Positions 1 through 62,108 of a DNA stretch of 62,108 nt are shown one piece after another (the stretch's first letter is position 1; the number at the start of each line of letters is the position of its first letter). The stretch lies in contig SCSZ01000009.1 of assembly GCA_004322265.1 (NCBI GenBank), positions 1-62,108 of the forward strand. Direction: 5' to 3'. Under the pieces are notes generated by a model that saw only the letters and a program-made list of their open reading frames with translations, was not told the DNA's origin and ran no database searches. The stretch is from Patescibacteria group bacterium. GTDB taxonomy: Bacteria > Patescibacteriota > Saccharimonadia > Saccharimonadales > Saccharimonadaceae. Both the position numbers and the translations under genes were made by a program.

Positions 1-16
1 ATTGGAGGTTCGCTAA

Positions 17-3000
17 ATGTTAACACTGCGAGGCAGTCGCGCACTCAGTAAATTTCGTCAGACGCGACTGCTTAAAACACTCCAGGCGATCGATGAATCA
101 ATCACAAATGTTCAGGCTCAATATATTCATTTTGTTGATACAAAAGTTGCATTGAATGACGAACAAACAAGCCAGCTCAATCAACTCTTGTCCTACGGCG
201 ACGTATCTTCAGATCTAAGTGGCGGTGAGCTGTTCCTGGTTGTTCCCCGAATCGGCACAATATCACCATGGTCATCAAAGGCAACTGACATTGTCCATAA
301 TGCGGGTCTGACCGACATCAGTAGAGTTGAACGTGGCATTGCCTATTTTGTAACGAGCGTAGGTCCGATTAGTCGAAAACTGGTTGGCGCGCTACTTCAC
401 GACCGAATGACCGAATCAGTCCTCACAGAGCTCGACGGTGCATCAGCATTATTTAGTGAGGTAGAGCCTCGTCCAATTATTGAAATTGATATTATTACTG
501 GAGGCAAAGAAGCACTCATCACAGCCAACAGCGAACTCGGACTCGCCATTGCTGATGACGAGATTGACTACTTATACGACGCATATAATGACCTTCATCG
601 TAATCCGACAGACATGGAGCTGATGATGTTCGCACAAGTAAATAGTGAGCATTGTCGCCACAAAATCTTTAACGCCGATTGGACGATTGATGGTCAAGCT
701 GCCGGTAAAAGCTTGTTCAAAATGATCAAAAATACCTACGAACATTATAGTAAGGATGTACTATCAGCCTATTCTGATAATGCGGCAGTACTCCGCGGTA
801 ATACATCAGAGCGATTCTTTGCTGACCCGTCAGATAATGTTTACCGCGCCCACAAAGAGCCTGTTCACTTGGTTATTAAAGTTGAAACGCATAACCACCC
901 GACCGCCATTGCACCTGCTCAGGGAGCTGCCACGGGTGCAGGTGGTGAAATTCGTGATGAAGGCGCGACTGGTCGCGGCGCAAAGCCAAAAATAGGTCTT
1001 GCTGGCTACACTGTATCTAACCTTATGATTCCGAAGGCAATCCAGCCATGGGAATCAACCGAAGGAAAGCCAAGCCGTATCGCCTCTGCGCTCGACATCA
1101 TGATTGAAGCGCCAATTGGTGCCGCAAGTTTTGCAAATGAGTTTGGTCGACCAAACTTATCAGGCTACTTTAGAACTTATGAACAATCGTTGCCACCACT
1201 TGACCCAAACACCGTCTGGGGCTACCACAAACCAATTATGATCGCTGGTGGGCTTGGTAATATTCGCGACGAACATGTCCTCAAGGAAACACTGCCAGCT
1301 GGCACACAAATCATTGTGCTGGGTGGTCCCTCGATGTTGATTGGACTTGGTGGTGGAGCAGCCTCGAGCATGCAGACTGGCTCAAGCAAAGAAGACCTCG
1401 ATTTTGCATCAGTACAGCGGGGTAATGGTGAAATTGAACGACGAGTCCAAGAAGTTATTGATCGATGCTGGGCGATGGGTGATAACAACCCGATTATTTC
1501 AATCCACGATGTCGGTGCAGGTGGCGTATCAAATGCACTACCAGAGCTTGTTCATGATTCAGGAGTTGGTGCGCGTTTTGAGCTTCGTAAAATCCCAAGT
1601 GCCGATCCAGGACTTTCGCCAATGGAAATCTGGTGTAACGAAGCTCAGGAACGCTACGTACTCGGTATAGCCACAAAAGACCTGAAAGCGTTCGAGGCAA
1701 TCTGCGAACGCGAGCGTTGCCCGTATTCAGTCGTTGGTGAGACGACCGTAGAAGAGCAACTCATTGTAACAGATTCACTACTTGGTGGTAGCCCGGTTGA
1801 TTTGCCACTTTCGGTTTTGTTTGGTAAACCACCCAAAATGGCACGTACGATTACACGCAAGTCTGCAAAATTACCCGAATTTGACGATAGCCAAATCGAA
1901 CTAGACGAAGCAGTCAAACGAGTCCTTCATTTACCTGCAGTTGGCAGCAAGAAGTTCCTCATCACAATTGGCGACCGCACGATTGGCGGTCTCGTAACTC
2001 GTGATCAAATGGTCGGTAGGTGGCAGGTCCCAGTCAGCGATGTTGCCGTAACTTCAAGTTCATTTAGTGGACTAACGGGTGAAGCTATGGCGATGGGCGA
2101 ACGAACACCACTCGCACTTATCGATTCAGCGGCATCTGCACGAATTGCAATTGGCGAGACAATCACAAATATCGCCGCAGCCTCAATCAAGAACCTGTCT
2201 GACGTCAAACTGTCCGCCAACTGGATGGCGGCAGCCGGCTATGAGTCTGAGGACGAGAGGCTATACGATGCAGTGAAGGCTGTTGGTGAAGATTTCTGTC
2301 CTCCAATCGGACTGACTATCCCGGTTGGCAAAGATTCACTGAGTATGCGCACCGTTTGGAAAGAAGGGGACACCGCAAAGAGTGTTACGTCGCCTTTATC
2401 AGTGATAATTACGGGCTTTAGCCCAGTTGATAACATCAAACGAACGCTTACCCCTGACCTAAAACCTGGCAATAGCGAACTTATTCTGATTGACCTTGGA
2501 CTTGGTGAAAATCGTCTCGGCGGCTCAGCCTTGGCCCAGGTATATAACCAAGTTGGTAACGCAGTCCCTGATATTGCACCCGAATTACTGAAAAGTTTCT
2601 TCGACATAATCCAAAGTCTTAATAAAGACGGCAAACTTCTTGCCTACCACGACCGTTCGGATGGAGGATTACTGGCAACTATCTCCGAAATGATATTCTC
2701 GGGTCGCCGTGGAGCGATAGTAGATCTTTCCAAGCTTCCTGGCAACACGCTCGGCAAGATCTTTAACGAAGAGCTTGGTGCAGTAATCCAAGTGCGCACA
2801 AGTGAAGCCGATGACATCGAAAAAATACTTACTAATAATCTCGGTAAATCTGTTTACAGGCTAGGTGAGGTTACTGATACTCAGGAGTTGGTTATTAATG
2901 ACGGGACAGAGGTATATCGAAACTCACGAGCCGACCTAGAAACATGGTGGGCCAGTACAAGTTACGAAATTCAGTCGCTTCGTGATAATGCTAAAGGCGC

Positions 3001-3877
3001 CAAGCAAGAATTTGAAGCGATTAAAAATGACCAAGATCCGGGTCTCATTGCACAGGCAACATTCGCTCTTACAAAAAATATACATACGACAAAACCTAAG
3101 GTAGCGATCTTCCGCGAACAAGGTGTCAACGGCCAGATTGAAATGGCTGCTGCATTTGATAAAGCAGGATTTACCAGCGTCGATGTGCATATTCAAGATT
3201 TACTCGACGGCAAAGTTCACCTGAAAGATTTCGTCGGACTCGTTGCGTGTGGCGGCTTCTCATACGGAGACGTGCTTGGTGCTGGTGAAGGTTGGGCCAA
3301 GACAATCCTATTCCATGACAAACTACGTAAACAATTTAGCGCATTTTTCGCTCGTTACGACACCTTTAGTCTCGGTGTTTGTAACGGCTGCCAAATGCTT
3401 TCCGCGCTTAAGGAACTTATTCCTGGGACAGAATTATGGCCTCGATTCCTAAAGAATGCCTCCGAACAATTCGAGGCACGACTCGTCAATGTCCGCATCA
3501 ACGAATCACCATCAATTTTCTTCAAAGATATGGCTGGCTCAATTCTACCAGTACCGGTGGCCCACGGTGAAGGCCGGGCAGTCTTTGACAATGAGGACGC
3601 AATGCAACAAGCCTTAGAAGATGAATTAGTTCCATGGCAGTTCGTCGACGGTGAGGGAACAGTTAGTCAGACCTATCCACGTAATCCTAACGGCTCACCG
3701 CTCGGTATAACTGCCCTCACGACGCCCGACGGCAGGTCGACCATTGTCATGCCTCACCCAGAGCGCGTATTCCTAACCCAACAACTATCTTGGCACCCAG
3801 AAGACTTCGGAGAGAATAGCCCATGGTTCAAGATGTTCCAAAATGCCCGCGAATGGGTAGAGAATAATTCTCTATAG
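17..3877 (+). CDS. purL: Phosphoribosylformylglycinamidine synthase, single-chain PurL
   Basis: This enzyme catalyses the fourth step of de novo purine synthesis, converting FGAR, glutamine and ATP to FGAM in the cytosol. At 1286 residues it matches the long single-chain form (E. coli PurL is about 1295). Visible features are the central synthetase domains with VETHNHPTAIAP and GAATGAGGEIRDE, a second synthetase half (PVGKDSLSM, AYHDRSDGGL), and a C-terminal class I glutaminase with the nucleophile in GVCNGCQML and the histidine in PHPERVF. The ATG at 17 is preceded by GGAGG at 4-8. It ends tail to tail with the next gene, sharing the six bases CTATAG. With purA and purH nearby it belongs to a purine block. 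The upstream promoter lies outside the window. Confidence 0.97.
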   Translation: MLTLRGSRALSKFRQTRLLKTLQAIDESITNVQAQYIHFVDTKVALNDEQTSQLNQLLSYGDVSSDLSGGELFLVVPRIGTISPWSSKATDIVHNAGLTDISRVERGIAYFVTSVGPISRKLVGALLHDRMTESVLTELDGASALFSEVEPRPIIEIDIITGGKEALITANSELGLAIADDEIDYLYDAYNDLHRNPTDMELMMFAQVNSEHCRHKIFNADWTIDGQAAGKSLFKMIKNTYEHYSKDVLSAYSDNAAVLRGNTSERFFADPSDNVYRAHKEPVHLVIKVETHNHPTAIAPAQGAATGAGGEIRDEGATGRGAKPKIGLAGYTVSNLMIPKAIQPWESTEGKPSRIASALDIMIEAPIGAASFANEFGRPNLSGYFRTYEQSLPPLDPNTVWGYHKPIMIAGGLGNIRDEHVLKETLPAGTQIIVLGGPSMLIGLGGGAASSMQTGSSKEDLDFASVQRGNGEIERRVQEVIDRCWAMGDNNPIISIHDVGAGGVSNALPELVHDSGVGARFELRKIPSADPGLSPMEIWCNEAQERYVLGIATKDLKAFEAICERERCPYSVVGETTVEEQLIVTDSLLGGSPVDLPLSVLFGKPPKMARTITRKSAKLPEFDDSQIELDEAVKRVLHLPAVGSKKFLITIGDRTIGGLVTRDQMVGRWQVPVSDVAVTSSSFSGLTGEAMAMGERTPLALIDSAASARIAIGETITNIAAASIKNLSDVKLSANWMAAAGYESEDERLYDAVKAVGEDFCPPIGLTIPVGKDSLSMRTVWKEGDTAKSVTSPLSVIITGFSPVDNIKRTLTPDLKPGNSELILIDLGLGENRLGGSALAQVYNQVGNAVPDIAPELLKSFFDIIQSLNKDGKLLAYHDRSDGGLLATISEMIFSGRRGAIVDLSKLPGNTLGKIFNEELGAVIQVRTSEADDIEKILTNNLGKSVYRLGEVTDTQELVINDGTEVYRNSRADLETWWASTSYEIQSLRDNAKGAKQEFEAIKNDQDPGLIAQATFALTKNIHTTKPKVAIFREQGVNGQIEMAAAFDKAGFTSVDVHIQDLLDGKVHLKDFVGLVACGGFSYGDVLGAGEGWAKTILFHDKLRKQFSAFFARYDTFSLGVCNGCQMLSALKELIPGTELWPRFLKNASEQFEARLVNVRINESPSIFFKDMAGSILPVPVAHGEGRAVFDNEDAMQQALEDELVPWQFVDGEGTVSQTYPRNPNGSPLGITALTTPDGRSTIVMPHPERVFLTQQLSWHPEDFGENSPWFKMFQNAREWVENNSL

Positions 3878-4537
3878 ATCAAGAAGCCCGCCGCCAGTTT
3901 TGACAAAGTTTGCGAGCTTATGAAAGTCTGTAATAATGAGATCCGCCTCAGATAGATCTTGGTCATTATGAGGTAGACCTGCAAATCCAAGACACTTCAT
4001 ACCGGCGCTCTTCGCTGCACGAACACCAAAGGTAGCGTCTTCGATAACGACACAATCTTCTGGGTTGACACCCAATTTTTTAGCGGCAAGAAGATAACAA
4101 TCTGGAGCAGGTTTGCCGTGTTTAACGTCATCGCCAGAAACTGTTACTTCAAAGAAATCTGTAAGTCCTAACTGATTGAGAAATAACTTGATACGTTTAG
4201 GGTTTGAAGACGACGCAAGACCAATACGATAACCAGTCGCATGAAGTTGATGAATCAACTCTGAGACACCATCAATTATTGGTAATTCATCAAGTGTCTT
4301 CAAATGTTCCATATATCTTTCTCGACCCGATTCGATTAAAAAATCAATATCATGCTCGAGACCGTACATAGTCTTAAATACTTCCCATGTACCGCGAGAG
4401 TTCATACCACGTTGTGGTTCAAACGGTTTAGCATCAAGATCCGCTCCAAGTTCTTGTAAGTATTGTTTGTGATGCTCATCAGTAAGCGGCTCAGTATCAA
4501 CGATAACTCCATCCATATCAAAAATGACTGCTTGCAT
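3872..4537 (-). CDS. HAD-family phosphatase, beta-phosphoglucomutase-like
   Basis: This 221-residue protein is a HAD-superfamily hydrolase of the beta-phosphoglucomutase/DOG-phosphatase subgroup. Motif I is FDMDGVIVDTEP at residues 6-17 (nucleophile Asp plus acid/base Asp), motif II is LASSSNPKR, and motif III/IV is GKPAPDCYLLAAKKLG followed by VIEDATFGVRAA. A helical cap domain lies between motifs I and II. The substrate cannot be read from the sequence; sugar phosphates or nucleotide intermediates are typical. On the minus strand a TATACT box ends six bases before the ATG, so the message is probably leaderless. The last six bases overlap the end of purL on the other strand. Confidence 0.88.
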   Translation of the reverse strand: MQAVIFDMDGVIVDTEPLTDEHHKQYLQELGADLDAKPFEPQRGMNSRGTWEVFKTMYGLEHDIDFLIESGRERYMEHLKTLDELPIIDGVSELIHQLHATGYRIGLASSSNPKRIKLFLNQLGLTDFFEVTVSGDDVKHGKPAPDCYLLAAKKLGVNPEDCVVIEDATFGVRAAKSAGMKCLGFAGLPHNDQDLSEADLIITDFHKLANFVKTGGGLLDL

Positions 4538-4554
4538 GTAGTCAGTATACCAAG

Positions 4555-5853
4555 TTAGCGAATAATAATCTGGTCTGGCTCAGGACCGACGCCGAGAATT
4601 GAAACTTTTACGCCAAGCATACCGTCAATAAATTCAACGTAATCTTTAGCTTGCTGAGGCAGATCAGCGTAGCTGCGAACAGCTTGAATATCCTCACTCC
4701 ATGATGGCAGTGTTTCGTAAATCGGTGTTGACTGCTCAATTGCAATGGCAGAGTCTGGTGCGATTTCAATACGCTTGCCGTCTTTTTCGTAAGCAACACA
4801 AATCTTAATCATGTCGCCGTAGCGTGGTACCCAGTCTACTTTTGACAGAATAACTTCGTTCGTCCCGTTGATTAAATTAGCCCGTCGAATCTGAGGCAAA
4901 TCAAGATAGCCAAGACGACGTTTGCGCCCGGTAGTCGTCCCGTATTCAGCATCAACAGTTGTCATATCGCCGTGTAGTCGTGCAAGTTCCGCCTCGTTCG
5001 TTACTTCTGTGATATAGGGGCCGCCGCCAACGTGCGATTGAACCGCCTTGGCAACACCGGTAACTTTTCCAATGAACGAGGGTGCAATGCCAAGTCCTGA
5101 TGCAACACCGCCAGACGTCGTCGACGTCGAGGTTGTGTACGGATACATGCCGTGATCAATATCAAGCAGGAATGCCTGGGCGCCTTCAGCTAGAACTCGA
5201 GCAGGCTTCTCAGCCCGAAGCGCTTCATTAACATAGACAACTGTGTCAGTAATAAATGCTGCTAAGTGCTTGGTGCTGTCGACATAGTCATCAGCGATTT
5301 TACGCTCGTCGATCGCCGGTAGTCCTGCTGCCTCGCGAAGTGGTTTTTGTACCATCAATGCATCATAAATCGCAGTCTTCAGTCCTTCAGGGTCATCCTT
5401 TAACATCTCAGCGCGAACACCCACACGCAGTGCCTTCGCAGCCGATACTTGGGCGATGCCAGACTTCGTACTACCTTGGCGGCCCTCACCAGCTTCACGA
5501 ATTTCGTCATCATAGATATGGCTTGGAATAATCAGGTGAGCGCTTGAGCTAATCTTTAGGTTATCAGGTGTAACTTTGATACCCTTTGCTTCAATAGTCG
5601 CGATTTCCTCGACAAGTTTTGGTAGATTGACGAGCGTGCCATTGCCAATAATATTGACGACGCCAGGGTGAGCGATACCGGATGGTACAAGGTGGAGTTT
5701 TAGGACGTCGCCGTTAGCCAATACAACCGTATGACCAGCGTTGTTCCCACCGTTAAAGCGAGCAACAATATCATAATCTTTTGCAGCCATATCAACAAAG
5801 CGACCTTTGCCTTCGTCGCCACGTTGAAGTCCAACAATTACGTCTACTGCCAT
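4555..5853 (-). CDS. purA: Adenylosuccinate synthetase
   Basis: PurA joins IMP and aspartate using GTP to give adenylosuccinate, the first committed step toward AMP. The 432-residue length is normal. The N-terminal P-loop reads GLQRGDEGKGRFVD, with the catalytic Asp kept but the usual Trp of the family's WGDEGKGK replaced by Arg. The catalytic His is in NGGNNAGHTV, and the GTP/IMP region contains YGTTTGRKRRLGYLD. The gene is read opposite to purL and purH and follows the HAD gene's start by 17 bases. A possible minus-strand -10 (TATGCT) ends 11 bases before the ATG, giving a very short leader and no clear Shine-Dalgarno site. Confidence 0.96.
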   Translation of the reverse strand: MAVDVIVGLQRGDEGKGRFVDMAAKDYDIVARFNGGNNAGHTVVLANGDVLKLHLVPSGIAHPGVVNIIGNGTLVNLPKLVEEIATIEAKGIKVTPDNLKISSSAHLIIPSHIYDDEIREAGEGRQGSTKSGIAQVSAAKALRVGVRAEMLKDDPEGLKTAIYDALMVQKPLREAAGLPAIDERKIADDYVDSTKHLAAFITDTVVYVNEALRAEKPARVLAEGAQAFLLDIDHGMYPYTTSTSTTSGGVASGLGIAPSFIGKVTGVAKAVQSHVGGGPYITEVTNEAELARLHGDMTTVDAEYGTTTGRKRRLGYLDLPQIRRANLINGTNEVILSKVDWVPRYGDMIKICVAYEKDGKRIEIAPDSAIAIEQSTPIYETLPSWSEDIQAVRSYADLPQQAKDYVEFIDGMLGVKVSILGVGPEPDQIIIR

Positions 5854-5921
5854 ATACTGTCTCTAGCATACAAGAGATACGAGAGCCAGACAACACTTTA
5901 CTTAATGTTAGCCAACTTTCC

Positions 5922-5991
5922 TGATATACTTATCCATGGTAAAGTCCACGGGCTAAGAGAAAAGTAACAAAGAGAGGTGAGATTCCCCCAC
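5922..5991 (+). promoter_or_regulatory. purH promoter and leader with a possible 6-codon minigene
   Basis: An extended -10 element TGATATACT lies at 5922-5930. Five bases later an ATG at 5936 opens a six-codon frame (M V K S T G, stop at 5954-5956) that would be at or near the 5' end of the transcript. A purine-rich Shine-Dalgarno stretch (AGAGAGGTGAG, 5971-5981) then precedes the purH ATG at 5992. The minigene may be chance or may couple translation to the purH leader; I see no strong riboswitch fold here. Confidence 0.4.
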
Positions 5992-7599
5992 ATGAGCACA
6001 CAGAAAAACGCATTATTATCCGTGTATGATAAAACTGGCATCGTAGAATTTGCCAAGTCTCTGGTTAAACTTAATTGGAATATTTGTTCATCAGGGGGAA
6101 CTGCTAAGGTACTCTCCGAGGCTGGAATCCCAGTCACTGACGTTGCTACGCTTGTGGGTGGCAGTGCGATCCTGGGCCATCGTGTCGTAACATTATCACG
6201 CGAAATTCATGCCGGGCTTCTCGCGCGCTACATCAAAGAAGACGAGGACGAAATGGAATCCCTGGGTCTACCGTATATCGACCTCGTTTGTTTTAACCTT
6301 TATCCTCTTGCTGAAGAGATTGCAAAATCTGATGCGACACCAGAATCTGTCATCGAAAAAACGGATATTGGTGGACCAGCCGCACTGAACTCTGGTGCCA
6401 AAGGCGAGCGAATCGTTATCGGTGATCCAGCAGATTACCAACCAGTTATTGATTGGCTCAACGCTGGTAGTCCAGATAAAGAAGCGTTTGTCAAAGATCT
6501 TGCTGCCAAGGCATACTTTACGACCGCTAAGTACTACTTACCAGCCGCTAAATACCACTCTGACGCAAAGTATGAGGGCATGCTCGGCGAGCGTGTTGAA
6601 AACCTAAAATATGGCGAAAGCCCATACCTCACGCCGGCTGCGCACTACAAAGTAGGGGACGACACAGACCCTCTTGCACTTCATAATTTCACGCTAGTCG
6701 AAGGCGACGCACGTAGCTTTATCGGTCTGACTGATGCCGACTGTCTCCTCCAAGGCCTAACTCATATTGCTGCGGGCTTTGAACTGAACTTCGGTAAAGT
6801 ACCACTCATGGCTATGGGTGTTAAGCACGGTAATGCCTGTGGCGCTGCAATTGGTAATGATCCAATAAAGGTTATCAAGGAAATGATTGCCGGCGACAAG
6901 CGTGCGCTCTTTGGTGGTGTTATTATGACAAACTTCCCGATCACCAAGGCTGTTGCCTCAGCCATGACAGAATTAGAAGAGGGCGACCCACCACGTTTGT
7001 TCGATGGCGTCTTTGCACCAGAGTTTGAAGATGGTGTGCCTGAAATGTTGCAGCGTAAACAAGGTAAGTGTCGCTTAATGGCAAACCCAGCGTTAGCAAG
7101 TTTAACAATCGATTCACTTGATCACACAACACGCCGCCGCCAAATTCGTGGCGGGTATCTAACGCAGCCTAATTATACTTTCGTACTTGACCTATCAAAA
7201 TCTGATATTTACGGTCAGCCAATTAGCGACGCCGAAAAACAAGACATGGTTATGGCTTGGGCGATCGGCTGTATTAGTAACAGTAATACGATTACACTCA
7301 TAAACCACGGGCAGCTCATCGGGAATGGTGTCGGCCAACAAGACCGTGTTGGCGCAGCAGAACTTGCCGTAAAACGTGCTCGCGACGCAGGTCATACGGT
7401 TGATGGTGCCATGGCATGGAGCGATAGTTTCTTCCCAGCACCAGACGGACCTGAAGTTCTCGCTAAGGCGGGTGTTAAGGCAATATTTGCAAGTAGCGGG
7501 TCGCTAAAAGACCAACTTACCATTGATATGTGTAAAAAAATGGGTGTAACTCTTGTTATGCAACCCGATAGTGAAGTCAGAGGCTTTGCAAAACACTAA
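5992..7599 (+). CDS. purH: Bifunctional AICAR transformylase/IMP cyclohydrolase PurH, divergent
   Basis: PurH performs the last two steps to IMP: formylation of AICAR by 10-formyl-tetrahydrofolate and ring closure. I chose the ATG at 5992 over the GTG at 5977 because GAGGTGAG sits at the right distance; the product is about 535 residues, a normal length. The N-terminal cyclohydrolase (MGS-like) domain has NALLSVYDKTGI, NLYP and DIGGPAALNSGAKG. The transformylase domain has KHGNACGAA with the expected Lys-His pair and a SDSFFP segment. The usual KTLHP-type motif is replaced by RVVTLSREIH, so a lysine used by well-studied cyclohydrolases is missing. The stop overlaps the folB ATG (TAATG), indicating translational coupling. 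Confidence 0.92.
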   Translation: MSTQKNALLSVYDKTGIVEFAKSLVKLNWNICSSGGTAKVLSEAGIPVTDVATLVGGSAILGHRVVTLSREIHAGLLARYIKEDEDEMESLGLPYIDLVCFNLYPLAEEIAKSDATPESVIEKTDIGGPAALNSGAKGERIVIGDPADYQPVIDWLNAGSPDKEAFVKDLAAKAYFTTAKYYLPAAKYHSDAKYEGMLGERVENLKYGESPYLTPAAHYKVGDDTDPLALHNFTLVEGDARSFIGLTDADCLLQGLTHIAAGFELNFGKVPLMAMGVKHGNACGAAIGNDPIKVIKEMIAGDKRALFGGVIMTNFPITKAVASAMTELEEGDPPRLFDGVFAPEFEDGVPEMLQRKQGKCRLMANPALASLTIDSLDHTTRRRQIRGGYLTQPNYTFVLDLSKSDIYGQPISDAEKQDMVMAWAIGCISNSNTITLINHGQLIGNGVGQQDRVGAAELAVKRARDAGHTVDGAMAWSDSFFPAPDGPEVLAKAGVKAIFASSGSLKDQLTIDMCKKMGVTLVMQPDSEVRGFAKH

Positions 7600-7955
7600 T
7601 GTCAAAAATTTACTTAAAAGATTTAGTTATCGACGCCAAGCATGGTGTCTATGATCATGAGAAAACCACAGAGCAACGATTCAAAATAGACCTGACACTT
7701 GAAGTTGATAATGAGTCGGCCTTTGAGTCTGACGACGTCAGCGATACCATTGACTACGCATACGTCAGACAGACCGTCATAAATACTGTTCAGACGACGA
7801 GTTTTAACCTAATCGAACGCCTTGCCCAGGAAATTGCCGATCAAGTTCTTGACGACAAACGTATCCTTGCTGCGACGGTTGCAATCTACAAGTTAGACGC
7901 CTTTGAAACGGGTATACCTGGCATCGAAATTACCTGTACACAAAATCAGTCTTAA
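7599..7955 (+). CDS. folB: Dihydroneopterin aldolase
   Basis: FolB cleaves dihydroneopterin to 6-hydroxymethyl-dihydropterin in folate synthesis. The 118-residue protein has the family pattern: IYLKDLVIDAKHGVYDHE at the N-terminus, DTIDYAYV in the middle, NLIERLAQEIAD with the conserved Glu, and a C-terminal beta strand. It overlaps the purH stop by one base, so the two are co-translated, which links folate supply to a folate-using enzyme. It converges with pabB; the two stop codons share bases within TTAA at 7952-7955. Confidence 0.9.
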   Translation: MSKIYLKDLVIDAKHGVYDHEKTTEQRFKIDLTLEVDNESAFESDDVSDTIDYAYVRQTVINTVQTTSFNLIERLAQEIADQVLDDKRILAATVAIYKLDAFETGIPGIEITCTQNQS

Positions 7956-9205
7956 TTCAGAAACACTGCAGCTTTTTGAATAGTCTCATCATACTCGTCC
8001 GATAGTTTTGAATCGTAGACAATACCACCGCCAACAGACAGGTAAACGTCAGCGCCTTTTTTGATCATTGTACGAATTGCGATATTGCTGTCCAGCTCGC
8101 CAGTCGGCTGAATGACAAAGATCGAACCTGTGTAAATACCTCGTCGTTTGACCTCGACTTCGTCGATTATTTCCATAGCACGCTTCTTGGGACAGCCAGT
8201 AATTGAGCCGCCCGGCATCAAAGATATAAGCGCCCTAATCGGACTGATATCAGAACGTAGCTCACTTGTAATAGTTGAATGTGCATGCCACAACGTAGGG
8301 TAGCTTGTGAGTACACGTTTTTCGCTCACTGCCACTGATCCAATTTCGCTCACGGCACCAAGATCATTACGCATCAAATCAGTAATCATATTGAGTTCTG
8401 CCAGGTCTTTCACATTTGTCTCCAAATCGAGACGCAGGGCTTCATCCTGCGCCGCATTAGTACCTCTGGGTCTTGTACCTTTTATTGGTGATGTCTCGAT
8501 CTTACCGCCAACGATTCGCACGAATCGTTCAGGTGAGGCACTGATAACTTCAAAATCAGTTCCGCCAATATAGATCTGAAAATCAGCCTGGCTGGTTATA
8601 GAAACCTTACGATATATATCGAGCCCATCAAGCTCCGTCGTACCCTCAAGTCGATGCGTCAGGTTTGCTTGATAGATGTCGCCAGCTTCAATATAGTCGT
8701 GAACTTTTTGATAGGCTGCATTATAAGACTCGCGTGGCCAGACAGGGGATGGAGCTTTCTCATATAAACTAGTTGGTTGCGGACGCGAAGGACGAGACAG
8801 TATGCTCGCGACTTCATCGTCAAACGTGTCCGTCTTGCTGTGAAATGTTGAACCTTCCTGATCAAAGCTTATCCAGTTATCGAACGCGAGAGCAAAGACG
8901 AGTGGCGTATGTAAATCATCATCAGTTGTCATAGTTACCTGGTGAAGTGTACAGCCTAAGTCGTATGATAGATATCCGATCGTCAGCCGACCGTCTGTTT
9001 GTTGGTCTTGCACAAATTTTTCTAATCGTGAAGTTGGGTTAGTACTATCATCGAATGGAGTTTCAAAAACTTTAACTGGGTTCCAGGCAATGATCGACGT
9101 CCATCCGTGTGCTGTTGTACTACTCGCTACACTGACGTGTTTTTCCGTGCTGCCTAATCGTCGGAGCACATCATCCATCTTGAGTGTCCCTAGATCTACT
9201 GACAT
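7952..9205 (-). CDS. pabB: Aminodeoxychorismate synthase component I
   Basis: This 417-residue chorismate-binding enzyme aminates chorismate toward p-aminobenzoate for folate. Diagnostic segments are DIYQANLTHRLEG, PIKGTRPRG, NVKDLAELNMITDLMRNDLG, and the C-terminal GGSITGCPKKRAMEIID followed by YTGSIF. The PIKGTRPRG form fits PabB better than anthranilate synthase TrpE, though TrpE cannot be fully excluded from sequence alone. It overlaps pabA by ten bases, and folB lies across the convergent junction, which favours a folate role. AGGA lies 11 bases before its ATG. Confidence 0.88.
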   Translation of the reverse strand: MSVDLGTLKMDDVLRRLGSTEKHVSVASSTTAHGWTSIIAWNPVKVFETPFDDSTNPTSRLEKFVQDQQTDGRLTIGYLSYDLGCTLHQVTMTTDDDLHTPLVFALAFDNWISFDQEGSTFHSKTDTFDDEVASILSRPSRPQPTSLYEKAPSPVWPRESYNAAYQKVHDYIEAGDIYQANLTHRLEGTTELDGLDIYRKVSITSQADFQIYIGGTDFEVISASPERFVRIVGGKIETSPIKGTRPRGTNAAQDEALRLDLETNVKDLAELNMITDLMRNDLGAVSEIGSVAVSEKRVLTSYPTLWHAHSTITSELRSDISPIRALISLMPGGSITGCPKKRAMEIIDEVEVKRRGIYTGSIFVIQPTGELDSNIAIRTMIKKGADVYLSVGGGIVYDSKLSDEYDETIQKAAVFLN

Positions 9206-9756
9206 GTCAAAAAATTCCTCATTATTGTCTCTCCATGTTCAGTCATAAATGATTCAGGATGAAATTGGACACCAAATAGGGGATACGTATTGTGCGCAAT
9301 GCCCATAATCGTCTTGTCATCTGACCAGGCCGTTAGTGTAAAACCATCAGGGACTTTATCGATCATCAGTGAATGATACCTTGCGGCTAAAAAGGGGCTT
9401 GGCACACCGCGGAACATCCCTTCGGGCGTATGAGTAATACTGCCAGTTTTGCCATGGACAATCTCTTTGGCCCTGATAGTTTTAGCCCCAAAAACTTCAC
9501 CAATACACTGATGCCCAAGACAGACACCCAAAATCGGCGTCGTCTTATGGAACTTCCGAATTACATCCATACTAACACCACTATCCTGTGGTGTTTTTGG
9601 CCCAGGCGAAATGACAATATGCGTCGGCTGCATTTTTTCTACTTCATCAATCGATATTTCATCGTGTTTTGCGACGACCACATCGTACCCTAAAGAGGCG
9701 ATTTGTTGATACAAGTTATAAGTAAAGGAGTCGTAGTTATCAATCAGTAGAATCAT
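9196..9756 (-). CDS. pabA: Aminodeoxychorismate synthase component II (glutaminase)
   Basis: This class I glutamine amidotransferase supplies ammonia to PabB. It begins MILLIDNYDSFTYN, the classic PabA/TrpG start. The nucleophile Cys is in GVCLGHQCIGE, and the His-Glu pair is in GVQFHPESFMTEHG. I placed the start at the ATG at 9756 rather than the upstream TTG at 9768 because GGAG sits eight bases before the ATG and overlaps that TTG. A TATACT -10 with TG in front lies upstream. Length is 186 residues, normal for the family. The ten-base overlap with pabB indicates one operon. Confidence 0.92.
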   Translation of the reverse strand: MILLIDNYDSFTYNLYQQIASLGYDVVVAKHDEISIDEVEKMQPTHIVISPGPKTPQDSGVSMDVIRKFHKTTPILGVCLGHQCIGEVFGAKTIRAKEIVHGKTGSITHTPEGMFRGVPSPFLAARYHSLMIDKVPDGFTLTAWSDDKTIMGIAHNTYPLFGVQFHPESFMTEHGETIMRNFLTCQ

Positions 9757-9811
9757 ACTAAGCTCCAAGTTTTATCTCTCACGTACTTAGTATACAAGAC
9801 TCACGCCGTTG

Positions 9812-10402
9812 CTAGTTGTCTGCCTGCTGTGATATCTTGTGATGTTTACTCTCTACCGTTTCTCTGCCATATTTAAGAACCTTAGCCATCCAAATTAGTT
9901 CGATCCAGGCACCTTTTACATACTCCCGATACGACTCATTTTGCAGAATACCTTCATCGTTAAAAAGTTCCTGAATTTTTGGAAATTGCATATCCGTGAA
10001 GGTCGCTACAAGCCCCATTTCACGTACTGTACTAACGAGAGCTTCAATGCCACGAACGCCGCCCCATTGGCTCGACGAAACGCCACCAAACGCAACTGGT
10101 TTATGAATATAGTTCTTGAGTTCACTATCAAGCATCCGTTTAAGTGATCCCGGAAAACTGTGGTTATACTCTGGTGAAACAATGAAAAATCCATCGGCAC
10201 GTTCGGTAATTGCCGTATAACGTGGGTCTTTGCCCTCAGGGTCGTTACCGTCTCCTGGAAAAACGAAATCCTTAGGATCTACTAGTTCCGTTTCGATTTC
10301 TTCAAATGTCTTGCCGACTTCCGCAACCAATCGGGCCGCGTAAATACTTTCTCTTTGTTCTCTAGTTGTTCCTGCAAGTACTGGGATGTATAGCTTTTCC
10401 AT
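9812..10402 (-). CDS. NADPH-dependent FMN reductase family flavoprotein
   Basis: The 196-residue protein belongs to the NADPH-dependent FMN reductase/flavodoxin-fold family. It opens with a strand-loop LYIPVLAGTTREQRES and carries the typical SPEYNHSFPGSLKRMLD flavin-loop segment and FGGVSSSQWGGVRG. Such proteins reduce FMN, quinones or azo compounds; the physiological substrate is not evident. Its promoter has an extended -10 TGCTATACT on the minus strand and a clear Shine-Dalgarno AAAGGAG before the ATG, so it is not leaderless. It is transcribed divergently from the membrane protein gene at 10476. Confidence 0.87.
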   Translation of the reverse strand: MEKLYIPVLAGTTREQRESIYAARLVAEVGKTFEEIETELVDPKDFVFPGDGNDPEGKDPRYTAITERADGFFIVSPEYNHSFPGSLKRMLDSELKNYIHKPVAFGGVSSSQWGGVRGIEALVSTVREMGLVATFTDMQFPKIQELFNDEGILQNESYREYVKGAWIELIWMAKVLKYGRETVESKHHKISQQADN

Positions 10403-10475
10403 AAGTATCTCCTTTTACTCTAGTATAGCAATACTTGCAAAAGGTACTACACTAATAGTATTAGGAGTTGTCAGA

Positions 10476-11225
10476 ATGAAGAAAGCCTACAATGGTCGTT
10501 TAGTCCGTTTCATACGACGTAAAGCGAATGCGTTTATCTCTAAACGTTTAGAAGTCCGAGTGCTGACAGGCTTCGCCGCAATTGCAATCGCGATACTAAT
10601 GTTTACAGAATTCTTAGTTAAAATAGCGATGGGTTCACGGCCTTCTTTAGGTGATGGTGCCGCGCTGTCAGACTTTATTACCAATAATGCAACTCAAACG
10701 CTCGCAATTATCATTATTGACACCTTGCTTATGAGCTGTTTGATCATTTTCTTTGCGGGCTTTAGACAGCTAATTATCCGTTCCAAACGAGAGTTAAGCT
10801 GGATCACCGATCTCGCTTTCGGCGCAGGACTCGTCTTTGTCGCCGTAACGCTCGTTGGCGACGCTATGGACGCTGGTGCAGCGCTCGATACAGTTGGTAA
10901 CTATGCAGCCGACCCGTCAGTCCTACGCGCGCTGACAGAAGGCCACATGCTACTCTTTGGATCTATCGGTTGTATCCTGACGGCTCTAGTTACGGCAACC
11001 TTTGCATATACAACGTTCGCCTCAAACGCCGTGTCTAAGTGGACCGGTTGGGTTGGTTATGGAGTTGCTGTACTGAATTTACTCGCGGTACCGACAGTCT
11101 TTGGGGGAACGAGTGCAACGTCGTTTTTTTCAGCTGGTGGAGCCGCTGTTACGTTACTGGCTACCTTTCCATTCTTAGCCTGGGTAATTGTTGTCGGTAT
11201 AGTAACTATCCGTAAGCAGACCTAA
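10476..11225 (+). CDS. Multi-pass membrane protein, unknown, paralogue of 24829-25533
   Basis: About 249 residues. AGGAG at 10463-10467 supports the ATG at 10476. I see around six hydrophobic segments, with a basic N-terminus of about 25 residues. I do not recognise the family. It shares three short signatures with the protein at 24829-25533: GSRPSLGDGAAL versus GPRPSLNESAAL, GDAMDAGAALDT versus GDSFDAGSALNA, and a VLRALTEGH versus VIRTLIEAH segment. The conserved Asp, Glu and His lie at membrane edges, which could suggest an enzyme or transporter, but that is speculation. It converges with 11227-11808. Confidence 0.75.
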   Translation: MKKAYNGRLVRFIRRKANAFISKRLEVRVLTGFAAIAIAILMFTEFLVKIAMGSRPSLGDGAALSDFITNNATQTLAIIIIDTLLMSCLIIFFAGFRQLIIRSKRELSWITDLAFGAGLVFVAVTLVGDAMDAGAALDTVGNYAADPSVLRALTEGHMLLFGSIGCILTALVTATFAYTTFASNAVSKWTGWVGYGVAVLNLLAVPTVFGGTSATSFFSAGGAAVTLLATFPFLAWVIVVGIVTIRKQT

Positions 11226-11226
11226 T

Positions 11227-11808
11227 CTAGGAACCAATAACGTGTCTTAGTAGAAAGAGTAGTTGTTGATAGTGCACGAAATAAAACCAAATGTTGAACG
11301 CAATCAGTAGCGAAAAGACGACCCACAGCTCAACCCATGTATCAGTTGTAATGCGCCATGTTCTAATTGGCGGAAAACCAAACTTAATAGGAATAGGCAG
11401 TAGCCACGGAACACCCTCCTTTGTAAATGTGTCCATGACTAAATGAGATAACATACCAATCATAAATGCCCACCAAACAATATTTGTATCTACCGAGCTC
11501 ATGATTGGCTGTAAAAAAATAAGTAGCAAGTGAGTCAAAAAGCCAAAAAAGGCTAATCCCAGAATCGAGTGTGTAAAGAATCTATGGCCACCTAGCAGAT
11601 GCCCAAATATTTTACCAAAATATTTACCAATTGGTAGATTTTTCCATAGCGGGGCAGTGGGTTGATCAATGTCTGGTGTAATACCTCCGATAAGGTTCGC
11701 CAATATCGCAATAATAACCGTTGCAAGACTAATCGGCTGAGTAGGCATTAGCACAAATATTACGCCAAGTGCAGTAATCGAGGCAAGATCATGAGTCCTG
11801 GCAATCAT
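11227..11808 (-). CDS. Membrane-bound metal-dependent hydrolase, YdjM/DUF457 family
   Basis: The 193-residue protein has the layout of the YdjM (DUF457) inner-membrane family: several transmembrane segments and conserved metal-ligand-like motifs ITPDIDQP, GGHRFFTHS and GMLSHLVMDTFT. The family is annotated as a putative metal-dependent hydrolase, and the E. coli member is in the LexA regulon, but the reaction is unknown. The start lies just after the stop of the upstream gene (11810-12406), so the two probably form an operon. Confidence 0.8.
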   Translation of the reverse strand: MIARTHDLASITALGVIFVLMPTQPISLATVIIAILANLIGGITPDIDQPTAPLWKNLPIGKYFGKIFGHLLGGHRFFTHSILGLAFFGFLTHLLLIFLQPIMSSVDTNIVWWAFMIGMLSHLVMDTFTKEGVPWLLPIPIKFGFPPIRTWRITTDTWVELWVVFSLLIAFNIWFYFVHYQQLLFLLRHVIGS

Positions 11809-11809
11809 A

Positions 11810-12406
11810 CTACCATAGCTCTTGTTTTACGACGGACAATAATCTAGCAACAACATACTGAAGCAAAAAGAAGACTGTCGTACAAGCAGCAAGTAAAAGA
11901 CTAAGGTACATCGATACACTAAACTGCAGAACCTGACTGGCTATAAACTGCGAGCAATAGGCCGCAATAATCGGCAACAATATAATTAACACCTTAATCA
12001 GCACGGTCATACGAAAAATAACTTTTCGTTCATTTTGTTTCGTTTGAGGTAAATGTTGGGCGTGCAGAACGATCGGCACACTCGACTCGGCAACTTCATG
12101 GACGATTTTTTTACTTGTTTTTGCCACTGCCGACGGAATTTTCATGAACACATATACTGCTAGGATAATAACTGAAACTGCAAACAGCAGAACAACTACC
12201 ATGACGGGAACATTTGTCGCAAGATTAATGGGCACAGGCCTGGTTTGTACAGATTTTTGAACAACTGGTGTAAATGAAGTTAACGTTGATTTAATGAAGC
12301 TCGAGTAAATAACGACCGCAAGTAGCCATTGCATACAACACAGAAAGTAGCCAAGTGCTCCAAAAAAATTTGCAAATTTAATTTTTGTTTTTGATGACAA
12401 GGACAT
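11810..12406 (-). CDS. Hypothetical four-segment membrane protein
   Basis: This 198-residue protein has about four hydrophobic segments: two flanking a short loop in the first half (near residues 15-35 and 70-90) and two near the C-terminus. A basic, polar stretch of about 45 residues separates the pairs. I do not recognise a family. A TATTGT box ends six bases before the ATG on the minus strand, so the transcript is probably leaderless. The next gene, a YdjM-family protein, follows immediately. Confidence 0.65.
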   Translation of the reverse strand: MSLSSKTKIKFANFFGALGYFLCCMQWLLAVVIYSSFIKSTLTSFTPVVQKSVQTRPVPINLATNVPVMVVVLLFAVSVIILAVYVFMKIPSAVAKTSKKIVHEVAESSVPIVLHAQHLPQTKQNERKVIFRMTVLIKVLIILLPIIAAYCSQFIASQVLQFSVSMYLSLLLAACTTVFFLLQYVVARLLSVVKQELW

Positions 12407-12508
12407 AAATTAACAATACTAGATGCCGGCGTGATTCACAACGCCGAGAATAGGCTATTGTCGGGAAACATGCTATGATAACAGATACAAAGATTGGATA
12501 CTCAAATT

Positions 12509-12589
12509 ATGGCCAAACACAAGAACTGGCACGGTGCATCACGAAAGCGTATTTTGAAGAAAAAGCTTAAATCACAGTTAAATAAATAG
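12509..12589 (+). CDS. 26-residue very basic peptide
   Basis: ATG at 12509 opens a 26-codon frame, starting MAKHKNWHGASRKRILKKKL and ending in TAG at 12587-12589. Ten residues are Lys or Arg. The case for a real gene is its surroundings: a GATACT box ends six bases before the ATG, the same spacing as at many other genes here; an extended -10 TGCTATGAT lies further up at 12471-12479; and a hairpin follows the stop at once. It could be a ribosome-associated or nucleic-acid-binding peptide, or the region may instead be a small RNA. Confidence 0.5.
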   Translation: MAKHKNWHGASRKRILKKKLKSQLNK

Positions 12590-12615
12590 ACCTCTCCATG
12601 GAGGTCCATTTCTTT
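12589..12615 (+). terminator. Hairpin after the basic peptide gene
   Basis: GACCTC (12589-12594) pairs with GAGGTC (12601-12606) around a six-base loop and is followed by a T-rich run. It overlaps the stop codon of the small peptide gene. Confidence 0.55.
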
Positions 12616-12621
12616 AAGTCG

Positions 12622-13581
12622 TTACTGTGAAGTTATCGTAAAGCTACCACCGTCGCTTCCGATAGCAGATGGTATGGCAATCGCCGTTCCAGCTTGATTT
12701 ACCATTGTTATTTTTGAAGCATTTGCGCTGCTTAAATTAACAGACGTCCCATTATTAGTTGTTAAACTGCCCGTAAAGTTAACTGAGCCGAAAGTATCAA
12801 ATGGAATTTGCGTCCCATCGACGTTGGAAGGATCTTCCTCAACCCATTCGGCCGACGAGAGGCTGGACGTATAGGCAACTACGCGCGTAAATGTTTGCGA
12901 ATTTGTGAGATCCGTAATTGTAATCGTCCATTGGCCACCGACATCGGTTAGAGACGCTTGCATCGAATCACCTGGCTGGACGATCATCGTTACAATAGGA
13001 CGAGCTGCTGATGGTAGGAGTTCATAAAATGCCGAGGTCGTAACGACGCCGGTGCTACTCACTGTATTATCAGTCCCTACTTGAATAAGGTCGGATGAGC
13101 TAACACCACCAATCCCAATCCAGGTTGCATCCGCTGTAGTCGCTGTGCCATTACCTGTTGGTTGGGGGACCATCCATGCGCCTGATATTGCACTAAAACT
13201 ACCTGTAGCAGCTAAATAACCTGACCAATTTGTTGAAGTATAGCTGGTGCTACTGCCTGTATTTGTTGTCGTTGTGGCCGGTGGAGTAGGAGTTAGACTC
13301 GGTACATCACTTGATGGCGCGGGGACAACAACAACTGGAGCCGGAGTAGGAGTAGGAGTCGTCGTAACTGAAGTTTTTGTAACAGTTTTAACTGGTGTCG
13401 GTGTTGCCTTCGTTGTGGTTTTTGGCGGAGTTGTTACTGCAACTGTTGGAGGCTTTGTAGTCGTTACTTTTGTTACGCCGACAACGTTACCCGGATGGAT
13501 AAGACTTGCGACATAAGCCGAAACTGAAGTACCAAGATAAATACCAAATACAATCGTAACGATTGATACGATTACTTGCAA
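12622..13581 (-). CDS. Secreted/anchored glutamic peptidase, G1 (eqolisin) family
   Basis: The 319-residue frame has an N-terminal hydrophobic segment (about residues 2-28), a Thr/Pro-rich linker (about 35-110) and a beta-rich C-terminal domain matching G1 peptidases. The G1 catalytic Gln-Glu dyad fits Q167 in WIGIGGVSSSDLIQVGT and E245 in SSAEWVEEDP; the domain also opens with NWSGY, typical of the family. The known members are acid proteases, mostly fungal, with some bacterial homologues. The linker suggests the protease stands off the cell surface. The start is unclear: the only standard start here is a TTG at 13581, while the frame stays open upstream for 16 codons without ATG, GTG or TTG. 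Confidence 0.8.
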   Translation of the reverse strand: MQVIVSIVTIVFGIYLGTSVSAYVASLIHPGNVVGVTKVTTTKPPTVAVTTPPKTTTKATPTPVKTVTKTSVTTTPTPTPAPVVVVPAPSSDVPSLTPTPPATTTTNTGSSTSYTSTNWSGYLAATGSFSAISGAWMVPQPTGNGTATTADATWIGIGGVSSSDLIQVGTDNTVSSTGVVTTSAFYELLPSAARPIVTMIVQPGDSMQASLTDVGGQWTITITDLTNSQTFTRVVAYTSSLSSAEWVEEDPSNVDGTQIPFDTFGSVNFTGSLTTNNGTSVNLSSANASKITMVNQAGTAIAIPSAIGSDGGSFTITSQ

Positions 13582-13694
13582 AAGTCTAATGATCTTGATG
13601 TTTGTTTTTATATGATTTCTCGTACTTTAAAAAGTATTCAAAATTTACGTTTTATATGCATTTATTCTATCAAATAATTAGTATCGTCTCAATG

Positions 13695-15875
13695 CTAAAT
13701 CAGTAGTCGCAGTAATTCTAGTACGTCGTCAACACTTCGAATTTGATAGCGAGCGTTGGTATGATCCGTACCAACATTAATCGTATACGCATCGGTTGGC
13801 ATAGCCAGGAACATATCCTCATCCGTATAGTCATCTCCAATTGCTAAGATAAAATCCCATTGATTTTTCGCTGCCAAGCCCGCAACAGCGACGCCCTTAT
13901 TCATGCGCTTTGACTTTACTTCAATGATTTTTTGTCCTTCATAAACTCCTATATCATCGGTACCAAGTGCGCCACGAAGTTTTGTCTTGAGCGCCTCTTT
14001 ACGGACGTAGGCAAGATTTGGTTGTACTTGGCGGTAATGCCAAGCAAATGAAAAATCTTTCTCCTCCAGCACTGCCCCGGGTGTTCTAGCGACAAATTCT
14101 TTTAGAATTGGTTTTACTTTTTTCTTCCAATCAGACGTGTTTTGATTAAACTTCGTCCACTGGCCATCGTCATATACCCAGCCGCCATGCTCCGCTATAA
14201 GCCCAATGTCCTTGTTCCTAAAATATTTATGTAGGGTCGTTCTTTTACGACCGCTGATAATAATAATTTTGTTCTGCTTATCTTGTGTCAGAGTTTTTAG
14301 TAATTTTTTTAGCTTAATGCTTGGCTCAGATCGATCTGCATCGGGTGAGTCTGCAAAGTTCTTGAGTGTCCCGTCATAATCAAGTAGTATTAATCGTCTC
14401 GATGATTTTTTATAGTCATCAAGTAAAACTCTTTCTTGCTGCTGGTTTAGCCATTTTGCGTTCGTATCTCGCTTCTTGACGGAATCTGATAATTCTTTCA
14501 CAAAATCCTGTGCCCATTTCTCGATAGTATATTGTGAAACCCTCGCTTGCATTTTTCTCATTCTTTTTCGTTGGTCTGTTTCACGCATCGTAAGACCTTC
14601 ATAAATCGCATCAGCAACTTGCGATGTATTGTTAGGATTCACTAGTAGTGCATCGGTTAACTCGATTGCAGCACCTGCCATGTCGCTCAGAATAAGCACT
14701 CCGTTATGGCTGTGTCTAGCTGCGACATATTCTTTCGCGACTAGGTTCATACCATCACGAAGTGGAGTAACCAGCATGACATCAGCACGCGCATAGAGAG
14801 CACACAGCTCATCAAACGGCAGTGGCTGATAGCGGTATGTAATAGGGGACCAGTCGATCGTTGAGAATCTGCCGTTTATCCGGCTAACTTTTTGTTCAAT
14901 TGTTGCCCGTAGTTCTTTGTATGCGTTCACATCACCGCGCGATGGTACCGCAACGATTACAAGTACTGCTCGTCGCAAAAAATCTGGATGTCGATCAAGA
15001 AATAGTTCAAACGCATCAAGGCGTTCAGGGATACCCTTGGTGTAATCAGCGCGATCAACGGATAGAATCACTTGTGTTTTTGCTCGAAACAGGTCAAATG
15101 TCCTTTGAATTGAGCTAACTTTACGATTGTATGAGCCCTTGGCGTACTTTTTGTAGTCGATGCCGATAGGAAAGGCATCCGTTTGAACGAGTCGATTATC
15201 GAGTCGAACTGTCCCGAGTGTATTTTCATAACCCAATATCTTTAGCGTACTCGCAAGGAAATAATGCACGTAATCATAGGTATGAAAACCGATCAAACTA
15301 GCGCCCAGGACACCCTCAAGTAGTGCCTCACGCTCAGGGATTAGGCGAAAGACTTCAGAAGCAGGAAAGGGGGTATGTAGGAAGAAGCCAATTGTCAGAT
15401 CCTTATTAATATCACGAAGCATTTTAGGCACTAACATGAGTTGGTAATCATGAACCCATATTTTTGCATTTGCGGTCGCAAACTTTAATGCGGCACGAGC
15501 AAACTGCATATTAACATCCTGATACATATCCCAGTAGGACGAATCATACTGTGCTTCCTTCGGGAAGTAGTGAAAGAGTGGCCACAATGTCGAGTTGCTA
15601 TACCCCGAGTAGAATTTATTAATTTCGTTATTGTTGAGAAATACTGGGTAGCAGCCTCGCTTTTGTAGTTCGGTCGTAATTTCGGTTTTTTCTTTTGGAG
15701 TCAGATCATCGGAGGCAATCCCGGGCCAGCCGACCCACACGCTATCAGCAGATTTCTTTAACGAATCGATGGCAGTCGATAAACCACCGGCGCTCGATTC
15801 GTAGCGCAATTTTCCATCAACTTTAGAGACGCTCACAGGAAGACGAGTCGATACAATGATTAATTTATCGTTCAT
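13695..15875 (-). CDS. Bifunctional trehalose-6-phosphate synthase/phosphatase
   Basis: This 726-residue fusion makes trehalose from a nucleotide-activated glucose and glucose-6-phosphate. Residues 1 to about 460 are a GT20 synthase (OtsA-like): STRLPVSV, WPGIA, VHDYQLMLVPKMLR and FFLHTPFPASEVFR. From about 485 to the end is a HAD phosphatase (OtsB-like) with LLDYDGTLKNF, IISGRKRTTL and GDDYTDEDMF. The fused order is known in several bacteria and eukaryotes. The product may serve as a stress protectant or carbon store. A TATACT box lies about 40 bases upstream of the ATG on the minus strand, so this gene probably has a leader. Confidence 0.94.
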   Translation of the reverse strand: MNDKLIIVSTRLPVSVSKVDGKLRYESSAGGLSTAIDSLKKSADSVWVGWPGIASDDLTPKEKTEITTELQKRGCYPVFLNNNEINKFYSGYSNSTLWPLFHYFPKEAQYDSSYWDMYQDVNMQFARAALKFATANAKIWVHDYQLMLVPKMLRDINKDLTIGFFLHTPFPASEVFRLIPEREALLEGVLGASLIGFHTYDYVHYFLASTLKILGYENTLGTVRLDNRLVQTDAFPIGIDYKKYAKGSYNRKVSSIQRTFDLFRAKTQVILSVDRADYTKGIPERLDAFELFLDRHPDFLRRAVLVIVAVPSRGDVNAYKELRATIEQKVSRINGRFSTIDWSPITYRYQPLPFDELCALYARADVMLVTPLRDGMNLVAKEYVAARHSHNGVLILSDMAGAAIELTDALLVNPNNTSQVADAIYEGLTMRETDQRKRMRKMQARVSQYTIEKWAQDFVKELSDSVKKRDTNAKWLNQQQERVLLDDYKKSSRRLILLDYDGTLKNFADSPDADRSEPSIKLKKLLKTLTQDKQNKIIIISGRKRTTLHKYFRNKDIGLIAEHGGWVYDDGQWTKFNQNTSDWKKKVKPILKEFVARTPGAVLEEKDFSFAWHYRQVQPNLAYVRKEALKTKLRGALGTDDIGVYEGQKIIEVKSKRMNKGVAVAGLAAKNQWDFILAIGDDYTDEDMFLAMPTDAYTINVGTDHTNARYQIRSVDDVLELLRLLI

Positions 15876-15987
15876 TATTTGCTCAAATTAGTTCCATAGT
15901 TACTGTTACCAGTATACCCTATTACCAGAGAAAAGGCATTAGAACTATAGGGTATGGAGGGTCGAATGATACAATAACAGTAAGTAA

Positions 15988-16497
15988 ATGTGGAATAAGT
16001 TAATAAAAAGTACTTTCTTAAAATACATTATCGCCGTACTAGCGACATTTCTTGTTGCGTATCTTGTTCTAGCACCTCTGTTAATTAAGGGTGCATTTCC
16101 GCAATATACGCTTGTCAAAAAATACATTAGTATCGAAGTCTGTACTGATCTTGCCCCCAGCACACCATCAAAGGTCTTTTTGCCAATCTCATGTGCGTCA
16201 CTCGGTAGCCTAAACAAGCTTGGCTGTACGTACAGCAACGCGCGCTACGCAGCACCCGCAGCCCCGACCTCAGACGAAAAGACAGTTTGCCCGACGCTGG
16301 TGAGCGCAACCGATGCAACTGGTGCCAAGAATCCTGCACTTGCATCACTACCCACGAGCGAGAACGCACTTCGCAATATTCTCGTCCTAGCCATGTTCAT
16401 TATCGTGGCAGGTATCTACATACTAATTCGTGTCTTGAGACATCGCATCGTTCAAAAAAAGAACCAGTTAGCTACTGAAGTAGTCCAAAAGACTTAG
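15988..16497 (+). CDS. Hypothetical protein with N- and C-terminal membrane segments
   Basis: The 169-residue protein has one hydrophobic segment near residues 13-35, a polar middle part with five cysteines that could form disulfides outside the cell, and a second hydrophobic segment near 128-148. I do not recognise it. An extended -10 TGATACAAT at 15967-15975 ends 12 bases before the ATG, giving a very short leader. The gene converges with the small cyo-linked membrane gene and overlaps its end by a few bases. Confidence 0.6.
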   Translation: MWNKLIKSTFLKYIIAVLATFLVAYLVLAPLLIKGAFPQYTLVKKYISIEVCTDLAPSTPSKVFLPISCASLGSLNKLGCTYSNARYAAPAAPTSDEKTVCPTLVSATDATGAKNPALASLPTSENALRNILVLAMFIIVAGIYILIRVLRHRIVQKKNQLATEVVQKT

Positions 16498-16754
16498 ATA
16501 GATTCGTCAATACGTCGCAAGCGAACGTGGGTTGCAACCGTAGCCATCGAAACTACCGTCAGATAAAACAAACCTGTTAAACAACTCTGTAAAATATGAC
16601 TTGGAACCGTAATCAGTAAGTACGAGCCCGTCAGGATAGTTGCGCCAATAAACCCGTAACTTATGTAGAGTTTTTTCATACTTGGACGCAAAAAGCCGAC
16701 ACTCGCGATAACGATACTTGTTAGTGCAATAATGACATGAATAAGGATAACCAT
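16494..16754 (-). CDS. Small three-segment membrane protein beside cyoE
   Basis: A longer frame exists upstream, but a TATACT box ends six bases before the ATG at 16754, so I take the 86-residue version starting MVILIHVIIAL. It is almost wholly hydrophobic with about three transmembrane segments and a short basic C-terminus. It lies 14 bases downstream of cyoE on the same strand, and could be an oxidase accessory factor, but nothing in its sequence identifies it. Confidence 0.6.
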   Translation of the reverse strand: MVILIHVIIALTSIVIASVGFLRPSMKKLYISYGFIGATILTGSYLLITVPSHILQSCLTGLFYLTVVSMATVATHVRLRRIDESI

Positions 16755-16768
16755 AATGCCAGTATACA

Positions 16769-17635
16769 CTATGGTAAGTATCCGCCAACTGCAATGAGTA
16801 AACACATGGAAAGTAACACTAAAAGAGACGCGCCAAACATTTTTCGTGCCCATTTTTCGTCATCTAATTTATGGTAGTATACGAGGCCACGGGATAGCCA
16901 ATAAACCGAAAGTGCAAGACTGAGGACTAAATAAACTACGCCTGTATAGCCAAAAAAGGTGAGTAACGTCGCGGTAATCGCGTATAGAAATGCAAAGATC
17001 ACAATCTGTCTTTTGGTGCTCTTCATACCATACTTCACTGACCATACGGGAAGTTTTGCGTCTGCATAATCCGATCGTCTAAACATCGCAATTGCATAAA
17101 AATGAGGCAACTGCCAAAAAAACAGAGTCAAAAATAAGATAATCGCAGCGGCATCAATGCGTCCAGTTAGTGCGGTATAGCCAGCCATAGGAGGCAATGC
17201 TCCTGCAACGCCTCCTATGATTGTACTGAGCGCCGTTGTTCGCTTGGCGAGTCCATAGATAACGATATACCAAACGTAAGCGATCACACCCAAAAGAAAC
17301 GTCAGTGGATTAGTTAAAGTCAGTATCGTTGCAAATCCAACAAGACCAAGTAGGCTAGCGAATAGGGCAGCCTTAGGCACGCTGATAACTCCACTCGCAA
17401 CATCGCGCTTGGCTGTTCGTTTCATGCGTTTATCAATACCACGATCAAGAATATTATTAACGACGCAGGCCGATGCGATAATAAAGGCAATACCACCAAT
17501 TGCGCCGACTAATACAGACAACTTAAACGAAACGACACTTGTCGCGAGAAAAAATCCTGCAGTACCACTGATCGTATTACTTAGTGTTATGCCAGGCTTA
17601 ATAAGCTGAACATACGAGTGAGTTCGTCGTTCCAT
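16769..17635 (-). CDS. cyoE: Protoheme IX farnesyltransferase (heme O synthase)
   Basis: CyoE/CtaB attaches farnesyl to heme B to make the heme O used by the bo3 oxidase. The 288-residue membrane protein has the UbiA-family Asp-rich motif NNILDRGIDKRMKRT near residue 65, and several further transmembrane segments. Its start codon overlaps the end of cyoD, as expected for the last gene of a cyoABCDE operon. The presence of this gene with no separate heme A synthase in view supports a heme O-type terminal oxidase. Confidence 0.93.
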   Translation of the reverse strand: MERRTHSYVQLIKPGITLSNTISGTAGFFLATSVVSFKLSVLVGAIGGIAFIIASACVVNNILDRGIDKRMKRTAKRDVASGVISVPKAALFASLLGLVGFATILTLTNPLTFLLGVIAYVWYIVIYGLAKRTTALSTIIGGVAGALPPMAGYTALTGRIDAAAIILFLTLFFWQLPHFYAIAMFRRSDYADAKLPVWSVKYGMKSTKRQIVIFAFLYAITATLLTFFGYTGVVYLVLSLALSVYWLSRGLVYYHKLDDEKWARKMFGASLLVLLSMCLLIAVGGYLP

Positions 17636-18000
17636 TAAATTCCTTCGTTTTGTTTCATATATAGCTGCATCTGGTCCGGCGTCATTCTCATCATTGAGTA
17701 ATTAAGATTATTCATTATCCAGATTGTACCGATCACAATAATGAGGACAATGAGAATTGAAAACGCAAATGTGATCGCTTTCCAATGACTACCTCTACCA
17801 ATATGAAGGAAGAAAACTACTTGGGTGATCAACTGAATAACCGCAATACCTAAAATCACATACACAAGCGTAGCCATCGGCCAAACATGATTAACGACAA
17901 CTAAATAGGCGAGCACAGTCGCGATAACTGATAAGACAAAGCCGACGACATATGATATATATCGTGTCGACGAGTCGCGCGCTTCTATCTTGAGCCTCAT
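17635..18000 (-). CDS. cyoD: Cytochrome bo3 quinol oxidase subunit IV
   Basis: A 121-residue membrane protein with three hydrophobic segments, in the position and of the size of CyoD. Its middle segment contains VFFLHIGRG, as in this family's FFLHM pattern. It overlaps cyoC by four bases and touches cyoE, so the operon is translationally coupled. Subunit IV is thought to help assemble the oxidase. The call leans on context as much as on sequence. Confidence 0.85.
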   Translation of the reverse strand: MRLKIEARDSSTRYISYVVGFVLSVIATVLAYLVVVNHVWPMATLVYVILGIAVIQLITQVVFFLHIGRGSHWKAITFAFSILIVLIIVIGTIWIMNNLNYSMMRMTPDQMQLYMKQNEGI

Positions 18001-18581
18001 GACAAGCCTCCGATCAAGTAAACAATGCTAAAGATAAAGATCCAGACGATATCAAGGAAGTGCCAAAATAAACCAAATAGTGCCAGTCGATTAAGATCAG
18101 TTTGTCTGAAGTTAAACTTCCATAAGCGAACAATCATAACGAGTAGCCACAATAAACCAATTGTAATGTGGAGGCCGTGCGTTCCAACGAGCGTGAAGAA
18201 CGACGATAGGAAGGCGCTCCTATCCCAGCCATTGCCGTCGGCGACTAGGTGGCTAAACTCGGTTAATTCTAGCGTCAAAAAGGCTGCACCAAGTGCAAAA
18301 GTAACAATCAGCCAAACCAATGTTTGTTTCTTGAAGCCCCTGGCGCCACCTAAAATCGCGAGCCCAATAGTAAAGCTACTAGTCAGTAGTATCATCGTTT
18401 CAACTAATACGAACGGCAGATCAAAAAGTTTTGCTCCTGATGGACCACCAAAAGTACTCGTATGAAGAACCGCGAATGTTGCAAATAAGCCAGCAAATAA
18501 AACACAGTCGGTCATCAAATATATCCAAAAACCGAGGGTTTTCTTTTCTTGTACAACAGGATCGTTAGTTACTTGTTTCAT
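17997..18581 (-). CDS. cyoC: Cytochrome bo3 quinol oxidase subunit III
   Basis: The 194-residue protein has five transmembrane segments and the subunit III signatures [20 protein letters not shown] at the start and [17 protein letters not shown] later. It is part of the heme-copper oxidase complex but carries no redox centre. It overlaps cyoB and cyoD by four bases on either side. Confidence 0.93.
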
Positions 18582-20548
18582 ACTGTCTGCCTCTTGAGTT
18601 CTCTTTTAGCAACCTCAGCCGCGGTCAGTTTTTCTTCTGTTTCGTCGCTAGTCAATCTAATAATTAATGTAACAATCACGCCAATGACTCCAACGATAAC
18701 CAGCCATACAACATGCCAAACAACCGCCACGCCAAATATCAATGCGAACAGCCCGACAATAATGCCGGTAGCGCTATTTTTTGGCAACCAAATGTCTGTA
18801 TACTCGGGTTTTATGGTGTGATGTCGTCGTTTCATTTCCCAGAATTCGTCGCGATAAGTAACGGTTGGGATGACAGTGTAGTTATAAACCTGCGGAGGTG
18901 ATGCAATAGACCATTCGAGAGTTCGTCCGTTCCATGGATCTTCACCGACGCGATTTTGATTTCGCTTGACGATACTGACAATAACTTGTAGGACTTGCAT
19001 TGCAACACCTGCACAAATGAGTAGTACACCGACACCAGCAACAATAAACAAACCTTGCCAACCAAGCGATGGATCATAGTGGTCAAGACGACGTGTCGCG
19101 CCCATAAAGCCTAGTATGTAAAGTGGTACAAAAGCGAGTAAGAAGCCGACAATCCATAACCAAAAGGCGTATCGACCGAGACGTTCATTAAGAGTAAACC
19201 CAGTGAACTTTGGGAACCAATAGGCAAAGCCAGCAAATGCCCCGAACAATACTCCACCGACAATCATGGTGTGGAAATGCGCAACCAAGAAGAGACTATT
19301 ATGAAACTGAAAATCAGCCGGTGGAACAGACATCAAAACACCAGCCACACCACCAAGCGTAAAGGTTACGATAAAGCCCATGAACCAAAGCATCGGCGTC
19401 GTAAATCGCACTCGTCCGCGATACATAGTAAAGATCCAGTTAAAGACTTTTACGCCTGTCGGGATCGCAATTACCATCGTCATTATGCCAAAGAACGTAT
19501 TAACGTCGGCCCCCGCACCCATAGTAAAGAAGTGATGTAACCAGACCGTGAACGAAAGTATAGTGATTGCTACAAGCGCAACGACCATTGAGGTATAGCC
19601 AAACAATTTTTTACCAGAAAAGGTCGCCACGACTTCAGAGAAGATTCCAAAGGCCGGTAGTACGAGAATATATACTTCGGGATGTCCCCAGGCCCATATC
19701 AGGTTTACGTAAAGCATCGGGTTACCTCCGCCACCTGACGTAAAGAAATGCATACCCAGTAAGCGGTCAAGCGACAACATCCCTAGCGTTGCCGTCAAAA
19801 TAGGAAAGGCAAACATGATCAGCGACGTGCAGCACAGAACACTCCAAGCGAAAATTGGCATCATCATAAGTTTCATGCCTGGTGCACGCATCTTAATGAT
19901 CGTTACAAAGAAATTAATACCCGATAGCAAACTGCCGATACCTGCAATCTGAAGACTCCAAATCCAATAATCAACACCGACTCCAGGGCTATACTGCAGC
20001 TCGGATAGTGGGGGATAGGCAAGCCAACCTGCAGTCGAGAACTCTCCTACGACAAGCGGCGCGTTGATAATAATCATGCCTGCGGCAAATAACCAAAAAC
20101 TTATAGAGTTGAGAAGTGGAAAAGCAACGTCTCGTGCCCCAATTTGGGACGGAATAATGAGGTTAAAGATTCCGAATATAACACCCATGGCAACAAAGAA
20201 AATCATAATTGTGCCATGCGCCGAGAAAATCTGTTGGAAATGATCGGACGTTAATATACCGGCCGAGCCATTTGTTGCTTGTTGAGTCCGTAGAAGCAAT
20301 ACATCGGCAAGTCCGCGCAGTAGCATAATAACTGACACAATCAGATACATGACACCGATCTTTTTTGGGTCAAGCGACGTCAACCAAGTTCGCCACAGCC
20401 ACTTCCATTTCTTAAAATACGTAAGGGCAAGCACAACCAGCACGAGACCACCAATCATCGCGTATCCCGCCCCCGCCATAATTGGATCGTGAACAAAATC
20501 AGAGGGAGTTAAACGGCCAAAAATAATTTGCGAAAGAGTATTGAACAT
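18578..20548 (-). CDS. cyoB: Cytochrome bo3 ubiquinol oxidase subunit I
   Basis: This 656-residue subunit holds the low-spin heme, the heme O-CuB centre and the proton channels. Heme and copper ligands are visible in [10 protein letters not shown] (His111), WGHPEVYIL (His and the cross-linked Tyr), [10 protein letters not shown] (two CuB His) and [11 protein letters not shown]. The quinol-site residues of E. coli CyoB (R71, D75, H98, Q101) have matches at R78, D82, H103 and Q106, so the donor is a quinol and not cytochrome c. The protein is long enough to include the extra terminal helices typical of bo3. It overlaps cyoC by four bases and its start meets the cyoA stop. Confidence 0.97.
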
Positions 20549-21441
20549 TACATTGACCCACCCGGAGATGTATATTTCATAATGACTTCATTATACAGAC
20601 TCGCGTCCGTAAGTTTGTATGTCGCTTCTGAACTATCATGACTTGGCTCTGCGAGTTTTTTGTAATCAGTATTCGCTAGCGAACTAGTCGATACTGCTGC
20701 CTTTTGCGTCCACGTTGCAAAATCTGACTCGCTCATTGAATTAACTTTGAAATGCATATCAGCAAAGCCATCACCACTGATATTGGCTGAAGTTCCGACG
20801 TATGATCCGACGGAATTCGACATTAGATGGAGCTGAGTCGACATTCCAGACATCGCGTAGACTTGACCGGCAAGCGCTGGTATCCAAAACGAGTTCATTG
20901 GTGCGTCAGAGCTAATCATGAAATTAATTGGCGTGTCCTTTGGAATATCAACATAATTAAGCGTTGCAATTTTTTGGTCTGGATAGATAAACAGCCACTT
21001 CCACTGCAGAGAAATAACCTGAATAGTAACCGGCTTAACCTGCGAGTCAATGGGCTTGAATGGATCAAGGGCATGAGTGTAAATACCGGTAATAATTGCC
21101 AGTGTTAGAATTATCAAACAGGGAAGACCCCACCAAAGTGCCTCGAACCCTTTATGGCTCGAAAAATCAGGTTGATAGACTGCCTTAGTATTACTTGCCC
21201 GATACCGCCATGCAATCGTAAACAACATAATAAACACCGGGACCACGACCAAAAGCCCAAGTCCAACCGTCAGGAGAATTAAGTTACGTTCCTGATCGGC
21301 GATAATACCGTGAGGATTAAGCACTGGAATATCTCTACCACGAGTTACATAGACCAAAGCAGTGATAATGATAATCGCGACAACACTCGAAAGAACAACT
21401 TGGATAGGGCGCTTAAGGCTACGCTTTTTATCTTTACGCAT
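20548..21441 (-). CDS. cyoA: Cytochrome bo3 ubiquinol oxidase subunit II
   Basis: A 297-residue subunit with an N-terminal hydrophobic segment, two more transmembrane helices and a periplasmic-type cupredoxin domain ([23 protein letters not shown]). The CuA ligands of cytochrome c oxidases are absent: the position of the Cys-containing loop reads [12 protein letters not shown], which marks a quinol oxidase. It lacks an obvious lipobox Cys at the N-terminus. It is the first gene of the operon. On the minus strand TATAAA ends six bases before the ATG, and it is transcribed divergently from the NADH dehydrogenase gene. Confidence 0.94.
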
Positions 21442-21566
21442 ATGCTTTTTATATCATAGCGTAGTTTAACCGTATTACACAAACATCTAAGAGCTGTTTT
21501 CCTTGATTATTATCTCTGTTGGCCCTATTATACGTTTATAGAACAAAACATAAACAGGATCAATTT

Positions 21567-22745
21567 ATGCAGATAACCATTGTTGGTGGTGGCTTCGGAG
21601 GTGTTAAAGCAGCTCTAGAATTGTCAAAAAACAAGAAATCCCAAATTACGCTCATCAGCGACAAGCCATACTTTCAATATTACCCAGCACTGTTTGGTAC
21701 TGCTACAGGCTACAGTCATCTAGAGTCGTGGGTGCCGCTCGGTCAAATCTTTGCAGGTCGAGATAATGTGAACGTTGTAATTGATTCGATAACGACAATT
21801 AATAAAGCAGAGCAGGTGGTTACGGGCACATCCGGCATCCATTATCCATATCACACCCTGATTCTAGCCCTTGGTTCTGTTACGACATACTTTGGTATCG
21901 AAGGCCTTGATCAGTATGCCTATGGCATTAAATCCGAAGATGAAATTAGCGAGCTCAAACAACATCTATTTGATGAGTTTTCACGACCGAATGGCGCCGA
22001 CAAGAACTTCCTAGTCGTCGGAGCAGGTCCAACAGGCGTCGAGTTATCATCTGCACTAGGGACATATCTCACACACCTTAAAAAACACTATAGGCAGCCT
22101 CAACCAAGAATCTCTATTAGCCTTATCGAAGCAGCCCCGCGCGTCCTACCGAGGATGTCCGAAAAGGCGAGTAGTCTTGTTACGGCGCGTCTCAAAAGCC
22201 TCGGAGTGCATGTCGAACTTGGCAAAAAAGTTGAGGCCGAGACAGTCGACAGTCTGATTGTCAGCGGCAAACCAATTAAAAGCCACACAGTCATTTGGAC
22301 CTCTGGCGTCGCGAATAATCCATTTTTCGGGGCAAATGCGAACCAATTTACGCTTAGCAAAAACGGCAAGGTTGTCGTCGATAACTATCTACGCGCTGAC
22401 CAAAATATCTATGTAATCGGTGATAATGCCGCAACGCAGTTTAGTGGATTAGCCCAGACAGCACTACGCGATGGGGTCTTTGTTGCCAGACACATCCTTA
22501 AAAAATCCAAGGCAAAATATGTCCCTAAAATGCCTCCTGTTGTAGTACCGGTAGGGGCGAATTGGGCAATTTTCGAATATAAGAAGCTCCGCTTCACTGG
22601 TTTAATCGGCTCGCTCATCCGTAAGGCAGCAGACGTTGTCGGCTATAGCGATGTATTGCCATTTGGCCAAGCACTCGGCGTCTGGCATGCCCAGACAATC
22701 AGGGAAGATGATTCTGTCATAGCAAAAGACGTACGTAAGAAATAA
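21567..22745 (+). CDS. ndh: Type II NADH:quinone oxidoreductase (NDH-2)
   Basis: A 392-residue FAD-dependent enzyme that passes electrons from NADH to quinone without pumping protons. The N-terminal FAD site is IVGGGFGGVKAA (residues 5-16), the NADH site is VVGAGPTGVELSSAL, and the second FAD contact is YVIGDNAAT. The C-terminus has an amphipathic, basic stretch that could bind the membrane. I chose the ATG at 21567 because AGGAT lies six bases upstream; the frame is open further up. It is divergent from cyoABCDE, its likely partner. Sulfide:quinone reductase is the main alternative, but its active-site cysteines are absent. Confidence 0.9.
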   Translation: MQITIVGGGFGGVKAALELSKNKKSQITLISDKPYFQYYPALFGTATGYSHLESWVPLGQIFAGRDNVNVVIDSITTINKAEQVVTGTSGIHYPYHTLILALGSVTTYFGIEGLDQYAYGIKSEDEISELKQHLFDEFSRPNGADKNFLVVGAGPTGVELSSALGTYLTHLKKHYRQPQPRISISLIEAAPRVLPRMSEKASSLVTARLKSLGVHVELGKKVEAETVDSLIVSGKPIKSHTVIWTSGVANNPFFGANANQFTLSKNGKVVVDNYLRADQNIYVIGDNAATQFSGLAQTALRDGVFVARHILKKSKAKYVPKMPPVVVPVGANWAIFEYKKLRFTGLIGSLIRKAADVVGYSDVLPFGQALGVWHAQTIREDDSVIAKDVRKK

Positions 22746-22777
22746 AAACTTAGGGCGTCATGGGTTATCATAAGAGT

Positions 22778-23434
22778 ATGAAGATTGTTAATTTATCCGA
22801 ACATACCTCGATCCTCGAGCAATACCTACACGAAATTCGCGACACTACTATTCAAAAAGACCGTAAGCGATTCGTGCAAAATCTCGAACGCATCGGTGCG
22901 ATTTCGGCCTACGAAATTAGTAAAGAACTCTCATACTCAAGCAACCAAGCACATACACCAGTCGCGAATGCCACGACAAAGACTCTGTCAACTCAGCCAG
23001 TAGTTGCAACCATAATTCGAGCAGGTTTGCCACCATACAGCGGATTTCTACAGATATTTGATGACGCTGATAGCGCGTTTCTGGCCGCTTATCGACAACT
23101 TGATAAAGATGGGGTTATGGAAAGTGTCATTGGATACAGTTCGTCGCCTAATCTCGATGGTCGACCTTTGATTATTGCCGATACTATGATTGCCACCGGT
23201 ACGACGATTGTGGATATATATAATAAGCTCCTTGAATATGGCGCACCTTCACAAGTCTTCGTGAGTGGTGTTATTGTTAGTCAACCAGCGATCGATTTCC
23301 TGCAAGCGCATATTCCTAATATCATTCTTTATGCAGCAACAATTGATAAAGAGCTCAACGAGCGATTCTTTATCGTGCCGGGATTAGGGGACGCTGGTGA
23401 TATCAGCTACGGCGAAAAATTCGAAAAATCATAA
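22778..23434 (+). CDS. upp: Uracil phosphoribosyltransferase
   Basis: Upp salvages uracil with PRPP to form UMP. The 218-residue protein has the family's PRPP loop IIADTMIATGTT (the usual form is DPMLATG), a conserved IIRAGLPPYSGF segment, and the C-terminal FIVPGLGDAGDISYGE that binds uracil. I start at the ATG at 22778 (MKIVNLSEH), because a TATCAT box ends six bases before it; an upstream ATG at 22760 would overlap that box. It follows ndh by about 30 bases. Confidence 0.92.
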   Translation: MKIVNLSEHTSILEQYLHEIRDTTIQKDRKRFVQNLERIGAISAYEISKELSYSSNQAHTPVANATTKTLSTQPVVATIIRAGLPPYSGFLQIFDDADSAFLAAYRQLDKDGVMESVIGYSSSPNLDGRPLIIADTMIATGTTIVDIYNKLLEYGAPSQVFVSGVIVSQPAIDFLQAHIPNIILYAATIDKELNERFFIVPGLGDAGDISYGEKFEKS

Positions 23435-23452
23435 AGCGCGTATAGTAATGGT

Positions 23453-24814
23453 ATGGACAAGCATCAACGACTCGTTATCGTCATTAGTATTCTGGCGTCA
23501 TTCGTCGCCTTTCTAGACGGATCAGTCGTTAATGTAGCATTACCCGCGATTAGTCGTGAGCTTGGTGGTGGACTAGTCATCCAACAATGGGTGAGTGATG
23601 CCTATTTGATAACGCTAGGTACTCTCATTCTTGCGGCTGGATCGCTGTCCGACATATTTGGTCGTAAGAAAATCTTAACCTTTGGACTTTATGGATTTCT
23701 GATTACGTCGCTTCTATGTGCAATTGCACCAAGTGGTGAGTTTTTGATCATCAGTCGTGCACTTCAGGGGATTTCGGGGGCGCTGCTAGTACCGAGCTCA
23801 CTTGCGCTGATCATTAGCGTTTTTAGCGGACCAGCACAGTCAAAGGCGATTGGTACATGGACAGCTTGGACGGGGATTGCATTCATTATTGGGCCACTTA
23901 TTGGCGGCCTGATGGTCGATTTGTTATCATGGCGCCTAGTTTTTGCAATCAACGTTATTCCGATAATCATCGCGCTTGTACTGATGCGTTCCCTCAAACT
24001 CACCGATGAAGTTACTACACGTAAAAAAGTTGACGTATTGGGTATTATCCTCGGTGCCATCGGTCTTGGTGGTATCGTCTATGCACTCATCGAGCAATCA
24101 AAGTATGGATGGGGGAGTCCGCTTATTTACGGAACTTCTATTATCGGTATAGTCGCGCTAGCGACATTTATTTGGCACGAAAACCAAATAAAACATCCGA
24201 TGTTACCGCTCGAACTATTCCAGGTACGCAACTTCAGTGTCGGTAACATTTCGACGTTTTTTGTCTATGCTGCGCTGGCATTACAAGGATTTGTGCTCGT
24301 CATCTTCCTTCAACAGACAGCGGGTTATCCTGCAACTCTCGCAGGCCTCGCATCAATTCCACTAACAATCATTATGTTTTTCCTGTCATCCAGATTCGGT
24401 GCGTTGTCTGGTAAGTACGGTCCACGACTATTCATGGGACTCGGCCCAATAATCTGTGGAGCGGGGGTATTACTATTACTGCGTGTCAATGTCCCTGCAA
24501 ATTATTGGACGGAGCTACTACCCGGCATAATCATCTTTGGCCTCGGGCTGTCAGTAACCGTTGCACCGCTTACCTCAGCGATCCTTGGCTCTATCAAACC
24601 ATCACAGGCAGGGATAGGCTCAGCTATTAATAATGCCGTTGCCAGAATTGCAGGGCTTCTGTCGGTGGCAGTCATTGGCGTTTTTATTGGCACTCAGATG
24701 AGCCTCACTGGATTTCACCAAGGATTAGTTATATGTGCCGTATTACTTATTGCGGGTGGCATTATTTCGGCGATCGGTATTGAGAATAGCTTAGTAAAGA
24801 ACCAGAAAAACTAA
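23453..24814 (+). CDS. MFS drug-exporter, DHA2 (14-segment) type
   Basis: A 453-residue transporter of the major facilitator superfamily. The N-terminal FVAFLDGSVVNVALPAI and the intracellular loop GSLSDIFGRKKIL are typical of the DHA2/EmrB-QacA group, and I count about 14 hydrophobic segments. Members export drugs, dyes or metabolites with protons; the substrate is unknown here. A TATAGT box at 23441-23446 ends six bases before the ATG, so the gene has its own promoter, despite lying 18 bases after upp. Confidence 0.9.
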   Translation: MDKHQRLVIVISILASFVAFLDGSVVNVALPAISRELGGGLVIQQWVSDAYLITLGTLILAAGSLSDIFGRKKILTFGLYGFLITSLLCAIAPSGEFLIISRALQGISGALLVPSSLALIISVFSGPAQSKAIGTWTAWTGIAFIIGPLIGGLMVDLLSWRLVFAINVIPIIIALVLMRSLKLTDEVTTRKKVDVLGIILGAIGLGGIVYALIEQSKYGWGSPLIYGTSIIGIVALATFIWHENQIKHPMLPLELFQVRNFSVGNISTFFVYAALALQGFVLVIFLQQTAGYPATLAGLASIPLTIIMFFLSSRFGALSGKYGPRLFMGLGPIICGAGVLLLLRVNVPANYWTELLPGIIIFGLGLSVTVAPLTSAILGSIKPSQAGIGSAINNAVARIAGLLSVAVIGVFIGTQMSLTGFHQGLVICAVLLIAGGIISAIGIENSLVKNQKN

Positions 24815-24828
24815 TCTATACGAACAGG

Positions 24829-25533
24829 TTAGTGGTTGTATCTTCTAAAAAGAAGGGCAACGCTCGATAGTACAACCCATGCGACACAAGAAACAAGCGC
24901 GAGTAGCGCAATGTTATTATTCCAGGCGTGATAAACGCCAAAAAGTGCAGGAATCGCAATGATATTAAGCGCCGCAACAATAAAACCAGCAACTGCAACT
25001 GCATGTGGTAGTAGTCGAGATTCAATAATCAGTATTGCAAACGCGATAGACAAAAACGCAAGGACAATACCACCAACTGGGCCGAATACTACGATGTGTG
25101 CCTCGATTAACGTGCGAATGACGTTCGCATCACCGATCGACTGCGTCGCGTTAAGTGCAGAGCCGGCATCAAAGCTGTCGCCGAAGAGAGTAATCGTCGC
25201 ATAGATAATCGCAAAAAGTGCCCCAGCTATCATCGCCATGGTAATACGATGGAGCTTGCTATAAGCAAGCACAAGAAGACCAGCCAGGAATACAGTCATC
25301 GATGCGATTACGAACGTATCGGCAATGACACTACCAAGTATCCACGAGCTGAACGAGGACATGTACGTTACTAGCGCAGCGCTTTCATTCAAAGACGGTC
25401 GCGGTCCAGCCGCCGCTTTACAGCCCACCTCGATCACTACAAAGATTAGAACGAATAAACCTGCACAACTCGTGACGATCTCCGCACGAGATTTACGATA
25501 TGAGGTTACTTTGTTTAGTTTTTGCTTAGCCAT
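24829..25533 (-). CDS. Multi-pass membrane protein, unknown, paralogue of 10476-11225
   Basis: A 234-residue protein with about six hydrophobic segments. It shares GPRPSLNESAAL, GDSFDAGSALNA and NVIRTLIEAH with the protein at 10476-11225, so the two are paralogues. I do not recognise the family. TATTAT with a TG in front ends six bases before the ATG on the minus strand, so the message is probably leaderless. It converges with the MFS gene with 14 bases between them. Confidence 0.75.
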   Translation of the reverse strand: MAKQKLNKVTSYRKSRAEIVTSCAGLFVLIFVVIEVGCKAAAGPRPSLNESAALVTYMSSFSSWILGSVIADTFVIASMTVFLAGLLVLAYSKLHRITMAMIAGALFAIIYATITLFGDSFDAGSALNATQSIGDANVIRTLIEAHIVVFGPVGGIVLAFLSIAFAILIIESRLLPHAVAVAGFIVAALNIIAIPALFGVYHAWNNNIALLALVSCVAWVVLSSVALLFRRYNH

Positions 25534-25577
25534 ACAGACATAATACAGGTATTTCTAACACATACCAGTTCTAATTA

Positions 25578-25835
25578 TTACTTATGACCAGATGTCCAAC
25601 GCTTTTTTATAAACTCAATCGTGAGCGTCGAGAGCAAGAAACCAATAACAGGCACAAGAGCGTTGATCCATGGATTAATATGAACTACAAAAGCTAAATA
25701 GGCTGACACGACGATATACGTAAGAACCATAATGCTTATACGACGAACCCAGCTTGTTTCCCATGCTTTATCTGCCTCCACCTTTTTATTGCGAGCTTCG
25801 ATTGTATCCAAGCGCCTTTCAAAATCTTCATTCAT
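25578..25835 (-). CDS. Small coiled-coil plus two-helix membrane protein
   Basis: This 85-residue protein starts with a charged helix that could form a coiled coil (DFERRLDTIEARNKKVEADK), followed by two hydrophobic segments near residues 32-50 and 53-72, and a basic tail. The family is not recognised. TATTAT ends six bases before the ATG on the minus strand. Confidence 0.6.
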   Translation of the reverse strand: MNEDFERRLDTIEARNKKVEADKAWETSWVRRISIMVLTYIVVSAYLAFVVHINPWINALVPVIGFLLSTLTIEFIKKRWTSGHK

Positions 25836-25850
25836 ATCTACATAATAACA

Positions 25851-25881
25851 AATAAGCGTTCACATAGCGTGAATGCTTATT
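25851..25881. terminator. 13-bp inverted repeat between small membrane genes
   Basis: AATAAGCGTTCAC (25851-25863) pairs with GTGAATGCTTATT (25869-25881) with one G-T pair and a five-base loop. On the minus strand it is followed by a T-rich tract and then directly by the -10 of the 25578-25835 gene. The simplest reading is a terminator for the gene at 25963-26340; an operator is also possible. Confidence 0.6.
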
Positions 25882-25962
25882 TGACTTTCGTTCGAATCCG
25901 TCTTGTGTGGGGTTAGTGGATATGTTTCAGGAAAACTTTAGCTTTGTCTACGAACTAGCATT

Positions 25963-26340
25963 TTAATGACTAACACGACTTACTCCACGTTGAATACCAA
26001 CTCTAGAATAAGGATGAATCGTAGCACCGCTTGCTTGAGCTTGTTGTTCGGTACAATAGTACTTATTTGTGATAGCTACTCTGTATAAGGGTTCTCCCGG
26101 GTATGGGAGGATATAATGAGGTGTCTCGTTAAAGATAAGGCGCTGACCGCTATCAAGTATGACGGGATCATGGCCACATCCTATCTTTGCTATGAAGAAC
26201 TGCGGATAGCCCGTTAGAAGGCCAATAACAGCTGCAACCAATACAGGTACAGCAATTATTAGTCCAATAGCCCATCGTGGCAAAACCTGCTTTGTCATAA
26301 CATTGCGTTTTCTCTTGTGCGACGTGCTCGACTTAGCCAT
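25963..26340 (-). CDS. Hypothetical single-pass membrane protein
   Basis: A 125-residue protein with a very basic N-terminus (about 18 residues), one transmembrane helix near residues 24-44 and an extracellular-type tail with two Cys (in IGCGHDP and YYCTEQQ) that could pair. I do not recognise it. TGCTATTAT ends six bases before the ATG on the minus strand, so the start is probably leaderless. It lies just beyond the reverse transcriptase gene and may or may not belong with it. Confidence 0.6.
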   Translation of the reverse strand: MAKSSTSHKRKRNVMTKQVLPRWAIGLIIAVPVLVAAVIGLLTGYPQFFIAKIGCGHDPVILDSGQRLIFNETPHYILPYPGEPLYRVAITNKYYCTEQQAQASGATIHPYSRVGIQRGVSRVSH

Positions 26341-26356
26341 GCCTCAATAATAGCAA

Positions 26357-26380
26357 AATATGACGATTTCTCGTCATATT
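26357..26380. terminator. Perfect 10-bp hairpin upstream of 26340
   Basis: AATATGACGA (26357-26366) and TCGTCATATT (26371-26380) form a perfect 10-bp stem; on the minus strand the loop is GAAA and the stem runs into TTTT. It would end transcription coming from the reverse transcriptase gene. It also sits immediately upstream of the -10 of the 25963-26340 gene, so it could double as an operator. Confidence 0.65.
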
Positions 26381-26435
26381 AAGCATAATCATTTTGGCTG
26401 AGCATATGCGTCTAGTACCGAGTTATAGATAGAAT

Positions 26436-26460
26436 TGGGACAAATGGGACATGTTGGGAC
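26436..26460. repeat. Three TGGGAC repeats after the reverse transcriptase gene
   Basis: TGGGAC occurs at 26436-26441, 26445-26450 and 26455-26460, spaced nine and ten bases apart, roughly one helical turn. They end five bases from the RT stop codon. They could be protein-binding iterons, part of an attachment site or the 3' end of an RNA; I cannot choose between these. Confidence 0.4.
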
Positions 26461-26464
26461 GTAT

Positions 26465-27814
26465 TTAGACTATTTCGTATATCTCTTTACGTAAATCGCT
26501 AATTCTTGATTCTACGGTAGACGTGTCCATTCCTTGCGAGCGATAAAACGCCAAAACTTCATAGTGAAACGATGAGTGCTTCCTGTTAAGAACAAGTGTT
26601 TCAAGCGAACTCAAAAAATCAAGCTTCTCTTCATCTCTCATTCGACTGTATACCGTTTTCATGGTGTAGTAGTTGCACGAAAGCATGAAACTATCGTCAA
26701 ATATATAAGCTATGAAGCGCGTACGCCTGGCAGGAGTAAGTAAATTAAAGTTAGCTGAGATAAGACGCTTAATTAACGGGTAACCTTGGCCTTTAATATT
26801 ATCCGCATTGCGATCGATTGTTGCATAGCTTAATTTTGCGAACTCGTTGACTTTGTCTTTATTATCTTTAGCACCATCCGTTACAAATAAATCAAAAATA
26901 TCAAAAGAGCGATATGTATACAATTCGTCAAGCGTACGAAGCTCAACTTTCTTCTGGTTAATATTCAAGCCGAGGCGAGCTAAGCGCCGAGAAGCAATCT
27001 GTAAAAGATCGCGACCCGCCTGGTCATCTGGCACAAAGAGCACTTGGTCATCGGCATAACGTAAATACGTTGCATCATAGCGTTCAGCCACATTGCTCAT
27101 AAATAGATCATAGTCCTGCAGGTAATAATTCGATAAAAGCCGTGAACAGTCGCCAAACGCATCTTGCGGAATACCCACAGTTCGAGTTTGATAACGGTTT
27201 ACAAGTCGGTTACTATGCGAAAGGAAGTACATCAATAAATCTAACACACCCGATTCTTTATAATCAGCATCTTGTCGAATTTTCTTTTCAAGTATATCCA
27301 GTTGTATGTTGTCATAGAAATTAGCAATATCGAGCTCAAAAACAAGATAGTTACCTTTTCCTTGATCACGGAGCTCTAAAATCTTTGCATATAACTTTGC
27401 ATTAAAATCACCATAATACTTTGACCAAGCGGCGGGATTGTAAGAGTAGGTCATTGAATACTCATCTTCCGGACCATCGCCTTCTTCCATCTTGCGAATC
27501 TTGCCACCCATAGACCAGCCTCCGTATGTTCCTGGGACCCTATTCTTGGAGATTACATATTCAATGCGACGAACACAATAATAATAAACGCTGTAATCAT
27601 TTAAATTAAAAATTGGTATTTGACGAGCGACACCTAAGCCTTTGTCTGATTCTTTTACCGAGTGAGGTAAACTCGGAAAGTATTTTAGCGACTTCAGATC
27701 TTGGGATAATTTCGTAAGAGCGGGCAAACGCAAAGTCTTACTTTCATGTACGCGAAGATCGTTAATAATACCCCAAAACTTTTTATCAACAACATCAACT
27801 ATATCGTCAAACAT
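26465..27814 (-). CDS. Reverse transcriptase, defence/unknown-group type
   Basis: About 449 residues. Numbering from the ATG at 27814, the RT palm motifs are ELDIANFYDNI near 160-170, GIPQDAFGDCSRLLSNYYL near 214-232, YLRYADDQVLF near 250-260 with the catalytic YADD, and LGLNINQKKVEL near 281-292. The upstream ATG at 27823 overlaps a TATAAT box, so I prefer 27814, seven bases after it. There is no maturase, endonuclease or integrase domain, and no nearby variable repeats. The DIxNFYxxI form resembles Abi/DRT-type defence RTs more than group II introns. About 150 C-terminal residues are helical and unassigned. A DUF4238-like gene lies directly upstream. Confidence 0.85.
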   Translation of the reverse strand: MFDDIVDVVDKKFWGIINDLRVHESKTLRLPALTKLSQDLKSLKYFPSLPHSVKESDKGLGVARQIPIFNLNDYSVYYYCVRRIEYVISKNRVPGTYGGWSMGGKIRKMEEGDGPEDEYSMTYSYNPAAWSKYYGDFNAKLYAKILELRDQGKGNYLVFELDIANFYDNIQLDILEKKIRQDADYKESGVLDLLMYFLSHSNRLVNRYQTRTVGIPQDAFGDCSRLLSNYYLQDYDLFMSNVAERYDATYLRYADDQVLFVPDDQAGRDLLQIASRRLARLGLNINQKKVELRTLDELYTYRSFDIFDLFVTDGAKDNKDKVNEFAKLSYATIDRNADNIKGQGYPLIKRLISANFNLLTPARRTRFIAYIFDDSFMLSCNYYTMKTVYSRMRDEEKLDFLSSLETLVLNRKHSSFHYEVLAFYRSQGMDTSTVESRISDLRKEIYEIV

Positions 27815-27852
27815 TAAGTTCATTATAGCTCTGTTTGAGGTGGTAAAAAACC

Positions 27853-28194
27853 TTAAGCCTTATCGGCTGATTTATTATATTTCATAACGAGCTGCTTTAA
27901 GTCTTCTTCGCGCTCATAGGCACGAATCCTTCCACTGAGGTATCCAAGGCGATAGTGAATGCCTTCGGACATGAGTCGCCAATTCGTCGGTTCAAGAGCT
28001 TTCTTGATGAGCTTTTCTAGGGTCTTTTGGCTATCGTAGTCACTGCGATCTGACTCGGTGTCGAGACAGTTGAAGCCAACGAAGACATCTTTGCCAATCT
28101 CTGGCTTCTCAAGACTGAATTCACTGTAACCAGCTTTCTCAAGCGCAGGTTGGAGAAGCGGAACAATCTCGTCTATACTTCTTACTTGCCTTAC
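27853..28194 (-). pseudogene. C-terminal part of the DUF4238-like gene, in a shifted frame
   Basis: On the minus strand a frame opens after TAA (28195-28197) and runs 113 codons to a TAA at 27853-27855. It contains natural-looking protein such as IVPLLQPALEKAGYSEF, VFVGFNCLDTES and GIHYRLGYLSGRIRAYE, but has no ATG, GTG or TTG for more than 70 codons, so it cannot start on its own. It overlaps the end of the upstream frame (28139-29404) by 56 bases and is offset by one base. I infer a single gene of roughly 510 codons split by a frameshift, from a natural mutation, an assembly error or programmed shifting. The RT gene follows about 40 bases later. Confidence 0.7.
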
Positions 28195-29404
28195 TTAAAT
28201 GATACGCATGCATATCGTCGGAGTCTTCAATTGGATCAAGATCGGTGATAGTGAAAGCCCGACCACGGCGTTTAGGACCAAAAATTGCTGCAAAATCGCC
28301 CTTAAAACGCTCGAGCGTATTGAAATCATCATTCGGTACACTTGTTGGGCTGTATCCTTCTTCCCAAGGCCTTCTACCATACTCATCGAAGGCGTAGGCG
28401 GTACCATCATTATTACCTACAAGGATCTCCGTGGTATAGTCTACGCCGCGAGGATCAGGCATCAATAAAAGACCATCGCCATAACTATTCCAATCTGACT
28501 TTGAAACATACTTCTCAGGATAAAGCCATTCTTTGTTCGCGGCGGCTATATATCGATGTGCTCGACTCTTGATAATAAAATTAATTTCTCGTACTTCCTG
28601 CTCGCTGAGCTGACGTGATATCTGTATAGTCTGAAAATTGAACATAGCGGATCGCAAAGGGTTAGGATTAGGCCGATAATCGATACCTGATTGATATGGG
28701 TTTCTGACCCACGAAAGGTTTGTGAGTATGAGAACTTTATCGATAGAAAGTGGAAAGATTGTATGTGTAGCGTTCAATGCAACATCAGGATCATCGAAAC
28801 CTCTACACCACTTTTTATTGCGAGGTCCGAGAAAACGATTGTACGAAGTAATTGGATGATCCGAGATAATGAACTTCGTATCGGACTGGCTAGCGTCTGC
28901 GATTTGCCAAATGCTCTCCGTCCAAATCGCACCATATAACTGCCTTAGTCGAAGCATCGTTTGAAGAATTACAAAGCGATTTGTAGTATTGGCCTTCTTC
29001 GCGAGCCAACCAAGTCCTTTGGGTGTACGAAGCTTCTGTGTACTCATGTATAGCATTAGGCTTCTATATGCGCTAGGGTCCCATTCATAGGCAAGGTGAT
29101 CATAGTTAGCGAAGAAATCTACTGCTTTACGACCGTAGTCGTCAACTTGGCCGAAAAATATCTTTTCAATATCAGTCCGTCTCTGCCCGCCAAACCAAGT
29201 TGTATACAGATCATCTTCGGCAAAACACAAACGAGTACCTTGTTTGATAACTGCACGTTTATCATGAACGACACCTCTCGGATCAGTGAATACACCCGGC
29301 TTAAGATTTAAGTAAAATAGTTCATTATCAATCTGTCCCTCGGGAATAAATCTTTTCTGGTACCATTGTGGTACATAGTGGTTGTTAGTATATTCAGTAG
29401 ACAT
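28139..29404 (-). CDS. DUF4238-like protein, N-terminal part of a frameshifted gene
   Basis: The 421-residue frame opens with NNHYVPQWYQKRF, the signature start of DUF4238 proteins, whose biochemical role is unknown and which are often found in accessory regions. Other notable segments are FIISDHPITSYNR and IFPLSIDKVLILTN, both typical of the family's central part. The last 20 or so residues look random and Arg/Cys-rich, as expected past a frameshift; the true C-terminus is in the frame at 27853-28194. A TATAAT box lies 27 bases before the ATG with no good Shine-Dalgarno site. It sits between tRNA-Gln and the reverse transcriptase. Confidence 0.72.
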   Translation of the reverse strand: MSTEYTNNHYVPQWYQKRFIPEGQIDNELFYLNLKPGVFTDPRGVVHDKRAVIKQGTRLCFAEDDLYTTWFGGQRRTDIEKIFFGQVDDYGRKAVDFFANYDHLAYEWDPSAYRSLMLYMSTQKLRTPKGLGWLAKKANTTNRFVILQTMLRLRQLYGAIWTESIWQIADASQSDTKFIISDHPITSYNRFLGPRNKKWCRGFDDPDVALNATHTIFPLSIDKVLILTNLSWVRNPYQSGIDYRPNPNPLRSAMFNFQTIQISRQLSEQEVREINFIIKSRAHRYIAAANKEWLYPEKYVSKSDWNSYGDGLLLMPDPRGVDYTTEILVGNNDGTAYAFDEYGRRPWEEGYSPTSVPNDDFNTLERFKGDFAAIFGPKRRGRAFTITDLDPIEDSDDMHAYHLSKASKKYRRDCSASPTCA

Positions 29405-29451
29405 AGGTTAAACACTCTCATCTAAATACATTATACCTCTGTTGCAGAGTA

Positions 29452-29485
29452 AACAAAAAAGAGTCTTTAATGACTCTTTTTTGTT
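29452..29485 (-). terminator. Strong hairpin terminator after tRNA-Gln
   Basis: AACAAAAAAGAGTC (29452-29465) and GACTCTTTTTTGTT (29472-29485) pair perfectly over 14 bp around a six-base loop. On the minus strand GACTC-loop-GAGTC runs into six T, a classical intrinsic terminator for the tRNA-Gln transcript. It can work in both directions. Confidence 0.8.
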
Positions 29486-29554
29486 CCGATATATTCTTCT
29501 TGGCGATGCGATAGCGGAAATAGAGACATGGGTCATATCTTCTGCTGTCGCATC

Positions 29555-29629
29555 TGGCTGGGATGGAGGGATTCGAACCCCCGAATGCTGGTACCAGAAA
29601 CCAGTGCCTTACCACTTGGCGACATCCCA
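29555..29629 (-). tRNA. tRNA-Gln (anticodon CTG)
   Basis: Read on the minus strand, a full cloverleaf is present: acceptor TGGGATG pairing with CATCCCA, a D arm (GCCAAGTGGTAAGGC), an anticodon stem CTGGT/ACCAG around TTCTGGT giving CTG, a T arm with GGTTCGAATCC, discriminator G and an encoded CCA. The 75-base gene reads CAG codons. A TATAAT lies about 65 bases upstream, and a copy of the 5' half lies at 29724-29752. Confidence 0.95.
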
Positions 29630-29723
29630 ATATAAGTTGTGTATGTACATTATCACTATGAAATATAGATACGTAATGGTTTCTGGTTAACCTATTATAC
29701 CTTTGCTGTGGCGAACACAGCGG

Positions 29724-29752
29724 CCAGTGTCTTACCACTTGGCGACATCCCA
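29724..29752 (-). repeat. Copy of the 5' half of tRNA-Gln
   Basis: On the minus strand these 29 bases repeat the acceptor 5' strand, D arm and first anticodon-stem bases of tRNA-Gln with one mismatch (28 of 29). No T arm or acceptor 3' strand follows; instead a hairpin GCTGTG/CACAGC appears. A TATAAT on the minus strand (29764-29769) ends 11 bases before the copy, so it may be transcribed from just ahead of its 5' end. Confidence 0.8.
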
Positions 29753-29800
29753 ATAGCCTGCATATTATAGCGTAAATGAACCTGAAGCTCAATCTCAATA

Positions 29801-29829
29801 TTGAAATATGTATCATTATATGATATAAT
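29801..29829 (+). promoter_or_regulatory. Consensus-like promoter of the G+C-rich orphan gene
   Basis: TTGAAA at 29801-29806 and TATAAT at 29824-29829 are separated by exactly 17 bases, with TG extending the -10. It reads into the gene at 29907, leaving about 70 bases of leader. This is the clearest two-box promoter in the window. Confidence 0.75.
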
Positions 29830-29890
29830 ACAAATATCAAGTACACCAGGTACAGTCTTTATGCCTGGCCGGGGCGGAAAGATGTACCTC

Positions 29891-30491
29891 GACAGAGGAG
29901 ACAAACATGCCATTCACGGTGCAGGATCTTCCGGCCGGTTGGGTCGCGAAGGTCAACAACATGACCGAAAACGAGAGGAAGCTCGTAGAACACCGACTCA
30001 TCGTCGGGGTAGTGCGGAACTTCAAGCTCCGCCGTGCCAGCTACGTACGAACCCACTCAAAGCCGGACAACCTGCAGAAGTGGGCCACACGAGGCTCGTC
30101 CTACGAGGACAATTACCGCAAGACCCCCGACAAGGGCGGTCACGAGTTCTACTACCGACAGGGCCTCGTACGCAGGTTCATGGCCAAAATCTGGTACCTG
30201 AACTCGCTGCGGACTAAGCCGGATCTCGATCCGTTCGCTCGTCTTCGTGCGTCGCTCTCGGAAGAGTTCACGAAGGCCTTCGGTACAGAGCTGGGTGAGA
30301 CGGTGAGAGTCCGCAAGACGCTCACCAACTCGGACGTATACCGCGAAAGCGACTCGTTCAAGCTCGAGCTACCGCTCTACGAGGCTCGCGTGCGCAAGCA
30401 GCGCCAGCTGCTGAGTCGTAGTGGTCGCCGACGTCGGTGAACGCTTCACCCCGGTAAGGGGCATGAGGCGCTCTCCCGCGCCTCCTCTGTC
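29891..30491 (+). repeat. Inverted 10-mers bracketing the orphan gene, plus 3' hairpins
   Basis: GACAGAGGAG at 29891-29900, which contains the ribosome-binding site, is the exact reverse complement of CTCCTCTGTC at 30482-30491 after the gene. Between the stop and that site are two hairpins, CCCC/GGGG at 30449-30461 and GAGGCGC/GCGCCTC at 30465-30484. Pairing of the ends in the mRNA could mask the ribosome-binding site. Confidence 0.5.
29907..30440 (+). CDS. Orphan basic protein, G+C-rich gene
   Basis: A 177-residue, strongly basic protein of unknown family, ending SRSGRRRR. It has no membrane segment or recognised motif; charged helices make nucleic-acid or ribosome binding possible, but that is a guess. 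Codon third positions are visibly richer in G and C than in neighbouring genes, suggesting recent transfer. GAGGAG at 29895-29900 gives a strong Shine-Dalgarno site, unlike the leaderless host genes around it. It has its own promoter and a 3' hairpin, and lies next to tRNA-Gln. No homologue comes to mind. Confidence 0.65.
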   Translation: MPFTVQDLPAGWVAKVNNMTENERKLVEHRLIVGVVRNFKLRRASYVRTHSKPDNLQKWATRGSSYEDNYRKTPDKGGHEFYYRQGLVRRFMAKIWYLNSLRTKPDLDPFARLRASLSEEFTKAFGTELGETVRVRKTLTNSDVYRESDSFKLELPLYEARVRKQRQLLSRSGRRRR

Positions 30492-30567
30492 CCTATCCTT
30501 GAGTTATCAAATATTTTGATGGTTAAAGGATAGGTTAAAAGTCAGTATTTTTTGCTATACTACAGAG

Positions 30568-31884
30568 ATGAGCAAAAAAGTCTTACCAGTTGTTAACGTA
30601 ACACTGGATAAAATCGTTGGTGGTGGCCAGGCCCTTGGCACGCTTGAAGGTGGCCGAAAATTATTCGTCTGGGGCGGACTGCCGGGTGAAAACGTCGAAG
30701 TACAAATGACTAAAAAGAAGTCAAACCTTGCAGAGGGTATCGTCGTTGAAGTACTCACACCGAGCAAAGAGCGTGTTTTGCCGCGCGACGAAGAGAGTTA
30801 TCTATCTACTAGCCCATGGCAGATTATGAACTTTGAGTCTGAGCAGCATTATAAATCCTCCCTGATTGAGGAGGCATTTGAACTCCACGACATCGTTCTA
30901 CCAGATGCGATTGAAGTCTATACTGATGATAAACAATATGAATATCGCAATAAATTAGAGTTTAGTTGGTATTGGGACAAGGAAAGTGAGCAACTGGACC
31001 TCGCGTTTTACCGTCGCGGCACTCACGGTAAGATTCCGGTGGAAGGTAGTAGTCTAGCTCATCCTAGCATTAACCGAGCGGCCATTGCGATACGAAACCT
31101 TCTTCGATCTAAACCTGACATTCGCGCATTTATGTTAAAAACGCTACTTGTCCGTTGCGACGGCGCAGGGAATGTTGCCCTACAGTTATATGTAAAGGAC
31201 CAAGCATTCGTACAACTAACCGGTTCAGAATTAGAACTGCTGAAGGAAAATGGCAATATTATCGGTTTTGAGCTAATTTTTAGTAACCCGAAAAGCCCAG
31301 CCAGTGTCATCACCGAGCGTTTACAGTCCTGGGGCACGACGACACTTACTGACACAGTCCTCGGTGTTCCATTTGATTATGCAGTTGAGGGCTTTTTCCA
31401 GATTAATATTCCTGTTTACGAGCAAGCTCTTCGCGACATGAAACAGTGGGTGAGTGAGGGCATACCAACTGTAGACCTATATAGCGGCGTCGGCACAATT
31501 GGCCTCACGATCGGCGGTAATGACGTTACGATGGTAGAAATTAACGAACATGCTGTTCGTGAAATGAAACGCAATATTACCGCACTTGATCGAGAAAAAG
31601 CAGTCAAGGCGATTTTGGCCCCAAGTGAGGGCGCCCTGGAATATATTACCAGCGATAAGACAATCATTGTTGACCCACCCCGAGCAGGTCTGCATGAAGA
31701 CATAATCACAAAACTCCTTGAGACAAAGCCAAAGCGTATTATTTATCTGTCGTGTAATCCCGTTACCCAGGCCCGAGACGTCGCACGACTAGCCGAGGTA
31801 TACGGGGTCAAATCACATCGGGGATATAACTTCTTTCCACGAACTCCTCATATTGAACATCTGATCATCCTCGATATCCGATAA
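30568..31884 (+). CDS. 23S rRNA (uracil-5-)-methyltransferase family protein
   Basis: A 438-residue SAM-dependent RNA m5U methyltransferase of the TrmA/RlmD/RlmCD family. An N-terminal TRAM-like domain (about 1-60) precedes the methyltransferase domain with DLYSGVGTIGLTIGG, MVEINEHAV, IIVDPPRAGLHE and YLSCNPVTQARD, which holds the catalytic Cys. The iron-sulfur cluster cysteines of RlmD are absent; the expected place reads TSPWQIMNFESEQHY. The exact uridine modified (747, 1939 or tRNA 54) cannot be told. An extended -10 TGCTATACT (30553-30561) ends six bases before the ATG. Confidence 0.9.
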   Translation: MSKKVLPVVNVTLDKIVGGGQALGTLEGGRKLFVWGGLPGENVEVQMTKKKSNLAEGIVVEVLTPSKERVLPRDEESYLSTSPWQIMNFESEQHYKSSLIEEAFELHDIVLPDAIEVYTDDKQYEYRNKLEFSWYWDKESEQLDLAFYRRGTHGKIPVEGSSLAHPSINRAAIAIRNLLRSKPDIRAFMLKTLLVRCDGAGNVALQLYVKDQAFVQLTGSELELLKENGNIIGFELIFSNPKSPASVITERLQSWGTTTLTDTVLGVPFDYAVEGFFQINIPVYEQALRDMKQWVSEGIPTVDLYSGVGTIGLTIGGNDVTMVEINEHAVREMKRNITALDREKAVKAILAPSEGALEYITSDKTIIVDPPRAGLHEDIITKLLETKPKRIIYLSCNPVTQARDVARLAEVYGVKSHRGYNFFPRTPHIEHLIILDIR

Positions 31885-31925
31885 AAATTGTATGTAAACC
31901 TTTACATGTTTGCTACAATGTAAGC

Positions 31926-33611
31926 ATGAGAAGAATCCCTCGTGGTTTTACTATCGTCGAGCTTTTGGTGGTTGTTGCAGTTATTGGTATACTAGCTACC
32001 ATTACTCTGATTGGTTTTAACAGATACCAAGCCGACTCCAGGGATAGCCAGCGAAGCTCGGAAGCTACAGTTATCGCTGAAGCACTTGAAAAATACTACG
32101 ATAAAAACGGCGAATATCCTAGCTGTAATACTATGAAAGACATTGGAACTAACGTTGCAGCAACTTTAGGTAACATCGATCCGAAAGTATTATTAACGCC
32201 TCAGGCCGCGTCGGATCAGACAAATTCGATCGACTTCTGTAGCGACATTACAACTAGTACACCTACTGATTCTTTTGCCTATGTAGGCGACGGCAGTAGT
32301 ACCTGTTCGACGGGTACAGGCTCGACCAGCTCATGTTTACAATTTAAACTGGAGTATAAGCAAGAAAGTACTGGCACAATCCAGTCGATTACGAGTCGTC
32401 GTACAGCCAACATTCTCACCTCAGGCAATATTGCAGACCTTGCTGCAACCCCCTATAGTTTCTCGCAAATCAACCTGGCCTGGACCGCGATCAGTGGTGC
32501 GGCGTCGTACAATGTTCAATATTCTCTCAACTCTAACATGAGTAGTCCGACACCGTTCACTCCAGCACCGACAACTAACGCAGCACAAGTAACAGGACTA
32601 TCTCTCGGTACGACATACTATCTTCAGGTACAGCCAGTCAGTAGCGCAGGTGTGGCAGGAAATTGGTCTAACACAGCTACCACAACGACATACACACTAG
32701 GTACTCCGGATGGTACTGCCGTTGCCGATCCAGCCGCACCATCATCACAAATAAAACTAACCTGGGCGCCAATCACAAATGCAACGAGCTACACGGTTAT
32801 TTACAATTCGACAGGTGCAGTAGACGGTAGCGGCGTACTCTCATCTCCAACAACAGTTAACAACGCAACAAGTCCTTACTACTTAACTGGACTACCCGCA
32901 GGAACAACTAGGTATTTCCAGATTAAGGCAAACGCAGCCGGATATTCGAGTGGATATTCGAGTACCGATAGCGCAATCACTCAGGTACCTACACCGACAT
33001 GTACAGCCTCAACGCTCAACTCCAATAGACAAATCACGGTGAGCTGGAACACAGTATCGGTCGCAACTAGCTACACACTGCAATACTCTACAAACTCTGG
33101 GTTTAGCGGGGCAAGTACTGTTTCAGGCATCTCAACAACAAGTCAGGCAGTTACCGGCCTTAACAATGGAACGACCTACTATTTCCAAGTTGAAGCACTT
33201 GTAGGTAGCACGACGAGTACCTATGGCGCCTGCCCATCTGCATCAACTGGAGTCGATGGACCAACTGGCTATGGCTGGAGTTCTGATGGATATGGTGTCC
33301 GTAACACAGCTAGTGGTATATGGATAAACTACCCTGGAGCTGGCAACTACTACTCTGAAGGTATGACTATCTATGGAAGCTGTGCGCCAGGTGCTACGGT
33401 TGTAACGCGCCTGTATCAGTACTACGCTTTCTCAAACAACACAGGTGCAACCCAGGCCTCACTGATGGACTGGACATGGAATAATCAAGACCGATTTACA
33501 CCGGATGGAATAAATGGTTATAAAGTTTGGTGGCAAGGCTGGGTGGCATGTCAGTCGGGTAGTAACCGTCAAGGAGATGTCTATCTCGGGAATGCGGGGC
33601 CATACACATGA
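31926..33611 (+). CDS. Type IV pilin-like protein with fibronectin type III domains
   Basis: The protein starts MRRIPRGFTIVELLVVVAVI, a standard prepilin peptidase site (cut after Gly7, Glu at +5) and pilin helix. A pilin-like region follows to about residue 165, then three fibronectin type III-like repeats (for example NLAWTAISGAASYNVQYS and TYYLQVQPVSSAG) and a C-terminal domain of about 110 residues rich in Trp, Tyr and Gly. At 561 residues it is far longer than a major pilin and is probably an adhesive minor pilin. TGCTACAAT (31911-31919) ends six bases before the ATG. The stop overlaps the next ATG. Confidence 0.85.
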   Translation: MRRIPRGFTIVELLVVVAVIGILATITLIGFNRYQADSRDSQRSSEATVIAEALEKYYDKNGEYPSCNTMKDIGTNVAATLGNIDPKVLLTPQAASDQTNSIDFCSDITTSTPTDSFAYVGDGSSTCSTGTGSTSSCLQFKLEYKQESTGTIQSITSRRTANILTSGNIADLAATPYSFSQINLAWTAISGAASYNVQYSLNSNMSSPTPFTPAPTTNAAQVTGLSLGTTYYLQVQPVSSAGVAGNWSNTATTTTYTLGTPDGTAVADPAAPSSQIKLTWAPITNATSYTVIYNSTGAVDGSGVLSSPTTVNNATSPYYLTGLPAGTTRYFQIKANAAGYSSGYSSTDSAITQVPTPTCTASTLNSNRQITVSWNTVSVATSYTLQYSTNSGFSGASTVSGISTTSQAVTGLNNGTTYYFQVEALVGSTTSTYGACPSASTGVDGPTGYGWSSDGYGVRNTASGIWINYPGAGNYYSEGMTIYGSCAPGATVVTRLYQYYAFSNNTGATQASLMDWTWNNQDRFTPDGINGYKVWWQGWVACQSGSNRQGDVYLGNAGPYT

Positions 33612-34255
33612 TCAAGAAAATACTCATTAGTGCAGGAATTATTGTTGCCATCGCCGGCGTTACACTAGCTGTGCTCTATTTTATAAAACAAGCACAACCA
33701 GCACCTGCCAAGACGTCGTCGGCAAAAACGCTCGTCCTGGATCACTCTAAGGACTATGGTGCATGCACACTCCTTGGTGCAACACTCATCAAGAGTACGC
33801 TAGGCGATACTGCGAATAAGCTTCAACCCTCAACGAACACAGGTATCACAAAAGATAAATATTTTGGAAGTGGTGTTAGTAATGTCGTTTCAGATTCGCA
33901 GGCATGTATATACGCATTTGTACCAGGTGGCAATGCAGGGAACGGATTTAATGCAACAAATGCATTTATGATCACGCGCACTGTATTTACGAATACTGGC
34001 GGCCCCGTAGCGCTTATAGCACAGATGAAACAGAACACCACTCTAACTTCGATTGACTCGCTCGGCGATGCCGCATTCTACAGTGCTGATGCGACTGCCC
34101 AGGGACCAGGTGCGACTCATACTTTTAATTTGCAGGTATTTACAGGAACAAAAGAAACAAGTTATACGATAAATCAACCAACAGCGTCCGCAACATTTAC
34201 AGCAGACACGGCAAAGACAGCATTAACGGCCCTCGCACAGACCGTAAAATCTTAA
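33608..34255 (+). CDS. Surface protein with one N-terminal membrane anchor, pilin operon
   Basis: A 215-residue protein with one hydrophobic segment (about residues 5-27), a short Ala/Pro linker and an exported domain with two Cys (in YGACTLLG and QACIYAF) that may pair. I do not recognise the domain. Its ATG overlaps the pilin gene's TGA by four bases (ATGA), so the two are co-translated and may act together at the cell surface. Confidence 0.7.
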   Translation: MIKKILISAGIIVAIAGVTLAVLYFIKQAQPAPAKTSSAKTLVLDHSKDYGACTLLGATLIKSTLGDTANKLQPSTNTGITKDKYFGSGVSNVVSDSQACIYAFVPGGNAGNGFNATNAFMITRTVFTNTGGPVALIAQMKQNTTLTSIDSLGDAAFYSADATAQGPGATHTFNLQVFTGTKETSYTINQPTASATFTADTAKTALTALAQTVKS

Positions 34256-34256
34256 A

Positions 34257-34745
34257 CTAGCTTGTTTTGATACGGCGATAAGTAAACTTTGTCGCCACGC
34301 GCCAATCACCACTTGAATCAACGTCGTATTGGTAAACATGTCCATCTTTTATTTCTGAGATAAGAATAAGGGCAGGGTTATACGGTGCAAGTGTTCGATA
34401 GAATATAATATCATCACTACTGACGTGGCTGCGTCCCGGAAAAACATCATGGAACTTAGACTGACCAACCTCATCAAAATAGTTTGGCCGACCTTTTGGT
34501 GGAAAATATACGTCAGCCTTCAGTCCCATACGTGCAACTATTTTCTTGACATCACCGAGTAGTAACTTAGACTGACCGCCAATATAGACATACAGCTGTT
34601 TCTTCGTAGTCAAAAACAGCGTCGCATACGCCGTTCGACTAACTGGTGCCTTTAATAAAATAACTTGTCTGACATCTGCATCAATGCCAAACTTTTCTTT
34701 TATTGTGCGCTCCAAGGCCAAATCCTGATATAGTGCGTCAATCAT
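34257..34745 (-). CDS. Conserved-looking hypothetical protein, soluble
   Basis: A 162-residue soluble protein with alternating strands and helices and no membrane segment. Notable stretches are YATLFLTTKKQLYVYIGG and the C-terminal VATKFTYRRIK. I do not recognise the family. TGTATAAT on the minus strand ends ten bases before the ATG, giving a leader of a few bases. It converges with the pilin operon, one base after its end. Confidence 0.65.
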   Translation of the reverse strand: MIDALYQDLALERTIKEKFGIDADVRQVILLKAPVSRTAYATLFLTTKKQLYVYIGGQSKLLLGDVKKIVARMGLKADVYFPPKGRPNYFDEVGQSKFHDVFPGRSHVSSDDIIFYRTLAPYNPALILISEIKDGHVYQYDVDSSGDWRVATKFTYRRIKTS

Positions 34746-34843
34746 CTTCTTAGGTATTATACACTTTTTTTGCTTATTACATCATATGTTCAGCTACTAT
34801 GCGATAGTATCCTTAAACAGAGCGACCATATATAATAGACCTA

Positions 34844-37800
34844 ATGGAGTTTGAAACACGCTACAAACAACTTAATGCTGCGCAAAAGCAGGCTGTTGAC
34901 TCGATTGATGGCCCTGTGATGGTGATCGCTGGACCAGGGACAGGTAAGACGGAGCTGCTGAGTGTTCGGACCGCCAATATCCTCAGTAAAACAGATACGC
35001 TACCTGAAAATATACTCTGTTTGACTTTCACAGAAAATGGCGCAGCTGCAATGCGTAAACGCTTGGTCGGTATTATCGGCAAAGACGCGTACAAAGTCGC
35101 AATCCATACTTTTCATAGTTTTGGAACCGAAGTCATCAATCAAAATCGTGAGTTTTTTTATCGTGGAGCGTTGTTTGAGCCAGCTGATGATTTGAATCGC
35201 TACGAAATACTACGTTCAATTTTCGACGAACTAGATTATAAAAATCCACTAGCGAGTACGATGAACGGGGAGTATACCCACCAATATGATGCGACTCGCG
35301 TTATTTCTGAATTAAAAAGAAGCGGACTAACAAGTGACGAATTATTATCGGTCCTAGAGGAGAGCGAAGCAGCGATTGACGCGGCTGAGCATATTATTGT
35401 GCCACTCATTGCTGGGTCGGTTACTGCGAAAGTTCGAGATAGCCTAGCAAATATTTTGCCTGGTTTAATCAAGCTAGCAAATGCTGCAAGGACTGATTTT
35501 GAAGTCACACCGCTCGCACGAACAATTGCCGACGATTTGGCGTTTGCTATTCAACAGTCCCAGACTGAGCACCCTACAAAGCCAATTACGGCATGGAAGA
35601 AAAAATGGTTCACCAAAAATAGTAATGGCGAGTATGTCTTTAAATCGCGTGCGCACATTGTGAAACTACGAGCTCTCGCATTTGTGTACTACGAATATAT
35701 TAATCGTATGGAGCAGGCAGGTTTGTATGATTACGACGACATGATCCTCCAGGTTGTTCATGCCATGGAAGTTCATGATGATTTGCGATTCAACCTCCAA
35801 GAGAAATATCTTTATATCATGGTGGATGAGTTCCAAGACACTAACCTCGCGCAAATGCGTATTCTTCATAATTTAACTGACAACCCTTCGAGCGAAGGAC
35901 GACCAAATATTATGGTGGTTGGCGATGATGATCAGGCAATTTATAGTTTTCAAGGCGCTGATATTAGTAATATCATGCGTTTTCGCGAGTTGTATCCAGC
36001 ACTCACCAAGGTAGTACTAACTGACAATTATCGTTCAAAGGCAGGAATTATAGAAACGGCTCGAGAGGTGATTATCCAAGGTATCGATCGACTTGAAAAC
36101 ATTGATCCAGAGCTCAACAAGCAACTGACTGCCAATCAAGCTGGCACCGCAAATGTCGAACTTTTTCGTGCTCCGGCCATTGATAGCGAACGACATTGGC
36201 TAGTCGATAATGTCGCCAGTCTCATAAAAAAGGGGACAAGGCCGGCAGATATCGCAGTTCTGACTCGCCGCCATAGCGAGATACAAAGTTTGTTGCCTTA
36301 CTTTGAACACGCCAGCATAAATGTTACTTATGATCGTCAGGATAATGTACTCGATCAACCTCCGATTATTGCGCTCGAACTTCTAGCGCGGGTTGTCGTT
36401 GCTATTGGTAGCGGTGAACATGACGAAGCTAATGGTCTCATACCCAAATTACTTGCACATCCAGCATGGGGAATTGCTCCAGCAGAACTCTGGCGTCTCA
36501 GCACGTTAGCATACGATAGTAGGCAACGCTGGCTCGACATTATGGCGACACTACCGCAGTTTCAGGCAATACATAGTTGGCTGATTGGACTTGCTATGTT
36601 GTCCCGGCATACAGAACTTGAACCAATGATTGATCGTTTGATTGGTCGTACGATCGACGAAGAGCGTGAGCTCAAACAAAGTCCATTTTATGAGTATTTC
36701 TTCTCCGACAAGAAGCTAAAGGAGTCGCCGACGGCATACTTAGATTGTCTGGCGGCACTTCGCACTATTCGCTCACATCTTCGTGAATATCACGCCGAAA
36801 ACGGGCTAACGTTGCAATCGTTTATCGAGTTCATAGAGTTACATCGTCGACTAGGCACAAGCCTGCTCGTTAGTCATCCATCACTCGACGGGGATGAGTC
36901 GGCTGTTAACCTGATGACCGCGCACAAGTCCAAAGGCCTTGAATTCGAGACAGTCTATATCTTTAACAGTACCGATAACGTCTGGGGTGAAAAAGTTAGA
37001 ACTGCCAGCCGAAATATCAATTACCCTGAGAACTTACCACTTGCTCCTGCAGGAGAGTCATCGGATGAACGATTGCGTCTCTATTATGTTGCGATGACCC
37101 GTGCCAAAACTCGCCTAGTTATGAGTTACAGCGAAGGTGACGATCGTGATCGTGGCACCCTCGTCGCGAGCTTTCTGTCTGATAGCAAGATAGCTGTTTC
37201 TGAAATACCCGCACTATCGGACGGTGATCTTGTTGTATCGTCGGAGCTAGCGTGGTATCAGCCGATCATCCAACCTACTTCTGATCTTGCAGCATTACTC
37301 GAGCCAATTCTTCAGACGTATAAATTGAGCGTTACGCATCTTAATTCGTTTCTTGACGTTACGCGTGGTGGCCCACGAGCATTTCTACTTGATAACTTGT
37401 TGCATTTTCCGAGTGCTAAATCTGCCGCTGCCTCGTACGGCTCCGCGATTCATAACACGCTCCAACAAGCACATGTTCATATGGCTGCGACGAGTCAGAG
37501 AAAACCTCTTGAAGACGTGCTGCACGACTTCGAGGTGAATCTAGAATCCGAGCGACTCAGCCCGATCGACTTCAAGACATACTTACAAAAAGGTATCGAA
37601 CAATTACAAGCTTTTCTTGATGCAAAGTATAGTACCTTTAGTCCAACACAAAAGTCCGAACTTAGTTTCTCCAATCAAATGGTCATGCTAAATGATGCGT
37701 ACCTAACTGGTATGATCGACGTCGCTGACATCGACCAGAACGCAAAGACAATATCTGTTACTGATTACAAGACCGGAAAACCATCCATAAATTGGAAGGG

Positions 37801-38122
37801 TAGTGATGAATATGAAAAGATTAAGCTTCATAAATATCGCCAGCAGCTCGTCTTTTATAAATTACTTGTTGAGCATTCTCGCGATTACAGTAATTACGCG
37901 GTTGAAAGTGGTAGCCTAGAATTTGTCGAGCCAACAAAAACTGGTGAGATCGTGGCGCTACAAACAAGTTTTGATGCGGACGAAATCGATCGACTGACTC
38001 GGTTAATTAGCAAGGTATGGGAGCACATTACCACACTCAATCTGCCCGACACATCAGCATACGAACCGAATCTCAAGGGTATCTTGGCGTTCGAACAAGA
38101 CCTCATTGACGATATTATATAA
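34844..38122 (+). CDS. UvrD/Rep-family helicase with C-terminal RecB-type nuclease
   Basis: The 1092-residue protein is a superfamily 1A DNA helicase: Walker A GPGTGKTE (30-37), motif II MVDEFQDTN, DDQAIYSFQGAD, MTAHKSKGLEFETVYIF and LYYVAMTRAKTRL. The last 250 residues carry a PD-(D/E)XK nuclease of the RecB/Cas4 type, with LTGMIDVADID and VTDYKTGKPS. The combination resembles AddA/AddB and archaeal-type helicase-nucleases used in double-strand-break end processing. No AddB partner is visible here. TATAAT (34831-34836) ends seven bases before the ATG. Confidence 0.9.
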   Translation: MEFETRYKQLNAAQKQAVDSIDGPVMVIAGPGTGKTELLSVRTANILSKTDTLPENILCLTFTENGAAAMRKRLVGIIGKDAYKVAIHTFHSFGTEVINQNREFFYRGALFEPADDLNRYEILRSIFDELDYKNPLASTMNGEYTHQYDATRVISELKRSGLTSDELLSVLEESEAAIDAAEHIIVPLIAGSVTAKVRDSLANILPGLIKLANAARTDFEVTPLARTIADDLAFAIQQSQTEHPTKPITAWKKKWFTKNSNGEYVFKSRAHIVKLRALAFVYYEYINRMEQAGLYDYDDMILQVVHAMEVHDDLRFNLQEKYLYIMVDEFQDTNLAQMRILHNLTDNPSSEGRPNIMVVGDDDQAIYSFQGADISNIMRFRELYPALTKVVLTDNYRSKAGIIETAREVIIQGIDRLENIDPELNKQLTANQAGTANVELFRAPAIDSERHWLVDNVASLIKKGTRPADIAVLTRRHSEIQSLLPYFEHASINVTYDRQDNVLDQPPIIALELLARVVVAIGSGEHDEANGLIPKLLAHPAWGIAPAELWRLSTLAYDSRQRWLDIMATLPQFQAIHSWLIGLAMLSRHTELEPMIDRLIGRTIDEERELKQSPFYEYFFSDKKLKESPTAYLDCLAALRTIRSHLREYHAENGLTLQSFIEFIELHRRLGTSLLVSHPSLDGDESAVNLMTAHKSKGLEFETVYIFNSTDNVWGEKVRTASRNINYPENLPLAPAGESSDERLRLYYVAMTRAKTRLVMSYSEGDDRDRGTLVASFLSDSKIAVSEIPALSDGDLVVSSELAWYQPIIQPTSDLAALLEPILQTYKLSVTHLNSFLDVTRGGPRAFLLDNLLHFPSAKSAAASYGSAIHNTLQQAHVHMAATSQRKPLEDVLHDFEVNLESERLSPIDFKTYLQKGIEQLQAFLDAKYSTFSPTQKSELSFSNQMVMLNDAYLTGMIDVADIDQNAKTISVTDYKTGKPSINWKGSDEYEKIKLHKYRQQLVFYKLLVEHSRDYSNYAVESGSLEFVEPTKTGEIVALQTSFDADEIDRLTRLISKVWEHITTLNLPDTSAYEPNLKGILAFEQDLIDDII

Positions 38123-38215
38123 TAATGTTATTATTATCGTGCGCAGATTGAGAACAGCGTACCATGCACATCATCGTATGACGTTCATCGTACACTGGTC
38201 TCTCTGTCGTACTTT

Positions 38216-38642
38216 AACGACAGCAAAGCTTCGTCGGATTCTCCCCCGGATTCGCTCACCACCTTCCCCTAGGTGAGCGAGTTGTCCCGACGAACCTAAC
38301 GGGGGCTCCGCTGTGCTGGAAAGGTATGTCAATCGGATTTAAGATTGGCTACTGACTACGTGCGGCGGAGTCCCCTTAGATTTTTAACTTGTCGTTGTTC
38401 CCTCTGAGCGGAACGACGGCCCGCAGGAGCAAGACGCACGCCTACTCGCTGTAGGTTAAGGACCCCATAATAGGCACCTCCTTGCCTAGGGAACCCTCGT
38501 CGCTCTTCGCGGTTGAACTTTCGTCCCTTAACAGGTAGACATCGCTGGGGAGCTAGGTGTCGCGTATGAGAGTTCATAACGTCCAGCACAACTGTGCTGA
38601 TTCTGTAATACAGAGTGAACGCTACGTTTTTTTGCTGTCGTT
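38216..38642 (-). ncRNA. Unassigned structured RNA of about 430 nt
   Basis: The 585-base gap between the helicase and dus genes has no convincing reading frame but strong pairing. The outer ends form a perfect 12-bp helix (38216-38227 with 38631-38642). Inside are 38230-38237 with 38287-38294, 38252-38260 with 38272-38280, 38302-38311 with 38365-38375 (one bulge), 38454-38463 with 38523-38532 (one bulge), 38471-38476 with 38483-38488, and 38584-38589 with 38594-38599. Read on the minus strand, loops are purine-rich (GAAA, GAAGA), which favours that strand. It lacks the RNase P GAGGAAAGTCC core and a tmRNA alanine acceptor or tag frame. The family is unknown. Confidence 0.6.
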
Positions 38643-38706
38643 CATCTCTCACTAGCCGTAACAATCGTTATGACAAGTGAGAGATGTTTTATGAGATAAT
38701 AGAATA

Positions 38707-39657
38707 ATGAAAAATTTCTGGTTAGAGTTACCAAAGCCTTTTTTTGTACTAGCGCCGATGGAAGCAGTTACAGATGTTGTCTTTCGTCATGTCATCAATA
38801 CCGCAGGTAGGCCTGATATCTTCTTTACCGAATTTACGAGCACAGCTGGGTATTGTAGTCCAAAGGGCAGGCACAGTACCGCAGGGCGCCTGGCATTTAC
38901 TGATGACGAACAACCGATGGTTGCGCAGATTTGGGGTAACAATCCAGACCAGTTCCGCGAAATGGCATTTGGACTTAAGGAAATGGGCTACAGCGGTATC
39001 GATATTAATACAGGTTGTCCAGATAAATCGGTCGTGAGGCAGGGGAGTGGTAGCGGACTTATCGGTAACTATGACTTAATGAGCCAAATTATTAGCGCAA
39101 CAAAAGAAGCCGGCCTTCCGGTCAGTGTCAAAGCGCGTCTTGGTGCAACAAAGGTAGAGGAATGGCGCGATTGGCTAGGTTTTCTACTGCAACAAGACAT
39201 TGTCAATCTAACGATTCACCTGCGAACGCGTAAAGAAATGAGTAAAGTCGATGCTCATTTTGAATTGATTCCTGAAATTAAAAAATTACGTGATGAAATC
39301 GCGCCCCAAACGCTACTGACTATTAACGGTGATATTCGCGATCGCCAGCACGGCGAAGAGCTCATTGAGAAATACGGCGTCGACGGTATCATGATTGGAC
39401 GCGGCATTTTTCATAACCCATTTGCATTCGAAACCAATAAACAAGAGCATACGAAGGATGAACTGCTTAGTTTGCTAAACCTTCAGTTGGACCTGCACGA
39501 CAAATATTCGAGCGAGCTTGAACCACGCAAGTTTGATCCACTAAAACGTTTTTTCAAAATATACATTCGTAACTTTGACGGAGCAAGCGAGCTAAGAGAA
39601 AAACTAATGCATACAAAAACCACTGCCGAAGTTCGTGCAGTGTTGTTATCAATTTAG
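38707..39657 (+). CDS. tRNA-dihydrouridine synthase
   Basis: A 316-residue FMN-dependent enzyme that reduces uridines in the tRNA D-loop. It starts with the TIM-barrel FMN segment [15 protein letters not shown], has [10 protein letters not shown], the catalytic Cys in [25 protein letters not shown], and the phosphate-binding NGDIRDR and GIMIGRGIF. Which Dus subfamily it belongs to is not clear. TGAGATAAT (38692-38700) ends six bases before the ATG. Confidence 0.92.
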
Positions 39658-39670
39658 TCAAGAGTTGCCT

Positions 39671-39705
39671 GTGCGGCGGTCGGGAACTTGCCCCGACCAC
39701 CACAC
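39671..39705. terminator. G+C-rich hairpin between dus and plsC
   Basis: GGTCGGG and CCCGACC pair around a short loop, and outer TGTG/CACA bases can extend the stem. It lies between two convergent genes and could terminate both, though no long T run follows. Its high G+C content matches plsC rather than dus. Confidence 0.5.
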
Positions 39706-39714
39706 AGTATGCGC

Positions 39715-40407
39715 TCACTCAGACTTCTTAAAGACGTCCAGGATGGCCTGACCGATCTTGCGACCGACCGTCGCCTTTTTGCCAGCACGCTGTTGGCCGC
39801 TCATTTCCTGAACACGAGTCACCACCAACTCAGCGACCTCGTAGGGCTTGAGCCTCTTGAGCACGCTATAGGCGATCGGGTCACCGAAGTGAACCTCGAC
39901 CAGCTTGTCTGCCGGGTAGACAAACGCGACTGGAACGACGATTGCCTCCGTTGCCTGAGCGACACGAGCGAACGAAGTATGGGCATCGTAGAGCAGCCCA
40001 TCCGGCGAACGCGTGCCTTCGAAGTGCCAACCAACAGCGTCGCCGTGGCTCAGCACTTCTGACGCCTCGTCAAGGGCGTTGCCGGCTTTGCCGCCGCTTC
40101 GATCAGTTGAGATCTGACCGATCAGCAGAAAGCCGATGGTAACAAGTAGCCCCATCAAGCTACCCTTGTTGAAGTACTCGCTTTTGGCGAGAAACGACAA
40201 CTGTCGACGGGCGTGCAGCCCTAGGGCGATCGAGTCGTGGAACTCGAGATGATTGGCCGCGTAGATCACCGGGCCACGCTTCGGCAGCTTTTCAGCTCCG
40301 AATACATCGATTCGCCAACCACTGAAGCGGTAGGCGAACCAGCAAATCGTCCAGCCCAGTCGATAGGGCACGAACGTCAGCAAGCGATGGCGAAGAAAGT
40401 ACTTCAC
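39715..40407 (-). CDS. plsC: 1-acyl-sn-glycerol-3-phosphate acyltransferase
   Basis: PlsC adds the second acyl chain in phosphatidic acid synthesis at the membrane. Motifs are NHLEFHDS (the HX4D catalytic box), FEGTRS, and a later PVAFVYPADK. I use the GTG at 40407, seven bases after AAAGG, giving 230 residues; the frame extends to an ATG at 40452 and a GTG at 40467. Codon use is visibly G+C-rich (many GCC, CTC, GTC), unlike dus or most atp genes, suggesting acquisition. A basic C-terminal tail (RAGKKATVGRK) is unusual. It sits between dus and the end of the atp operon. Confidence 0.87.
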   Translation of the reverse strand: MKYFLRHRLLTFVPYRLGWTICWFAYRFSGWRIDVFGAEKLPKRGPVIYAANHLEFHDSIALGLHARRQLSFLAKSEYFNKGSLMGLLVTIGFLLIGQISTDRSGGKAGNALDEASEVLSHGDAVGWHFEGTRSPDGLLYDAHTSFARVAQATEAIVVPVAFVYPADKLVEVHFGDPIAYSVLKRLKPYEVAELVVTRVQEMSGQQRAGKKATVGRKIGQAILDVFKKSE

Positions 40408-40508
40408 TGTCGTGCCTTTCTCGTAGAAATCCAAGGAACAAGCCACGGCCATGTTGACCGTGCTCACTCTATGGTAGCGTTAAGCAGAGGTAGTAGCAAA
40501 CATAAGGA

Positions 40509-40934
40509 CTACTGGCGATGGTGTCGACGACGAAGACCAGCAACCTTCAGACGGACCGTATGGCGATCAACCAGTTCATGCGCACGCTCGAGTTCAACTT
40601 GATCCTTGGCCTTATCACGCATTTCAATCGCACGAGCAAGGGCCGCCTTCGATTCAGCCTCAATGATATCATCACCATGTTCGGCTTCGTCAACCAGAAT
40701 ACGAACTTTTGTTTGCGACACTTCAACAACGCCACCACTAATCGCAAAATATTCTAGGTCTTTATCAGCATCACCTTTTTTGTAACGAACCATAATCGCA
40801 CCAGGTACAGCTACAGACACCAGTGGTTCGTGTCCAGGGAATACACCTATTTCACCAGCTAAAGTCGGAATTAAAAGCTCGTATACTTCTGTATCAAGCT
40901 TAACGCCAAGTAGAGTAATGAGCTGTAGCTGCAT
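40509..40934 (-). CDS. atpC: ATP synthase F1 epsilon subunit
   Basis: The 141-residue epsilon subunit has the N-terminal beta-sandwich (GEIGVFPGHEPLVS is the family hallmark) and a C-terminal helical pair. It links rotor movement to regulation. It is the last gene of the operon, two bases after atpD. The final residues (LKVAGLRRRHHRQ) look atypical and more G+C-rich, so the 3' end may have been altered where plsC was inserted. Confidence 0.92.
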   Translation of the reverse strand: MQLQLITLLGVKLDTEVYELLIPTLAGEIGVFPGHEPLVSVAVPGAIMVRYKKGDADKDLEYFAISGGVVEVSQTKVRILVDEAEHGDDIIEAESKAALARAIEMRDKAKDQVELERAHELVDRHTVRLKVAGLRRRHHRQ

Positions 40935-40936
40935 AA

Positions 40937-42325
<1,389 letters not shown>

Positions 42326-43195
42326 TTATTCGTTCAGCGCTTCAACGCCACCTGATATTTCTGCTAATTCCTGGGTAATGGCGCCTTGACGTGCCTTATT
42401 CATCTCGAGAGTTAAATCATCGACAAGGTCATTCGCATTGTCAGTCGCGTTTTTCATTGCAACCATTCGCATCATATACTCACTCGCGCGCGAGTCGAGC
42501 AATGCTTGAAAAATCTGCGCTTCGACTAGGCGATACGCGATATTATCAAGCACTTCTTCGCTACTTGGTTCATAGGTTGCATCACCAGATGTTCCTGTTT
42601 GTTCAGTGGCGTCCAAACCTGCAGGCAGTATTCTCTGGACCGTCGGTACCTGTGCAACAGTACTGATGAAATTGGTATAGATGATATCAACGGCATCAAC
42701 ACTCCCAGATGTAAATTGAGTTCGTACGCTGTCAAGAATTGCACTAAGCTCACTGCCGTCAGGTCGATCAGGTAAATCTTGGTAAACTCCTAATACCTGC
42801 GTGTCTTTGATTCGAGAGGCAAACTGCGCTGCCTTACGACCGATCGCAATAGTTGCGTTTTTAACTCCGGCCTTGTCATCCTGAATGAGTTGTTCGGCGT
42901 AGAGCTTCACCACATTACTGTTGTACGCCCCAGCGAGCCCTTTGTCCGAAGCGATAACAATGAGTAGCCGAGTTTTGACTGCACGCTTTTCAAACAATGG
43001 GTGATGAGCAACGGATGTATGGCCAGAAATGGAGGCCAGAAGTTCACGCGCAGCCTGAGTGTATGGAGCGGATGCCTTGGTAGCATCCTGCGCACGACGC
43101 ATTTTACTGGCTGCAACCAATTGCATTGCCTTCGTAATCTGCTTGGTGCTTTTGACCGAGCGAATACGAGACTTTAATACTTGTGTTGAAGCCAT
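42326..43195 (-). CDS. atpG: ATP synthase F1 gamma subunit
   Basis: The central rotor shaft, 289 residues. The N-terminal helix SRIRSVKSTKQITKAMQLVAASKMRRAQ and the C-terminal helix with NLVDDLTLEMNKARQ-type pattern (here DLVDDLTLEMNKARQGAIT) are typical, as is ASDKGLAGAYNSNV. It lies four bases after atpA and belongs to the same operon. Confidence 0.95.
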   Translation of the reverse strand: MASTQVLKSRIRSVKSTKQITKAMQLVAASKMRRAQDATKASAPYTQAARELLASISGHTSVAHHPLFEKRAVKTRLLIVIASDKGLAGAYNSNVVKLYAEQLIQDDKAGVKNATIAIGRKAAQFASRIKDTQVLGVYQDLPDRPDGSELSAILDSVRTQFTSGSVDAVDIIYTNFISTVAQVPTVQRILPAGLDATEQTGTSGDATYEPSSEEVLDNIAYRLVEAQIFQALLDSRASEYMMRMVAMKNATDNANDLVDDLTLEMNKARQGAITQELAEISGGVEALNE

Positions 43196-43199
43196 TTAA

Positions 43200-44729
43200 C
43201 TACTTACCCTCGAATGCCTTACTGGCGCTCTTTGCAGCCTTTTCGATTGCCTTTGTCTGAGCTTCACTAGGCTTGTCGCCCTTATCAAGTTCTTGCATAT
43301 CCTTTTTGTTATCTGCCCATAGACGTGTCAGCATTGCACCTTGTGCATCCTTGATGTTCGCAGCTGGAACTTTATCAAATAGACCATTTGTTACCGCGTA
43401 GATACTCGAGACTTGTTCCCAAATAGCTGCTGGTGCATATTGTGGTTGCTTGAGTAGCTCAGTGAGTCTTTGGCCGCGCTCGATTTGAGACTTAGTTGCC
43501 TCGTCAAGATCACTACCGAACTGTGCGAAACTTGCAAGTTCGCGGAATTGCGATAGACCTAGCTTTAAGTGGCTACTAACGGACTTAACAGCCTTTGTCT
43601 GAGCAGCACCACCAACACGACTGACTGAAAGTCCGGCTGAAATTGCTGGTCGAATACCTTGGTAGAACAGATCTGTTTCAAGGAAAATCTGACCATCAGT
43701 AATTGAGATCACGTTGGTTGGAATGTAGGCGCTAATATCACCAGCCTGAGTCTCGATAATAGGTAGGGCAGTCAGAGACCCAGCACCAAGTTCATCACTT
43801 AGTTTTGCAGAACGCTCCAAGAGGCGTGAGTGAAGATAAAAGACATCACCAGGAAAGGCCTCACGTCCTGGTGGACGGCGAAGTAAGAGCGACATTTGAC
43901 GATAAGCAACAGCATGCTTTGTAAGATCGTCGTAGATCATCAACGCGTGTTGTTTGTTGTCGCGGAAGTATTCACCCATGGCCGTTGCAGCGTATGGTGC
44001 GAGGTAGAGTAGTGAGGCTGGATCAGATGGCCCGGTTGCAACAATAATTGTTTGCTCCATCACACCCTCTGCCTTAAGTCGATCAATTAAACGTGCAACC
44101 TTAGAAAGTTTTTGACCGATTGCAACATAGACGTTCACAACGCCAGTCTTTTGCTTGGCCTGGTTGATCATCGTGTCGATCGCAAGCGCTGTTTTACCAG
44201 TCTGGCGGTCGCCAATAATAAGCTCACGTTGACCACGACCGATAGGGAACATGGCATCGATCGACATAATACCCGTCATAAGAGGTTCGTGGACACCTTT
44301 TCGGCCCATGACGCCGATTGACTCACGCTCGACAAGACCAAATTGCTTGGCTTTAATTGCACTACCACCATCGAGTGGACGACCAAGTGGATCTACTACA
44401 CGACCAAGTAACTCAGGTCCAACAGGAACCTGTAAGAGTGTACCTTTTAAACGAACCGTATCGCCAGCAGAAACAGTGTTATCACCACTAAGTAGTACCG
44501 CACCAATCTCATCTTCCATGAGGTTCAAGGCAAACGCTTCGACAACGCCACCCGCGGTTTCAATTTGAAGCACTTCACTGTAGCCTGCGTCGTGGAGACC
44601 GTGAACCCAGGCGACTCCATCACCAACACGAACAACAACACCAACGCTCTTTAAGCCTTCAGTTGCATCCAGGTTCGCGATGGCTGCGCGCAGGTCTTGT
44701 GATAATTCTGTTACTGATAGTTGGGTCAT
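43200..44729 (-). CDS. atpA: ATP synthase F1 alpha subunit
   Basis: The 509-residue non-catalytic nucleotide-binding subunit. The P-loop is [14 protein letters not shown], with [19 protein letters not shown] and [15 protein letters not shown] further on, and the signature [21 protein letters not shown] Shine-Dalgarno site lies before the ATG, as for other genes inside this operon. Near-standard length. Confidence 0.97.
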
Positions 44730-44748
44730 TTCGTAATTCCTCTTTAAT

Positions 44749-45150
44749 CTATAATTCTTTTACGTTTGTTCGCAGTTGTGTCAGTCGCCGTGCAATGGTC
44801 ATATCTAATTGTTGTCCTGGCAGATCAATTTTGATACCGCCAAGTAAGGCAGGATCAATCAATTCCTGAAGCTCAACATTCTTGGCATCGGTTCGGTCTT
44901 TTATGAGCTTCGTAATTGCGATCTTGGTTGCACTTGTTAGATCATGAGCCGACGATACCCAGGCCAGGACAATTCCACGACTGGTCAGTTCATATTCAAT
45001 ATCACGAACGACAAGTTCGAGTTCTTTTACGCGACGGGTATCAATCAGAAAAGCTGCTAGTTCTTGAATCAATTTCTTGCCTTCATGACCAGCCGCAATT
45101 TGATCGGCGATATAGTTACTAATCTTGCGACGTGATACCCGTATTGCCAT
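44749..45150 (-). CDS. atpH: ATP synthase delta subunit, short form
   Basis: The stator subunit that ties F1 to the b subunits. Position in the operon and the C-terminal [14 protein letters not shown]-like segment (here [20 protein letters not shown]) identify it. At 133 residues it is clearly shorter than typical delta subunits (about 175-180), with the N-terminal helical domain reduced. It follows atpF by four bases. Confidence 0.85.
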
Positions 45151-45154
45151 GGCG

Positions 45155-45685
45155 TTATTTAACCGCCTTTAGTGAGTCGGTGATAAGCGACTCATCAATC
45201 TTGCTACTAACGGCTTTACCAACGACTTTTTCGGTCGCAAGTGCGACGAGTTCAAGTGTTTCATTATGGAGTGCTTTTTTAGCAGATACAACTTCCTTCT
45301 GGATCTCGTCCTGCGCATCAGCAACAATTTGCTCTGATCGTTTCTTGGCTTTTTCTTCGCTGGCAGCCAGGGCTGCAGCAGATTCTAGTTTTGCTGTTGC
45401 GAGAATATCAGCGGCTTCAGTTCGTGCTTCTTTGAGGAGCTTTTCGACGCGAATCTCAGCATCCTCGGCGGCAGTCTGCGCTTCCGCAGCAGCCTTTGAA
45501 GCTTCTTCGATCTTGGCCTGGCGTTCATCAACAGATTTCATCAGCCATGGGTAGACATACTTACCTAAAATGAACACCAAAATGAGGAATGCAATGATCT
45601 GCAAGATCAGCATTTGCCAGTCGATACCAAGGCTCTCAAAAACGCTCTTGTTAGCTGCCTCACCGAATTGTGTGTAGGATTGCAC
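45155..45685 (-). CDS. atpF: ATP synthase Fo b subunit
   Basis: The 176-residue peripheral stalk subunit: one N-terminal transmembrane segment (about residues 24-45, LQIIAFLILVFILGKYVYPW) and a long charged, Ala-rich coiled coil that dimerises and reaches up to the delta subunit. Starts ten bases after atpE. Confidence 0.93.
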   Translation of the reverse strand: MQSYTQFGEAANKSVFESLGIDWQMLILQIIAFLILVFILGKYVYPWLMKSVDERQAKIEEASKAAAEAQTAAEDAEIRVEKLLKEARTEAADILATAKLESAAALAASEEKAKKRSEQIVADAQDEIQKEVVSAKKALHNETLELVALATEKVVGKAVSSKIDESLITDSLKAVK

Positions 45686-45695
45686 CGATTATCGC

Positions 45696-45911
45696 CTAAC
45701 TGAGGAACTTCGAGATAATTGAAACGATGATACCGATGAACGCTAGTGAGTCGGCGAACACGATACCCAGGATCATCAAAGTACGGATGTCAGGCAACTT
45801 CTCAGGGTTACGACCGAACGCACCTAACGCGCCTCCTCCGATAATACCAATACCTACGGCTGCGCCGAGTGCTGGAAGGGCATAGCCCAGTACAAATGCT
45901 AATTGATTCAT
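45696..45911 (-). CDS. atpE: ATP synthase Fo c subunit
   Basis: The 71-residue ring subunit has two transmembrane helices with the Gly-rich first helix (GAAVGIGIIGGGALGAFG), the polar loop RNPEKLP and a second helix holding the ion-binding acid. Here it is Asp54 in IVFADSLAF. The Gln that helps bind sodium in Na+-type rings is not visible in helix 1, so protons are the likely coupling ion. AGGAG lies before the ATG. Confidence 0.95.
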   Translation of the reverse strand: MNQLAFVLGYALPALGAAVGIGIIGGGALGAFGRNPEKLPDIRTLMILGIVFADSLAFIGIIVSIISKFLS

Positions 45912-45949
45912 GAATTCTCCTTTTTTATTACCTTAATTATAACATGCTT

Positions 45950-46726
45950 CTACGCCGGCTCTTCACTGTGCTCACCCCCGTGCGTAACCGCCAATGAGGT
46001 GAAAATGAGAACCAACACGAAAAACACATACGCTTGAATAAAGCCGATAAATAACTCAAAGATCATAAAGAAAGGCAGCACGACGGTTGCAGCATAGCTC
46101 GCAAGGAGCCCAATAACAATCAGCAGGATCTCACCGGCAAAAGCATTGCCGAAGAGACGTAGGGCAAGTGCAAGCCCACGGCTGAACTCCCCAATAATTT
46201 CGAGTGCACCCTCAAACGCACCAATTGGATTTTTGAGCGGGTTACGAATATAGCGACCGATATTACCAAATACACCAAGGTATTTAACTGCGTAGATCTG
46301 GACAGTTACGACGGTAATAAGCGCTAGGGCTAGCGTAAAGTTAAGATCAGCTGTCGCACTACGTAGGATTGGCACACCTGCAATTTTAATTGTGTCGAGG
46401 CCCGGTAGAACACTTAACCAGTAGTCGAACATAACGACGAAAAATATCGTCATAGCTAGCGGCGTCATTTTTTTCGCTAGTTTTTTATCGGGAATGATGT
46501 CGTTGATCTGCTTTAGTAGTCCCTCAAACACCCATTGGACTAACCCAACAAAACGGTTATAAATACCGCGTTTAACAGATAGGGCAGTGTAGACAAGTAC
46601 AATTATTGCGATCAAGCTTCCGACAACACCACAAAGCAGCGCATTTGTAACCGAAAAATTACCAATCTTGAAGATTTCCTGCGCACCGATACTTACCTGT
46701 AGATCTAGGGCAGCAAACTGATTCAT
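45950..46726 (-). CDS. atpB: ATP synthase Fo a subunit
   Basis: The 258-residue stator subunit that forms the proton half-channels. The essential Arg is in GLALALRLFGNAFAGE, and the C-terminal helices contain FELFIGFIQAYVFFVL, both typical. About six hydrophobic segments are visible. It overlaps the end of the upstream gene by four bases. Confidence 0.95.
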   Translation of the reverse strand: MNQFAALDLQVSIGAQEIFKIGNFSVTNALLCGVVGSLIAIIVLVYTALSVKRGIYNRFVGLVQWVFEGLLKQINDIIPDKKLAKKMTPLAMTIFFVVMFDYWLSVLPGLDTIKIAGVPILRSATADLNFTLALALITVVTVQIYAVKYLGVFGNIGRYIRNPLKNPIGAFEGALEIIGEFSRGLALALRLFGNAFAGEILLIVIGLLASYAATVVLPFFMIFELFIGFIQAYVFFVLVLIFTSLAVTHGGEHSEEPA

Positions 46727-46986
46727 CGCTGTCTCCGTACACTACGAATTTGCAGTACGATTAGTAGGGCGCTGAGCGCAAAACCAACAATTATCATAAT
46801 AGTTGTTAGCAGTGGGGCAGTATGGAACGTATTATCCAGCATAATACCAAGGATCGTGCCGCCAATTGTCGGCACGAATGCCCGCCACGTCGTGTCAGCA
46901 ACTGTTGCAAACAATAAAATGGCCGCTTTCGTCATCGTAGGCGGCTGAGTCATCGTCTTCTTCTCTGAACGAGGCGATTGAGTCAT
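46723..46986 (-). CDS. AtpI/AtpZ-like small membrane protein, first gene of atp operon
   Basis: A small protein with two hydrophobic helices after a polar N-terminus, at the usual place for AtpI or AtpZ, which aid c-ring assembly or bind magnesium/calcium. The GGTILGIMLDNTFHTAP loop resembles the family pattern. I use the ATG at 46986 (87 residues), since a TGTTAAAAT -10 overlaps the alternative ATG at 46998 and ends ten bases before 46986. The call relies mainly on position. Confidence 0.7.
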   Translation of the reverse strand: MTQSPRSEKKTMTQPPTMTKAAILLFATVADTTWRAFVPTIGGTILGIMLDNTFHTAPLLTTIMIIVGFALSALLIVLQIRSVRRQR

Positions 46987-47028
46987 ATCTACTTGCATTT
47001 TAACAGAGAGAAACAGTTTTGTATAGAC

Positions 47029-50000
47029 CTATGGGATTGAAACAACCGTGAAGGTACCATTACCCGTAAACTTGTAAATCGTATTACCGCCTGATGTCGA
47101 TGTCGTGAAACTTCCCGTCGCGCTCACCGTCATTGAGTTAGTAACAAAAGATATAAGAACCACGCCCGAACCTCCAGCACCACCAAGTTGGTTGGTGACC
47201 GTACCACCTCCACCACCACCACCTGTATTAGCAACACCAGGTACACCTGCAGTTGTAGGTGCGCTACTCCCTGCATAGCCACCACCGTTACCACCACCAC
47301 CTTGACCTCCTGTACCAGCTGAACCATTGTTGTAGATAGCTCCTGCGCCACCACCACCAAACCAACCCGCAGGAGATCCAGCAACCGAAGCAAAAGCAGG
47401 AAATTGAAGACCAACACCGCCATTTGCTCCCGCGGTACCATTGGTTTTTCCTGTCATTCCAGCACCACCAGCACCACCGCCGCCGCCATGCCCATAGTTT
47501 GGTGTACCCGTCGTGCCAGTACCACCAGCACCACCAGCATTACCTTGGCCTGTAATGCCTGGACCACCAAAGCCTCCAGCCGTACTATCTGAATTTGCGC
47601 CACCACCACCAGAGCCACCCGAAAGCCCTGGTGAACCTACATAGCTATAGCTTGAGCCTTCCCTGGTACCGCCGCCACCACCGCCGATTGCGACAAGTGT
47701 GTTAAATATAGAATTGCCGCCACTCGCACCGTTTCCATTCCCAACGTCACTCGTCGTAGCACCTGCACCACCCGAACCTACAATTACTGGATAGACACCC
47801 GGAGAAAGACCATAGGAAGTATTATTTATCACCCCTCCAGCACCGCCACCGCCACCAAAACTACCACCACCGCCGCCGCCAGCAACGACAAGAACGTTAA
47901 CTGGGTTGGTTAATGCTAAAGGATTAGGATTTGGCAAAAAGGAATTATCATATGAATAGTAATCTGTAGAGGTTGGGCTCCAAAATGTTGTTGTATCCCA
48001 ACCAGCGTCACTTCTCATGAGTACAGTACTGTTCGAAGTGTTTACTGCGGCAAATAGAAATCCTCCGACATTCGCATTTGAAGCGTTATAAAGCATCACG
48101 GCAACATCATGAGTACCAGCTGGAACTGTAACTGTGGCTGTTGATATTCCCGATCCACCGCTTACATTATTGAAAACAACGACGCCGTCAAGATAGACCG
48201 TACAGTTATCATCACAGTAGTTTGAAAACTTTACGTCCGTTTGTGTTGCCAATGTAAATCCTTGCGTATTTCTTAGCCACGTATATTGATTGCCCGGGTA
48301 GTTGAAACCTGATGCACTATTGACAGTACCGATGTAACTAGAGTAACTGTCGCCACTTGTGGTTGCCCATGCTGCAGGACCACCACCCCAAGGAAGAGTA
48401 TTGTTATTCCAAAGACCGAATACCCGGTCTTGTGCCCATTGGTTTGGGTCTTCATAGTAATTCGGAGATGAATAATGAACCGTATTTCCAGCAGTTACGC
48501 GCCAGGTCGTATCACTACCTATAATAGGAAGAGAGGACGAGCTACTGGTCAGGGTGAGTGATAAGCCGGAAGGATTCGGGTTAACACCACCATTCGTAAC
48601 TTTAACGAGTAAAACGTGGCAACCAGCGGTTAAACTCACCGACTTGGAGCTTGATGCTAAGCCCACGCTGAGTACCTGTGTACCATCGAGGCTAACGAGC
48701 GCAGAATCATCAGCCGCTGCCGTAAGAACATATGACCCAGCGGCTACGATACTAAAATCCTTACGATAATACATAGGGCCAGGATTAACATTTCCTGTAG
48801 ATAAGCTTATCTGATTGCCCATACCGGTCGTTGATGTAAACGTTGCATTATTCCAACCCAGACTACTATTTGCCGTACCGGAGCATAGATCTGGTACGGA
48901 TGATGGTGGTGCGGCTGGCTGCGTATACGTTTTCCAGACAGATCCGTTAGATGAACGAAGAAGCTGCACGTACCCATTATTAGGAATTGTTTTAGTAGTA
49001 TTGACTGCTGTAACGTTAAAGCTTCCGCTAAAGGCAGACGTGAATGTCACAATAGTGTTTGCGCCCGATGTTGTTACTGTTTCACCCGTTCTGTTAGCGG
49101 CATCGGTTGTCATTGAGTTAGTAGGGTAGGATATTACTACGATGCCTGAGCCACCACTACCGCCAGCATTATAGGGACCGCCACTGTAAGATCCACCACC
49201 ACCACCACCACCGGTATTAGCAACACCGTTAGTTCCCGCAGCATCTTGGCGACCCCAGCCACCACCACCTAGATAATTGCCACCAACATAACTACCATTT
49301 ATTTCCCCAGAGCCTCCACCGCCAGCATAATAAACGGATGAACCAGTAATAGTGTTGAGCAAGCCAATGCCTCCATTACCGCTGCCTGGTCCATTACCAC
49401 CAGGGTTACCTGGACCTCCTGCGCCGCCACCGCCACCTGAGCCACCAGTCCAGCCACTATTTACAAATCCCGCACCCCCAGAATAACCTTGCGACCCAGT
49501 ACTTGTCCCTCCAAGCGGAGTATTGCCCGCCGTAGCAATAGCACCGCCGCCGCCGCTACCACCATTGCTCGGAGTGGTGCCTCCTGCATACCCACCATCG
49601 GCTAGAGGGATACCGAAGCCACCTCCATAAGCAGTTATCGTTGAAAAAACTGAGTTGCCTCCCACGCTTCCTGGTATTCCATGACCAGTTCCACCTGCAC
49701 CGCCAACGCCCACTGTTACTGGAAAAGATCCTGTTGTCATAGGAAAACTAGGGTTATAAACATACCCACCTGCGCCACCGCCAGAACCAGCGGCGGCACC
49801 GCCGCCACCGCCGCCAACGACTAACACTTTTGCGGTACCCGAACCAAGTGTTGGCAAACCGACACTAAAGCTACTACGAAGAGTGCCGTTGGACACGACC
49901 GAACAACGAGGATCGTTCGGACAAATATTATTAGAGTCTTTTGATATTGATAAAGTTCCACTGCTAGTAAACGTAACAATCGTGTTACCGCCTGACGTCG

Positions 50001-51117
50001 TAACCGAGCCACCAGTCGTTGTCAAAGTTCCGGTAGGGTACGATATAATAACGATCCCAGAACCACCATCACCACCTTTATTCGTTGCATTGTAGTGTGA
50101 ACCGCCACCGCCACCCCCACCAGTGTTAGCGCCACCATTACCACCAGGAGTATTAGCCTGCGAAGCAGTTGCGCCGCCACCGCCAGCAGCGCCGTTATTT
50201 AATCCTGCACCCCCTGTTGTAGATCCAATAGCACCGCCACCGCCACCACCGATACCACCATTACCCCCGCCGATACTATAGCCTGCGCCACCGCCACCGC
50301 CACCCCAATAATAGGTAGTTCCAAGAATTGAATTTGCGACGCCTGGGCCACCATTTGCCTGGCTGTTACCATCAGCACCAGCACCACCAGCACCACCACC
50401 GCCACCAGAGTAGTAGGCTACTCCTTGATTGCCACCTCGATAGCCTTGTCCGGCCACTCCAGCGCCACCAGTAACCGCACCGAGCGGTGTTGAATTATTA
50501 TTGTAGCCCGAGGCACCGCCACCTGAGCCACCAGGCTGACCAACATTCAAACCAAGTCCAAGGTCATCATATGACATTCCACCGCGACCACCACCAATCG
50601 CAGTTATAGTACTAAAGCTCGAGTTACCACCATTTGTCCCAGGGATTGTCGGATGTCCCGCACTCACGCCAGCTGGTGCGCCCGCTCCACCAGCGCCAAC
50701 CGTTACTGCAAAAGTACCTGTACTAATTGGTAGTGAAGCATTGTAGACAACACCGCCGCCGCCGCCACCACCACCCATGTTCGTACCGCCACCGCCACCG
50801 CCTGCAACAACCAAAACCTTGACAGTAGTTGTGCCAGGTATCTGGTTACCATAACAATCTGTGCTCGGAGTTAGGGGATTGGTATCACTCCATTGAGGTA
50901 TGCCACCATTCGCGTTTAGACAAGATTGGGCATACGCGACTCCGGCTGCGCCAGCCGCCTGGGCAAGTTGATCATAATATTGATTCGTCAGTGCCGTTCG
51001 GACCGAAGATGTACTCGTAACTGCAACGAGTAGCACTGTGAGCATCACAATAGAAGCGATCAAAACCGTCGGTAACGCAAACCCGCTTTTAGTGTCCTGA
51101 GTTCTCAGTTGGCGCAT
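47029..51117 (-). CDS. Giant glycine-rich pilin-like surface protein
   Basis: A 1362-residue exported protein. The N-terminus (KSGFALPTVLIASIVMLTVL) is a prepilin-like signal without the +5 Glu, similar to PilX-type minor pilins. Three glycine-rich modules follow, opening with KVLVVAGGGGGG (about residue 98), KVLVVGGGGGG (about 428) and NVLVVAGGGGGG (about 1095), and each closing with GSGIVIISYPT or a variant and then a TFTSSGT-like strand. Between the second and third are two carbohydrate-binding or PA14-like domains (for example DDSALVSLDGTQVLSVG and DDNCTVYLDGVVVFNN). It is probably a pilus-tip or cell-wall adhesin. The glycine tracts can mislead assembly. Confidence 0.8.
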   Translation of the reverse strand: MRQLRTQDTKSGFALPTVLIASIVMLTVLLVAVTSTSSVRTALTNQYYDQLAQAAGAAGVAYAQSCLNANGGIPQWSDTNPLTPSTDCYGNQIPGTTTVKVLVVAGGGGGGTNMGGGGGGGGVVYNASLPISTGTFAVTVGAGGAGAPAGVSAGHPTIPGTNGGNSSFSTITAIGGGRGGMSYDDLGLGLNVGQPGGSGGGASGYNNNSTPLGAVTGGAGVAGQGYRGGNQGVAYYSGGGGGAGGAGADGNSQANGGPGVANSILGTTYYWGGGGGGAGYSIGGGNGGIGGGGGGAIGSTTGGAGLNNGAAGGGGATASQANTPGGNGGANTGGGGGGGSHYNATNKGGDGGSGIVIISYPTGTLTTTGGSVTTSGGNTIVTFTSSGTLSISKDSNNICPNDPRCSVVSNGTLRSSFSVGLPTLGSGTAKVLVVGGGGGGAAAGSGGGAGGYVYNPSFPMTTGSFPVTVGVGGAGGTGHGIPGSVGGNSVFSTITAYGGGFGIPLADGGYAGGTTPSNGGSGGGGAIATAGNTPLGGTSTGSQGYSGGAGFVNSGWTGGSGGGGGAGGPGNPGGNGPGSGNGGIGLLNTITGSSVYYAGGGGSGEINGSYVGGNYLGGGGWGRQDAAGTNGVANTGGGGGGGSYSGGPYNAGGSGGSGIVVISYPTNSMTTDAANRTGETVTTSGANTIVTFTSAFSGSFNVTAVNTTKTIPNNGYVQLLRSSNGSVWKTYTQPAAPPSSVPDLCSGTANSSLGWNNATFTSTTGMGNQISLSTGNVNPGPMYYRKDFSIVAAGSYVLTAAADDSALVSLDGTQVLSVGLASSSKSVSLTAGCHVLLVKVTNGGVNPNPSGLSLTLTSSSSSLPIIGSDTTWRVTAGNTVHYSSPNYYEDPNQWAQDRVFGLWNNNTLPWGGGPAAWATTSGDSYSSYIGTVNSASGFNYPGNQYTWLRNTQGFTLATQTDVKFSNYCDDNCTVYLDGVVVFNNVSGGSGISTATVTVPAGTHDVAVMLYNASNANVGGFLFAAVNTSNSTVLMRSDAGWDTTTFWSPTSTDYYSYDNSFLPNPNPLALTNPVNVLVVAGGGGGGSFGGGGGAGGVINNTSYGLSPGVYPVIVGSGGAGATTSDVGNGNGASGGNSIFNTLVAIGGGGGGTREGSSYSYVGSPGLSGGSGGGGANSDSTAGGFGGPGITGQGNAGGAGGTGTTGTPNYGHGGGGGAGGAGMTGKTNGTAGANGGVGLQFPAFASVAGSPAGWFGGGGAGAIYNNGSAGTGGQGGGGNGGGYAGSSAPTTAGVPGVANTGGGGGGGTVTNQLGGAGGSGVVLISFVTNSMTVSATGSFTTSTSGGNTIYKFTGNGTFTVVSIP

Positions 51118-51255
51118 CTATTTTTTGTTCAACCCCTTTCGCCCCACAGCGAATTTAGTTTTAGTATACCATAACCGAGATGGGAGAGTAGTATTTACGT
51201 AGAATAAAATTTACTGTATAATGTATAGTAAGTAGTCAACAAGAAGGGATATATC

Positions 51256-51528
51256 ATGAGTAAAAAAGCAGGAATTACGATTTACAGCACCAGTTGGTGC
51301 GCATTCTGTCATACAGAAATGCAATGGCTTGATAAACTCGGTATTCCATATGTTGCCAAGGACGTCGAGGCCGACAAAGAAGCCTACGACGAACTACTCG
51401 AAAAGAACGGTGGCAACTACACGGGCGTGCCAGTTACTGATATCGCCGGTGATATCATCCTCGGTTTTGATCGTCCAAGGATCCAGGACGCTATCAAGCG
51501 CCACGAAATCCAACCAGTCGCTGTCTAA
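51256..51528 (+). CDS. Glutaredoxin-like thiol-disulfide oxidoreductase
   Basis: A 90-residue thioredoxin-fold protein with a CxxC active site (WCAFC, Cys15 and Cys18), the cis-Pro loop GVPVTDI and GFDRPRI in the glutathione/helix region. It reduces disulfides in the cytosol; the electron donor is unknown. An AGAAGGGA Shine-Dalgarno site and a TATAAT about 40 bases upstream give it a normal leader. Its stop shares bases with the ABC-F stop in CTAA. Confidence 0.87.
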   Translation: MSKKAGITIYSTSWCAFCHTEMQWLDKLGIPYVAKDVEADKEAYDELLEKNGGNYTGVPVTDIAGDIILGFDRPRIQDAIKRHEIQPVAV

Positions 51529-53195
51529 GCGGCTCCAACCTGAAGCACATCGCCACCAAGAGCTTCGCGAAAGTATCCATCATGACTTACATAGATAACA
51601 GCGCCAGCATACTTGCCGAGCGCTGTTTCTAACTCTTCGATACTTGGTAGATCAAGGTGATTTGTTGGTTCATCAAGGATCAGTAGTTGCGGTTCATTTG
51701 CAAGCATCGAGATTAGCTGGAAACGAGCTTTCTGGCCACCAGAAAGTCGGGATACAGGAGTCTTGCCATCGCCCTCAGTAAATAAATAATCACTCAGTAG
51801 ATTACGAATTTTGGTGGTCGAAATAGAAAGATTACGATCCAGGTACATTTTTTCGATAGCAGCCTCAAGCGACAAATTGAAATAAGTAGGTGAGACTTCT
51901 TGTTCGTATACGCCGATACGCACGTGTTGGTCGAGGGTCAACTCACCACCAAACGGCTTGATACCATCTTCCAAGGTTGAACCTTGGAAAGAGGGAGTGC
52001 CGCGTAGAAGATACTTAATAAGTGTCGTTTTACCTGCACCGTTACGTCCACGAAGCTCTAACGATTCACCCTCACGAAGATCGATATTAATGCCACTGAA
52101 TAGGGGTGCATCGCCATAACCCAGAGACAGATCACGTGCCGTAACCAGCACGTGTTTACTACGAGATTCGTCGTCCTTCATATTCATCCGAATGTTCTTG
52201 GCCTTGAATTTGTCGTACTGCGCGGCAACTTTGTAATTCAGATTGGCCGCAGATTCTTTGTCGATCCAAAATGTTGGCTTTTCCTTCGCCTGGAGTTCAG
52301 CCAGCTCTTTGCGTGATGTTTCCTCGAGGCGTTTGAACTTCTGAATAGTCGAGGGATTACGCGACTTTTCCTTGAGGCGCTGGTAATCAATAACCTTGGC
52401 CTTAAGATTCACAATCCGTTTCTCGATCATCTCAAAATCATTCATTTGACTACCGGTACTAACGGCGTTTTGCTTCAAATAGGCATCATAATTACCTTTA
52501 TAGCTAACACTGTCGCCGTCTTTTAGTTCGACAATCCGATCAACTTCACGAAGAACATCGCGATCGTGAGTAATAACCAACATCGCTTCGCGCGCTGTCT
52601 TCATCCAATCAATATATTGAGCCTTGGCTATGTAGTCCATGTGGTTGGTTGGCTCATCAACGAGCGCCAAATGGGCATCGCTATGCATGACCTTAACCAC
52701 CTCCACCAGCCGCTTTTGGCCACCGGATAGGGTAGAGAAGGCGCGGTGCGCAACACCGGGCAGTTGGAAATTATCAAGTTCGCGCTCAATTTGCTCCTCG
52801 ATCTGATAAAAACCTTTATCATCAAAACGCATCAAGGCCTGCGTATACTCATCAATAAGTTTCATATCGTCGCCCATTGTTAGAGGGTAGGATTCAATAA
52901 TGTGACTAAGATCACTGTACTCGGGCAAGCCTTGCAGCACATACTGCAGAACAGTCGTGTCGCCCATATCGTGGTGCTCCTGTGCTGTGGCAACGATTAC
53001 CGTTCCACGCTTATAAATAATATCGCCCGTAAAGTCTTTATCACTCCCTGCAAGGATTCCAAAAAGAGTTGACTTGCCGACGCCATTACGTCCGATGACG
53101 CCAACTTTCTCACCATCATCAATACTAAACTTAATCCCACTCATCAGAACTTTGGGACCAAAGGATTTTTCAGTAACAGTAATGTCGGCAATCAT
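51525..53195 (-). CDS. ABC-F family ATPase
   Basis: A 556-residue protein with two ABC domains and no membrane part. Walker A sites are GRNGVGKST and GRNGAGKTT, signature motifs LSGGQKRLVEVVK and LSGGQKARFQLI, and Walker B ALVDEPTNHMD and LLILDEPTNHLD. A charged linker of about 80 residues joins them. ABC-F proteins act on ribosomes as translation factors or antibiotic-protection proteins; which applies here cannot be told. A TACACT box ends nine bases before the ATG. Confidence 0.93.
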   Translation of the reverse strand: MIADITVTEKSFGPKVLMSGIKFSIDDGEKVGVIGRNGVGKSTLFGILAGSDKDFTGDIIYKRGTVIVATAQEHHDMGDTTVLQYVLQGLPEYSDLSHIIESYPLTMGDDMKLIDEYTQALMRFDDKGFYQIEEQIERELDNFQLPGVAHRAFSTLSGGQKRLVEVVKVMHSDAHLALVDEPTNHMDYIAKAQYIDWMKTAREAMLVITHDRDVLREVDRIVELKDGDSVSYKGNYDAYLKQNAVSTGSQMNDFEMIEKRIVNLKAKVIDYQRLKEKSRNPSTIQKFKRLEETSRKELAELQAKEKPTFWIDKESAANLNYKVAAQYDKFKAKNIRMNMKDDESRSKHVLVTARDLSLGYGDAPLFSGINIDLREGESLELRGRNGAGKTTLIKYLLRGTPSFQGSTLEDGIKPFGGELTLDQHVRIGVYEQEVSPTYFNLSLEAAIEKMYLDRNLSISTTKIRNLLSDYLFTEGDGKTPVSRLSGGQKARFQLISMLANEPQLLILDEPTNHLDLPSIEELETALGKYAGAVIYVSHDGYFREALGGDVLQVGAA

Positions 53196-53275
53196 ATCTG
53201 TACAAGTGTACCATTAACAGAGGCAGATCCCTAACACAACTTGCTTATTTAAACCAAAAGGTATATGACTGTGTT

Positions 53276-53593
53276 ATGACTCTATACATGGAAAATGGTA
53301 TAGCATCCCCTAGTGGGAATGATATTGATCCAAATATCGCTTACCCTCGTTGGAAAAATGAGGGGACTCCCATCGCTCAGATACCAACAATTTACCTACA
53401 GACCGTTCTGCCGATAGTCGTAGCATTAGAGGGGGCAGGCCACGTAGATGCAGCCTTATTACTATCTCGAGATTGCGATGAGGCTTTAACACACGGTGCT
53501 AGTCGGGAAGCAGTACGGGACGTAGCTATGCAAAGACTACAGGGCATTGACCCAGAGCTTCACGCTAGGTACTTGGTTGACCATCAGTCCTAG
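53276..53593 (+). CDS. Hypothetical soluble protein
   Basis: A 105-residue acidic protein with a helical C-terminal half (ALLLSRDCDEALTHGASREA). No motif recognised. It has room for its own promoter and lies between the ABC-F gene and a hydrolase gene. Coding status is less certain than for its neighbours. Confidence 0.5.
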   Translation: MTLYMENGIASPSGNDIDPNIAYPRWKNEGTPIAQIPTIYLQTVLPIVVALEGAGHVDAALLLSRDCDEALTHGASREAVRDVAMQRLQGIDPELHARYLVDHQS

Positions 53594-53623
53594 CGCTTAG
53601 GAAATGCGTTATAATCAGCTGTA

Positions 53624-54403
53624 ATGACAGTCAAAAAACCGACGCTTATTATGATCCACGGATTTCGTGGAACTCATCATGGCTTGCAATTGATCGCCGA
53701 GCAGTTGCCAGACTACAATCTCATTATCCCTGATATTCCTGGTTTTGCTGAGGGAGAAAAACTCGATTCCTATGATCTTGATAGTTATATTGATTGGTTG
53801 CATGGATTTATAAAGAAGCAAAAATTGAATGATCTGCCAATCCTACTTGGTCATTCCTTTGGCAGCATCATCAGCGCGGCCTATGCAGCGAAATATTCCG
53901 ATACAATCAAAAAACTAATCCTGGTAAATCCGATTGGTGCGCCAGCGCTTGAAGGACCACGTGCCGTTCTGACCCAGCTAGCACTATTTTATTACTGGGT
54001 AGGACGAAAGCTGCCGACACGTATTGCTAACAAATGGCTTGCTGCTAAGCCAGTCGTTGTTATCGTTACGCTCTCGATGACCAAAACAAAAGACAAAGAG
54101 GTGCGTCGATACATTCACGACCAACACTTTCGCTATTTCAGTCTTTTCCATGATAAGAAATCACTCTCGGAGTCATTTACAACATCCGTTAGCCACAACG
54201 TTCGCGAAACTGCCGCAGAAATTGGCGTTCCGACTTTACTTATTGTTGGAGCGGATGACGACATCACGCCTCTACGTAAACAACAAGAATTGGTTGAAAT
54301 GTTACCAGACGGTAAGCTGCATGTGATCGAAAAAGTGGGCCACTTAACGCATTACGAAACACCCGACCAAGTAGCTGATGCGATTAAAGATTTTGTTCGG
54401 TAG
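53624..54403 (+). CDS. Alpha/beta hydrolase
   Basis: A 259-residue alpha/beta-hydrolase. The nucleophile Ser78 is in the elbow LGHSFGS, the acid in VGADDDITP and the His in VGHLTHYE; the oxyanion HGF is in IMIHGFRGTHHG. A cap region of about 60 residues is in the middle. The substrate (ester, lipid or other) is unknown. TATAAT (53610-53615) ends eight bases before the ATG. Confidence 0.88.
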   Translation: MTVKKPTLIMIHGFRGTHHGLQLIAEQLPDYNLIIPDIPGFAEGEKLDSYDLDSYIDWLHGFIKKQKLNDLPILLGHSFGSIISAAYAAKYSDTIKKLILVNPIGAPALEGPRAVLTQLALFYYWVGRKLPTRIANKWLAAKPVVVIVTLSMTKTKDKEVRRYIHDQHFRYFSLFHDKKSLSESFTTSVSHNVRETAAEIGVPTLLIVGADDDITPLRKQQELVEMLPDGKLHVIEKVGHLTHYETPDQVADAIKDFVR

Positions 54404-54411
54404 CGATAGTT

Positions 54412-54523
54412 AATCTGACTTCATAATCCTCATGAAACAGACTAAAAGCGTAACGCGAGCAGTGTTACAATTTATTGAACACTGCGAAAGTGGTTTGTTG
54501 AATAGGGATTATGAGATCAGATT
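54412..54523. repeat. Nested inverted repeat, 112 bp
   Basis: Outer arms at 54412-54429 and 54506-54523 match in 16 of 18 positions. Inside, GCAGTGTT and AACACTGC form a perfect 8-bp stem around an 11-base loop. It fills the gap between two convergent genes and its right end touches the stop codon of the glycosyltransferase gene. It may be a two-way terminator, a small RNA or a MITE-like element; no clear target duplication is seen. Confidence 0.6.
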
Positions 54524-55687
54524 TTAATGTATCAAATCTTCGTAAATCTTGATGAACTGATCAAGCGTAAAGTCAAGATCATTCTCACGCGCGATGCGTA
54601 GGCTTTCTGTCGAGAACTTCTTTTGTAGTTCTGGGTCCGTTAGAATTTTCGCGATTGCATCACCGATTTGTTCATCATTATCTTGTTCACACAAGAAACC
54701 ATTCTTTTGATCATGGCAAAGTTCCTTGAGCGCACCGGCATCGATCGCAACGACTGGCTTACCGCTCGCCATTGCCTCAAGCGTTGCGATGCTCTGAAGC
54801 TCCATAGGGGAGGGCATAGCAAAGATTTTTCCAACTTGATGAAGTGGTGCTAAATCTTCCTCGGGTACACGGCCTGCAAATGTTACTGAGTTCTTAATAC
54901 CCAGGTCTCGTACTAGAGCCTCAAGATTATCACGATCACTACCATCACCAACAATCAACAGATGCGCTTTAACCGTTTTAAGCGCACGTGCAAAACCTTT
55001 TACCAAAGCCCAAATGTGCTTCTCTGCATCAGTGCGACCCACATAGGTAACAATCGGAGTGTCCTTTGGCAGATCATATTTTTCATAAATACTATCTGGT
55101 GCTGGCGCGTCAGTAAAGCGACTTAGGTCAATCCCATTTGAGACAGCCTTCATCGGTACATTCATTTTCTCGGCGACTCTGAACATACCAATTGCAGACT
55201 GTGTCGGCATTGTTACAAAATCTGCCTTAGAATGGAACCTACGTCCATAGTCGCGAAGCATGTAATTAATTGGACGAGCGACGGGTGCGAGTAACTTCAG
55301 ATTGTCCATTAAGTTCTCTGGCATTGCGTGGTTGGTACTCACAATTGGGATACCAATTTTGTTGCCATATTTCATTGTCGCTTGACCAATCCACATCAAC
55401 ATTTGAATGTGGATAATGTCTGGATCAAACTCATCAATGATTTTTTTAACTTCGCGCATCGGCGTCAGCGACACCTTAATATTCTGATACAAGGGCATCG
55501 GCACCGAAATTGTACGCGTAACGACATAGTTACCATCAATTTCCTTATAACGACGACCTGTTTGACTCGGTGCGATAACGAGGACCTCATGACCACGATC
55601 AGCAAGGCCTTTAGCAAGGTTGCGGCTAAATGTTGCCACGCCATTGATAACAGGGAAATAGAGATCCGCAGCAATCAAGATTTTCAT
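54524..55687 (-). CDS. Glycosyltransferase family 4
   Basis: A 387-residue GT-B enzyme. The N-terminal domain starts MKILIAADLYFPVINGVAT with the acceptor-side loop; the C-terminal domain has YVGRTDAEKHIWALVKGF and the EX7E motif in SPMELQSIATLEAMASGKP. It resembles alpha-mannosyl or diacylglycerol glucosyltransferases of the PimB/MgtA type, so membrane glycolipid synthesis is a reasonable guess. It is divergent from a second GT4 gene. TGATATAAT ends eight bases before the ATG. Confidence 0.88.
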   Translation of the reverse strand: MKILIAADLYFPVINGVATFSRNLAKGLADRGHEVLVIAPSQTGRRYKEIDGNYVVTRTISVPMPLYQNIKVSLTPMREVKKIIDEFDPDIIHIQMLMWIGQATMKYGNKIGIPIVSTNHAMPENLMDNLKLLAPVARPINYMLRDYGRRFHSKADFVTMPTQSAIGMFRVAEKMNVPMKAVSNGIDLSRFTDAPAPDSIYEKYDLPKDTPIVTYVGRTDAEKHIWALVKGFARALKTVKAHLLIVGDGSDRDNLEALVRDLGIKNSVTFAGRVPEEDLAPLHQVGKIFAMPSPMELQSIATLEAMASGKPVVAIDAGALKELCHDQKNGFLCEQDNDEQIGDAIAKILTDPELQKKFSTESLRIARENDLDFTLDQFIKIYEDLIH

Positions 55688-55746
55688 ATGGCCTAATTAT
55701 ATCACGACAGGTTTTCGCATATTACTCATGCTACAATAAACATATT

Positions 55747-56835
55747 ATGAAACTATTTTACGACGCCAGGTATATACGACCGGATTTTCATGACGGTATC
55801 AGCCGCTACACAACAGAGCTCGCAAACGCGCTCGCCAAACAAACAAAAGTAACATTTATCATTAGTGAAGAAAAGCAGTTAGGCTTACTACCTGACAGTG
55901 CGGACTTTATTAAGATCCATCCGCCAATCTCACCACTCGAACCGTTAACTTCAATTATTCTTAATAAATATAAGCCTGATGTTGTGTTTTCACCGCTTTT
56001 TAGCATGGGAACGGTCGGACGCAAGTTCAAGCTAATCCTGACTTCTCATGACATGATCTATATTCACCACCCGGAACCACCGCTGGATATTGGTAATATA
56101 ATCGTCCGTCTTGGGTGGCGCGCATTTTATAGCAATATATTGCCGATGAGAATTACCCTCAATAGCGCCGATATTGTAAATACAGTCAGTGAATCTGCTA
56201 AAAAAGAATTTGAGGCCGCAAACCTCACCACAAAGCCAGTTATTGTTACCCCAAACGCGCCAAGGCACCTTGAGGAGTTGCTCGACGAGCTACCGGATGT
56301 TGGCAAACATGCACCACGCAATATCGTCTACATGGGTGCATTTATTAGTTACAAGAACGTTGAAACGTTAATCAAGGGGATGAAATACTTACCAGAGTAT
56401 ACACTTCATTTACTGAGCCACTTACCGCCAGAAGAGCGCTACCACGAACTGGTTGCGATGATCCCCGAAGGTGCTAAAGTCGTTTGGCACAAGGGCGTAA
56501 CTGACCAGGAGTATGCAGAGGTGTTGGCTGATAACGCGATCATGGCGAGTGCGAGTCTCGATGAAGGTTTTGGCCTACCAGTTGTTGAAGCGCATACTTT
56601 GGGTGTACCGACCGTCCTTACCGATATGCCAGTATTCCATGAAGTAGCAGGGGAGGATGGTGCCTTATTCTTTGATGCTCATGACCCTGCTGATTTTGCC
56701 CAGAAGGTTAAACAGTTAGATGACCGTGCCCTTCGCGAAAAACTGTCGGCTGCAGCTAAAAAACACGTCAAGATGTATAGCTGGGACACCTCAGCCACCA
56801 CGCTCTTAGCCGCGATCACATCTCTGTTACAATAG
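55747..56835 (+). CDS. Glycosyltransferase family 4
   Basis: A 362-residue GT-B enzyme with DGISRYTTELANAL at the N-terminus, IVYMGAFISYKNVETLIKG opening the donor domain and the nucleotide-sugar motif EGFGLPVVEA. Sugar donor and acceptor are unknown; envelope polysaccharide or glycolipid is likely. TGCTACAAT (55729-55737) ends nine bases before the ATG, the same extended -10 sequence as before the pilin gene. Confidence 0.88.
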   Translation: MKLFYDARYIRPDFHDGISRYTTELANALAKQTKVTFIISEEKQLGLLPDSADFIKIHPPISPLEPLTSIILNKYKPDVVFSPLFSMGTVGRKFKLILTSHDMIYIHHPEPPLDIGNIIVRLGWRAFYSNILPMRITLNSADIVNTVSESAKKEFEAANLTTKPVIVTPNAPRHLEELLDELPDVGKHAPRNIVYMGAFISYKNVETLIKGMKYLPEYTLHLLSHLPPEERYHELVAMIPEGAKVVWHKGVTDQEYAEVLADNAIMASASLDEGFGLPVVEAHTLGVPTVLTDMPVFHEVAGEDGALFFDAHDPADFAQKVKQLDDRALREKLSAAAKKHVKMYSWDTSATTLLAAITSLLQ

Positions 56836-56842
56836 AGCTATC

Positions 56843-57337
56843 ATGGCTAACACGAAGTCCAGTAAGAAGAAGCCTGTGAAACGGCCCAGTGCGATCGTTA
56901 ATAAACGAGCAACTTTTGACTATGCGATTGCCTCAAACGAGGAATTGGTTGTCGGTATAGCACTAACCGGACCTGAGACTCGCGCAGCACGTGATGGGCA
57001 CATTCAGCTCAAGGGCTCATTTGTTACCGTTCGTAATGATGAATTATGGCTCAATAACGCCAGTTTTAGTCTTAAGATTAACGAAAAGAATAAACCTGGT
57101 GCCAGATCCATCGACACCGCGCCGCGTAAGCTCCTCGCGAAGCGTAAACAAATCGATGAACTGTATGCCCGCAAGCAAACAGGCATGACGATTGTACCCC
57201 TCAGACTTCTCACCAAAGGTAAATATATCAAAGTCGTTATCGCACTCGGCAAGGGCAAGAAAAACTACGACAAACGCGAGACACTCAAACGTCGCGACCA
57301 GGAACGTGAAGCTTCTCGAGCCATGAAGAACACCTAG
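56843..57337 (+). CDS. smpB: SsrA-binding protein SmpB
   Basis: SmpB carries tmRNA to stalled ribosomes for trans-translation. The 164-residue protein has an Ala/Lys-rich N-terminal extension, then KRATFDYAIASNEELVVGIALTGPE-type core (here starting at about residue 22), NDELWLNNASFSL, PRKLLAKRKQIDEL, IVPLRLLTKGKYIKV and the basic tail GKGKKNYDKRETLK. TGTTACAAT ends nine bases before the ATG. It implies that an ssrA gene exists in the genome; none is identified in this window. Confidence 0.92.
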   Translation: MANTKSSKKKPVKRPSAIVNKRATFDYAIASNEELVVGIALTGPETRAARDGHIQLKGSFVTVRNDELWLNNASFSLKINEKNKPGARSIDTAPRKLLAKRKQIDELYARKQTGMTIVPLRLLTKGKYIKVVIALGKGKKNYDKRETLKRRDQEREASRAMKNT

Positions 57338-57352
57338 GGTTATAATAAAGAT

Positions 57353-58153
57353 ATGAAACTATACTCGTGGAACGTAAATGGAATTAGAGCAGTCCTTAAT
57401 AAAGGTACGTTTCAGAAATTCCTTACAGATCATCAGCCTGACATTTTGTGTCTTCAGGAAACCAAGGCCAAGCAAGAACAGGTCGAATTTGACCTACCTG
57501 GCTACGAACAATATTGGAATAGCGCCGACAAGGCAGGCTATAGTGGCACCGCAATTTTTAGCAAAACCAAACCTATGGCGATCGTCTATGGATTTGCTGA
57601 TGACATTGCCAAAAAGTATAAGTTAGCCGGTGATAGTTATGGCGACCCGAGTAAAGAGGGTCGTGTCATCTCTGCAGAATTTGATAATTTTTGGGTTGTT
57701 ACGGTTTATACTCCAAACTCAAAAGGTGATTTGTCGCGACTCGATCTGAGGCACAAACAATGGGACCCGGCCTTCCTGGAACATGTTCAGGAATTAGAAA
57801 AAACCAAGCCTGTACTATTCTGTGGGGATTTGAACGTCGCGCACAGCGAAATCGACCTAGCTAATCCTGCAGCAAATGTTGGTAAGCACGGCTTCACAAA
57901 TGAAGAACGTGAAGGTTTTGATACATTCGAGACTGCTGGTTTTGTCGACACGTTCCGCTCTATCCATCCTGACGAAAAAGATGCCTATAGCTGGTGGACA
58001 CACTGGGCCAACGCACGAGTGCGGAATATTGGTTGGCGGATTGATTATTGGTTGGCAAGTAAATCTATCGCAGACAAAGTTACGGGCGCATCAATCCATC
58101 CTGATGTTCTTGGTTCCGACCACTGTCCAGTGAGCATTGAGCTGAACGTATGA
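57353..58153 (+). CDS. xth: Exodeoxyribonuclease III (AP endonuclease)
   Basis: A 266-residue base-excision-repair enzyme that cuts at abasic sites. Motifs in order: YSWNVNGIRAV, LCLQETKAKQEQ (metal-binding Glu), YSGTAIFSK, FCGDLNVAHSEIDL, WRIDYWLAS and GSDHCPVSIEL with the catalytic Asp-His. TATAAT (57341-57346) ends six bases before the ATG. It overlaps the next gene's start by four bases (ATGA). Confidence 0.95.
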   Translation: MKLYSWNVNGIRAVLNKGTFQKFLTDHQPDILCLQETKAKQEQVEFDLPGYEQYWNSADKAGYSGTAIFSKTKPMAIVYGFADDIAKKYKLAGDSYGDPSKEGRVISAEFDNFWVVTVYTPNSKGDLSRLDLRHKQWDPAFLEHVQELEKTKPVLFCGDLNVAHSEIDLANPAANVGKHGFTNEEREGFDTFETAGFVDTFRSIHPDEKDAYSWWTHWANARVRNIGWRIDYWLASKSIADKVTGASIHPDVLGSDHCPVSIELNV

Positions 58154-58860
58154 GTAAGCGCTTCGCTGTCTTTGACATCGACGGAACAATCTTTCATTGG
58201 CAGTTCTTTCACGAATTATTCGACGAGCTCGTCGAGGCCGGAGTCATTGATACAAGCGTCGCACATCCAGTTATCGAGGATCGTCGTAAATGGCGCCAAG
58301 GAAGTCTCGATTGGAGCGTATATGAGAGCGGCCTAGTCAAAGCGTTAAACGCAGGTATCGTCGGTATCGACAAACAGCTTCTTGAGGAGATATCGGATCG
58401 CATCGTAACCGTAAAGGGTAAAGTACTCTATCATTACACACGAGACTTATTGAGGGAACTCCAGACTCAGCAATATACGACCATTGTCATCAGTGGCTCC
58501 CAACAGACATTAGTTGAACGATTTGCTCGTACTTACAATATTGATATTGCCCTCGGTCTAGACTACGAATTTAGTGATGACAAATTAGTCGCGATTAAAC
58601 GCGAAATTTATGGACAAAAGGACACGCTCCTAAAACAAGTTGTCCTAGAACACGGACTCGACTGGCACGATTCATACGCAATCGGCGACACGTCTGGTGA
58701 TGCGGCGATGTTAGCCCTTGTTGATCATCCAATCGCTTTTAACCCAGATGCAAAACTCCTTGAAATTGCCAAAGACAAAGGCTGGAAAATTGTTGTCGAA
58801 CGCAAAAGTATGGCCTACACACTCGAGAAAAACTCAGACGGACTTTACGTACTATCTTAG
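58150..58860 (+). CDS. HAD-IB family phosphatase, SerB-like
   Basis: A 236-residue phosphatase with motif I FAVFDIDGTIFHWQ, motif II VISGSQQTLVERF and the GDTSGDAAML motif IV, plus a cap of about 80 residues after motif I, as in HAD-IB enzymes such as phosphoserine phosphatase. Substrate unknown. Co-translated with the exodeoxyribonuclease gene. It shares stop bases (TTAG) with the convergent gene. Confidence 0.85.
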   Translation: MSKRFAVFDIDGTIFHWQFFHELFDELVEAGVIDTSVAHPVIEDRRKWRQGSLDWSVYESGLVKALNAGIVGIDKQLLEEISDRIVTVKGKVLYHYTRDLLRELQTQQYTTIVISGSQQTLVERFARTYNIDIALGLDYEFSDDKLVAIKREIYGQKDTLLKQVVLEHGLDWHDSYAIGDTSGDAAMLALVDHPIAFNPDAKLLEIAKDKGWKIVVERKSMAYTLEKNSDGLYVLS

Positions 58861-59282
58861 TTTTCAATAGAAATTTTTATAATCGTGTGTAATCTTTTCG
58901 TCAGCTTATATAGTGCCTGTGTCCCATTTTCCAATTTGTAGTAATGTCGCACATAGAATAATTCAGTCAGCAGCAAGAGCGGGCATAACGTCCACGCCAG
59001 AATATTTAGCATTGGCCCGCTAGGATCGGCCGCTAGAGTTAACACATATAATCCACCAGCCGCAGATAACAGCCATAGCCCTGCAAAGAAGAAGGTAACC
59101 AGTAAATGGACCAGACGTTCGTTTTGAAAATCACGCACACGAATGGTGTGATAGTCATACATAATTTGAGCTTCCTTGATAAGTTTGGCACGTTCAGTCG
59201 CGCTAGCATCACCTAATTTTTTATCGATTATATCGATTCGGTGTGCCGTCTGTTTTTCATACCCATCAAGATCTTTATCCAC
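58857..59282 (-). CDS. Hypothetical protein with two membrane segments
   Basis: A 141-residue protein with a charged helical N-terminal part (about 60 residues), two hydrophobic segments near 65-86 and 95-112, and a basic C-terminus. No known family. The start is a GTG at 59282; TATAAT ends six bases before it on the minus strand, so it may be a leaderless GTG start. Confidence 0.65.
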   Translation of the reverse strand: MDKDLDGYEKQTAHRIDIIDKKLGDASATERAKLIKEAQIMYDYHTIRVRDFQNERLVHLLVTFFFAGLWLLSAAGGLYVLTLAADPSGPMLNILAWTLCPLLLLTELFYVRHYYKLENGTQALYKLTKRLHTIIKISIEN

Positions 59283-59328
59283 CCACTCATTATACGCTTC
59301 GGGGCCGTGATGCTACACTAAAATAATC

Positions 59329-60114
59329 ATGGAGCATCAGTATTGGCACAAACAGACCGTCGGCGAGCCGCTCTATCCAGATATCGAATGGAGCAAGCCC
59401 GAACGGCGTTCCCAATCAGGGCGCCTCGGCATTATTGGTGGCAACAAACTCGGGTTTTCCGGTGTCGCCGAAGCTTATGGGGTCAGTTCACAGGCCGGGG
59501 TAGGCGAGATACGAGTACTCCTGCCCGATGGTCTCAAGAAATCAATTCCATCTATTATGACCGATGTCGTTTACGGCGCAACGAATCCATCAGGCAGTCT
59601 CGCCAAGGATTCAATCACCGAGATGAAAGCGCTCGGAGGCTGGGCGACGGCCGTTTTGATGATTGGTGATGCAGGACGAAACAGCGAAACTGCTATCGTT
59701 TACGAAGACTTTTTGCGTGATTATTCAGGGCCGCTCACGATTACTCGCGATGCAGTGGATTTGATTAAAAACGCTAGTTCTAGTGTCGTCGAACGCCCCG
59801 ATACGCTACTAGTAGTGTCGTTTGCTCAGCTACAAAAACTCTTTCAACTGGTCTATTACCCGAAAGTATTAACGTTTAGTATGCAGCTGTCGAGTCTTGT
59901 CGAGGCGATTCACAAATTTACCATTACATATCCGATTTCAATTACCGTATTGTTCAAGGACCAGCTGTTAGTTGCAAGCGGTGGGGAAGTAAGTTCGACG
60001 CCCTGGAACAATCCAATGGCAATTTGGCGCGGCAATACCGCAGCGAAGGCAGCCGTCTACTGGCTCTGGAATCCCCAAAAAACAATCGAAAGTGTTACTG
60101 CAAGTCTGTTATAG
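59329..60114 (+). CDS. Ribokinase-like protein related to NAD(P)HX dehydratase
   Basis: A 261-residue protein whose N-terminal part (GRLGIIGGNKLGFSGVAEAYG, AGVGEIRVLLPDGL) resembles the ADP/ATP-dependent NAD(P)HX dehydratase (NnrD/YjeF C-domain), which repairs hydrated NADH. The GxGD catalytic motif near the C-terminus of that family is not present; the matching region reads NPMAIWRGNTAAKAAVYW. It may be a divergent or non-catalytic member. TACACT ends nine bases before the ATG. Confidence 0.65.
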   Translation: MEHQYWHKQTVGEPLYPDIEWSKPERRSQSGRLGIIGGNKLGFSGVAEAYGVSSQAGVGEIRVLLPDGLKKSIPSIMTDVVYGATNPSGSLAKDSITEMKALGGWATAVLMIGDAGRNSETAIVYEDFLRDYSGPLTITRDAVDLIKNASSSVVERPDTLLVVSFAQLQKLFQLVYYPKVLTFSMQLSSLVEAIHKFTITYPISITVLFKDQLLVASGGEVSSTPWNNPMAIWRGNTAAKAAVYWLWNPQKTIESVTASLL

Positions 60115-60150
60115 TTTAAATTTTTTATTATAATCCTGAGAATTAGCTGA

Positions 60151-60169
60151 GCAGAGGTCCGTCCTCTGC
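60151..60169. other. Short hairpin between 60114 and tRNA-Leu
   Basis: GCAGAGG and CCTCTGC form a perfect 7-bp stem around TCCGT. It has no T run on either side. It may end one of the two converging transcripts or be part of the tRNA precursor's 3' trailer. Confidence 0.4.
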
Positions 60170-60221
60170 AGAATATAAATCAGTGAAATGTCAAGTTTTG
60201 ATACGTGAGTTATTTAGCATT

Positions 60222-60308
60222 TGGTACCGCGAGCCGGACTTGAACCGGCACGTCCTTGCGAACACAAAATTTTGAGTCTTGCGTGTCTACCAATTCCACC
60301 ATCGCGGC
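60222..60308 (-). tRNA. tRNA-Leu (anticodon CAA)
   Basis: On the minus strand: acceptor GCCGCGA with TCGCGGT, D arm with GGAATTGGTAGACA, anticodon stem CAAGA/TTTTG around CTCAAAA giving CAA, a long variable arm, T arm CCGGTTCAAGTCCGG and an encoded CCA; 87 bases, as for class II tRNAs. Flanking sequences 60209-60222 and 60312-60325 are complementary in 13 of 14 positions and could extend the acceptor stem in the precursor. Confidence 0.95.
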
Positions 60309-60325
60309 ACAAAATGTTAAATAAC

Positions 60326-60351
60326 TGTCTACCAATTCCTCGCGTGTCGGC
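60326..60351 (-). repeat. Degenerate copy of the 5' half of tRNA-Leu
   Basis: On the minus strand this reads GCCG, eight unmatched bases, then GGAATTGGTAGACA; the last 14 bases are identical to the D-arm region of tRNA-Leu and the first four match its acceptor start. It lies directly upstream of the leader arm (60312-60325). A TATATC box is just ahead of it. This repeats the arrangement at tRNA-Gln. Confidence 0.65.
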
Positions 60352-60440
60352 ACTAGATATAAAAGAAGCCGAGAAGCATAGGCATCGTAGCGGCTCGTAC
60401 CAATGTATTGTACAATAGATCTGATTAGGAATCTATATAC

Positions 60441-61631
60441 ATGAGCCCCGACGATAACCAACCGACCCCTGCAAATCAACCGACTACGCCACAGCAGTCG
60501 GCGAGTGATGTGCCCGCAGACCAAGCCGCAGCAGCAAATCTTGTGCGGGCTCAAATCGAAAATATCTATAACCATCCGGGTGAGCAAACGGTTGCGGCCA
60601 AAGCCGAACCAGTCCAACAGGATAATCCGTATGAACGAACTCACCAGGATAATCCACAACCAGTTCTTGAACAATGGAAGCAATATCATAGCGCCTGGCA
60701 AACCTATTATCAAAAGTATTACGAGGGCTATTACACACATCACCTCGAACGAGCCAAGCAATCAATTCAAACGCAACCAACACCTATATCAACAACTCGT
60801 GAGGCGGTCTTTACGCACCAGGAAGAGCAGACACAACAAGAAAGCTCAACCCAGGACGAAGCGCTATTCGACCTCCGTCAGAAACTATTATCTCGTGTTA
60901 CGGAATCAGCTAAAAAGGTTCGTAAAAGTCGACACTTTGTCCCAATTACCGCGGCTGTTCTGGTCGTATTAGTCTTTGCTTTCTTGCAATACAACCAGCT
61001 GTTGATCGGCACAGTTATGGCATACGTAAGTCCAGGTGCTATCGATCCTCAAAACATCGTCATCGACCCATCAAACAACGTTGCGGTTCCGGCAGATCCA
61101 CTACTGATTATTCCGAAGATCAACGTTGACGTACCAGTTCTGTACGACGTCGGTAATGACTATAATTCACAGATGGCAGCCATGGCCAAAGGCGTCGCAC
61201 AATTTGCAATCCCGGGCGCCAGCAGTCATCCGGGTCAAGTCGGTAATACCGTCCTCGCCGGACACAGCAGTAACGACCTGCTGGATGGTGGCGACTACAA
61301 GTTCATTTTTGCCCAGCTCGACAAACTCGACACAGGGGATAGTATTTACCTTAACTACCACAGCATTCGCTACACTTATACCGTTACTAAAAAGCAGGTC
61401 GTCGAGCCCACCGACGTCAGCGCATTAGTATACCCAACAACTCAACCTATTTTGACACTCCTAACGTGTACGCCCGTCGGAACAGCACTCCATCGACTAC
61501 TGATTACCGCGCAGCAGGTAAGCCCAGACCCTACGACGTCAACAGCCGCTCCGACCTCAACGACAAACCAAGCAACAACGGAGATCCCTGGTAGTTCGCC
61601 AACACTATTCGAACGACTCTTCGGAGGCTGA
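60441..61631 (+). CDS. Sortase
   Basis: A 396-residue membrane-anchored transpeptidase. A long polar, Gln-rich N-terminal region (1-160) would stay inside the cell, followed by a transmembrane helix (about 167-184) and the catalytic beta-barrel. The active-site triad is His275 in LAGHSSND, Cys343 in TLLTCTPVG and Arg352 in LHRLLITA. A Thr/Ser-rich tail follows. Sortases attach LPXTG-type proteins to the wall or link pilins; no substrate with such a motif is evident in this window. AGGA at 60427-60430 precedes the ATG, and TACAAT lies further up. Confidence 0.9.
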   Translation: MSPDDNQPTPANQPTTPQQSASDVPADQAAAANLVRAQIENIYNHPGEQTVAAKAEPVQQDNPYERTHQDNPQPVLEQWKQYHSAWQTYYQKYYEGYYTHHLERAKQSIQTQPTPISTTREAVFTHQEEQTQQESSTQDEALFDLRQKLLSRVTESAKKVRKSRHFVPITAAVLVVLVFAFLQYNQLLIGTVMAYVSPGAIDPQNIVIDPSNNVAVPADPLLIIPKINVDVPVLYDVGNDYNSQMAAMAKGVAQFAIPGASSHPGQVGNTVLAGHSSNDLLDGGDYKFIFAQLDKLDTGDSIYLNYHSIRYTYTVTKKQVVEPTDVSALVYPTTQPILTLLTCTPVGTALHRLLITAQQVSPDPTTSTAAPTSTTNQATTEIPGSSPTLFERLFGG

Positions 61632-61682
61632 GCCAGATAGGTTTTGTCCATTTTTCCGAAAAGATTATTAAGCGACTGCAGC

Positions 61683-61717
61683 CCTTGAAGTTACATCGCT
61701 AAACGTGAACTTCAAGG
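61683..61717. terminator. Perfect 10-bp inverted repeat after sortase
   Basis: CCTTGAAGTT (61683-61692) pairs with AACTTCAAGG (61708-61717) around a 15-base loop, between two convergent genes. It probably ends transcription from one or both sides, though no T run follows. Confidence 0.45.
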
Positions 61718-61765
61718 CGCGTAGGGCAATCTTAGAGAAACGATAGATACAACCTAGCGTGGAAA

Positions 61766-62108
61766 TTATAGGATCATTCGTACACGTTGCAGTTGGAAGC
61801 CAGCCGCTGTCTTGCCGATGCTATAAATAAACTTACCATTTTGAGTCAACGCGACGCCTTGCGTAGGTGTAACCTGGTTAAGTGTCGAGGCGTTCGCACC
61901 ATCAAATTCGCGCATCACCAAATTGCCATTGTAGTCCGTATAGGTGTGATTATCGTCGAGCCACTTTATAGCCGGGACAGAGACACCTGGCTCAGTTATC
62001 AGTGTGTAATCAGCCATTAGGCGATGCTCGATGTCGTAACTTTCAAAAGCCGCACCAGACTGAACAACTAAATAGTCTCCCTTGGGGCTAAATGACATAG
62101 TATCAACG
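61766..62108 (-). CDS. C-terminal part of a beta-propeller-like protein, truncated by the window
   Basis: At least 113 residues of a protein that continues past the window's right edge; the frame is open to the last base. Repeats such as FSPKGDYLVVQSG and LTQNGKFIYSIG resemble TolB/WD40-type propeller blades. No signal or catalytic motif is visible in this part, so function is open. It may be a surface protein related to the adjacent sortase, but that is only proximity. Confidence 0.6.
   Translation of the reverse strand, partial: VDTMSFSPKGDYLVVQSGAAFESYDIEHRLMADYTLITEPGVSVPAIKWLDDNHTYTDYNGNLVMREFDGANASTLNQVTPTQGVALTQNGKFIYSIGKTAAGFQLQRVRMIL

What the first reader, a model, noticed from the sequence alone, without database searches (positions are those of the whole stretch)
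38216..38642. Unassigned RNA of about 430 nt closed by a 12-bp helix
A 585-base gap contains at least seven nested or local helices, with its ends forming a perfect 12-bp stem 415 bases apart. The minus-strand 3' strand of that stem can alternatively pair with a nearby copy (CTGTCGT/ACGACAG, about 38202-38221), so two folds compete. I could not match it to RNase P RNA, tmRNA, SRP RNA, 6S RNA or a self-splicing intron.
Basis: partly seen in the sequence, partly recalled or inferred. Interest (0 to 1): 0.75.

Follow-up and report, generated by a model that had tools for sequence, protein, structure and literature searches.

The report
Structured RNA with swappable contents
Between two ordinary genes, one family of tiny Saccharibacteria keeps a large, self-folding RNA whose outer frame is preserved while its contents (a small protein gene, a tRNA-like piece, or only RNA hairpins as here) are swapped between close relatives; it matches no RNA family in Rfam.

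Summary
The gap 38123-38706 between uvrD (helicase fused to a PD-(D/E)XK nuclease) and dus holds a structured RNA, but on the + strand and larger than stated (about 38140-38690): promoter TTGACG-17-TATTAT, 5' hairpin, 13-pair closing helix (38216-38228/38630-38642), inner hairpins, terminator-like hairpin. Rfam gives nothing even at E<=10. A covariance model built from eight relatives without the window finds this place at E=3e-8. The closing helix covaries (10 of 13 pairs changed on both sides, 0/500 shuffles), as does an inner hairpin. Most genera sampled from one Saccharibacteria family carry such an insert at this site; some lineages lack it. The frame is conserved but contents are replaced wholesale between close relatives: ribosome-binding-site hairpin plus 40-80-aa ORF (helical or Cys-rich, purifying selection), sometimes a tRNA-like domain with abnormal anticodon loop. 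The window copy has no ORF yet folds as strongly (z about -11), and sits next to a foreign uvrD (70% to another genus, 57% to its nearest relative, whose other genes are mostly 80-97% identical). Best reading: a new structured RNA family, an mRNA/ncRNA scaffold whose end-to-end pairing shields the transcript and may gate translation. Function unproven.

The parts
34844..38122 (+). UvrD-like helicase with PD-(D/E)XK (RecB-like) nuclease domain; foreign allele that probably arrived together with the RNA
   Evidence: Pfam UvrD-helicase, UvrD_C, PDDEXK_1; 67-70% identical to genus g18, 52-59% in own genus
38106..38134 (+). sigma-70-type promoter TTGACG-17-TATTAT, -35 box inside the end of uvrD
   Evidence: same arrangement in many relatives
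38139..38212 (+). 5' hairpin with conserved UU bulge (CAGA-UU-GAG ... CUC-UCUG)
   Evidence: model R1, built without the window, hits 38140-38228 at E 3.2e-8
38204..38210 (+). segment a (CUGUCGU), competitor for the 5' strand of the closing helix
38216..38228 (+). closing helix, 5' strand (b)
   Evidence: covariation, 10 of 13 pairs changed on both sides, 0/500 shuffles
38230..38294 (+). domain D1: stem UUCGUCGG/CCGACGAA with inner hairpin
   Evidence: MFE fold only; a domain in this place in relatives, compared only by eye
38301..38375 (+). domain D2: GC-rich hairpin GGGGGCUCCGCUGUGC/GUGCGGCGGAGUCCCC
   Evidence: covaries in 9 sequences including the window: 6 of 11 pairs changed on both sides, 99% paired
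38391..38616 (+). hairpins D3-D7, in the place where relatives carry the small ORF
   Evidence: z -3.6 on + strand, -1.2 on - strand; no ORF remnant
38630..38642 (+). closing helix, 3' strand (c)
38643..38690 (+). terminator-like hairpin CAUCUCUCACU...AGUGAGAGAUG-UUUU
   Evidence: by eye; hairpin in this place, often with longer T runs, in relatives; not reached by the simple scan
38707..39657 (+). tRNA-dihydrouridine synthase gene (dus), native neighbour
   Evidence: Pfam Dus; 90% identical to G010

Best explanation
A + strand transcript of about 550 nt from its own promoter between uvrD and dus, a member of a previously undescribed, family-wide structured RNA of Saccharibacteria. A conserved frame (5' hairpin, long-range closing helix b-c, terminator-like hairpin) encloses contents that are exchanged as a block. 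In most members the contents are GC-rich hairpins, a ribosome-binding-site hairpin and a small ORF, sometimes with a tRNA-like domain, so the RNA is usually a structured mRNA. Inferred mechanism: the 5' hairpin (containing a) forms first; b is free or locally paired with a; once the 3' end is made, b pairs with c and joins the ends into a stable RNA that resists exonucleases and exposes translation signals only in one state, similar in logic to hok mRNA. The window copy is an ORF-less variant that would act, if at all, as an RNA. Shown: existence of the conserved structured element, strand bias, closing helix, D2 and 5' hairpin, block replacement, selection on relatives' ORFs, foreign uvrD beside it. 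Inferred: transcription, joint transfer with uvrD, translation control, function.
For: Independent model hit E 3.2e-8 and only that place in the window; 10 of 28 genus genomes hit, all in the uvrD-dus gap; four genera of one family in an order-wide search, all next to uvrD, after setting aside one weak chance hit. Covariation of closing helix and D2. z -6.5 to -12.9 on + strand in 9 elements. Block replacement within conserved frames: L175/L178, L176/L177, L007/L014. Relatives' ORFs under purifying selection, dN/dS about 0.18, 0.43 and 0.5 in three pairs. RBS-hairpin motif found in 7 of 295 genomes, every time at this locus. uvrD of the window closest to genus g18 while neighbours are native.
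Against: No expression data. The a-b competition is weak or absent in some members. The window copy lacks the ORF, so it cannot itself be gating translation. Several lineages have no insert, so it is dispensable. Terminator not detected by the consensus scan. The window interior D3-D7 has no close homologue for covariation. Shuffle controls do not remove relatedness of sequences.
Confidence: 0.6

Rival explanations
1. A non-coding ornate RNA in the style of GOLLD or ROOL whose folded body is the functional product; ORF and tRNA-like pieces are passengers or partners.
For: Window copy without ORF folds at least as strongly as ORF-bearing ones; G155 has only the 3' part of an ORF but keeps the closing helix; tRNA-like parts in 16 of 69 elements; GOLLD and ROOL are often near tRNA islands and have no known function (PMC12286853).
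Against: No Rfam match to GOLLD, ROOL or OLE; most members have an ORF, under purifying selection where tested; no phage association found.
Confidence: 0.25
2. A mobile DNA cassette whose 13-bp inverted repeats b and c act as terminal repeats for recombination; the RNA structure is secondary.
For: b and c nearly bound the exchanged block in L175/L178; insert absent in some lineages; foreign uvrD next to it.
Against: The conserved frame includes promoter, 5' hairpin and terminator-like hairpin outside the repeats; G-U pairs are tolerated in the helix; no transposase or integrase seen in the gap; always at one site, unlike a transposon; the RNA folds far better than chance.
Confidence: 0.1
3. 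A type I toxin-antitoxin-like locus: small toxic peptide with hok-like long-range mRNA folding.
For: Long-range 5'-3' helix with a local competitor, RBS hairpin, dispensable and exchanged.
Against: Peptides are hydrophilic helical or zinc-ribbon-like, not hydrophobic membrane peptides; no antisense promoter in the window region; window copy has no ORF.
Confidence: 0.08
4. Decaying intergenic sequence with chance structure.
For: Variable between species, absent in some; 2 of 60 shuffles match the stem length.
Against: Independent model hit, covariation, z scores, synteny.
Confidence: 0.03

Closest known systems
GOLLD and ROOL RNAs
   Same: Large, highly structured bacterial RNAs, partly variable, often near tRNAs, function unknown (PMC12286853)
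   Different: No Rfam similarity; here a single chromosomal site next to uvrD, mostly with a small ORF inside; no phage link found
hok mRNA (hok/sok type I toxin-antitoxin)
   Same: Long-range pairing of the two ends with a local 5' competitor (from my own knowledge of hok; no paper on it was found in the library)
   Different: No hydrophobic toxin, no antisense RNA recognised, window copy has no ORF
tmRNA
   Same: tRNA-like part plus short ORF in some members
   Different: ORF uses a ribosome-binding site and start codon; the tRNA-like part is contiguous; the genome has a normal tmRNA elsewhere
HEARO and other ORF-bearing structured RNAs
   Same: Structured RNA containing an ORF (own knowledge)
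   Different: ORF is 40-80 aa without a nuclease domain; no Rfam match
DnaJ-type CXXCXGXG zinc peptides (anti-TRAP-like)
   Same: Cys-rich peptides of some relatives resemble this pattern weakly (E 0.009, below cut-off)
   Different: Membership not established; absent from the window

Membership tests
GOLLD / ROOL / OLE (Rfam) | match to the family covariance model | tested here: not met
   no match at E<=10 over 38050-38760
RNase P RNA | match to the covariance model | tested here: not met
   no match here; the gene is at G000:C4:19747-20082, 253.7 bits
tmRNA | match to the covariance model | tested here: not met
   no match here; the gene is at G000:C4:16607-17008
6S RNA, SRP RNA, self-splicing introns | Rfam covariance models | tested here: not met
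hok-type long-range mRNA folding | 5' end pairs with 3' end over hundreds of nt | tested here: met
   closing helix covaries
hok-type long-range mRNA folding | metastable 5' competitor | tested here: inconclusive
   own better than swapped, p=0.006, but not universal
hok-type long-range mRNA folding | encodes a hydrophobic toxin | tested here: not met
   window has no ORF; relatives' peptides are hydrophilic by their sequence
the uvrD-dus RNA family defined here | 5' hairpin model R1, closing helix, synteny | tested here: met
the uvrD-dus RNA family defined here | small ORF with RBS hairpin (common, not universal) | tested here: not met
   absent in the window; filed as an ORF-less variant

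The most novel reading that the evidence does not exclude
A dedicated RNA cassette locus: a fixed RNA frame tied to a RecB-like helicase-nuclease gene exchanges its contents (microprotein, tRNA-like or pure RNA hairpins) between lineages, driven by conflict with phages or other cells, and the contents work with or against that nuclease.
Probability: 0.2. Interest if true: 0.9.

Novelty: categorically new. Interest (0 to 1): 0.75.

Why it matters
Large structured bacterial RNAs are few, and the known ones keep recognisable sequence. Here the helices and the frame are kept while the contents are replaced as blocks, at one site next to a helicase-nuclease gene, in reduced genomes. If the function is found it could explain how such epibionts diversify small proteins or RNAs. 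It also gives a testable long-range RNA switch and an unusual set of tRNA-like domains with 6- or 8-nt anticodon loops. The label 'categorically new' rests on the organisation, since no described family or paper was found; the function is not known.

Tried and rejected
Known RNA families: no Rfam match even at E<=10; RNase P and tmRNA found elsewhere. blastn in 40 relatives found no homologue of the body, so synteny and structure were used. Minus-strand RNA: rejected by fold asymmetry. A minus-strand ORF behind AAGGAGGTG at about 38480-38490 gives only 8 codons: rejected. ORF remnant in the window: none by profile search. Small ORF families: no Pfam hit over cut-off, no convincing PHROG. Phage origin: no relatives of the peptides that hold up, the RBS-motif hits in viral contigs are unrelated, and R1 finds nothing there. 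PADLOC hits of UvrD are generic UvrD-helicase similarity. The L142 hit of R1 is weak and not at the uvrD-dus site: taken as chance. Paper searches gave nothing on this locus.

Full report
The gap and its genes. The window is contig C23 of an 886-kb genome; the nearest named relatives are Candidatus Saccharibacteria MAGs. The gap 38123-38706 lies between a UvrD-like helicase fused to a PD-(D/E)XK nuclease (34844-38122) and a Dus-family tRNA-dihydrouridine synthase (38707-39657), both on +.

The observation. The 12-bp stem 38216-38227/38631-38642 and the competing CTGTCGT/ACGACAG copy are there. The + strand of 38190-38660 folds at -195 kcal/mol, z -7.8; the - strand has z -2.05. The whole gap gives z -10.9 on + and -5.7 on -. 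The stem alone is not strong evidence: 2 of 60 dinucleotide shuffles contain a 12-bp long-range stem. A sigma-70-like promoter TTGACG-17-TATTAT (38106-38134) precedes it on +, and a hairpin followed by TTTT (38643-38690) follows it; the latter was seen by eye and not by the consensus scan.

It is not a known family. Rfam 15 gives nothing at gathering thresholds or at E<=10. RNase P RNA and tmRNA are on another contig.

Relatives. blastn finds no homologue of the body in 40 relatives, but uvrD and dus are adjacent in most of the genus, and the gap is either 2-46 nt or about 425-1,050 nt. The long gaps share a plan: promoter, 5' hairpin CAGA-UU-GAG...CUC-UCUG, a strand b (usually GACAGAGAUAGUG), variable contents, a strand c (usually CACUAUCUCUGUC), terminator-like hairpin. 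A covariance model of the 5' part, built from eight relatives without the window, finds window 38140-38228 + at E 3.2e-8 and nowhere else in the window. In the genus it hits 10 of 28 genomes, always in this gap (the weak - strand hits are shadows of the same hairpin). In 393 genomes of the order it hits members of one family only; nine of the ten new loci read lie next to uvrD, and the one weak hit that does not is taken as chance, leaving four genera. In a wider family sample 70 gap sequences were read, a few of the same genome twice: apart from one gap of 65 nt the lengths are 248-1,424 nt.

Covariation. For the closing helix, 18 distinct sequences: 88% of cells paired, 10 of 13 pairs with changes on both sides, 27 such cells, 0 of 500 shuffles as high, and all slid controls far lower (a first set of 15 agrees). 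The window has its own version, AACGACAGCAAAG/UUUUGCUGUCGUU. For hairpin D2, nine sequences including the window: 99% paired, 6 of 11 pairs changed on both sides; none of 500 shuffles reached its covariation score. The segments for these two alignments were picked by hand, and relatedness is not removed by the shuffles. D1 and D3-D7 of the window rest on energy only.

Two folds. Segment a of the 5' hairpin complements b better in its own RNA than in swapped ones (15.2 against 14.0, p=0.006 in 28 sequences, relatedness not controlled), and the window's own pair ranks first, but several members have only 4-5 pairs. I regard the competition as likely in the window and not universal.

The contents. 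Most relatives carry an ORF of 40-80 codons behind a ribosome-binding-site hairpin (CACC-CUUAGGA-GGUGA), sometimes with what look like AUU, AUC or ACG start codons. Two kinds recur: hydrophilic helical peptides (MAGNQ... and MAT..QY...) and Cys-rich peptides with weak zinc-ribbon or DnaJ similarity below cut-off. Three pairs of relatives in which dN/dS could be computed gave about 0.18, 0.43 and 0.5, so the ORFs are probably translated. The RBS-hairpin motif occurs in 7 of 295 family genomes, each time in this gap. 16 of 69 elements contain tRNA-like sequences, 21 in all; eight have two- or four-base anticodons, meaning 6- or 8-nt loops, and others have A34 anticodons odd for their codon boxes.

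Block exchange. L175 and L178 largely agree up to b and from just before c, and differ throughout between. L176 and L177 agree through the hairpins and after c but carry unrelated ORFs, Cys-rich against a truncated helical one. L007 and L014 share little more than promoter, 5' hairpin and terminator.

The window copy. It has no ORF by inspection or by profiles of both ORF kinds. Its D3-D7 region still folds better on + (z -3.6) than on - (z -1.2), so it does not look like plain decay. The nearest genome, G010, is 80-97% identical in most neighbouring genes, but its UvrD is 57% identical and it has no insert. The window's UvrD is 67-70% identical to four genomes of another genus, and all four carry the RNA element. 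uvrD and RNA were therefore probably acquired together while dus stayed native; since the RNA body has no close match there, joint transfer is inferred, not shown.

Interpretation. A conserved frame plus exchanged contents, with ORFs under selection in most members, makes a structured mRNA the best general reading. End-to-end pairing would stabilise the RNA and could gate translation, as in hok. The ORF-less window copy would then be an RNA-only variant. A GOLLD/ROOL-like RNA-only function, where ORFs are extras, is the main rival (PMC12286853). No expression data exist here, and the function remains unknown.

Noticed in passing
34844-38122: The uvrD allele is foreign to this lineage: 67-70% identical to genus g18, 57% to the nearest relative G010, whose neighbouring genes are mostly 80-97% identical.
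   Followed up: partly
31926-34255: Two genes upstream (a fibronectin type III protein with an N-methylation motif, and a 215-aa protein) are also divergent from G010 (65% and 35%) while the next gene is 89.5%.
   Followed up: no
L044, L186, L194, L205, L221, L230, L231, L163 (uvrD-downstream gaps of relatives): tRNA-like sequences with 6- or 8-nt anticodon loops, so they are unlikely to be ordinary decoding tRNAs; others have A34 anticodons such as Asn-ATT and Ser-ACT.
   Followed up: partly
L163 (G001, downstream of uvrD): The insert consists of a promoter, a hairpin and an array of three tRNA-like genes instead of an ORF.
   Followed up: no
L175, L178, L182: Small ORFs behind the RBS hairpin seem to begin with AUC, ACG and AUU.
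   Followed up: partly
window 38475-38490: A predicted hairpin loop displays CACCUCCUU, which resembles the 3' end of 16S rRNA (anti-Shine-Dalgarno).
   Followed up: no
38707-39657: Dus is 63-72% identical to those of many Bacillaceae and relatives, suggesting an old transfer between the groups.
   Followed up: no
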